36,201 nucleotides of DNA, taken from positions 1 through 36,201 of the forward strand of contig JAHFEQ010000012.1 in assembly GCA_023248395.1 (NCBI GenBank), given 5' to 3'. Position numbers and translations under genes: made by a program. A model generated the notes under the pieces. The model made no database searches. It had not been told where the DNA came from and saw only the letters and a list, made by a program, of their open reading frames with translations. How positions within the stretch are numbered: the first letter of the stretch is position 1; every line of letters begins with the position of its first letter. This DNA is from Nitrospirota bacterium. GTDB lineage: Bacteria; Nitrospirota; 9FT-COMBO-42-15; HDB-SIOI813. This document shows, piece after piece, positions 1-36,201 of the stretch.

Positions 1-233
1 TAACCTACAACTCCATAGGTTGATGTACCCACTCCTGCTATAGCCTTCATAGCTTCATTGCCATAAGCGCCTTCTGCTGCCCTTAACTCATCATCAGAAC
101 GCTCTCCGGCCTTCTTCAACTCATCCAACTCTTCTTTAGAAATCCTTGCTGCGTGTGCAGGAAGGGCCATCACTAACAGAAACAGGCCGACCATCCCTAC
201 TATTAGAAAAACAAATAATTTATTTCGCTGCAT
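1..233 (-). CDS. small secreted protein, 3' end outside window (partial)
   Basis: The frame starts at ATG 233 and stays open for 77 codons to the window edge. The sequence begins MQRNKLFVFLIVGMVGLFLL and continues through VMALPAHAA, a clear Sec signal peptide (basic N-region, hydrophobic core, AHA-A cleavage site near residue 26). The mature part starts ISKEELDELKKAGERSDDEL and is charged. A strong Shine-Dalgarno site (GGGGGTGA) lies about 5 bases before the ATG. It sits 26 bases after the other small secreted protein (260-658), so the two probably share a transcript from the promoter at 827-855. I recognise no family and assign no function. Confidence 0.7.
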   Translation of the reverse strand, partial: MQRNKLFVFLIVGMVGLFLLVMALPAHAARISKEELDELKKAGERSDDELRAAEGAYGNEAMKAIAGVGTSTYGVVG

Positions 234-259
234 ATCTTTTCACCCCCTCTCATCCGTTT

Positions 260-658
260 TTACGGCTCAACTTCTTTATAGTTCTTTCCGTCTTTGGCAT
301 CCTTCAGTATGGCCTTTGTCAGATAATCCTCTTTCGCCTCGATCCATATATGTCTGGCATACAGCTCATCCCCTTTGCGCCAGCAGTAGATATTTACAGT
401 ATTACCGTTTTTAATATCACTTACTTTCAGTATCTTACCATTATCGCTCTGCATGACCATTGCGTTATCGAGGATATTCAACGTAAATGTCTGGGGAGAC
501 TTCTCACCAATCGTCTCGATTGTCACCTTTTTTCCACTGATCGAGGTAACCTTCCCGAACATCTGGGTGTCGTCCTTGGTCACCTTTGCCATACTGCTGC
601 CTGCAAAGACAAAGACCATCATGACTGCTGCAACAACAGCCAATATTCTAAACTTCAT
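260..658 (-). CDS. secreted protein of unknown function, DUF5666-like beta domain
   Basis: 132 residues. Residues 1-24 are a typical signal peptide (MKFRILAVVAAVMMVFVFAG, then SSMA/K cleavage). The mature part has the pattern FGKVTSISGKKVTIET, later VMQSDNGKILKVSDIKNGNTV, resembling the small beta-barrel (OB/DUF5666-like) domains of exported bacterial proteins. The same pattern recurs at the C-terminus of the protein at 14895-15662. An excellent Shine-Dalgarno site (AGGAGGTGA) precedes the ATG. It is probably first in a two-gene transcript with the partial gene at 1-233. Family assignment is by pattern only and no function is claimed. Confidence 0.8.
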   Translation of the reverse strand: MKFRILAVVAAVMMVFVFAGSSMAKVTKDDTQMFGKVTSISGKKVTIETIGEKSPQTFTLNILDNAMVMQSDNGKILKVSDIKNGNTVNIYCWRKGDELYARHIWIEAKEDYLTKAILKDAKDGKNYKEVEP

Positions 659-826
659 CTCGCCTCACCTCCTTTCCAAGCCCCCCTAAGGCTTAATTAA
701 GATTTTAACCTTCCATCATAAAAAGAACATCAAGTATCTATACCTCTTTTCTGACAGTTTTTGGGTACACACACTCTCACATTACTGCTTTTATGATAAT
801 AAAAGAACGGTTGGAAGGTATGGCGT

Positions 827-855
827 ATAATACAAAACTCAATATATGATGTCAA
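827..855 (-). promoter_or_regulatory. sigma70-type promoter for the small secreted proteins
   Basis: On the minus strand TTGACA (850-855) is followed after 17 bases by TATTAT (827-832), six of six and five of six matches to consensus. The predicted start near 820 leaves a leader of about 160 bases before the ATG at 658. The leader contains CCTTCC and GGAAGG segments able to pair and a small AAGCC/GGCTT hairpin just before the Shine-Dalgarno site. Confidence 0.6.
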
Positions 856-911
856 GTAAAATTTTAGGCCCCTGGAGCCTCTCACTGAAACGTGGGTGGG
901 GCCATGCCCCT

Positions 912-1541
912 TCAGGGTCCCTTCCCGCTTATTTCCGGGCATACAGTCTCCAGGCGGGAAAGATCTTCAGGGCGATCCAGATCCCAAAAGCATGGGAGTT
1001 CCTGCCACTTCCAGCCGAGAGCCTGCATCCGGGCCCGCGTATACTCAAGGACAACACCGGTTCCCCAGGGGATACCCCTGAATAGCGACGGCTCCGGACA
1101 ACGAAGCCCTATAAGGTAGTAGCCTCCGTCCTCTGCAGGACCGATCACCGCATCGCAACCATGTTCCAGCCTATGAAATGCCTCCGTAATCATTAAAGAG
1201 GTCAGGGCCGGGCAGTCACAGCCTATCATAACAACCCACGGACTGCGCCTAAGGGCGTCCACGAACGCATATTCCATGCGCTCACCCAGATCGCGGCCGG
1301 CCTGACACCGGAGTGTGACAGGATAATCCACTGTACATTGGGCAAAGAAGGGGTGAGACGTGTCGGGTGCGCACCAGAGTTCCGTAGGAAGGCCTGTGGC
1401 AGCCGCGGTCGAAAGGGTATGCCGGATAAGACGGGCATGCAGTACCGCGGCTCCCTGCGCACCAAGCGCAGGGATGAGACGCCGTTTGGCGTATCCTGCC
1501 ACCGGCGCTTTGGCAACTATCAGTAAAAGACCGCTCTTCAT
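912..1541 (-). CDS. TIGR04282-type glycosyltransferase (rSAM/selenodomain-associated transferase 1)
   Basis: 209 residues, a GT-A-like nucleotidyltransferase fold (DUF2064). Visible motifs are KAPVAGYAKRRL at 11-22, GCDCPAL at 107-113 (metal/nucleotide-binding Asp) and GPAEDGGYYLIGL at 134-146, with FWDLDRPEDL near the C-terminus. Members of this family are repeatedly found beside TIGR04283 transferases and ArsS-type radical SAM proteins, exactly the arrangement here. Its ATG overlaps the stop of the preceding gene by four bases (ATGA), so the two are translationally coupled. The donor and acceptor are not known from sequence. Confidence 0.88.
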   Translation of the reverse strand: MKSGLLLIVAKAPVAGYAKRRLIPALGAQGAAVLHARLIRHTLSTAAATGLPTELWCAPDTSHPFFAQCTVDYPVTLRCQAGRDLGERMEYAFVDALRRSPWVVMIGCDCPALTSLMITEAFHRLEHGCDAVIGPAEDGGYYLIGLRCPEPSLFRGIPWGTGVVLEYTRARMQALGWKWQELPCFWDLDRPEDLSRLETVCPEISGKGP

Positions 1542-2245
1542 GGATCTGTATAATAGCGCCGCACCAATCGGGCGGGGTCAGCACCGAGGGTATAGGCAAA
1601 CCGCAGGCGCCACATGAGCAAGATGGTAGAGAGCACACCGTCCTCCTCCCAGCGCCGGCTCGAGGCAATGACCTGCTCCTGCAGGCATACCGGACTTCCC
1701 AGCCGCTTTAGCCGCCTGCTTAATTCAATGTCCTCCATAAGGGGTTGAGAAGGTACCCCGCCTATAGCATTTAAGGCTTCCCGTCGCATAAAAATTCCCT
1801 GATCCCCGGTAGCAATACCCGTAAGGCGTGAGCGGAGGTTCATGAAACGTTCTACGACACGCAGCAGTAGATACACGCCAGACAGTTTTATGTCAAACCG
1901 GCCCCATATCCCCTGTTCCATAGCCGTCAGAATAAGGTGATCAGCCTGCGGAGGCGGAAGGGTATCTGCATGAAGAAACCATATCACCTGCCCCAGAGAT
2001 GCTGTTACTCCTGCGGACATCTGCGATGAGCGTCCGCGCGGGGCAGTAAGCAAGTAGTCCACGCTGCCCAGAGCAAGTGTCGTCGTATGATCATGGCTTC
2101 CGCCATCCACCACAATCACCTCATGGCCGCGTTCACGAAAGGGCTGCAAGGATAAAAGGGTCGGTCCTACAACCGCAGCTTCATTCAGGGTAGGAATGAT
2201 GATAGAGATGCGCTTCTTCTGCATCGTTGGTTGATTATGAAACAT
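1538..2245 (-). CDS. TIGR04283-type glycosyltransferase family 2 (transferase 2)
   Basis: 235 residues, GT2 fold: ISIIIPTLNEA at 13-23, VVDGGSHD with DGGS at 47-50, and HADT at 92-95 in the DxD position. TGDQGIFMRREAL near residue 145 is typical of the TIGR04283 subfamily, which co-occurs with TIGR04282 proteins and ArsS. The product is probably cytoplasmic, since no membrane segment is obvious. ATG 2245 is the longest start and ATG 2224 (MQKKRISIII) is possible; neither has a Shine-Dalgarno site. The gene follows arsS after 130 bases that hold a double palindrome. The sugar or other substrate is unknown. Confidence 0.88.
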   Translation of the reverse strand: MFHNQPTMQKKRISIIIPTLNEAAVVGPTLLSLQPFRERGHEVIVVDGGSHDHTTTLALGSVDYLLTAPRGRSSQMSAGVTASLGQVIWFLHADTLPPPQADHLILTAMEQGIWGRFDIKLSGVYLLLRVVERFMNLRSRLTGIATGDQGIFMRREALNAIGGVPSQPLMEDIELSRRLKRLGSPVCLQEQVIASSRRWEEDGVLSTILLMWRLRFAYTLGADPARLVRRYYTDP

Positions 2246-2281
2246 TTATGAGCCAGGGCTCACAAAGCATAAAAATAGGCT

Positions 2282-2338
2282 GTAGTCGCAGGCTTTAGCC
2301 TGCGTTCCATGATGGCGCAACCTAAAGGTTGCGACTAC
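2282..2338. repeat. REP-like double palindrome, copy 1
   Basis: A 57-bp element with outer arms GTAGTCGCA and TGCGACTAC enclosing two hairpins, GCAGGCTTTAGCCTGC and GCAACCTAAAGGTTGC. The first hairpin recurs at 11897-11919 and 25718-25740, and in altered form at 14355-14404. It lies between arsS and the TIGR04283 transferase gene. Confidence 0.85.
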
Positions 2339-2375
2339 ACATAAAGAATGGGGTTTTCGGATAAAAAATTGTGCT

Positions 2376-3347
2376 TTAAGCACAGGCCTCTTCTTGAGCA
2401 AGGGCGCCACCACAGCTTGATCCCTGGCCCGCCGTGCATCCATAACAGTGATCCGCTGTTATAATCGGGTTGCCCTGCAGGTCCACGCCCATGAGGTCAC
2501 TAAGCCAGGCACGGGGGCTATCCTTAAGGCGCAAGGGTAAACCCAGCATCTGATTGTAATCACAATCGTAAACAAACCCCTGCCAGTCCACGCTGATAAG
2601 GGTCCGGCACATGATAGAAGACAGGTTCTCTTCCCGGTGGGCCCCCTTGAGCAGGGTCATGTATTGGTCAAACTGCCCTTTGGATACCAGTATCTTTCCA
2701 AAACGGTGTATGGGCATATTCGCCAGCGTATAAAGGCGGTTGAAAACGATACCAAAACGCTGAAAGAGCTCCCGTTTGTAGTCTGCCTCCAGTGAATGCT
2801 GCGGCGACGGGAGGAACGGTTCAAGGGGATTATAGACCAGATTCAGCAGGAGGCCGGAATCAGGCAGCCCGTAACCCAGGGCATTGAAACGACGCAGGGC
2901 AGGTATACTTTTCTTATAGGCCCCCTTGCCGCGCTGGCGGTCTACATTCTCTTCAAGATAGCAAGGTAACGAGGCTACAACCTCAACCTGATGGCTGGCA
3001 AGAAATTCAGGAAGGTCTTCCTGCCCCGGCTCTTCCATTACCGTAAGGTTGCATCTGTCTATAACATGGACCCCACGCTCTCTTGCTCCCTTCACAAGGT
3101 CACGGAAGTGGCGATTGAGCTCCGGGGCGCCGCCGGTGATATCCAGCGTCTTCACACCGGACACGCCGAGAAACCGGATTACCTCTTGTACCGTTTCCCC
3201 ATCCATGTGCTCATGCCGCCCAGGCCCCGCGTCAACGTGACAATGCTGGCAGGACTGATTACACTGATAGCATATATTGACCTGCAGCGTTTCAAGACGG
3301 TCACGATGCAGGACAGGAAAATCGGTATTCTTCAAACTGTTTAACAT
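2376..3347 (-). CDS. arsS: ArsS-type radical SAM protein with C-terminal Cys-rich selenodomain
   Basis: 323 residues from ATG 3347. The radical SAM cluster motif CNQSCQHC (Cys29, 33, 36) is followed by an SPASM-like C-terminal region (DUF3641) with C301, C304, C312 and C322 in HCYGCTAGQGSSCGG. ArsS proteins (TIGR04167) are implicated in arsenosugar biosynthesis, adding a 5'-deoxyadenosyl group to methylated arsenic; some members carry selenocysteine, but here only Cys codons are used and the stop is TAA. No arsM methyltransferase is visible in the window. A TTG at 3383 would add 12 residues, but that TTG is part of the candidate -35 box, so 3347 is preferred. Both transferase partners lie downstream. 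Confidence 0.88.
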   Translation of the reverse strand: MLNSLKNTDFPVLHRDRLETLQVNICYQCNQSCQHCHVDAGPGRHEHMDGETVQEVIRFLGVSGVKTLDITGGAPELNRHFRDLVKGARERGVHVIDRCNLTVMEEPGQEDLPEFLASHQVEVVASLPCYLEENVDRQRGKGAYKKSIPALRRFNALGYGLPDSGLLLNLVYNPLEPFLPSPQHSLEADYKRELFQRFGIVFNRLYTLANMPIHRFGKILVSKGQFDQYMTLLKGAHREENLSSIMCRTLISVDWQGFVYDCDYNQMLGLPLRLKDSPRAWLSDLMGVDLQGNPIITADHCYGCTAGQGSSCGGALAQEEACA

Positions 3348-3353
3348 GCTTAC

Positions 3354-3383
3354 AAAATAACAATAATCCCACCCTTGTGTCAA
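3354..3383 (-). promoter_or_regulatory. candidate arsS promoter, leaderless arrangement
   Basis: On the minus strand TTGACA (3378-3383) is followed after 18 bases by TATTTT (3354-3359). Six bases further comes the ATG at 3347, so a start seven bases after the -10 box would fall on the A of the ATG. No Shine-Dalgarno site precedes the gene. Confidence 0.5.
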
Positions 3384-3407
3384 CTAAAAAATTGTCCGCC
3401 AGCTGAC

Positions 3408-3607
3408 TCGTCAATATTGATGGCCTTGTAAAAAGTCATGAAAGTGGACGACTTCGTAAAAAGCTCCATCACCCGCAAGCGGGTACCCGAAGGCGCGCAA
3501 ATCCTGAGGAATGAGGCGTACTTTTAGGTACGCCGCAATGACGAAGGATGCAGCGCAACGCCGCACGCCCAGAGGGCACCCGACTTTTTACGAAGTCGTC
3601 AATATTG
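3408..3607. repeat. 154-bp palindromic (MITE-like) element with flanking 12-bp direct repeats
   Basis: Perfect 17-bp terminal inverted repeats (GACGACTTCGTAAAAAG at 3447-3463 and its complement at 3584-3600) enclose an internal hairpin with GGCGTAC (3515-3521) and GTACGCC (3528-3534). TCGTCAATATTG occurs at both 3408-3419 and 3596-3607. The AGGCGTACT core is shared with the elements at 8720-8843 and 22585-22740. There is no coding capacity. The element fills most of the 321-base gap between arsS and the PEBP gene; apart from the two promoters I see nothing else there. Confidence 0.8.
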
Positions 3608-3634
3608 CATTATCACATTTCATAGGTTTATAAT
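3605..3634 (+). promoter_or_regulatory. promoter for the PEBP-family gene
   Basis: A perfect TATAAT (3629-3634) has TTGCAT (3605-3610) 18 bases upstream as a partial -35 match. Transcription would start near 3641, about 28 bases before the ATG at 3669. The -35 box begins five bases after the palindromic element ends. Confidence 0.55.
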
Positions 3635-3668
3635 GTAAACGTAACGGGTTCAGAATTCGAGAGGTCAC

Positions 3669-4229
3669 ATGCACCGCCAATATATCATTCTCTTCATAGG
3701 ACTTTTTTATACCCTTATTACTCTAACAGGCGCTGAGATATCAGCCCAAAAAGGGGGTGAACGTATGGCTTTCACAATCAATAGCACAGCCTTTAAGGAA
3801 GGGGGTACCATACCCGGGCAGTATACCTGTGATGGCCCTGATGCCTCTCCCCGGCTTTCATGGGAAGGGGCACCGGCAGCCACAAGGAGTTTTGCCCTGA
3901 TTATGGATGACCCTGATGCACCCGTCGGGACATTCAACCACTGGGTTCTTTATGACCTCCCCGCGGGGACAACGGGATTATCTGAAGGAGTCTCTAAGGA
4001 GGCTACGCTGCCGGATGGGGCAAAACAGGGCATGACCAGTTTCCGCCGTGTCGGTTACGGAGGTCCCTGCCCGCCGAAGGGTCCAGCCCACCGGTATTTC
4101 TTTACACTCTATGCCCTCGATATCCCTGCCCTCGGATTGGGGTCAAAGGCCTCGAAGGAAGAGGTAGAGAATAAGATGAAGGGGCATATCCTCGGCAAGG
4201 CCGTAATCATGGGGAAGTACGGCCGGTAA
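3669..4229 (+). CDS. YbhB/YbcL-type PEBP (Raf-kinase-inhibitor-like) protein
   Basis: 186 residues from ATG 3669. The PEBP ligand-binding motifs are DPDAP at 81-85 and GGPCPP at 131-136 with His141, followed by RYFFTLYALD. The function of bacterial members is poorly defined; they bind small anionic ligands. Residues 1-27 (MHRQYIILFIGLFYTLITLT, then GAEISAQ) look like a signal peptide, giving a periplasmic protein. A second in-frame ATG at 3765 (MAFTINSTAF) has its own strong Shine-Dalgarno site (AGGGGGTGA, 3752-3760) and would yield a cytoplasmic 154-residue form. The start therefore decides localisation, and both may be used. Confidence 0.9.
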   Translation: MHRQYIILFIGLFYTLITLTGAEISAQKGGERMAFTINSTAFKEGGTIPGQYTCDGPDASPRLSWEGAPAATRSFALIMDDPDAPVGTFNHWVLYDLPAGTTGLSEGVSKEATLPDGAKQGMTSFRRVGYGGPCPPKGPAHRYFFTLYALDIPALGLGSKASKEEVENKMKGHILGKAVIMGKYGR

Positions 4230-4239
4230 CACAATCATC

Positions 4240-5151
4240 ATGAGCAAATACTATTTCTCATACGGCGAATATCTCAAGAAGATTTTTCCCTTTAAGGTCT
4301 ACAAGATTGCCCTTGATGCAGGATTTACATGCCCCAACCGGGATGGCCTTGTGGCGTATGGCGGTTGCATCTATTGCGACAACAAGAGTTTCAGCCCCAA
4401 TTCTAAAGGTGAGAAAAGAAGTATCCGGGAACAGATAGAACAGGGGATTTCTTTCTACAAGAACCATTTTAAGGCAGAGAAGTTTATTGTCTACTTTCAG
4501 GCCTATACGAACACCTATGGGCCCGTAAGCCTGCTACAAGGACTGTATGACGAGGCGCTCTCCTCCCCGGAGGTGATCGGCCTTTCTGTCGGGACCAGGC
4601 CTGATTGCCTGCCTGAAGATGTCCTGGACCTTCTTGCCTTTTACTCTGAAAAGACGCATTTGTGGGTAGAGATCGGCCTTCAGAGCATGCACAATGACTC
4701 ACTCCTCTGGATGAACAGAGGGCATACCTATGAACAATTCGCAGATGCGCTACTCCGTACAAAACAGAGGGGACTCAGGGTGTGTGTCCATACTATTTTA
4801 GGCCTTCCGGGAGAAACCCATGCGATGATGATGCAGACAGCAGATGCCCTTGCAGGGTTTAACATAGACGGACTTAAGATTCACCACCTCTATGTTGCAG
4901 AAAACACACTGCTCGCCAAACAATACAGGGCAGGTCAGATAAAGACCCTGACGATGGAGGAGTACGTAGCCCTTGCCTGTGACTTCCTTGAGAGGATCCC
5001 GTCCAATGTTGCTATTCAGCGGCTCACAGGGGAACTAAAAGGGGAATACCTGATTGCCCCGAAATGGGGAGTATCCAAAAAGGCGGTCCTCGCTGCTATA
5101 GAAAAGGAATTTGCAAGGCGGGGGTCATTTCAGCTGTTACCGTATCCATGA
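4240..5151 (+). CDS. TIGR01212 family radical SAM protein (YhcC-like)
   Basis: 303 residues, near normal length for YhcC. The iron-sulfur motif is the variant CPNRDG...GGCIYC (Cys31, 43, 46), diagnostic for the TIGR01212 group rather than a standard CxxxCxxC. Further family motifs are VYFQAYTNTYGP, LSVGTRPDCLPEDVLDLL and WVEIGLQS. The substrate is unknown; relatives of the Elp3/YhcC lineage suggest a role in RNA or cofactor chemistry, but this is not shown. It starts 10 bases after the PEBP stop and is probably co-transcribed with it. Its last 56 bases overlap the 3' end of the opposite-strand kelch gene. Confidence 0.88.
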   Translation: MSKYYFSYGEYLKKIFPFKVYKIALDAGFTCPNRDGLVAYGGCIYCDNKSFSPNSKGEKRSIREQIEQGISFYKNHFKAEKFIVYFQAYTNTYGPVSLLQGLYDEALSSPEVIGLSVGTRPDCLPEDVLDLLAFYSEKTHLWVEIGLQSMHNDSLLWMNRGHTYEQFADALLRTKQRGLRVCVHTILGLPGETHAMMMQTADALAGFNIDGLKIHHLYVAENTLLAKQYRAGQIKTLTMEEYVALACDFLERIPSNVAIQRLTGELKGEYLIAPKWGVSKKAVLAAIEKEFARRGSFQLLPYP

Positions 5152-6031
5152 CCGTCCTTCCATCCACCTCCCAGCCTCCGATCAGATAAATTGTATCTTC
5201 TATAGATACAACCCCCATGGCCGCACGAGGTTTATCCATCAGAGGGAGAGCTCTCCATTCCTTAGTATCCGGACTATAACAGGCCGCCCTGGTATGGATC
5301 CCGTTTGTACTGTAACCTCCAAATATGTAGAGGCATCCCTTATGGATACATACCCCATGGGCTGCCGCAGGCCAGGGGAGGGCAAAGCTCTCCTCCTTAG
5401 TCCAGGCATCTCTCACTGGCTCATAGATATCTATCAGATCGTATTCCGTTAAGCCCTTTCCAGTAAAGGCCACTCCCCCGGTTGCGATGATCTTTCCATC
5501 CAGGACAGCACCTTTAAGGGCAAACCGTGGCACAGGCAATGGCGCGATCTCAACCCATCTGTCTTGATTAACATTTAACGTCTCACAAAAGGTAAAACCC
5601 GGGTCTTTTGAAGGCCCACCTTCTGTGGCATCAGGATGATGCCCAGCCATAATATAAATATGATTACCTGACACAGCGACTCCCGGGTAGTCATGAGGCA
5701 TAATCATATCAGGACCCGTTTCCCATCTGTCCCGAGCCGGATCATATATCTCTACAGTAGTCAGGAACTTAAACTGGCCATCCGGTTTCTTATAACCGCC
5801 ACCGATAACGTAGACCCTGTCATTTATCAATGCAGCGACGGCGCCGGATCTATGGGTCGGCATAGGACTGCCCCATGACCATGTATCCGTACGAGGGTTA
5901 TAGATCTCCACTGTATCGAGGCTCAGAAAATTCGGACCCCCACCCCCAAAGACATATAGCTTCCCTTTATAGGAAACCGTAGCCGGATGAGAACGGGCTG
6001 TATGTAAAGGGCTCTTTGCTATCCACATCAT
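5096..6031 (-). CDS. six-blade kelch-repeat protein, no signal peptide
   Basis: 311 residues composed almost entirely of kelch repeats: YVFGGGG/VEIYNPRTDTW, YVIGGGY/VEIYDPARDRW, YIMAGHH/NVNQDRW, IATGGVA/DIYEPVRDAW, YIFGGYS/CYSPDTKEW and YLIGGWE. Six blades are enough for a closed beta-propeller. Most bacterial kelch proteins are exported, but this one starts MMWIAKSPLHTARSHPATV with no signal peptide, so a cytoplasmic location is likely. The start is ATG 6031 or the adjacent ATG 6028; there is no Shine-Dalgarno site and the -10 box predicts a leaderless mRNA. The binding partner or enzymatic function is unknown. Confidence 0.88.
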   Translation of the reverse strand: MMWIAKSPLHTARSHPATVSYKGKLYVFGGGGPNFLSLDTVEIYNPRTDTWSWGSPMPTHRSGAVAALINDRVYVIGGGYKKPDGQFKFLTTVEIYDPARDRWETGPDMIMPHDYPGVAVSGNHIYIMAGHHPDATEGGPSKDPGFTFCETLNVNQDRWVEIAPLPVPRFALKGAVLDGKIIATGGVAFTGKGLTEYDLIDIYEPVRDAWTKEESFALPWPAAAHGVCIHKGCLYIFGGYSTNGIHTRAACYSPDTKEWRALPLMDKPRAAMGVVSIEDTIYLIGGWEVDGRTVMDTVTAEMTPALQIPFL

Positions 6032-6036
6032 GGGTT

Positions 6037-6066
6037 ATTCTATTCAAAATCTGATATCAGGGTCAA
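6037..6066 (-). promoter_or_regulatory. kelch gene promoter, leaderless arrangement
   Basis: On the minus strand TTGACC (6061-6066) is followed after 18 bases by TAGAAT (6037-6042), each matching consensus at five of six positions. A start six or seven bases downstream coincides with the ATG pair at 6031/6028. The -35 box is the left arm of the palindrome at 6061-6083. Confidence 0.6.
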
Positions 6067-6083
6067 TAGTTATTGTATTGACC
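6061..6083. repeat. palindrome forming both divergent -35 boxes (candidate operator)
   Basis: GGTCAATA, seven bases, TATTGACC: a perfect 8-bp inverted repeat. Its two arms supply the TTGACC -35 boxes of the kelch gene (minus) and the ygfZ-like gene (plus), so a single bound dimer could affect both promoters. The regulator is not identified. Confidence 0.55.
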
Positions 6084-6106
6084 TTAAAATGCCTTAATAC
6101 TATCAT
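6078..6106 (+). promoter_or_regulatory. ygfZ-like gene promoter, near-leaderless arrangement
   Basis: TTGACC (6078-6083), a 17-base spacer and TATCAT (6101-6106), each with five of six consensus matches. A start seven bases after the -10 box gives A6113, three bases before the ATG at 6116. The gene has no Shine-Dalgarno site. Confidence 0.65.
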
Positions 6107-6115
6107 GGCTGTACT

Positions 6116-7219
6116 ATGAAAACTTCACCAATCCACGACATCCACAAATCCCTCAGTGCAAAGTTTGTTGAAATAAACGGCTGGGAGGTACCAGCACATT
6201 ATGGGAATCCTGTTGCAGAGCATCTTAACGTTAGAAACAGGGTGGGAATTATGGATGCATCCCATAGGGGGAAGGTACGCATCTCTGGCAAAGACAGGAC
6301 CATGTTTCTTCAGAAGATACTCTCCCAGGATATCACGAAACTCACTCCAAACAACGGGGCATATTCAACCCTTCTTGATGTTAAGGGAAGGTTGCTCGCC
6401 TATATGCGCATCTATTGTGATGCGGATTCTTTTCTGATCGATGTAGAACCTGGGCTCCCGGAAAAGATGGTACAGACCCTGACACACTATCTATTCAGAG
6501 AAGATGTGATCATAGAAGATGTTACAGAAAAATATGGCCTGATGACTATCCAGGGGCCGCTGTCAAAACAGGTTTTGAGCAAAGTAACGGATACAGAGAT
6601 TAGGGATATGCCGGAGTGTTCCCATAGGAACCTCCCCATAAAACATGTCAGCTGCAAGGTGGTCAGAACATCTTATACCGGTGAGGATGGATATGATATA
6701 TATGCCCTGTGGGATGAACTCCCTGATGTCTGGAGAAGGTTAGTTGAGGCAGGCAAAGAGTATGGGATAATGTCTTTCGGCCTTGATAGCCTTGAGACCC
6801 TGCGCATTGAGGCCGGCACTCCACTCTACTCCATTGACATGGACGAGCACACGATACCCATTGAGGCCAACCTCGATAAGGCCATCAGTTATGACAAGGG
6901 TTGTTATATTGGCCAGGAGACGATAGCCCGCATAAAGTTCAGGGGGCATGTAAATAAGACCCTCACGGGCTTCTATATCCATGAAGGAATTATTCCTCAG
7001 AGGGGTGATAAGCTATACAAGGTGGTCCATGACATTGAACATCCTATTGGCTTCATTACCAGTAGCTGCCTTTCGCCAACCTTTAATAAAACCATAGCCC
7101 TGGGATACATAAGGATAGAATATAGTGAACCAGGTGAAGAAGTTTATACAGACAAAGACAACAAAAGACTCACCGCCACAGTCGCAAAACTCCCATTCTA
7201 TCCGTGGACAAAAAAATAA
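6116..7219 (+). CDS. YgfZ/GcvT-family folate-binding protein
   Basis: 367 residues with the GcvT/YgfZ fold. The segment KGCYIGQETIARI (261-273) carries the KGCYxGQE signature of YgfZ/IBA57-type proteins, which use tetrahydrofolate in maintaining certain Fe-S enzymes. Elsewhere it resembles the glycine-cleavage T protein (YTGEDGYDIY at 187-196; length close to GcvT). The GcvT catalytic Asp region (usually DDLIV) reads LLAYMRIY here, as in YgfZ, so aminomethyltransferase activity is doubtful. No gcvH or gcvP gene is near. The start lacks a Shine-Dalgarno site and is probably near-leaderless. Confidence 0.82.
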   Translation: MKTSPIHDIHKSLSAKFVEINGWEVPAHYGNPVAEHLNVRNRVGIMDASHRGKVRISGKDRTMFLQKILSQDITKLTPNNGAYSTLLDVKGRLLAYMRIYCDADSFLIDVEPGLPEKMVQTLTHYLFREDVIIEDVTEKYGLMTIQGPLSKQVLSKVTDTEIRDMPECSHRNLPIKHVSCKVVRTSYTGEDGYDIYALWDELPDVWRRLVEAGKEYGIMSFGLDSLETLRIEAGTPLYSIDMDEHTIPIEANLDKAISYDKGCYIGQETIARIKFRGHVNKTLTGFYIHEGIIPQRGDKLYKVVHDIEHPIGFITSSCLSPTFNKTIALGYIRIEYSEPGEEVYTDKDNKRLTATVAKLPFYPWTKK

Positions 7220-7220
7220 T

Positions 7221-7249
7221 TTGACAAACAATATAGCAACTGCTAATGT
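7221..7249 (+). promoter_or_regulatory. candidate promoter of the atp operon
   Basis: TTGACA (7221-7226) is followed after 17 bases by TAATGT (7244-7249), a perfect -35 box with a weak -10 box. It begins one base after the previous gene stops. A start near 7256 would lie downstream of the ATG at 7246, which supports GTG 7282 as the atpZ start. Confidence 0.45.
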
Positions 7250-7281
7250 TTCGGGTTATTTTTAGGGTTTGGGGGGGACTG

Positions 7282-7530
7282 GTGAAAAACGGCGAAGAAA
7301 ATAAGTACCGTTTGCTTCGCCAATTGGGATTACTGACCACAATCCCGGTCGTACTCTTATCAGGGCCGGCAGTCGGATATCTTATAGGAAATTACTTAGA
7401 TAAGAGATTGGGTACCGGACCATGGCTCATGGTCTTCTTCCTGGTCATTGGCTTTGTAGCCAGTATCAGGCAGACCATTACGATCATCACCAGGGCAGGC
7501 CAGAATAGCAGTGATCAGGGAAGAAAATGA
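7282..7530 (+). CDS. atpZ: AtpZ/AtpI-like F0F1 ATP synthase accessory protein
   Basis: 82 residues from GTG 7282; an upstream ATG at 7246 would add 12 residues, but it lies in the -10 box and has no Shine-Dalgarno site, whereas GTG 7282 has a G-run (7271-7277). Two membrane helices are visible: LLTTIPVVLLSGPAVGYLIG with the family signature YLIGNYLDKRLGTGPW, then LMVFFLVIGFVASI. AtpZ proteins act with AtpI at the membrane in ATP synthase assembly and have been linked to divalent-cation movement. It is first in the operon and overlaps the next gene by four bases (ATGA). Confidence 0.82.
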   Translation: MKNGEENKYRLLRQLGLLTTIPVVLLSGPAVGYLIGNYLDKRLGTGPWLMVFFLVIGFVASIRQTITIITRAGQNSSDQGRK

Positions 7531-7958
7531 TGCAAAAGGACTTCATTCACAGGTCGTTTAAGGTATCCATAGTAGTCGCTCTCCTGTTTGCGCCTTTTCT
7601 ACTCGTCTATTTTGGCCCTTCCATCGCGCTTGGTTTTATGGCAGGGGCTGTGTGGAATATTGTCAACATATTTTTACTGTACTGGGTTTTGACCATGACC
7701 CTGTCGGCTACTCCCTCAAATAAGATGTGGGGGGCCACAGCCGGCATATTAAAATTCCCTGTATTATACGGAACCGGATACCTCATTATACGGTATACTA
7801 ATCTATCCCTGTATGGTATAATCGCCGGGTTTTCATTGATATTAATCGTTTTTGTTTTGAGGGCATCAGGCATCTATTTGAAGAACCACGCCGCAAACTG
7901 CGAGGTCCTTCGAAGTGTAAAGAAAATAGGGTTCAGGAATTATGGAAGAGGCGCATAG
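7527..7958 (+). CDS. atpI: ATP synthase subunit I (AtpI-like membrane protein)
   Basis: 143 residues with four hydrophobic segments (about 13-30, 32-54, 70-88, 92-112). Position between atpZ and atpB, size and topology match the poorly conserved AtpI/UncI family, which helps assemble the c-ring. Sequence conservation is low, so the call rests partly on context. It overlaps atpZ by four bases and atpB by 17 bases, implying translational coupling. The hydrophilic tail after residue 112 is basic. Confidence 0.75.
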   Translation: MMQKDFIHRSFKVSIVVALLFAPFLLVYFGPSIALGFMAGAVWNIVNIFLLYWVLTMTLSATPSNKMWGATAGILKFPVLYGTGYLIIRYTNLSLYGIIAGFSLILIVFVLRASGIYLKNHAANCEVLRSVKKIGFRNYGRGA

Positions 7959-8715
7959 CAGCACGCCAGAAATTGCCAATATACTTACTCTCTTAAATGA
8001 ACTTTTTGGAGAATCTCCTGTCGTCAGGTTTCTCCATCACTATGAAAACATCTTCTTCTCCGTAATCATAATTACGATATTGGCCATTGTTGCAAGACTT
8101 GCAACAAAAAACAGGTCCCTGATCCCCAGTAAGCTTCAAAACTTTGTAGAGCTGTGCGTTGAAAGACTTGATGATCTCATATGCGGGGTGCTTGGCCATC
8201 ATTATGGAAGGCATTACACCCCTTTCCTCGGCACACTCTTCATATACATACTTGTCATGAACATCAGTGGTCTGGTGCCAGGGATGAAATCCCCTTCATC
8301 GAGCCTTAACACAACCATTGGACTGGCCATCACTGTTTTTTGCTACGTGCAGTATACAGGTCTCAGAAGACTCGGCGTCATCGGATATATAGACCATCTT
8401 CTCGGAAGGCCAAGGGATATCACAGGGTTTCTTTTTATCCCCCTCATGCTCCCGCTCCATATCATGGAAGAGCTGATAAAACCCCTGAGTCTCTCTCTTA
8501 GGTTATTTGGAAATATACTTGGCGAAGATGCCCTTATCGCGGCGTTTGTCTCTCTCGGCATATTAACCCTGAGTTTTATAGGGAGCCCTGTCGGACTGCC
8601 GCTTCAGACCCCTTTTATGCTCCTGGCAATCATCACAGGAACCATTCAGGCGCTGGTGTTTACGATGTTGAGTAGTATCTATATATTGTTTATGTTGCCC
8701 CATGAGGAACATTAA
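7942..8715 (+). CDS. atpB: ATP synthase F0 subunit a
   Basis: 257 residues, polytopic membrane protein. The proton-channel helix PLSLSLRLFGNILGED carries the essential Arg (Arg187, equivalent to Arg210 in E. coli), and the C-terminal helix has QALVFTMLSSIYI. Near the N-terminus is SKLQNFVELCVERLDDL, then MNISGLVPGMKSPSSSLNTT. With the c-ring it forms the proton path. After its stop comes a 247-base gap filled by two palindromic repeats before atpE, while the upstream junction is an overlap. Confidence 0.96.
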   Translation: MEEAHSSTPEIANILTLLNELFGESPVVRFLHHYENIFFSVIIITILAIVARLATKNRSLIPSKLQNFVELCVERLDDLICGVLGHHYGRHYTPFLGTLFIYILVMNISGLVPGMKSPSSSLNTTIGLAITVFCYVQYTGLRRLGVIGYIDHLLGRPRDITGFLFIPLMLPLHIMEELIKPLSLSLRLFGNILGEDALIAAFVSLGILTLSFIGSPVGLPLQTPFMLLAIITGTIQALVFTMLSSIYILFMLPHEEH

Positions 8716-8719
8716 CTAA

Positions 8720-8843
8720 TACGAACGCAATAAATGGTTTTATACTGCGTTGGACTCCTCGGAAATCCTCGACGTACCGCAAATAGTACGCCTGCGGTTT
8801 TCCTCGTCGTCCGCCTTGTCTAAAGCCATTTCTTACGTTCGTA
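8720..8843. repeat. 124-bp palindromic element in the atpB-atpE gap
   Basis: Imperfect 23-bp terminal inverted repeats (8720-8742 and 8821-8843, 20 of 23 positions complementary, beginning TACGAACG) enclose a hairpin core at 8773-8798 with CGTAC/GTACG. On the minus strand it contains AGGCGTACT, as do the elements at 3447-3600 and 22585-22740. It starts four bases after the atpB stop codon. Confidence 0.78.
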
Positions 8844-8880
8844 GGATGTCACTTTAGTTAATACGTTTGTATTAATTGCG

Positions 8881-8940
8881 GAATTCAGAATGTGGAGTGC
8901 GGAATTTAAAATCCGCGTTCCGCATTCCGCACTCCGAATT
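8881..8940. repeat. inverted repeat upstream of atpE
   Basis: GGAGTGCGGAAT (8894-8905) and its exact complement (8924-8935) form a 12-bp stem around an 18-base loop, with AATTC/GAATT outside. It ends about 10 bases before the atpE Shine-Dalgarno site and is a different family from the adjacent 124-bp element. Confidence 0.75.
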
Positions 8941-8962
8941 TAACATGAAAGGAGGAAATTCG

Positions 8963-9199
8963 ATGGACGCTCAAACAGCATTAGGTTTTGCATTACCAGC
9001 AACCGTAGGAATTGCAGCAATCGCGTCTGGATTAGGCTTAGGAAAGGCCGTTAGCTCAGCCATGGAGGCTATTGGCAGACAGCCAGAGGCCGCAGGCAAG
9101 ATCCAGACCGCGATGGTTATCGGCGCAGCCTTTATTGAAGCATTGACAATCTATGCCCTGCTAACTGTGTTGATCCTTCAGGGTAAAATTGGCGGCTAA
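8963..9199 (+). CDS. atpE: ATP synthase F0 subunit c
   Basis: 78 residues, two transmembrane helices joined by the polar loop [11 protein letters not shown]. The ion-binding carboxylate is Glu59 in [13 protein letters not shown]. The residue after Glu59 is Ala rather than Ser/Thr, and helix 1 ([10 protein letters not shown]) has no Gln in the sodium-ligand position, so H+ coupling is inferred. ATG 8963 is preceded by a near-perfect Shine-Dalgarno site (AAAGGAGGAAA). An in-frame extension to 8876 would translate the inverted repeat and is rejected. Product copies assemble into the rotor ring. Confidence 0.95.
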
Positions 9200-9216
9200 G
9201 AATAAAGAGGTGGAAA

Positions 9217-9702
9217 TTGAATCTTGACATTTATCAAATACTTACCCAGGCATTAGGTTTTCTAATACTCCTGTGGCTGCTGAAGAAGTTTGCGTGGAAA
9301 CCTCTTCTCACCCTTATAGATGAGCGAAGGGAAAAGATCTCCTCTGAGTTTAATAACATCGAGCGAGTTAAGTCAGAGCTATCCCGGCTGGAGGAAGACT
9401 ATAAGGCCAAACTCGCCGAGATAGATGCGCTGGCCAGGCAGCGGATACAGGAGGCCATCTCAGAGGGACAGAGGATTGCAATAGATATTCAGGAGAAGGC
9501 CAGAGAAGAGGCCCAGAAGACCTTAGATAAGGCAAAGGCCAATATAGAAATGGAGGTCTCAAAGGCCAGGGTAAAATTAAGGAATCAGATGACTGATATC
9601 GCTATCAGAGCAGCAGAAAAAATCCTTAGAGAAGAATTAGACAGAGACCGTCAGAAACGGCTTGTGGCAGATTTCATAGAGAGCCTTGAGCGGGTAAATT
9701 AA
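9217..9702 (+). CDS. atpF: ATP synthase F0 subunit b
   Basis: 161 residues: one N-terminal membrane helix (about 8-23, LTQALGFLILLWLLKKF) followed by a long charged coiled coil (about 35-160) forming the peripheral stalk. ARVKLRNQMTDIAIRAAEKIL is the typical conserved C-terminal segment. The start is TTG 9217, with the Shine-Dalgarno site AGAGGTGG seven bases upstream. Only one b-type gene is present (no b/b' pair). It is spaced 17 bases from atpE and one base from atpH. Confidence 0.94.
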   Translation: MNLDIYQILTQALGFLILLWLLKKFAWKPLLTLIDERREKISSEFNNIERVKSELSRLEEDYKAKLAEIDALARQRIQEAISEGQRIAIDIQEKAREEAQKTLDKAKANIEMEVSKARVKLRNQMTDIAIRAAEKILREELDRDRQKRLVADFIESLERVN

Positions 9703-9703
9703 G

Positions 9704-10249
9704 GTGAAAAAGAGGATCATTGCTGAAAGATATGCCAGCGCCCTGTTGAATGTTACCAAGAAGACCGGGGAAATGGAGAAGATTCTTGAAGAGTTGCTTT
9801 TTGTTAAAAAGCTTCTCTCCGAGAATCCGGCTTTGAAGCGATTTCTTGAAAGCCCTCATATCACTCAGGAAGATAAGATGGTACTGGTGAAAAAGGTACT
9901 ATCTCCTTCCCTGATCCAGACCTCGATAAACTTTCTTCTCCTGCTGGTAAGAAAATACAGGTTGCTATACTTTAGAGAGATTATAGAGGAGTATCAAAGG
10001 CTGTATGACGCCGAAATGGCGATACAAAGGACAGACGTCATCACTGTATATCCCTTAGATGAGATCATGATAGCGAAGCTGCGTCATGCGATTGAAAGGG
10101 TAATGAAAAAGAGTGTACAATTGGCCTTCTATGCGGATCCCGGAATACTGGGAGGTATTATTATAAAAACTCCAAATCTGATTATTGACGGAAGCGTAAG
10201 AAGACAACTCATGGATTTGGGTGATGCACTGAACAGGCTTAAGGTCTGA
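9704..10249 (+). CDS. atpH: ATP synthase F1 subunit delta
   Basis: 181 residues, the usual length for delta/OSCP. The N-terminal helical domain begins KKRIIAERYASALLNVTKK, and the C-terminal region GGIIIKTPNLIIDGSVRRQL is the family signature. It links the b-subunit stalk to the alpha3beta3 head. The start is GTG 9704, one base after the atpF stop, so re-initiation or coupling is likely. The following 125 bases contain an inverted repeat before atpA. Confidence 0.94.
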   Translation: MKKRIIAERYASALLNVTKKTGEMEKILEELLFVKKLLSENPALKRFLESPHITQEDKMVLVKKVLSPSLIQTSINFLLLLVRKYRLLYFREIIEEYQRLYDAEMAIQRTDVITVYPLDEIMIAKLRHAIERVMKKSVQLAFYADPGILGGIIIKTPNLIIDGSVRRQLMDLGDALNRLKV

Positions 10250-10273
10250 GACAGAGCGAAACTGATCAGCGAT

Positions 10274-10307
10274 CAGCTATTAGCAGTCTACCGACGGCTA
10301 ATAGCTG
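10274..10307. repeat. inverted repeat in the atpH-atpA gap
   Basis: CAGCTATTAGC (10274-10284) and GCTAATAGCTG (10297-10307) form a perfect 11-bp stem with a 12-base loop. Related AGCTATTAG/GCTAATAG words extend to about 10324. No T-run follows, so it is not an intrinsic terminator. Confidence 0.75.
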
Positions 10308-10374
10308 ACAGCTAATAGTCATCAGTAGTTGAATATTGGAAAAGACCTTTCACGTTTTTGAAGGAGAAAGTACT

Positions 10375-11892
10375 ATGGCATTAAAACCAGAAGAAGTCAG
10401 TTCAATCATCCAGATGGAGCTGGAAAAGTTTGAGTCAGAACTCCATATGGAGAGCGTAGGAACGGTACTCCAGGTAGGAGACGGCATCGCCCGGATATAC
10501 GGACTTGAAGATGCAATGGCTGGAGAACTGATAGAGTTTCCCGGTGGAGTGATAGGCATGATCTTTAACCTGGAAGAGGACAATGTTGGCGCTATCCTCT
10601 TCGGAGAAGATACCCATATCAAGGAAGGAGATACCGTCAAGAGAACAGGGAAGATCGCCCAGGTCCCTGCTGGAGAGGCCCTTATCGGCAGGGTTGTAGA
10701 CCCGCTGGGAAGACCCTTGGATGATAAAGGACCCATCGTGACCAGCAAGTATCGTCCTCTTGAAGGAAGGGCCCCGAATGTCGTTCAAAGACAGCCTGTT
10801 AAAGAGCCTGTTCAGACCGGGATTAAGGCCATAGACGGAATGATCCCTATTGGCAGAGGTCAAAGAGAGCTGATCATCGGTGACAGGCAGACCGGAAAGA
10901 CCGCCGTGTTGTTGGATACGATCATAAACCAGAAAAACAGTGGCATCTTCTGCATCTATGTTGCCATAGGACAGAAGGCATCCAACGTGGCTGCCGTCGT
11001 TAAGCTCTTAGAGAAATATGGCGCCATGGAATATACGACCGTAGTCTCTGCAACTGCCGATACCCCCGCCTCATTGCAGTATATAGCCCCCTATACAGGG
11101 TGTGCTATCGGGGAAGAGTTTATGTATAACGGGAAGCATGTCGTGGTTATGTATGATGACCTTTCAAAGCATGCCCAGGCCTACCGTCAGTTGTCGCTCC
11201 TGCTCAGGCGGCCGCCAGGCAGAGAGGCTTATCCCGGTGATGTCTTCTATCTCCACTCAAGATTGCTTGAGAGGGCCGCAAAGTTAAAGGATGATCTGGG
11301 AGGAGGTTCCTTAACGGCCCTGCCGGTTATTGAGACACAGGCCGGCGACGTGTCAGCCTATATCCCCACGAATGTCATATCTATTACCGATGGCCAGATA
11401 TATCTTGAACCAGACCTCTTTTATGCAGGTGTAAAACCGGCTATCAACGTTGGGCTTTCGGTCTCCAGGGTTGGAGGAAATGCCCAGACTAAGGCCATGA
11501 AAAAGGTGGCAGGAAGACTCCGCCTTGATCTTGCCCAGTACAGGGCATTGGCAGCGTTTGCCCAGTTCAGTTCTGATCTGGATAAGGCAACACAGGCACA
11601 GCTTATCCGTGGAGAGAGGATGGTAGAGATCCTCAAACAGGATCAGTATGAACCGGTCTCAGTTTCCCGGCAGGTCATGATCATCTATGCGGGTACCAAA
11701 GGGTATCTTGACGATGTCCCTGCCAGTGATGTCCGCAATTTTGAAAAGGAGTTCCTCGCCTTTATGGAGAAGGAATATCCGGATGTGGGTCATGAGATAG
11801 AAAAGGGCAAGACCCTTTCTGACGAGATAAGCAAAAAGATCGATGCGGCTGTAGTGATCTTTAAAAAGAGGTGGCAGGAGAGGAAGAAATAA
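10375..11892 (+). CDS. atpA: ATP synthase F1 subunit alpha
   Basis: 505 residues from ATG 10375, which has the Shine-Dalgarno site AAGGAGAAA; a TTG 13 codons upstream is not supported. The Walker A motif GDRQTGKT is at 169-176. Other hallmarks are [42 protein letters not shown] and [15 protein letters not shown]. The alpha subunit carries the non-catalytic nucleotide site in the alpha3beta3 hexamer. A REP-like hairpin follows four bases after the stop, before atpG. Confidence 0.97.
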
Positions 11893-11896
11893 GAAA

Positions 11897-11919
11897 GTAG
11901 CCGCAGGCTTTAGCCTGCG
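11897..11919. repeat. REP-like hairpin, copy 2 (atpA-atpG gap)
   Basis: GTAGCC followed by GCAGGCTTTAGCCTGC, the same hairpin as at 2282-2338, in the 49-base gap between atpA and atpG. The atpG start lacks a clear Shine-Dalgarno site, so the hairpin may affect its translation. Confidence 0.8.
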
Positions 11920-11941
11920 TCCTAAATAAAAAGAATATATA

Positions 11942-12790
11942 ATGTTAACATTACGGCAGATCAGAAGGAAGATTATAGCTGCACAAAAGACAAAACAGAT
12001 CACCCGTACCATGCAGATGGTAGCTGCCTCAAGGGTGAAAAAGGCGGAAGGCAGACTACAGCAGGCAAAGCCTTATGCTAAAAAATTGGAAGAGCTGTTG
12101 GTCAGGTTATCGCAGACAGGCCAATTCTCACACCCATTTTTCCAGGCAAGGGAAGTAAAGAGTACAGGATTAATCATAGTGACGTCTGACAGAGGGTTAT
12201 GCGGCTCCTATAATACGAACATCATCCTTAAGGCGGAGTCCTTTTTGAGAAATCTTAATAACAATGCTAAAATAGTTCTGCTCGGTAAAAAGGGGTTTGA
12301 TTATTTTAAGAAGAGAGATTGGGAGATATTGGACAAGGTTGTGGATTTAGGCGGGAAGATGGACTATAAACGGGTTGAGGATATCACAGATCAGATAACA
12401 GGTTATTATCTCTCCGGCGTTGTTGATGAAGTCTATCTCCTCTATACCTCATTCCGGTCTGTCCTCTCCTATAAACCCATGATCGTAAAATTCTTAAATG
12501 TAGAGGCCCCCGAAAAATCTCAGGGGGATAAAGGATTACAATACATCTTTGAACCCAATGTGGGGGAGATATTCGAGAAGTTATTGCCAAAATATGTGAC
12601 GACTAAAATATATATATCATTAGCTGAGTCATTCACGTCAGAGAATGCTGCAAGGATGATGGCCATGAAGCTTGCCACGGACAATGCGGACGATATGATA
12701 ACCCGGCTGACCCTGATGCGGAATAAGGCACGTCAGGCAGCGATCACCAAGGAGATAACCGAGATCGTAACGTCGGCAGAGGCGTTAAAG

Positions 12791-12793
<3 letters not shown>
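11942..12793 (+). CDS. atpG: ATP synthase F1 subunit gamma
   Basis: 283 residues. The N-terminal helix MLTLRQIRRKIIAAQKTKQI and the segment ITRTMQMVAASRVKKAE, and the C-terminal helix LTLMRNKARQAAITKEITEI, are the paired coiled-coil ends that form the rotor shaft; SDRGLCGSYN is the central signature. ATG 11942 is preceded by AAAAAGAATATATA with no real Shine-Dalgarno site, unusual in this operon. It is followed by a 137-base gap with a long AT-rich palindrome before atpD. Confidence 0.95.
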
Positions 12794-14337
<1,544 letters not shown>

Positions 14338-14354
14338 TGGGGGGGAGAAAAGAT

Positions 14355-14404
14355 GTAGCCGCAGGCTCGTAGCCGAGGGCTTTTGCCCCCGGGTTTACCC
14401 TGCG
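14355..14404. repeat. REP-like palindrome, variant copy 3 (atpD-atpC gap)
   Basis: GTAGCCGCAGG at 14355-14365 and CCTGCG at 14399-14404 are the ends of the REP-like hairpin, but the loop has been replaced by a second palindromic segment (GAGGGC TTTT GCCCCC). It looks like one repeat inserted into another. Confidence 0.65.
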
Positions 14405-14445
14405 TTTTAAGTTAGAGGTAAGAAGTAAGATAGAGGCAGGAATGA

Positions 14446-14458
14446 CGACTTTTTACGA
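14446..14458. repeat. orphan end of the 154-bp element
   Basis: CGACTTTTTACGA matches the right terminal repeat of the element at 3447-3600 (3582-3594) over 13 bases, directly upstream of atpC. There is no partner arm nearby. It may be a deletion remnant or chance. Confidence 0.4.
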
Positions 14459-14475
14459 GACCATCAGGAATAGAT

Positions 14476-14733
14476 ATGGCCAAAAATTTCAGATTACTAA
14501 TCATTACTCCTGAGAAGACGTTCTATGATGCGGAGGTAAGCTCTATTATAGCCCCTGGGGACGTCGGATACCTCGGGGTTCTTGCAGATCATGCCCCTTT
14601 GATTACCAGCCTCAAATCCGGCAATCTCGAAATTACCGGCCAGAATGGCGTAAAGAGTACGATGACCATCAGCAGCGGTTTTATGGAAGTCCTGAAGAAC
14701 ACGGTTACAGTCCTGGCAGATTCCATTTCATGA
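14476..14733 (+). CDS. atpC: ATP synthase F1 subunit epsilon, lacking the C-terminal helical domain
   Basis: 85 residues against about 130-140 in most bacteria. The N-terminal beta-sandwich is complete (FRLLIITPEKTFYDAEVSSI, then PGDVGYLGVLADHAPLITSL and SSGFMEVLKNTVTVLADS), so binding to gamma and the c-ring should be retained. The usual C-terminal helix-turn-helix, which inhibits ATP hydrolysis, is absent. The stop TGA (14731-14733) is followed at once by an inverted-repeat element, so truncation by insertion is possible; naturally short epsilon subunits are also known in some phyla. No Shine-Dalgarno site of note is seen before the ATG. Confidence 0.9.
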   Translation: MAKNFRLLIITPEKTFYDAEVSSIIAPGDVGYLGVLADHAPLITSLKSGNLEITGQNGVKSTMTISSGFMEVLKNTVTVLADSIS

Positions 14734-14886
14734 TATAGTAAAGGCAATAAATATGTATACATAATAAGCATGCAGCAGTTTGTCATTCCCACGAAAGTGG
14801 GAATCCATTCTCATCGCCAAATTCTGGATTCCTGCTTTCGCAGGAATGACTCAAAGGATGTAACTTTATTTATTGCTGTTACTATA
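14734..14886. repeat. nested palindromic element directly after atpC
   Basis: Outer imperfect 20-bp arms (14734-14753 and 14867-14886, TATAGTAA...GCAATAAATA) enclose a second inverted repeat, GTCATTCC...GGAATGAC, at 14782-14850, a type of repeat common in many bacterial genomes. The left edge coincides with the base after the atpC stop codon. Confidence 0.75.
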
Positions 14887-14887
14887 A

Positions 14888-14985
14888 AGTCAAAATGCAA
14901 AATGACAAATCAAAATTTAAAAATGAAAAAAATAAATTTTGCGTCTTGATATGTATTTTTAATTTTATATTTTTGATCTTTGATC
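14888..14985. repeat. AT-rich palindromic repeat, copy 2, overlapping a start region
   Basis: Shares 32 identical bases (14890-14921) with 12810-12841, followed by TTTTTAATTTT and TTTTTGATCTTTGATC words like the other copy's right arm. The first 30 or so codons of the gene at 14895 lie within it. Confidence 0.75.
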
Positions 14986-15662
14986 TCTCTTCATATGCCG
15001 TATGTCCGCCACCCATCAAAATAGTGTCCTCTCAACCCACGGACAAAGCAAAGGCTGCAGACCCTACAGCGTCTATTGTGATAACATGGGATAAGACTTC
15101 ATTTCAACTTCCTGCAGGTATTCATAACTATAAACCGATGCTTGAATCTATAAATATAGCCGGTGGCCGGTATGGCCTTGGAACACTCCTGACCACAGAA
15201 TGGGGGGTCGGCGGACAGGTAGCCTGGGAGGGAGACAAAGAGACGATAACCCCGGAGTCACCGCTTGAGCCCGGGACTCAATACCGGATATGGACTTATA
15301 TCTATACCTCAGGCGGCGAGGCGTGTCCTGTATATGGGGGAGAGATCGTCTTTATCACAGCAGGCAACCCGCCTGAAGACAATAAACCTATCAGGAAATT
15401 TGATCTTACCACCCTTTATTATGGAAATGAGACGGGCTCCGGCAAGATAGAAGGTGAGATCGCAGAGATGAACAATGATCTCCATGTGATTACTGTAAAA
15501 GAGGGGGTCCTTAAAAAGGTCAATATCATCCTCTATGAAGGTGTTATGGTCATGCGAAATGGGAATATGGCCTTGCCATCGGCCTTAAAGGTTGGAGACA
15601 AGGTGACCGGGGAATTCATGGGCGGCAGACTGTTTATGCTCACCGTCACAGGAGCACCATAA
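14895..15662 (+). CDS. secreted protein of unknown function, Ig-like plus DUF5666-like domains
   Basis: 255 residues. After a hydrophobic segment (about 16-31, CVLICIFNFIFLIFDL, then SSYA cleavage) comes an Ig-like domain (about 38-155) with SSQPTDKAKAADPTASIVIT and LEPGTQYRIWTYIY, similar to bacterial Big_5/SbsA-type domains. The C-terminal region (about 180-255; GSGKIEGEIAEMNNDLHVIT, then VKEGVLKKVNI and VGDKVTGEF) resembles the protein at 260-658. The start and signal peptide are encoded by a copy of the AT-rich repeat. There is no Shine-Dalgarno site, so expression is uncertain. It lies between the atp genes and hisS. No function is assigned. Confidence 0.7.
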   Translation: MQNDKSKFKNEKNKFCVLICIFNFIFLIFDLSSYAVCPPPIKIVSSQPTDKAKAADPTASIVITWDKTSFQLPAGIHNYKPMLESINIAGGRYGLGTLLTTEWGVGGQVAWEGDKETITPESPLEPGTQYRIWTYIYTSGGEACPVYGGEIVFITAGNPPEDNKPIRKFDLTTLYYGNETGSGKIEGEIAEMNNDLHVITVKEGVLKKVNIILYEGVMVMRNGNMALPSALKVGDKVTGEFMGGRLFMLTVTGAP

Positions 15663-15665
15663 ATT

Positions 15666-15716
15666 GAAAATTCCCTCTCCTCTAAGGTAGAGGGATAGGG
15701 TGAGGGGTATTTTCAG
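15666..15716. repeat. inverted repeat overlapping the hisS ribosome-binding site
   Basis: TCCCTCT (15672-15678) pairs with AGAGGGA (15689-15695), and outer GAAAATTCCCTC / GAGGGGTATTTTC arms extend it. The GAGGGG at 15702-15707 is the likely hisS Shine-Dalgarno site, so the fold could mask it. Confidence 0.55.
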
Positions 15717-16964
15717 ATGAAACAGATCCAGGGCGTCAAAGGGGTTAAAGACATATTGCCTGATGAGGCCATGGCATGGCAGCATATCCAGCAAAAGGCC
15801 CGCAACATCTTTCATACCTTTGGTTACTCAGAGATCATCATCCCCGTAATCGAGGCAGCAGAACTCTTCTTAAGAAGCATCGGCGAGACAACGGACATCG
15901 TAGAAAAGGAGATGTATACTTTTGAAGACAGGGACAGGAAAAAGATCGCCCTGAGGCCTGAGGGGACTGCATCCGTAGTCCGGTCCTATATAGAACATAG
16001 CTTAAACCAGGCATCTCCATTCTCAAAACTATACTATATAGGACCCATGTTCCGGCGGGAGAGACCCCAGGCCGGACGCTATCGTCAGTTCTATCAGATA
16101 GGCGCAGAGGTCTTTGGATTTGAACACCCGATGATCGATGCCGAGATGCTATCGATGCTCAACCTGCTTTTCCAATCTCTGGATATCAGTGGGCTTGAGC
16201 TTCAGATTAACAGCATCGGTTGTCCGAACTGCAGACCACAATTTAGAGAGGCCTTAAGGGATTTCTTTGCTGGAAGATTAAGCGAGCTGTGCGAAAACTG
16301 CCAGAGGAGGTTTGAGTTAAACCCGCTGAGGATACTCGACTGCAAATCTTCACATTGCCATGCCCTTTCCGGAGAGGCACCAAAGACCCTTGATTATCTG
16401 TGTGCCGATTGCCTCACACACTTCAACAAGGTCCAGGATTCCTTGAAATCGGCTGGAGTCCCCTATGTGATCAATCAGAGGCTTGTCCGGGGACTTGATT
16501 ACTATACGCACACCGCCTTTGAATTTGTGAGCGGTTCTTTAGGCGCCCAGAATACCGTTGCCGCCGGTGGAAGATATAACACCCTTGTGGAAGAACTTGG
16601 AGGGCCGTCTACCCCTGCTATAGGCTTCTCTATTGGGATGGAGAGGCTCGTTTCTTTATTTGACAGTAGTCCTGTAGAAAAGCAATCGCCTTTTCTCTTT
16701 ATCGTTGCCTTGGGAGAGAAGGCGCAGGAGCAGGGTTTTTCACTGATAAACAAGTTACACAAAGAAGGCATCTCCGCCATCATGGACTACAGCAATGGGA
16801 GCCTTAAGAGCCAGATGCGAAAGGCGGATAAATTCAACGCAGCCCATGTCCTCATCCTCGGAGAGGATGAGCTGGCAAAAGGAGTGGTGACACTCCGGGA
16901 CATGAAAAACAAGACCCAAGTGGAAGTACCGCTCCTGGAAATTGTTGGAAAATTTGGATCTTGA
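15717..16964 (+). CDS. hisS: histidyl-tRNA synthetase
   Basis: 415 residues, class II aminoacyl-tRNA synthetase that charges tRNA-His. Motif 2 is MFRRERPQAGRYRQ (111-124). The histidine-specific motif is RGLDYYTHTAFEF (258-270). Motif 3 is GFSIGMERL (303-311). A Cys-rich insertion (CPNC 169-172, CENC 192-195, C209, C214, C229, C232) of the type common in bacterial HisRS is present. The C-terminal anticodon-binding domain follows (about 325-415). The Shine-Dalgarno site lies in an inverted repeat. Its stop is two bases from the stop of the convergent ihfB-like gene. Confidence 0.97.
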   Translation: MKQIQGVKGVKDILPDEAMAWQHIQQKARNIFHTFGYSEIIIPVIEAAELFLRSIGETTDIVEKEMYTFEDRDRKKIALRPEGTASVVRSYIEHSLNQASPFSKLYYIGPMFRRERPQAGRYRQFYQIGAEVFGFEHPMIDAEMLSMLNLLFQSLDISGLELQINSIGCPNCRPQFREALRDFFAGRLSELCENCQRRFELNPLRILDCKSSHCHALSGEAPKTLDYLCADCLTHFNKVQDSLKSAGVPYVINQRLVRGLDYYTHTAFEFVSGSLGAQNTVAAGGRYNTLVEELGGPSTPAIGFSIGMERLVSLFDSSPVEKQSPFLFIVALGEKAQEQGFSLINKLHKEGISAIMDYSNGSLKSQMRKADKFNAAHVLILGEDELAKGVVTLRDMKNKTQVEVPLLEIVGKFGS

Positions 16965-16966
16965 GG

Positions 16967-17257
16967 TTAGCCCACTGTTTTCCCATCAACAAGCTCTTTT
17001 AAGTCCTTACCTGCCTTAAAAAAGGGGACCCTTTTTTGAGGCACAACAACGGACTCTCCTGTCTTTGGATTCCGGCCCTCACGATTGCGCCTGCTCCTTA
17101 TCCTGAAACTGCCAAATCCCCTTATCTCTATCTTGTCACCAGAGGCCAATGCCTCTTTAATACTGTCAAACAGCATATTGACGATAATCTCTGTCTGTTT
17201 TTTTGTCAGACCTGCTGTCTTCAGCGATACCTTTTCAATGAGATCCGTCTTTGTCAT
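16967..17257 (-). CDS. ihfB: HU/IHF-family DNA-bending protein (IHF-beta-like)
   Basis: 96 residues. IEIRGFGSFRIRSRRNREGR and NPKTGE form the strand and beta-arm that intercalate in the minor groove (Pro in RNPKTG), followed by VPFFKAGKDLKELV. IEIRGFGSF and the C-terminal segment fit IHF-beta/HimD better than HU. The position downstream of rpsA agrees with the conserved cmk-rpsA-ihfB order, here with sppA between. ATG 17257 has the Shine-Dalgarno site AGGAGGA. It bends DNA as a dimer; the partner subunit is not in the window. Confidence 0.92.
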   Translation of the reverse strand: MTKTDLIEKVSLKTAGLTKKQTEIIVNMLFDSIKEALASGDKIEIRGFGSFRIRSRRNREGRNPKTGESVVVPQKRVPFFKAGKDLKELVDGKTVG

Positions 17258-17268
17258 TTACTCCTCCT

Positions 17269-18168
17269 TTAATACACCAGGAGATATTTCATGTTGAATA
17301 TCCCCTCTCCCCCTACAATACTCTTCCCAGTCCCTATCCAATCTATCAGGGACCTGTTTCTGATCAGATCAATAATAGAAAATCTTTTCTTCTTCTCTAT
17401 GATCGAGGGTTCTCCAATGATACCCACCATATCTGCTGCGATCTTTATAGCATCCTGCATATTCCCGATCTCATCGACAAGTCCTAATTCCTTAGCCTGT
17501 CGTCCTGTAAAAACCCGGCCATCTGCTATCGGGATAAGTTTATCCTTGTCAATCCCGCGCCCCTCAGACACAGCCTCTATAAACTGATCATGGGTATCAT
17601 CAATAACCCCCTGCAGCAAATCCCGCTCTTCTTTCGTCATCGTGCGGAAAACAGACCCGATGTCTTTATACTTACCGCTCTTCACAACGACACTCTCCAC
17701 ACCGACCTTCTTCATGAAACCGCTGACATTTGCAAGTTCCAGTATGACTCCGATGCTCCCTGTAATAGACCCCGGGTTGGCCACAATCTTATCAGACACA
17801 CTTGCTATATAATAACCACCGGACGCCGCGACACTCCCCATAGAAGTAACCACCTTCTTTTTCCCTTCATCCCTTATCTTTTTAACCTCCTCATAGATCT
17901 CCTGTGATGGGGCAACAGCGCCGCCAGGACTGTCAATCCTCAAAAGGATCGCCTTGACTGAGTCATTTGAATTGTATTCTTTGAGCTCTTCGATGATATC
18001 GCTGGAGTTAAGGATTACACCCTCAATCTTCACCACAGCGATCTTATCTCCAGGTATCAGAGACCATCTCCCCGCTCCGATGGTCACAACATAGGCAATG
18101 ACGAATATAAAGATGGCAAGAACAAATAAGGAAAAAAAGGTAAACAGTATGGGGTGTCTTTTTCTCAT
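17269..18168 (-). CDS. sppA: signal peptide peptidase SppA (S49 protease)
   Basis: 299 residues, the short single-domain form. One N-terminal membrane anchor (about 8-30, LFTFFSLFVLAIFIFVIAYV) leaves the catalytic domain outside the cytoplasm. The nucleophile is Ser116 in GSVAASGGYY and the general base Lys168 in KSGKYKDIGS, the S49 Ser-Lys dyad. RIDSPGGAVAPSQEI is also typical. It degrades cleaved signal peptides in the membrane. It lies 11 bases before ihfB and 23 bases after rpsA, and is probably in the same transcript. Its own Shine-Dalgarno site is poor. Confidence 0.95.
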   Translation of the reverse strand: MRKRHPILFTFFSLFVLAIFIFVIAYVVTIGAGRWSLIPGDKIAVVKIEGVILNSSDIIEELKEYNSNDSVKAILLRIDSPGGAVAPSQEIYEEVKKIRDEGKKKVVTSMGSVAASGGYYIASVSDKIVANPGSITGSIGVILELANVSGFMKKVGVESVVVKSGKYKDIGSVFRTMTKEERDLLQGVIDDTHDQFIEAVSEGRGIDKDKLIPIADGRVFTGRQAKELGLVDEIGNMQDAIKIAADMVGIIGEPSIIEKKKRFSIIDLIRNRSLIDWIGTGKSIVGGEGIFNMKYLLVY

Positions 18169-18191
18169 GGCGACGATTACAGCTCGGTAAT

Positions 18192-19883
18192 TTATTCCTC
18201 TGTTATCTTCCTGGCTGCCTTACCTAATTTAATGCTCCCCCCTCCCTGGCTATCCATATATTCTTTGACCTCTGCCCTTTCCAGGTCCTTATTATATTCC
18301 TTGATAGACAAGGCGATCTTCTTATCTGCTGAATCTATCTTGATAACCTTTGCCCGTATCTCATCCCCTGCTTTCATAACATCCTCAGCCCTGACAGGGG
18401 GCTCAACACCAGACTCGCTGACATGAATCAGTCCCTCGATCCCTTCTTCAAGCTCAACAAAGATACCAAAGTCTGTAATCCTTACAACCCTCCCCTTCAC
18501 GAAACTGCCGACAGAGTATTTTTCAGGAACATCCTTCAGCCATGGATCAGGGGTCAACTGCTTAAGCCCTAAGGAGATGCGCTGCTTTTCCTTGTCAACC
18601 TTCAGTACCACGGCCTGGACGCTTTGTCCTTTCTTTAATACTTCAGAGGGATGTTTTATATGCCTTAACCATGACATGTCTGAAATATGTATCAGACCGT
18701 CAATACCCTCCTCCAATCCTACAAAGGCCCCAAATTCCGTAAGGTTCCTGACCTTGCCTTCTATAATAGTGCCCCCCTGATACTTCCTGTCAATCACATC
18801 CCATGGATTTGGCTCTGCCTGCTTTAATCCCAGAGATATCTTCCTGTTCTGCCTGTCTATATTCAGGACGACAGCATTGACTATCTCGCCAACTGACACC
18901 ATCCTGGAAGGATGCTTCACCTCATTCGTCCATGACATATCCGATATGTGAATAAGCCCCTCTACCCCCTCTTCTACAGAGACAAATGCACCATAGTCTG
19001 TAATACTAACCACCTTTCCCTGGACTTTTGAACCTACCGAATACTTATCATCAATGCTTATCCATGGATCGGGTGTCTTCTGCTTATGGCCAAGGGATAC
19101 CCTGCCTGTATCTGGATCATATTTTAACACCTTGACTGATATCTTTTCTCCAACCTTAAAGACCTCTGATGGATGCCCGATACGGCCCCATGAGATATCC
19201 GTGATGTGCAACAAACCGTCTATGCCGCCCAGGTCCACAAACACACCATAATCGGTGATGTTCTTCACATAACCCTCTAATAACTGTCCCTCCTCCAGCG
19301 CCTCTAATGTCTGCTCACGCATCTTTTTAACCTGCTCCTCGATCAATGCGCGCCTCGAGACCACAACATTCCCACGTTTTTGATCCATCTTTATAATCTT
19401 AACCTGACAGGTCTGTCCCATCATCCTATCCAAATCCCTGATGGGGCGGACATCGATCTGTGAACCGGGTAAAAAAGCCTTAATCCCTATATCGACATTT
19501 AATCCACCCTTCACCTTACCAACAACCTTTCCATGGATAGGCTTCCCCTTTTTATAGACCTCTTCGATATTCTCCCATACCTTACGTCTATCCGCCTTTT
19601 CCTTAGACAGGACGATATTACCCTCTGCATCCTCTCTGTCTTCTATAAACACCTCGATGCTGTCCCCGATTTTGATAGACTGCAGCTCTTTCGGTAAGAA
19701 CTCTGAGATAGGTACTGTGCCCTCCGATTTGTATCCGACGTCTACCACAACACCATTAGGCTCTATCGCCACGATCTGTCCCTTGACGATCCCTCCTTCT
19801 TCTACCCTTTTAAAGGTCTCCTCATACAGTTTCTGCATCTCATCAGGAGAAACCTTACTATGCTGTATTGGCATATCCGCCAT
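18192..19883 (-). CDS. rpsA: 30S ribosomal protein S1
   Basis: 563 residues with six S1 (OB-fold) domains, approximately 30-97, 115-178, 199-267, 284-354, 371-441 and 458-527. Repeats three to six share the pattern DYGAFV-EEGVEGLIHISDMSW. Domains 1-2 bind the ribosome and 3-6 bind mRNA. Length and domain number match the full-length Gram-negative type. ATG 19883 follows an excellent TTGGAGGTGG Shine-Dalgarno site. A 78-base AT-rich gap separates it from plsC. Confidence 0.97.
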   Translation of the reverse strand: MADMPIQHSKVSPDEMQKLYEETFKRVEEGGIVKGQIVAIEPNGVVVDVGYKSEGTVPISEFLPKELQSIKIGDSIEVFIEDREDAEGNIVLSKEKADRRKVWENIEEVYKKGKPIHGKVVGKVKGGLNVDIGIKAFLPGSQIDVRPIRDLDRMMGQTCQVKIIKMDQKRGNVVVSRRALIEEQVKKMREQTLEALEEGQLLEGYVKNITDYGVFVDLGGIDGLLHITDISWGRIGHPSEVFKVGEKISVKVLKYDPDTGRVSLGHKQKTPDPWISIDDKYSVGSKVQGKVVSITDYGAFVSVEEGVEGLIHISDMSWTNEVKHPSRMVSVGEIVNAVVLNIDRQNRKISLGLKQAEPNPWDVIDRKYQGGTIIEGKVRNLTEFGAFVGLEEGIDGLIHISDMSWLRHIKHPSEVLKKGQSVQAVVLKVDKEKQRISLGLKQLTPDPWLKDVPEKYSVGSFVKGRVVRITDFGIFVELEEGIEGLIHVSESGVEPPVRAEDVMKAGDEIRAKVIKIDSADKKIALSIKEYNKDLERAEVKEYMDSQGGGSIKLGKAARKITEE

Positions 19884-19961
19884 AATATAACCACCTCCAA
19901 TTTTTTTGATACTTTAACACATTTAAAAAAAAAATAATAGGGATATTTAAAGAGAAGATTT

Positions 19962-20591
19962 TTAGGGGGGGGTGGAGGACTCTATTAACGTCGCTATATG
20001 GTCCATGATCGACTTCGTAATCTGTTCTGCACTCTCTCTTTCACTCCCGCCGTTTACCCTATTACTAAAATCCAGGGGATGACCAAATTGAATCGTGATG
20101 GGGGCAGATCTGATGACCCACTTGCCAGCGGGCATGGCCTTATCCGTCCCCTGGATAGCCACAGGGATAACCTTTTTGCCGCTCATTCTCACAATGACCC
20201 CAACCCCCGGTTTCCCAGGCTGCAGTCTCCCGTCACGACTTCTCCTCCCTTCAGGATATATCACAACTATAGTTCCAGACTGAAGCCGTTTAACTGCCTC
20301 CCGCAAGGCGGCCCTGTCAACCCTCTCCCTGTCTACAGGAAAGCCGCGGAGCATACGTAACAAAAAACCTATGATGGGGATGGTATAAAGTTCTTTTTTC
20401 CCCATAAAATCGGCCGGTCGCCCCATGCGATAGATACTGGAGCCAAGCAGGGGAATATCGAGAAAGCTCAAATGATTTGCCGCTACAATAACCCCGCCCT
20501 CCTTAGGGATATTTTCGAGGCCTATGATACGGACCCGAAGGAACAGACGTGAAAAAATGGCAATAAGAGTACAGACGATCCCATAGAACAT
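19962..20591 (-). CDS. plsC: 1-acyl-sn-glycerol-3-phosphate acyltransferase
   Basis: 209 residues. The acyltransferase motif NHLSFLD (H40-x4-D45) and the glycerol-phosphate motif YPEGRRS (112-118) are intact, with a hydrophobic N-terminus (1-20) for membrane association. It makes phosphatidic acid from lysophosphatidic acid at the inner membrane. It lies four bases after cmk, in a slot between cmk and rpsA that in some relatives holds ispH. ATG 20591 is the first start. Confidence 0.93.
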   Translation of the reverse strand: MFYGIVCTLIAIFSRLFLRVRIIGLENIPKEGGVIVAANHLSFLDIPLLGSSIYRMGRPADFMGKKELYTIPIIGFLLRMLRGFPVDRERVDRAALREAVKRLQSGTIVVIYPEGRRSRDGRLQPGKPGVGVIVRMSGKKVIPVAIQGTDKAMPAGKWVIRSAPITIQFGHPLDFSNRVNGGSERESAEQITKSIMDHIATLIESSTPP

Positions 20592-20595
20592 AATG

Positions 20596-21273
20596 TTAGT
20601 GGCTTCGCTGCTGTATTTCTTTCATCATCCTTTCTACGACATCTTTTAGGGCAAGCCCGGTCGTGTCGATCACGATGGCATCATCAGCCTTTCTTAACGG
20701 GTCAACGCTTCTTCCTTTATCACTCTCATCCCTTTTGATTATCCCTTTGGTAGTCTCATCGAGGTCAACCTCTAACCCCTTACCTCTTAATTCTTCCCAT
20801 CTCCTCCTCCCCCGCTCCTGGATATCCGCATCAAGATAAAATTTAACCGGGGCATCCGGGAATACTACAGTCCCTATGTCCCTCCCCTCTACAATAACAC
20901 CTCCATATCGCCCTGCCCAGTCTAAGCCTATATCCCGCTGTAACCGTACAAGATAGACCCTGACAGAGGCAAATCTGGATACTACGGAGGCCATCTTGCT
21001 GATTTCCGGTGTCCTTATCTCTGCAGTAATATCTTTCCCGTCAATAACAATCCTCTGCTTGTCGTTGGTTAATTCTATCTCAAGTTTCGTATTGACACAG
21101 AGCCGCTCCAAATCCTCCTCGTTGAGGGGAGCCCCTGTGGTATAGGCCTTCCACCCCATTGCCCGATACATGGCACCGGTATCCAAACAGGCATATCCAG
21201 ACCTCCTGGCAAGGAGCCTTGCTACGGTACTCTTGCCACTACCCACAGGGCCGTCTATAGCGATGATATGCAT
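20596..21273 (-). CDS. cmk: cytidylate kinase
   Basis: 225 residues. The P-loop GPVGSGKST is at 8-16, followed by LDTGAMYRAMGWKA and VVEGRDIGTVVFPDAPVKFY, the CMP-specific signature. It phosphorylates CMP and dCMP with ATP. The gene starts inside the last 19 bases of aroA, so translation is coupled. The cmk-rpsA neighbourhood is widely conserved. Confidence 0.96.
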   Translation of the reverse strand: MHIIAIDGPVGSGKSTVARLLARRSGYACLDTGAMYRAMGWKAYTTGAPLNEEDLERLCVNTKLEIELTNDKQRIVIDGKDITAEIRTPEISKMASVVSRFASVRVYLVRLQRDIGLDWAGRYGGVIVEGRDIGTVVFPDAPVKFYLDADIQERGRRRWEELRGKGLEVDLDETTKGIIKRDESDKGRSVDPLRKADDAIVIDTTGLALKDVVERMMKEIQQRSH

Positions 21274-22550
21274 ATCTCTTTCAGGATTTCTTCAAACTTG
21301 GGGAATGAGGTGTTGATGCACTCTGTATCTTCGATAAGTGTCTCCCCCTCTGCGACAAGTCCTGCTATCGCCATGGACATAGCAATGCGATGATCGCCAT
21401 GGCTATGACACACCACACCCTTTAACCCCTTTACGCCTTTTATCCGCATCCCATCCTCGAGTATTTTCACCTCAACCCCTAAGGAAGAGAGACATTCTGC
21501 CATCACGGCTATCCTGTCACTCTCCTTAACCCTCAATTCAGCCGCATCCTTAATCAAGGTCTCTCCCTCGGCAACCGCAGCAGCGATGCATACTACCGGC
21601 AACTCATCCACGACCCTCGGTATCCTATCTCCTTTTATCTCTATCCCCTTTAAAGGAGCTGACCTGATCTTTATATCCCCAACCGGCTCTCTCCCCATAT
21701 CTCTCAGGTTGTATACCTCTATCGAAGCGCCCATCTCCCGCAGGACATCGATGATACCTGTCCTTGTAGGATTGATCCCAACATCTTTAATCACAATCTC
21801 TGAGCCTTCAATGATAGACGCCCCAACCATGAAAAAGGCTGCCCCGGATATATCCCCCGGAATCTCTATATCCCTCGGTCGAAGACCCTGACTACCCTCT
21901 ATCGTGACAGTAACCCCATTTCTCACCACGTTAACCCCAAAGTATTCCAGCATACGTTCTGTATGATCTCTGGTTGCCATCCTCTCTTCTATCGTAGTCT
22001 TCCCTTTAGCAAACAGTCCGGCAAGAAGTATGGACGATTTTACCTGAGCACTGGCGACAGGCATTCTGTACGATATACCCTGCAGCACACCGCCCTTAAT
22101 GCATAGAGGCAGGAACTCCCCCTCTCTTCTCCCCCATACATTAGCCCCCATCATCCTCAAAGGCTCTATCACCCTCTTCATAGGACGACGCCTGAGAGAG
22201 TTGTCCCCTGTCATCACTGAAAAAAAAGGTTGACCTGATAAGAGCCCGGCAAGAAGCCTCGCACTGGTACCGGAATTTCCCATATCCATCACATCAGGAG
22301 GCTCCGTGAGGCTGGAGGGACCCTTGCCATATATCTCCAGAGAATCACCGTCTATCTTTATAGTAACCCCCATGGACTCAAAGGCCTTTATCGTCCTGAT
22401 ACAGTCGTCAGAGGGGAGGAAGTTTGTAACCCTTGTAAGTCCGTCAGCAATCGAACCGATGATAACCGCCCTGTGAGAGACAGACTTGTCCCCCTGGACA
22501 CGAATCTCTCCGCTTAGTCTTTTAACCGGCCTGACATGTAAACTTTTCAT
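21255..22550 (-). CDS. aroA: EPSP synthase (3-phosphoshikimate 1-carboxyvinyltransferase)
   Basis: 431 residues. The PEP/S3P-binding segment GDKSVSHRA (20-28), GNSGTSARLL (90-99) and late ESDRIAVMAECL and CHSHGDHRIAMSMAIAGL are diagnostic. GNSGTSARLL resembles the Bacillus-type enzymes rather than the E. coli GNAGTAMRPL form (Leu where E. coli has Pro101). It catalyses the sixth step of the shikimate pathway. The Shine-Dalgarno site is GAGGGG. A 190-base gap with a palindromic element separates it from tyrA upstream; the 3' end overlaps cmk by 19 bases. Confidence 0.97.
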   Translation of the reverse strand: MKSLHVRPVKRLSGEIRVQGDKSVSHRAVIIGSIADGLTRVTNFLPSDDCIRTIKAFESMGVTIKIDGDSLEIYGKGPSSLTEPPDVMDMGNSGTSARLLAGLLSGQPFFSVMTGDNSLRRRPMKRVIEPLRMMGANVWGRREGEFLPLCIKGGVLQGISYRMPVASAQVKSSILLAGLFAKGKTTIEERMATRDHTERMLEYFGVNVVRNGVTVTIEGSQGLRPRDIEIPGDISGAAFFMVGASIIEGSEIVIKDVGINPTRTGIIDVLREMGASIEVYNLRDMGREPVGDIKIRSAPLKGIEIKGDRIPRVVDELPVVCIAAAVAEGETLIKDAAELRVKESDRIAVMAECLSSLGVEVKILEDGMRIKGVKGLKGVVCHSHGDHRIAMSMAIAGLVAEGETLIEDTECINTSFPKFEEILKEICISSL

Positions 22551-22584
22551 TTCCCCTCTTCACAGACATTAATAAAACGTAAGA

Positions 22585-22740
22585 GATGACGCTCAAAAAT
22601 GCCCAGGTGCAAGGAAGGACAAGGATTCGAGGCCGAGGCGTACTTCCTGTACGTCGAGGCTCGAATCCGCAGTCCTGATGCCGCACGACCCGTTGCATTG
22701 CCTTCGGCGCAACGGGTACCCCTCGTTTTTCAGCGTCATC
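22585..22740. repeat. 156-bp palindromic element between tyrA and aroA
   Basis: Terminal 15-base arms (22585-22599 and 22726-22740, GATGACGCT-N-AAAAA) match except for one base. An internal long imperfect hairpin (22624-22668) runs from GGATTCGAG to CTCGAATCC and contains AGGCGTACTT, shared with the elements at 3447 and 8720. The right edge touches the tyrA stop codon at 22741-22743. No coding frame was found in it. Confidence 0.78.
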
Positions 22741-23604
22741 TCACAGCTTCTCTCTCACCTGCTTAGCCCTCTCAAACTCCCTGTAGAGGCCCTCTGCATC
22801 ATCGCTCTGGATAAGGGACTTAAGCCTTGCTATGGAGCCCTCAAACTGTTCAAGCATTCCGATGATATTTTCCCGGTTCATCAGGCAGATATCCCTCCAC
22901 ATCTCCGGATGGCTTGCTGCAATCCTTGTAAAATCCCTGAAACCACCTGCAGAGTAAGAGATAACCCCTTTTTCTGTCCTTTCTAAGTCAAGGAGGGTAT
23001 TCACAATCGCGTAAGCAACAATATGGGGGAGATGGCTGACAGCGGCAAAGATCAAATCATGTTTGGCAGGGTCCATCTGGATCACTCTGGCACCTGTGGC
23101 CTCCCACATCGATTGCACCGCATGAAGGGCCTCAGGGTTGGTCTTTGCCGTAGGAGTCAGTATACATTTGGCCCCCTTAAAGATCCCGGATGATGCCTCC
23201 CTCACCCCTGACCTTTCTTTGCCTGCGATCGGATGCGCGCCAATAAAATGTACAGCAGAGGGCAGGATATCCTCTATCCTTACGACAGAACCTTTTACAC
23301 TCCCAACATCTGTTACGATGGCGCCAGGTGAAAGATATGGCCCTATCTCGCCTGCCAGCCTGACAAGGCTTTTTACAGGCGTGGCCAGTATAATGATATC
23401 TGCACCCTTAACAGCTTCCTCTATTTTAGAGGTATACTTATCAATGATATTTAAGGCTACAGCGTCCCGAAGATTCCCCTCACCCCTTCCCACACCCACA
23501 ATCTCGGATACAATCCCTTTCTCCCTGCAGGCCAGCGCCAGTGAGCCGCCAATAAGTCCTACCCCGACCACCACCATTCTGCGAAAATGGGGTACAGCGC
23601 TCAT
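22741..23604 (-). CDS. tyrA: prephenate dehydrogenase
   Basis: 287 residues. The NAD(P)-binding loop GVGLIGGS is at 14-21, HPIAGKE at 124-130, and the conserved SHLPH at 190-194. No fused chorismate mutase or ACT domain is present, so it is the short monofunctional type. It converts prephenate (or arogenate) to the tyrosine precursor; substrate preference cannot be read directly. The ATG overlaps the aroF stop by four bases. The stop codon abuts a palindromic element. Confidence 0.95.
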
Positions 23605-24614
23605 AGCTCCCTTCCCATCACCTGGGCAATAGCCCTTATCTGCCTCATCATCTCTTTAAAGACCGGCAGCTTCAGGGACTGTTCCCCATCTGACAGGGCC
23701 TTCTCAGGATCGGGATGCACCTCCACCAGGATTCCATCCGCTCCCGCAGCTACGCCGGCACGGGCCATGGGGGTCACCAGATCCCACTTACCCACACCAT
23801 GACTGGGGTCTACGATGACGGGGAGGTGACTCAACTGCTTCAGAAGGGGAACCGCACTCAGGTCGAGGGTATTTCTCGTGTAGGTCTCAAAGGTGCGTAT
23901 GCCCCGTTCACACAGAATCACGCTGTGATTCCCCTTTGACATAATATACTCCGCAGACATCAGAAATTCTTTAACCGTAGCAGAAAGGCCCCGCTTCAAT
24001 ATCACAGGCTTATCATAGCTCCCCACCTCTGTCAGGAGTCTGAAATTCTGCATATTCCTGGCGCCTATCTGGATCACATCTGTATATTCATAGACCATCT
24101 CTATATCCCGGGGGTCCATGAGCTCGGTCACTACCAGCAACCCTGTCTTTTCTCTCGCCTCTGCTAAATACTTAAGCCCCTCAAGACCAAGCCCCTGGAA
24201 TGTATAGGGAGACGTCCGTGGTTTAAACGCCCCACCCCTTATAAAACTTACCCCTTCGCTCTTTATCTCCTTCGCAATGTACAGGAGCATCTCCCGATTC
24301 TCTACGGCACAGGGACCTGCAATGACCTGGATCTTTTTACCTCCGATAGGTACCCCATTGATATGGATCACCGTGTCCTCAGAATGAAATTCCCTGCTCG
24401 CGAGTTTGTAAGGTTTAAGGATAGGGACAACCTTTTCTACCCCCGGGAATGCGGCAAGGGGTAGTTCCTGCAATACCCTCTCATCTCCTATGGCGCCAAG
24501 CACTGTGCGCTCTTTGCCTTTTGATACATGAATGGCAAGTCCGAGATCTTCCAGCCGCTCCTTGATATGCCTGATCTGCTCTTCTGTCGCATCAGGCCTC
24601 AGTACAATGATCAT
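23601..24614 (-). CDS. aroF: 3-deoxy-7-phosphoheptulonate (DAHP) synthase, type I-beta
   Basis: 337 residues. An N-terminal ferredoxin-like/ACT-like regulatory domain (about 1-68) precedes the barrel with GPCAVE (100-105, metal-binding Cys102) and [15 protein letters not shown] (127-141), then DPSHGVGKW. This architecture, as in Thermotoga DAHP synthase, permits feedback control by aromatic amino acids. It catalyses the first step of the shikimate pathway. ATGA overlaps join it to hisC upstream and tyrA downstream. Confidence 0.96.
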
Positions 24615-25702
24615 TCAATGATCCTCCTTCCCAATATCTTTCTAAGGGCCTCTATAAATCTTTTATTCTCTTCCGGGAGACCGACAGTCACTCTCAGGTT
24701 TGGTCCGGCCATATGCCGGATGATAATACCCTCTCTCAGCATAGCATCAAATATTCTCCTGCCATCCTCACCCGCCTGAAAATATATAAAATTCGCCTCC
24801 GTAGGGAGATATTTTATCCCCATTGAATCAAACTCTTTATAAAGAAGCCCTTTCCCTTCATTGTTTACCCTCCGGCTTTCCTCAACATGCAGTGTATCCT
24901 CCAGGGCTGCCAATGCGGCGCTCTGCGCAAGTGCATTGGTGTTAAAGGGCTGCCTCACCCTGTTTAACATATCTGCGATCTCCATCTTCATCAGCCCATA
25001 TCCGATACGAAGTCCCGCAAGCCCATATATCTTTGAGAAGGTGCGAAGGATGACTACATTACGCCCCTCTTTCATATAGGCCAGAGATTCCGGATATTGA
25101 TTGGAAGTCACATACTCGGCGTAGGCCTCATCAAAGACCACCAACACATCCTCAGGGATACTTTTCATAAAATCTTTGACCTCTTCAGCCATGACAATTG
25201 TACCCGTTGGATTATTGGGATTGGATATAAAGACCAGCCTTGTCTTAGGGGCAATACTCCCTGCCATCTTCTCGATATGATAACGTCCATCCTTCATGGG
25301 AACAGTGATAACAGTGCCATTTGCCGCAGTCATAATCAGGCTATACACAGAGAAGGTATTTTCAGAGACCACAGCATTATCACCTGGAGACACGAAGGTC
25401 CTGATCAGGAGCTCGATAATCTCATTAGACCCATTGCCCAGGACTACCGCATCCGGCGATACCCCCCACTTCTTCGCAATAGCTCCCCTCAGATAAAATC
25501 CACCCCCATCAGGATAGCGATGCACCCTGCCGAGGTATCTCTCGATCGCCTCAATCGCCTTGCGCGATGGCCCCAGGGGATTCTCATTAGAGGCAAGTTT
25601 GATAGCCCCTTTGATCCCTAACTCCCTCTCCAGCTCTTCGATAGGTTTACCCGGAGAGTAAGGGACAAGATTCTTTATATTGTCACTCACGTATTTAAGC
25701 AC
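24611..25702 (-). CDS. hisC: histidinol-phosphate/aromatic aminotransferase
   Basis: 363 residues, fold-type I PLP enzyme. The Schiff-base lysine is K224 in [25 protein letters not shown] (161-168) and DEAYAEY (191-197) complete the PLP site. Sequence fits HisC, but no other his biosynthesis gene is near. Between pheA and aroF it probably transaminates phenylpyruvate and 4-hydroxyphenylpyruvate, possibly besides histidinol phosphate. The start is GTG 25702, with AGAGGGTG just upstream. A REP-like hairpin lies in the 74-base gap before it. Confidence 0.93.
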
Positions 25703-25717
25703 GACACCCTCTTCTCA

Positions 25718-25740
25718 CGCAGGCTAAAGCCTGCGACTAC
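25718..25740. repeat. REP-like hairpin, copy 4 (pheA-hisC gap)
   Basis: GCAGGCTAAAGCCTGC followed by GACTAC, the reverse orientation of the hairpin at 2282-2338. It lies in the gap between pheA and hisC, upstream of the hisC Shine-Dalgarno site. Confidence 0.8.
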
Positions 25741-25776
25741 CCGCTACCTTCTCACAGCTACCAGCTACCTTAACTA

Positions 25777-26844
25777 TCACTCTCCCGTAGGATACGACCC
25801 CAGTACCTTAAGAAACAGACACTGCGGTTCAAGTTTCTCCAACGCCGCTTTTACCTTCTCATCCTCCATATGTCCCTGGAGGTCAACAAAAAATATATAA
25901 TCCCATGCCTTTTTCCTCGATGGCCGGGATTCTATCTTGGTAAGATTTATACCATGCTCACTAAAAGTCTTCAGGACATTATAAAGGGCCCCTACCCTGT
26001 CCTTGATGGAAAACATGATCGAGGTCTTATCCCTTCCACTCTTTGGCACATGATTCCTGGCTATCACAAGAAACCGGGTAAAGTTGTTCGTGTAGTCTTC
26101 TATGTGACTTTTAATAACCTTAAGCCCGTAGAGCTGGGTGGCAAGCTCACTTGCTATGGCCGCTGCAGAAGGGTCCTCTACACACATCTCTGCAGCCCTG
26201 GCAGTGCTTGACACCTCCACAATAGGGATGTGGGGGAGATGATGTTCTATCCAGGTCCGGCATTGCCCAATGGGCTGTGGATGGGAATAGACACATTTAA
26301 TATCCTCCATCACTCCTGACTGGGACAGGAGATGCAGGCCAACCTCCTGGAGTATCTCGGATGTAATCTTCAGATTCGACTCTACAAACATATCCAGTGT
26401 ATAGTTCACCACCCCTTCTGTAGAGTTCTCTATAGGCACTACCCCGTAATCAGCCCTCCCCCTCTCAACTTCTGCAAACACCTCCCGGATGCTGTTTACA
26501 GGAATATAATTAGCAAAGAATCCAAACTGCTTCATAGCGGCAAGGTGTGTAAAAGTAGCCTTCGGCCCAAAGTAGGCAACCCGCAGGGGCTGCTCCAATG
26601 CAAGAGAGGCTGACATGATCTCCCTGAAGACAACCCTGAGGGCCTCATTCGGGAAAGGTCCTTTATTCTCCTTCTCAAGCCGCTCGTATATCTCCCGCTC
26701 CCTCTGAGGGACATGGGCTGCCAGCTTTTCCTCTTTCTTGATCTTGCCAATATCAATAGCAAGCCGTGCCCGCTCGTTCAGGAGTCTCAAGATTTCCATG
26801 TCTGTTTTGTCAATCTCGTTGCGTAGTTTATCTAACTCTTTCAT
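25777..26844 (-). CDS. pheA: bifunctional chorismate mutase / prephenate dehydratase
   Basis: 355 residues with three domains: chorismate mutase of the AroQ type (about 1-85, LRNEIDKTDMEILRLLNERA), prephenate dehydratase (about 88-265, with YFGPKATFTHLAA, PIENSTEGVVNYTLD and the catalytic TRF at 256-258), and a C-terminal ACT domain (about 275-350, GALYNVLKTFSEHGINLTKI, then ESRP at 305-308). ESRP and GAL are the phenylalanine-binding feedback motifs. It makes phenylpyruvate from chorismate. It is first in the aromatic operon, with its own promoter candidate at 26910-26938. Confidence 0.97.
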   Translation of the reverse strand: MKELDKLRNEIDKTDMEILRLLNERARLAIDIGKIKKEEKLAAHVPQREREIYERLEKENKGPFPNEALRVVFREIMSASLALEQPLRVAYFGPKATFTHLAAMKQFGFFANYIPVNSIREVFAEVERGRADYGVVPIENSTEGVVNYTLDMFVESNLKITSEILQEVGLHLLSQSGVMEDIKCVYSHPQPIGQCRTWIEHHLPHIPIVEVSSTARAAEMCVEDPSAAAIASELATQLYGLKVIKSHIEDYTNNFTRFLVIARNHVPKSGRDKTSIMFSIKDRVGALYNVLKTFSEHGINLTKIESRPSRKKAWDYIFFVDLQGHMEDEKVKAALEKLEPQCLFLKVLGSYPTGE

Positions 26845-26860
26845 ATTGCTTTAGTTGAAG

Positions 26861-26881
26861 ATTCCGAAACAAGTTCGGAAT
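26861..26881. repeat. short inverted repeat in the pheA leader
   Basis: ATTCCGAA (26861-26868) and TTCGGAAT (26874-26881) form an 8-bp stem within the predicted pheA 5' leader. The sequence resembles widespread ATTCCG/CGGAAT repeats. No leader peptide rich in Phe codons was seen. Confidence 0.6.
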
Positions 26882-26909
26882 GACAGTAATGGGCACTTTT
26901 ATTTTGGCT

Positions 26910-26938
26910 ATGATAACTTATTCTGTCACGGTTTGCAA
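26910..26938 (-). promoter_or_regulatory. candidate promoter of the pheA-aromatic operon
   Basis: On the minus strand TTGCAA (26933-26938) is followed after 17 bases by TATCAT (26910-26915), four and five of six matches. It lies in the ruvB-pheA gap and would give a leader of about 59 bases. Confidence 0.5.
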
Positions 26939-26954
26939 TAATGAGGACTTCTAT

Positions 26955-27977
26955 CTACAACAATCTCTCCTGCTCTTCTCCCCCTTCTATAGACAGGCCA
27001 AAGTGTTTGTAGGCATTGGGGGTTGCAAGGCGGCCCCTCGGGGTGCGGCTCAGGAAACCTTCCTGGATCAAAAATGGCTCATAAACATCCTCTATGGTAT
27101 CCTTATCTTCACTGATGGCTGCGGCTATCGTCTCAACACCCACGGGTCCACCGCCAAATTTCTGTATAATCGTAAGGAGGAGCTTTCGATCCATCATGTC
27201 GAAACCCCGCTCGTCGATCTCCAGCATACCGAGGGCCTTTACAGCCACCTCCTGTGTGATAATCCCATCGGCCATGATTTCAGCATAATCTCTTACCCGT
27301 CTTAACAAGCGGTTTGCAATCCTCGGCGTACCCCTTGAGCGCCCTGAGATCTCATCCGCCCCTTTATCATCCAGTCTCAGATTCATTATATTTGCAGAAC
27401 GTATCAGTATCTTTTTAAGTTCCTCAGGCCTGTAGAAATCAAGTCTGATTATGATGCCAAATCTATCCCTCAGGGGGGATGTAAGAAGCCCTGTCCTCGT
27501 TGTAGCCCCTACCAATGTAAAGCTTGGTATATCTAACTTGATCGTCCTTGCACCAGGCCCCTGACCTATAATAATATCAATCTTATAATCCTCCATGGCA
27601 GGATAAAGGACCTCCTCGATGGTAGGATTCAGCCTGTGGATCTCGTCTATAAACAGCACCTCCTGCCTTTGCAGATTCGTAAGGATAGCGGCCAGATCGC
27701 CCTGACGCTCTATGGTCGGGCCTGAGGTCGCCTTTATACCCACTCCAAGTTCTTTGGCGATAATATAGGCGAGTGTCGTCTTTCCAAGACCCGGGGGGCC
27801 ATAAAACAGCACATGATCTAAGGACTCCATGCGCCTTCTTGCGGCCTCTATAAAGATATAAAGGTTTTCCTTGACCTTATCCTGTCCAATATATTCATCT
27901 AATGTTCCAGGTCGTAGAGTCGCCTCATATTTCTTTTCTTCTTCGTCTAATTGTGATGTGAATATGCGATCCGGCAT
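26955..27977 (-). CDS. ruvB: Holliday junction branch-migration ATPase RuvB
   Basis: 340 residues. Walker [10 protein letters not shown] is at 60-68, Walker B DEIH at 111-114, sensor GATTRTG at 157-163 and the arginine finger Arg170 in SPLRDRFG. The C-terminal winged helix contains [15 protein letters not shown]. Hexamers drive branch migration with RuvA. It starts three bases after ruvA. Confidence 0.98.
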
Positions 27978-27980
27978 AAG

Positions 27981-28571
27981 TTAACTCTTCGCCAGGGTTT
28001 TCAATGCCTCTCTGATAATCTCCTCGATGGACATATCCTTGCAACTTTTACCAGCTGTGTTAATGGCCTCATGGGCCTGAACCCTCGAATAACCAAGATT
28101 CACCAATGCGGAAAGCGCATCGGCTGCCACCTTCGGGTCGAGCCCCGCTTCCTCAGTAGATGAGCTCAGGGGAACAAGCTTTTCCTTTAATTCGAGGACG
28201 ATCCTGGCCGCGGTCTTTTTCCCGACACCGGGTATCATGCTCAATCTATTGACATCCCCATTCTCTACGATCTCCATTAAGTTCGACAGTGACGGACCTG
28301 ACATGATATTCAGACCCATCTTTGGCCCTATACCGGATATGGTGAGAAGCGTAATAAAAAAGTCCCTCTCCTCTATACTCAAAAATCCATATAACTGAAT
28401 CGCATCTTCCCTTACATTCGTATAGGTATGCAGAGTTACCTCCTCTTTAAGTGGCGGTAACTTAGGAAAAGTCGAAAGGGGGATAAAGATCTTATAACCG
28501 ACGCCATTTACATCAATGACTGAGTATTGAGGAGCCTTAATGATGAGATGACCGCGAATAAGGGCTATCAT
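27981..28571 (-). CDS. ruvA: Holliday junction binding protein RuvA
   Basis: 196 residues: N-terminal OB domain (1-63), two helix-hairpin-helix motifs (GIGPKMG at 80-86 and PGVGKKTA at 114-121), and a C-terminal RuvB-binding helical domain (about 150-196, ALSALVNLGYSRVQAHEAI). It recognises four-way junctions. It lies six bases after ruvC. Confidence 0.97.
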   Translation of the reverse strand: MIALIRGHLIIKAPQYSVIDVNGVGYKIFIPLSTFPKLPPLKEEVTLHTYTNVREDAIQLYGFLSIEERDFFITLLTISGIGPKMGLNIMSGPSLSNLMEIVENGDVNRLSMIPGVGKKTAARIVLELKEKLVPLSSSTEEAGLDPKVAADALSALVNLGYSRVQAHEAINTAGKSCKDMSIEEIIREALKTLAKS

Positions 28572-28577
28572 AAATTT

Positions 28578-29060
28578 TTATTTTTGATATCTTACCTTCC
28601 TGTGAAGAAAGCATATGGCCACAGCAAGAGCATCTGCCGCATGATGGGAGTCAATAGGTTTATCTGTTTTCAGAATCTGACCTACCATATGCTGCACCTG
28701 CTCTTTCCTGGCAGCTCCGTAACCTGCTACGGCGAGCTTGACTTCTAACGGGGTGTACTCGAATACAGGGATTGCGGCATTAACAGCGGCAAGCATTACG
28801 ATTCCATTAACCTGGGCTAATTTGATCACCGTCTGAACATTCTTGGAATAGAACCCCTTCTCTATGATGACGGCATCAGGCTTATATGTATGTATCATTT
28901 TGTCAGTTTCACTATAGATTCGTTGAAGACGGCTGCTGATATCGGCCTTCTGCGGAGAGTTAATGGTGCCGGAAGATACATAGAAAAGATGGTTGTCTTC
29001 TTCATCTATCAGGCCAAAGCCTGTGACAATAGTCCCGGGGTCTATGCCCAATGCCCTCAC
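28578..29060 (-). CDS. ruvC: Holliday junction resolvase RuvC
   Basis: 160 residues from GTG 29060. GTG gives the canonical N-terminus (VRALGIDPG, first residue fMet) and has the Shine-Dalgarno site GGGGGTGG (29063-29070); an upstream ATG at 29084 would add eight residues derived from a repeat. The acidic catalytic residues are Asp7, Glu67 and Asp143; the fourth position is His140 (SHHAADALAVAI), as in Thermus RuvC, rather than the Asp of E. coli. It cuts junctions symmetrically with RuvAB. Confidence 0.96.
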   Translation of the reverse strand: MRALGIDPGTIVTGFGLIDEEDNHLFYVSSGTINSPQKADISSRLQRIYSETDKMIHTYKPDAVIIEKGFYSKNVQTVIKLAQVNGIVMLAAVNAAIPVFEYTPLEVKLAVAGYGAARKEQVQHMVGQILKTDKPIDSHHAADALAVAICFLHRKVRYQK

Positions 29061-29070
29061 TGCCACCCCC

Positions 29071-29103
29071 ATTTGAAATTTCAAATCTCAAATTTCAAAT
29101 TTG
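29071..29103. repeat. AT-rich tandem palindrome upstream of ruvC
   Basis: ATTTGAAATTTCAAAT (29071-29086) is a perfect 16-bp palindrome, followed by a second inverted repeat centred near 29095. It fills most of the 48-base gap between yebC and ruvC, just upstream of the ruvC Shine-Dalgarno site. Confidence 0.7.
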
Positions 29104-29108
29104 AACTC

Positions 29109-29852
29109 TCAGATCTTATTCAGGATTTCATCCCTCAAATTAAGATTGGCATATACGTTTTGTACATCCTCATGATCCTCAAGGGCCTCTACCAGCCTTA
29201 GCACCTGCTCTGCAGTTTTATCATCAAGGTCTATATAGTTCTGGGGTATCATCGTTACCTCTGCCATCGCTACCGGTATCCCTGCCTTTTCTATAGCGCT
29301 CTTGACTGCCTCAAAATCTCCCGGGGTAGTAATGATCTCAAAGTTATCTCCGTCCCTCCTCATATCTTCTGCTCCCGCCTCCAATACAAGGGTCATCAAA
29401 CTATCCTCTCCTGTCTTCCCGCCTTCAATAACAATATACCCCTTTTTATCAAACATCCACGACACACATCCAGCCTCCCCCATATTCCCGCCATGCTTAC
29501 TCAATAGATGTCTTATCTCCGGGACTGTACGGTTTTTGTTGTCCGTCATTATAGATATCAAAAGGGCTGCCCCGCCTGGACCATACCCTTCAAATATGGC
29601 CTCTTCATAGGTTACCCCCGGTAACTCACCGGTACCTCTCTGAATAGCCTTCTTTATGTTATCAGCAGGCATATTGGACTCTTTTGCCTTTAAGATAACC
29701 GTGCGAAGCCTTGGATTCCCTGCAGGGTCTCCCCCTCCAATCCTTGCAGCCACAGTAATCTCTTTAATAATCTTCGTAAATACCTTCCCCCTCTTTGCAT
29801 CAATAGCCATCTTTTTGTGTTTCGTGGTAGCCCACTTTGAATGACCAGACAT
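29109..29852 (-). CDS. yebC: YebC/PmpR-family regulator
   Basis: 247 residues. The N-terminal signature [20 protein letters not shown] and the segments [20 protein letters not shown] and [14 protein letters not shown] are diagnostic. The family was described as DNA-binding regulators and more recently as ribosome-associated factors easing translation of difficult proline-rich sequences. Gene order yebC-ruvC-ruvA-ruvB is conserved in many bacteria. The Shine-Dalgarno site is AAGGAGG. Confidence 0.96.
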
Positions 29853-29877
29853 ATTAAACCTCCTTCAAAGAAATCTT

Positions 29878-30846
29878 TTATTTTTCTTTTATATCTATCT
29901 CCTTTGGTTCAAAGTCTGAGACCTCAATCCCCTTTACCTTGAGCTTATCCCCCTCTTTAGAAGCTATGACCCGGAGTTTGACATTTAAGGCTACATTAAA
30001 GATACCTTCCATAATCGTCTCGGTAATCGTCGATACCTCAGGGACAGGCTTCCCTAACTCAACCCTCTCCTCTCCTCTTTGCCCGACATGGCCTTCCTTA
30101 TCCTCAGCACGTAATAATCCGCCTCTAAGACTCTCCTCCTCTACCCATCCTCTTAAATCCTCTGCCCTCTCCCGCTGCATTTCAGACTCAACCACTGATG
30201 GGGTAATTGGTCTAATCTGCTCTTCCGGTATAGACATCCTCTTTCTTGGCCGTCCTGTCTCGATCATCTCTTTCAAATCGGCTAACACTAATCTGCTTAC
30301 CGATGTCAGTGTCTCAAGGACCCCCTCTCCGGTTGCAGCAGAGGCAAGGAAAGACGGAACACCCCGGGGGTTAAGGGCCCTGTTTAAGACCTCCATAGAT
30401 AGGACTTTGGGCAGATCTTTCTTATTGTATTGTATAACAAAGGGAAAATCGTCCAGATTTATGCTGTGATCTGCAAGATTTTTTCTCAGGTTATTCATAC
30501 TTTCAAGATTAGAATCCAGCATATCTTCCTGGGAATCCGCAACGAAGACAACGCCATCAGCACCCTTTAATACGAGTTTTCTTGTGGCATTATAGAATAC
30601 CTGTCCAGGAACAGTGTAGAGGTGAAACCGCATCTTATATCCCTTGATCTCTCCCGCCTCTAAAGGGAAAAAATCAAAAAATAGTGTCCGGTCCCCATAG
30701 GTAGGAAGCGTAATAAGTTTGCCCTTTTTCTCCGGTACGATCTTCTCATAAATGCATTTAATATTGGTGGTCTTGCCAGATAGTCCTGGTCCATAAAACA
30801 CGATCTTTGCGTTGATCTCCCTTGAGGTATAGTTAAATAATGCCAT
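29878..30846 (-). CDS. MglA-like small GTPase with a C-terminal extension
   Basis: 322 residues. The first 195 or so match MglA, the polarity/gliding GTPase: P-loop GPGLSGKTT (19-27), DRTLFFDFFP (52-61), VPGQVFYNATRK (79-90), NKKDLP (141-146) and ASAATGEGV. MglA is normally about 195 residues; here a charged linker (about 200-265) and a C-terminal segment (about 275-322, IMEGIFNVALNVKLRVIASK) are added. No MglB/Roadblock gene is adjacent. The role is inferred as a spatial switch, possibly for pili or polarity; the extension might be an effector or anchor domain. ATG 30846 has no clear Shine-Dalgarno site. Confidence 0.88.
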   Translation of the reverse strand: MALFNYTSREINAKIVFYGPGLSGKTTNIKCIYEKIVPEKKGKLITLPTYGDRTLFFDFFPLEAGEIKGYKMRFHLYTVPGQVFYNATRKLVLKGADGVVFVADSQEDMLDSNLESMNNLRKNLADHSINLDDFPFVIQYNKKDLPKVLSMEVLNRALNPRGVPSFLASAATGEGVLETLTSVSRLVLADLKEMIETGRPRKRMSIPEEQIRPITPSVVESEMQRERAEDLRGWVEEESLRGGLLRAEDKEGHVGQRGEERVELGKPVPEVSTITETIMEGIFNVALNVKLRVIASKEGDKLKVKGIEVSDFEPKEIDIKEK

Positions 30847-30931
30847 AAATTCGTTTAGAGACCCTTCGCTCGCTCAGGGTAACTGCGATCACAAACAATA
30901 AACAATGAAAATTCATTTCTGGTCGCAGTTA

Positions 30932-30961
30932 GTTGTAACAGAAAAAAGGTAGGGGTGTCAA
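30932..30961 (-). promoter_or_regulatory. weak candidate promoter for the MglA-like gene
   Basis: On the minus strand TTGACA (30956-30961) is followed after 18 bases by TACAAC (30932-30937), a perfect -35 with a weak -10 box. The leader of about 80 bases contains ACTGCGA/TCGCAGT inverted repeats. Confidence 0.35.
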
Positions 30962-30962
30962 C

Positions 30963-31889
30963 TCAACTTACTCCTAACTTACTCGTACGATAAGAGATGG
31001 CCTTAACAAGGGCCGCAATTGTACAATTTACAGGAACAGAAGAATGATGCTTTGCACCCTCTCTGCATATATAACCATTAAAATAGTCAATCTCTGTAGG
31101 TTTTCCTTTTGTAAAATCTTCAAACATGGAGGTATAAAAGCCCCGCAACTTTTCTGTAACCGCGATATGCTCATCCATCAAATCTGCCGGAAGTATAATA
31201 CCTCTCCTCCCTGCTAAGGATCTGATCTCCTGAAATAGTTTATAGGCTATATCCAGCGCATCCTTTGAATCAAGAATACAGTCAATCGGGCCATTTAGTA
31301 TGACCGAAAGGGGATTAAATACGGCATTCCAGCATAGTTTTTGCCACTTGGCCTTATAAATATCCCGGGAGAGCTTTGTCGGTATCCCGGCATCTTTAAA
31401 TAGATTGACGACAGCCTGCAAACGCTCACTCTCACTACCATCAAGCTCACCAATACTTAAAGAACCAGCCCCATGGTGAGAAATCACCCCGGTCTCTTCC
31501 ATTCTTGCACCGATAAAGGCTATGCCTCCCAACACATTCGCATGAGGAAAATGCCTGAGGATATCCTCTTCACTGTCAACCCCGTTTTGAAGGGGAAGAA
31601 TTAAGGTATCTTCTTTAAGAACAGGACTAAGGGAATTCAGGACACTTTCAGTGTCATATCGCTTAACGGCTATGATGATAAGGTCAGTTGGAGTGAGATC
31701 TGCCGGGTTTGCAGATACCTCTGGATGGATTGCCCATACATCCCCCTTGCTCTTTACAATGAGTCCCCTGTCTTTAATGATAGAAAGGCTCCTGGGTGTG
31801 ACAAGATAAGAGACCCTTAGCCCGGCCCTCGACAGGCAAGCCCCGTAATAGCCCCCCACGGCCCCGGCACCCACAACTAAAATGTTCAT
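30963..31889 (-). CDS. panE: 2-dehydropantoate 2-reductase (ketopantoate reductase)
   Basis: 308 residues from ATG 31889. The NADP-binding GAGAVGGYYG (7-16), QNGV (101-104), the catalytic Lys184 in WQKLCWNAVFNPLS and the substrate-binding PTEIDYFNGYI match the PanE/ApbA family. It reduces ketopantoate in pantothenate synthesis; family paralogues with other substrates exist and no other pan gene is near. An upstream ATG at 31916 precedes the predicted transcript start (near 31910), and ATG 31889 has AGGGAA, so 31889 is preferred. Confidence 0.88.
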   Translation of the reverse strand: MNILVVGAGAVGGYYGACLSRAGLRVSYLVTPRSLSIIKDRGLIVKSKGDVWAIHPEVSANPADLTPTDLIIIAVKRYDTESVLNSLSPVLKEDTLILPLQNGVDSEEDILRHFPHANVLGGIAFIGARMEETGVISHHGAGSLSIGELDGSESERLQAVVNLFKDAGIPTKLSRDIYKAKWQKLCWNAVFNPLSVILNGPIDCILDSKDALDIAYKLFQEIRSLAGRRGIILPADLMDEHIAVTEKLRGFYTSMFEDFTKGKPTEIDYFNGYICREGAKHHSSVPVNCTIAALVKAISYRTSKLGVS

Positions 31890-31916
31890 CTGATGATTCC
31901 CTGATTTGTGCAGCAT

Positions 31917-31945
31917 ATTTTATCACAACAACTTATCTTTATGAA
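31917..31945 (-). promoter_or_regulatory. panE promoter
   Basis: On the minus strand TTCATA (31940-31945) is followed after 17 bases by TAAAAT (31917-31922). The predicted start near 31910 gives a leader of about 21 bases. Confidence 0.5.
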
Positions 31946-32082
31946 TTACAATTTGTGGTCTGCTTATCAACTTAAGAAAAAATTCCGAAGAATATCTCTG
32001 TTCAACATAAATAAAGTAAACTTCCTACCAGAAAAGCAAGGACGTCATTCTGGCGGAGACAACCCCATCTATTTAATCTAAA

Positions 32083-33516
32083 ATGAATAGCGTTGTAGAT
32101 GACAATGTAAAATCGATTGAACAGAGGGAATGGCAACTCTGGCTCTTAGCGCTATCCCTTATTTTAATCTTAGGTTCTATTACCGTAGCAACCTATTTCT
32201 TCATCCTGGACGAAGCCTATCATAGTTTCACTATGGTACGCTCCATGGCTAACAGGGCGCTTGGAGGACTCTGTGTCCTGATATTCCTCTTCTGTGCCTA
32301 TATTGTGAACACACGCCGCGTATTAGGAAAGATGAGGGCAACTCTGGAATACCAGGCAATTCGTGATCATCTAACGGACCTCTATAATCGCCGGTATTTC
32401 AAAGACCGGCTGGATGAGGAGATTGCCCGGGCAGATCAAAATAAATACATCCTGGCCCTCCTTCTTTGCGATATTGACCATTTTAAATCTATCAATGATT
32501 CCTGGGGACATCAGACCGGGGATGAGATACTAAAAGGAGTATCCCAAATTATCAAAGAAGCGACCCGCGGAATGGACTTGGTAGCCCGGTGGGGGGGGGA
32601 TGAAGTTGTGGTTGCTTTAGCCAATACTACGCGGGAAGGTGTTTCCATTGCGACAGAGCGTATCAGAAAGGGGGTCCGCAGGGTGGGAGAGAAGGCGCTT
32701 ATTGACCTGGATATGAGTATTGGTGTTTCTCTGTTTCCCGAACATGGGACCCATGCAGATGATTTGCTGCGCCTCGCGGACCGGGCCCTTTACATCGCCA
32801 AAAAAGAGGGGGCCAAGATACACATAGGGGAAGAGGACTATCGCATTGATGAGAATTCCGTTAAGCTCGTCTTTCAACCCGTGGTAGATGTACGATCCAA
32901 TCACGTCTTTGGTTATGAGGCCTTAGGCCGGGACCCTCAAGGTAAGTTAAACATCCTTGAACTCTTCAAAAGGTACCAGACGATTGGGAAGCTTGATGAA
33001 TTGAAACTCCTATGCTTCAAGTTAGCACTTGAAACTGCAATAGAGGCTGGGTTACAAAAATTGTTTATCAATGTCGATTTTAATATACTTCGGAATATGA
33101 AAGAGATCTCCAAGCCTCCAGACATGGAGGTGATATTAGAGATTTCAGAAAAAGAGGTACTGGATGACATAGAAAATCGATTGAAGATTACCCGGGAATG
33201 GCATGCCCGTGGGTTTAAGTTTGCTATTGATGATTTTGGGGCTGGTTTTATCTCTCTGCCCTTTATCGCCCAACTCATTCCCGAATATATTAAAATTGAC
33301 CGATCGACCATTTTGCAGTCTGTGTCTTCGTTACAGTTCAAGGAATTTTTAAAGGACTTGATACTGGCCCTGCGAAATTACTCGACTGAAGGGATTATTG
33401 CGGAAGGGATTGAAACAGAGCAGGAATTGCAGGTGGTAAAAGAACTCGGTTTGAATCTTATTCAGGGGTTCTTACTCGGCAGGCCACACGAACTAATGAT
33501 CAAGCAACAGGCGTAG
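32083..33516 (+). CDS. membrane GGDEF-EAL cyclic-di-GMP protein
   Basis: 477 residues. Two membrane helices (about 19-41 and 57-76) bracket a short external loop. The GGDEF domain (about 88-250) has the inhibitory I-site R162-D165 and the active-site variant GGDEV (171-175, Val for the final Phe). The EAL domain (about 258-472) has EAL (279-281), Asn331, Glu354, D384-D385, Lys405 and Glu442, all phosphodiesterase residues. It probably makes and/or degrades c-di-GMP; net activity cannot be read from sequence. There is no Shine-Dalgarno site; a TTTAAT box ends six bases before the ATG. Confidence 0.92.
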   Translation: MNSVVDDNVKSIEQREWQLWLLALSLILILGSITVATYFFILDEAYHSFTMVRSMANRALGGLCVLIFLFCAYIVNTRRVLGKMRATLEYQAIRDHLTDLYNRRYFKDRLDEEIARADQNKYILALLLCDIDHFKSINDSWGHQTGDEILKGVSQIIKEATRGMDLVARWGGDEVVVALANTTREGVSIATERIRKGVRRVGEKALIDLDMSIGVSLFPEHGTHADDLLRLADRALYIAKKEGAKIHIGEEDYRIDENSVKLVFQPVVDVRSNHVFGYEALGRDPQGKLNILELFKRYQTIGKLDELKLLCFKLALETAIEAGLQKLFINVDFNILRNMKEISKPPDMEVILEISEKEVLDDIENRLKITREWHARGFKFAIDDFGAGFISLPFIAQLIPEYIKIDRSTILQSVSSLQFKEFLKDLILALRNYSTEGIIAEGIETEQELQVVKELGLNLIQGFLLGRPHELMIKQQA

Positions 33517-33551
33517 TATAACCTTGCAATATTATTTTTACATTTTTTATT

Positions 33552-34862
33552 CTATATGCCGGAAACCTCGGGCATCCTTAACGCCTTTTTCCTGTAAGAT
33601 AAATTCATCGCAATCCTGTATTTTATCCCCTTTGGACCTCTTAAACTCCTTTTCAGTATATTTTTAATGGTATAGGTATTCCGGAATATCCAGTAATATC
33701 CACTCTGAAGTTCGTCTATTGTCATCCCCTTCGGCTGGAATACAACTTCGCCTGTATGATATTTAGCCCAGTCCCTGTCAATGATCCTCCCTTCCTTTTC
33801 AAGAACACTGTAGGTCACTGTGCCGGGGAACGGGGTAAGGATATGAAATTGTGCCGCATCCATACCTGTTTCCATGATGAAGTCAAAGGTATTTTTAAAA
33901 ACATTTTTATCGTCTTCATCCAATCCAAATACAAAACTTCCAAGGATATTTATGCCTGCATCATGTATCTTTTTTATCGCCTCTTTATAACCCTTTGCCG
34001 AGTTCCAGCCCTTGTGCATCTTCTCAAGGTTTTTCTGGGACAAGCTCTCAAAGCCTATAAACACATACTTACCGCCGCTCTTTGCATAGAGATTTAGAAG
34101 CTTGGGGTCTTTTGCCATTGTGATGGACGCCTGACTTCCCCATGTCATCTTAAGTGGTATCAGTTTCTCAAAAAGTTCCTTGGCGTATCTCGGCCTGCCA
34201 ACGATGTTGTCGTCAACAAAGAAAAATTCCTTTGTGTCAAAACCTTTGATCTCCTCAATGACCTCATCAAGAGGCCTTACCCTGAATTCATGGCCAAAAA
34301 ATGAAGTGACCGTACAGTAGTCGCAGTTGAACGGGCAGCCCCTCGTCGCCTGAACCGTATTAAAACCGGTTACATACATGCCCCTATCAAGAAGGTCTCT
34401 GCGGGGGATCGCCATATTTTTCATATCACACAAATGTCCAGCCTCATATCTTGGTTTTAATTCCCCCCTTTTAAAATCTTCAAGCACCTTATGCCACACG
34501 AGTTCCGCCTCTCCGATAATAACGGCATCCGCATGCGCAAGCGCCTCCTCAGGCATGGCAGAGACATGTACGCCACCCATAATAACTTTCACTCCCTTAT
34601 TTCTGAATCGGTCAGCTACCTCATAGGCATCCGGCATCTCCGCCGTAAATCCCGTGATACCGACGACATCCACCTTCGCATTGTAGTCTACCGGCCTGGC
34701 CCTTGCATCCAGTATCTCTACATCCCAATCCCGGGGCGTAAGCGCTGCAATGGTTGGAAGGTTTAAACGGACGAGCCCCGCCTTCCCACTCTTAGAGACC
34801 TTGCCCCAGAACCCGCGCTCATTTTTTGGAAGGACTAACAGTAATTTCATATCGTAATACAC
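33552..34862 (-). CDS. B12-binding-domain radical SAM protein
   Basis: 436 residues from GTG 34862 (AAGGTGA upstream); ATG 34850 (MKLLLVLPKN) is an alternative. An N-terminal cobalamin-binding Rossmann domain (about 5-130, VVGITGFTAEMPDAYE, VIMGGVHVSAMPEEAL) precedes the radical SAM domain with CPFNCDYC (Cys176, 180, 183) and a C-terminal segment (about 370-436). This architecture is shared by methyltransferases and ring-forming enzymes such as BchE- and hopanoid-methylase-like proteins. No neighbour indicates the substrate, so no specific reaction is assigned. It is convergent with the GGDEF-EAL gene (35-base gap). Confidence 0.88.
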   Translation of the reverse strand: MYYDMKLLLVLPKNERGFWGKVSKSGKAGLVRLNLPTIAALTPRDWDVEILDARARPVDYNAKVDVVGITGFTAEMPDAYEVADRFRNKGVKVIMGGVHVSAMPEEALAHADAVIIGEAELVWHKVLEDFKRGELKPRYEAGHLCDMKNMAIPRRDLLDRGMYVTGFNTVQATRGCPFNCDYCTVTSFFGHEFRVRPLDEVIEEIKGFDTKEFFFVDDNIVGRPRYAKELFEKLIPLKMTWGSQASITMAKDPKLLNLYAKSGGKYVFIGFESLSQKNLEKMHKGWNSAKGYKEAIKKIHDAGINILGSFVFGLDEDDKNVFKNTFDFIMETGMDAAQFHILTPFPGTVTYSVLEKEGRIIDRDWAKYHTGEVVFQPKGMTIDELQSGYYWIFRNTYTIKNILKRSLRGPKGIKYRIAMNLSYRKKALRMPEVSGI

Positions 34863-34982
34863 TAACAGCTATTCACCTTGATATCAAGCCATGATTCTGC
34901 TGACGGTTTCTTAGAAAAGAGCTATCAGGAATTTAGCACAAAATTAGCACAATCGGGTGGGATCATAACTGCCTAATGTTAT

Positions 34983-35060
34983 TGGTGTCCCCAAGGGGAT
35001 TTGAACCCCTGTTACCGCCGTGAAAGGGCGATGTCCTAAGCCGAGCTAGACGATGGGGAC
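34983..35060 (-). tRNA. tRNA-Glu (anticodon TTC)
   Basis: Minus-strand cloverleaf: acceptor GTCCCCA/TGGGGAC, D stem GTCT/GGAC, anticodon loop CTTTCAC, T arm AGGGGTTCAAATCCCCT. CCA is encoded (34983-34985). It follows tRNA-Lys after seven bases, so both come from one transcript. Confidence 0.95.
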
Positions 35061-35067
35061 ATGATGA

Positions 35068-35140
35068 TGAGCCGCGATGGATTCGAACCATCGACACCCG
35101 CCTTAAAAGGGCGGTGCTCTACCAACTGAGCTAGCGGCCC
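35068..35140 (-). tRNA. tRNA-Lys (anticodon TTT)
   Basis: Minus-strand cloverleaf: acceptor GGGCCGC/GCGGCTC (one G-U pair), D stem GCTC/GAGC, anticodon loop CTTTTAA, T arm GATGGTTCGAATCCATC. The discriminator is A at 35068 and the next bases are TCA, so CCA is not encoded and must be added. Confidence 0.95.
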
Positions 35141-35162
35141 ACAAATATTAAAGACCTATATT

Positions 35163-35190
35163 ATTATCATCTCATAACCTTTTCTGTCAA
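35163..35190 (-). promoter_or_regulatory. promoter of the tRNA-Lys/tRNA-Glu transcript
   Basis: On the minus strand TTGACA (35185-35190), a 16-base spacer and GATAAT (35163-35168), six and five of six matches. It lies 22 bases before the tRNA-Lys 5' end, giving a leader of about 15 bases. Confidence 0.7.
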
Positions 35191-35266
35191 TCCCTATTTC
35201 TCACTCCTGTTGAAAACTCCGCCCTAATTCACTGTAACGATTTGGAAAATCACATCAAAATTTGTG

Positions 35267-35295
35267 TTGACATAGACCTTAAAATTCACTAAAAT
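35267..35295 (+). promoter_or_regulatory. aconitase gene promoter
   Basis: TTGACA (35267-35272), a 17-base spacer and TAAAAT (35290-35295), six and five of six matches. The start near 35302 gives a leader of about 94 bases that begins with the hairpin CTTCTA/TAGAAG (35303-35319). Confidence 0.7.
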
Positions 35296-35395
35296 TGAAA
35301 TTCTTCTAAGCAGTAGAAGTGGATGTTCTTTATATAGCTCCTCATTCCGCAGTAAAAAACCGTATAAGATATTTTTTATAGAAAGGAGAATCAAC

Positions 35396-36201
35396 ATGGG
35401 AGCAAATCTCACCCAAAAGATTATAAAGGGACATCTGGTCTCTGGCAGTATGGAGGCAGGGAAATCTATTTCCATACGGATAGACCAGACGCTGACGCAG
35501 GATGCCACAGGGACTATGGCCTATCTGCAGTTTGAGGCCATGGGCGTACCGAGGGTAAAGACAAAGTTGTCGGTGAGTTATGTAGATCATAATACATTAC
35601 AGGTAGATTACATGAACCCGGATGATCACCTGTTTCTTCAAAGCATTGCTGCAAAAAATGGAATCTACTTCTCCCGGCCAGGCAATGGTATTTGTCATCA
35701 GATTCATTTAGAGCGTTTTGGAGTGCCGGGGACTACGCTCTTAGGCTCGGACAGTCATACCCCAACCGGCGGAGGGGTTGGCCAGATAGCAATAGGTGCA
35801 GGCGGCCTTGATGTGGCATTTGCAATGGCCGGGAAGCCCTTCAGTCTGAAGATGCCTGAAGTGGTCAATGTGCGGCTTACAGGAAAACTGTCACCATGGG
35901 TTTCGGCAAAGGATGTTATCCTTGAGCTTCTAAGGCGCTTAGGTGTTAAGGGTGGAGTAGGGAAAGTCTTTGAGTATACAGGGCCGGGTATTGCAACACT
36001 CAGTGTCCCGGAGCGCGCTACTATCACAAATATGGGGGCTGAAACAGGGGCAACTACATCTGTTTTTCCAAGCGATGATGTAACAAAGGCATGGCTTGAG
36101 GGCCAGAACCGCGGCAATCAGTTTGTTCCTATGTCATCTGATAATGATGCAATATACAATGATACAATAGAAATTGATCTGTCCGCTTTGGTTCCTTTGC
36201 T
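35396..36201 (+). CDS. aconitate hydratase, N-terminal part (runs off window)
   Basis: 268 residues are visible from ATG 35396, preceded by the Shine-Dalgarno site GAAAGGAGAA. MGANLTQKIIKGHLVSGSME, DQTLTQDATGTMAYLQFEAM, YVDHN, GNGICHQIHLERFG and LLGSDSHTPTGGGVGQIAIG are aconitase/homoaconitase active-site segments. The compact N-terminus resembles the shorter Aquifex-type aconitase (TIGR01342) rather than AcnA or AcnB. It would interconvert citrate and isocitrate; a homoaconitase or isopropylmalate role is less likely. The three Fe-S cysteines and the C-terminal swivel domain lie beyond the window. Confidence 0.93.
   Translation, partial: MGANLTQKIIKGHLVSGSMEAGKSISIRIDQTLTQDATGTMAYLQFEAMGVPRVKTKLSVSYVDHNTLQVDYMNPDDHLFLQSIAAKNGIYFSRPGNGICHQIHLERFGVPGTTLLGSDSHTPTGGGVGQIAIGAGGLDVAFAMAGKPFSLKMPEVVNVRLTGKLSPWVSAKDVILELLRRLGVKGGVGKVFEYTGPGIATLSVPERATITNMGAETGATTSVFPSDDVTKAWLEGQNRGNQFVPMSSDNDAIYNDTIEIDLSALVPL

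Follow-up and report, generated by a model that had tools for sequence, protein, structure and literature searches.

The window, by which we mean the whole 36,201-nucleotide stretch analysed, comes from a Nitrospirota-type bacterium and carries an AT-rich palindromic repeat both between atpG and atpD and at the 5' end of an open reading frame (ORF) that lies ahead of hisS. The features on which the analysis turns are as follows.

12794 to 12909, forward strand: full-length, non-coding copy of the repeat, located after the TAA of atpG and before the GGAGG of atpD (profile match; absent there in relatives).
14886 to 14985, forward strand: second copy of the repeat, with the outermost left-arm bases missing (leave-one-out nhmmer, shuffles, alignment).
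14895 to 15662, forward strand: ORF of 255 amino acids, with repeat-coded codons 1-30, then LSSYA, then the mature domain.
14895 to 14897, forward strand: ATG from the left arm of the repeat, equivalent to the codon at which the PF05635 gene of full-length units (MQNDKSKFKNE...) begins.
14943 to 14984, forward strand: right arm of the repeat, coding for the hydrophobic core VLICIFNFIFLIFD (shuffles, alignment).
14985 to 14999, forward strand: signal peptide c-region LSSYA (CTCTCTTCATATGCC), apparently retained native sequence (orthologue comparison).
15717 to 16964, forward strand: hisS, the downstream neighbour, conserved in all seven orthologue loci.

The product of the ORF at 14895 reads MQNDKSKFKNEKNKFCVLICIFNFIFLIFDLSSYA/VCPPPIKI..., the slash marking the inferred cleavage site, and the predicted mature protein begins at about residue 36, after the repeat-coded part has ended. 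A charge of +3 ahead of the core, Ser at position -3 and Ala at position -1 are signal-like features, the KD hydropathy of the core is 3.10 as compared with 2.26-3.23 in the orthologues described below, and the protein would presumably be exported through Sec. The mature domain displays a weak likeness to the Ig-like family Big_5 (PF13205, E = 8.6e-4, below the family cut-off).

A nucleotide profile built from the other copies of the repeat, with the window copy left out, was used to assess the claim that codons 1-30 lie within the repeat, and it matched 14886-14985 at E = 3.6e-14; the same-repeat profile matched the atpG-atpD copy, itself a member of the profile, at E = 1.8e-22. Positions 14886-14927 are 95% identical to 12806-12847 over 42 nt, and the 32 left bases said to be shared with the atpG-atpD copy were found by direct reading to be identical at 32/32 positions (14890-14921 and 12810-12841). 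As these sequences are compositionally biased, 1000 dinucleotide shuffles of each segment were used as controls. The full copy at 14886-14985 scored 48.0 bits, while the best of its 1000 shuffles reached 11.1, and the right half alone scored 9.6 against a best shuffle of 3.7. Thus the half that codes for the hydrophobic core is also homologous to the repeat and not merely T-rich, in accordance with the predicted origin of the core in the right arm. The alignment between the copy at 14886-14985 and the atpG-atpD copy extends for 91 nt from the ATG at 14895 onwards and is interrupted only once, by a gap of exactly 3 nt. Translated in the corresponding frame, the atpG-atpD copy reads MQNDKSKFKYEGRYNFCILICHFDF, a stop, and then YLIFNF, its TGA being ATA in the 14895 copy and its His and Asp codons corresponding to Ile and Asn.

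When the window protein was searched against the genome contigs no related loci were found, and a separate genome search gave seven orthologues, 62-75% identical, together with seven more distant paralogues of the same family, the latter assessed for the repeat by reading their N-termini only. The window protein and the seven orthologues form a single clade with support of 100/100. The orthologue N-termini are signal-like and of similar strength, and in all seven they are unrelated to that of the window protein and to the repeat, as seen in MRLLSAVIQVTLYKRFAAAWVIPALLLMNLSVYA/ACLP (G007), MKKLLYLILIIVSLVCLSLPAYA/VCPP (G008) and MKFKNPLIFFVTSFFLSILISYNPVYA/ECPP (G004). The repeat profile gave no match to the seven orthologue loci at E 0.1. 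In agreement with a repeat-derived N-terminus in the window, these repeat-free orthologues do not share its N-terminal sequence. The N-termini of G004 and of the window protein resemble each other in KFKN, which was put down to chance, the G004 locus giving no match to the repeat.

It could be envisaged that the hydrophobic core instead belongs to the native signal peptide and looks like the arm through its T-richness, with the repeat having supplied only the left arm (5' UTR, ATG and n-region). T-rich codons would give any hydrophobic core some resemblance to the arm, and the right half of another candidate, L301, considered below, was not above shuffles when taken alone. However, the right half of the window copy exceeded all 1000 of its dinucleotide shuffles, the alignment with the atpG-atpD copy runs from the ATG to the end with that single 3-nt gap, and the core sequence is common to none of the orthologues, and we consider a native core quite unlikely.

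The surroundings of the gene are conserved, hisS following it in 7/7 orthologue loci and atpC preceding it in 4/7. This bears on the question of whether a repeat-mediated misjoin could have placed a copy before the gene, as might occur in a draft genome of 119 contigs with a multicopy repeat. With the order atpC-X-hisS found in four relatives and X-hisS common to all seven, the window arrangement is unlikely to be a misassembly. The copies in the genome are diverged, and outside the 32 shared bases the copy at 14895 has a sequence of its own; an assembly artefact is thus very improbable.

No SD-like sequence was read in the window ahead of the ATG at 14895. A stop 15 codons before this ATG closes the frame, and no ATG, GTG or TTG start lies between the two, so that there is no sign of a true upstream start lost through a frameshift, a possibility that had been raised along with the original prediction. 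Initiation would be at the ATG of the repeat, and the PF05635 genes described below have this A-rich leader too, likewise with no SD. Conceivably, the repeat does not serve as a translated signal peptide at all, the gene either decaying or starting at an internal TTG (14946) with the repeat frame being fortuitous. Such a reading would be consistent with the ATG that has no SD, with the in-frame TTG codons inside the window copy, and with the finding that most other repeat-start ORFs surveyed are plain upstream extensions. A TTG start within the repeat would, however, leave no positively charged n-region, the rest of the frame is intact at the level of identity to the orthologues given above, and the SD-less leader is common to the PF05635 genes. 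We therefore regard this reading as unlikely.

The junction with the remainder of the gene could be placed closely. Beyond the end of the repeat at 14984-14985 there follow 15 bases, CTCTCTTCATATGCC, that are similar to CTTTCTGCGTATGCC in G003 and CTTTCTGTGTATGCC in G007; at the protein level the cleavage-site segment LSSYA/VCPPP in the window compares with LSAYA/ACLP and LSVYA/ACLP in relatives. The presence of orthologue-like DNA directly after the repeat indicates that the signal peptide is native-like again from its c-region onwards, and resumption at the cleavage site in turn indicates that the repeat replaced the n- and h-regions while the c-region was kept. Replacement of the original 5' end by the palindrome, as first proposed, is thus supported for the n- and h-regions, in which the orthologues are unrelated, but does not extend to the cleavage site, where LSSYA looks native.

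The repeat is found in about 19 places in the source genome. The atpG-atpD copy has inverted arms at 12792-12842 and 12853-12903, and the repeat matches on both strands. No profile match to the repeat was found at atpG-atpD in the loci of six relatives, and G007 has TAAGGAGG in place of the palindrome between TAA and GGAGG; this absence from the relatives' site is an indication of mobility. Present-day mobility of the palindrome, or of the larger unit described below, may be presumed.

Other short repeats are also present in the window. Adjoining the recruited copy, 14731-14886 contains an 18/20 inverted repeat, TATAGTAA..GCAATAAATA, around a GTCATTCC...GGAATGAC palindrome; further occurrences in the genome are confined to the inner ~70 nt. 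A 24-nt palindrome, GTAGTCGCAGGCTTTAGCCTGCGT, occurs in three near-identical copies (2282-2305, 11897-11920 and 25717-25740), and a short hairpin repeat at 10265-10316 consists of the inverted repeat ATCAGCGATCAGCTATTAGCAGTC / GACGGCTAATAGCTGACAGCTAAT. At 14408-14436, AAGTTAGAGGTAAGAAGTAAGATAGAGGC resembles, by eye only, the arms around a PF05635 gene in G003 (L219).

A scan with the left-arm core gave, among the matches listed, records titled Nitrospirae, Nitrospinota, Planctomycetota, Omnitrophota, Patescibacteria, Chloroflexi, Deltaproteobacteria and others. At about fifteen loci among these matches a gene coding for about 123 amino acids, MQNDKSKFKNEFKKRLYNFTLKLI..., has the left arm as its 5' end, and 6/6 of those tested match PF05635, the 23S rRNA-intervening sequence protein. 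In these genes the left arm is at the start codon and the right arm follows directly after the stop codon, so that the gene sits between arms of the same palindrome (L105, L114, L128, L132, L136, L155, L168, L181, L187 and others). As the loci had been chosen by their left arm, matches to the right arm constitute independent evidence, and for 10/15 of the 3' flanks (left-arm loci among the matches listed) the right half of the repeat profile gave a match at E <= 0.005; the 5' and 3' flanks of the fifteen are complementary beyond shuffles in most. The arm-PF05635-arm loci, which are from genomes of many phyla, are unlike 23S rRNA genes in appearance. Within the phylum, further PF05635 genes (L199-L222) have inverted-repeat flanks of differing sequence, 11/20 at p < 0.01, and this variety suggests several families of PF05635 units. 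The PF05635 profile gave no match in the source genome. We know of no transposase activity for PF05635.

Given this arm-gene-arm anatomy, the intergenic palindrome looks like an internally deleted form of a PF05635-carrying unit, the direction of derivation being our reading of the sequences; alternatively, a PF05635 gene may have entered a pre-existing palindrome. On the former reading the recruited ATG is the counterpart of the codon at which the PF05635 gene starts. The earlier suggestion that the palindrome happens to encode a usable signal sequence may be refined in that the ATG is not accidental, corresponding as it does to the start codon of a gene.

Coding use of the repeat was surveyed in 235 distinct copies among the matches listed, from the source genome, relatives and public genomes. 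Overlaps with ORFs were mostly trivial and clear cases few, most of the overlapping ORFs being upstream extensions of a native start; L103, L100, L126, L246 and others, in which a native start lies just after the repeat, were left uncounted as such extensions, and L171 was set aside, a second hydrophobic stretch following the repeat. Some copies do supply hydrophobic N-termini elsewhere, and in about 3/235 the hydrophobic core so supplied belongs to a plausible exported protein, so that recruitment is rare. At L300 in G005 the repeat codes for the n- and h-regions, ...NRILKKSGKFLILHFIFAFLFLIFNF, ahead of SSAHA/WKVP, with AGGAG eight bases upstream of a TTG at the left edge of the repeat. Its G009 orthologue, L301, matches the repeat at 23.8 bits (shuffle maximum 8.8) over the whole copy, and the repeat-coded N-terminus is perhaps common to the two; the G002 and G006 orthologues of L300 gave no repeat match. 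At L130, in an Omnitrophota genome, MKNILNFGLSFCILIFGFWIYCHA/AEV has the right arm as its core, and at L133, in a Patescibacteria genome, fmt starts at the ATG of the repeat, with TTA at what we take to be the position of the usual ATG. The genus of the source genome was represented by this one genome. In 132/274 element strands a hydrophobic stretch stays open as far as the 3' end, as against 57 +/- 5.5 in shuffles, while the full signal-like pattern (start, positive n-region and open core) was found in 21 as against 12.5 +/- 3.3, a weak enrichment. Remnants of the repeat also appear to lie in frame inside ORFs, much as Rickettsia palindromic elements do, at L189 3881-3938 (leucyl-tRNA synthetase-like) and L194 2218-2258 (MnmA-like), the ORF names being assigned by eye.

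Taken together, a mobile palindrome has probably replaced the n- and h-regions of an exported-type protein, giving a chimaeric Sec signal peptide with a native c-region. Homology to the repeat, the junction, the contrast with the orthologues, the conserved gene order, recurrence and the arm-gene-arm anatomy are established at the sequence level. Insertion of the palindrome would have taken place where the h- and c-regions meet within the signal-peptide codons in a gene of the atpC-X-hisS cluster or, alternatively, just upstream of the gene, with a subsequent deletion to the h/c border. The A-rich left arm would then provide the ATG and a Lys-rich n-region, and the T-rich right arm the hydrophobic core once the in-frame TGA of the atpG-atpD copy was absent (ATA). 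The native cleavage site LSSYA would have been retained, yielding a signal peptide with n- and h-regions from the repeat, and the native start and h-region would then have been lost. Throughout, the palindrome would be acting as an internally deleted form of the PF05635 unit. On the broader proposal our judgement is evenly balanced: PF05635 genes may be the cargo of tiny, cross-phylum mobile units bounded by inverted repeats, the internally deleted forms of which are dispersed between genes as palindromes that repeatedly furnish host genes with start codons and signal cores, since an AT-rich palindrome reads Lys-rich and then Phe/Ile/Leu-rich.

The locus offers a clear case in which a functional N-terminus would have been taken over by a mobile repeat, the states before and after being visible through the orthologues, and it suggests what makes AT-rich palindromes good raw material for signal sequences. 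It also ties a widespread, apparently unnamed palindrome to the enigmatic PF05635, making IVS-type movement testable outside rRNA genes. In a search of mainly open-access journal papers we found none that connects PF05635 genes with intergenic palindromes.

Among known systems, the present element resembles bacterial MITEs, ERIC and REPINs as a short, non-autonomous inverted repeat scattered between genes, and as in MITEs it has terminal inverted repeats and dispersed copies with insertion polymorphism. In contrast to these, a transposase-bearing parent was not found here; the only partner gene seen was PF05635, and the PF05635 units have both ends of the palindrome with no transposase seen in them. 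The Coxiella IVS, a small unit regarded as selfish, has an S23p ORF between terminal inverted repeats (PMC4990558). Unlike a 23S rRNA IVS, however, the units and short forms described here adjoin protein genes in many phyla, as do the window copies and most copies inspected, and their arms are AT-rich. The best-known in-frame repeats are the Rickettsia palindromic elements, which are palindromic, ~150 bp long and join coding sequence (reviewed in PMC10969869); whereas those often insert within genes and code for a conserved peptide, the present element lies mostly between genes and contributes to coding sequence only now and then, in few of the 235 copies. The same kind of event has been described for RU-2 in Yersinia YPO1552, homologues of which have unrelated signal peptides (Delihas 2007, PMC2759123), and here too the repeat codes for the N-terminus of an exported-type protein whose orthologues have unrelated signal sequences. 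In contrast to RU-2, the present case involves another element in another phylum, with its junction at the h/c border, a recruited ATG that traces to a gene carried by the presumed parent unit, and additional examples involving this element. Thus while a repeat-derived signal peptide is already known from RU-2, what is new here is that the arms of the palindrome are the ends of a PF05635 gene unit.
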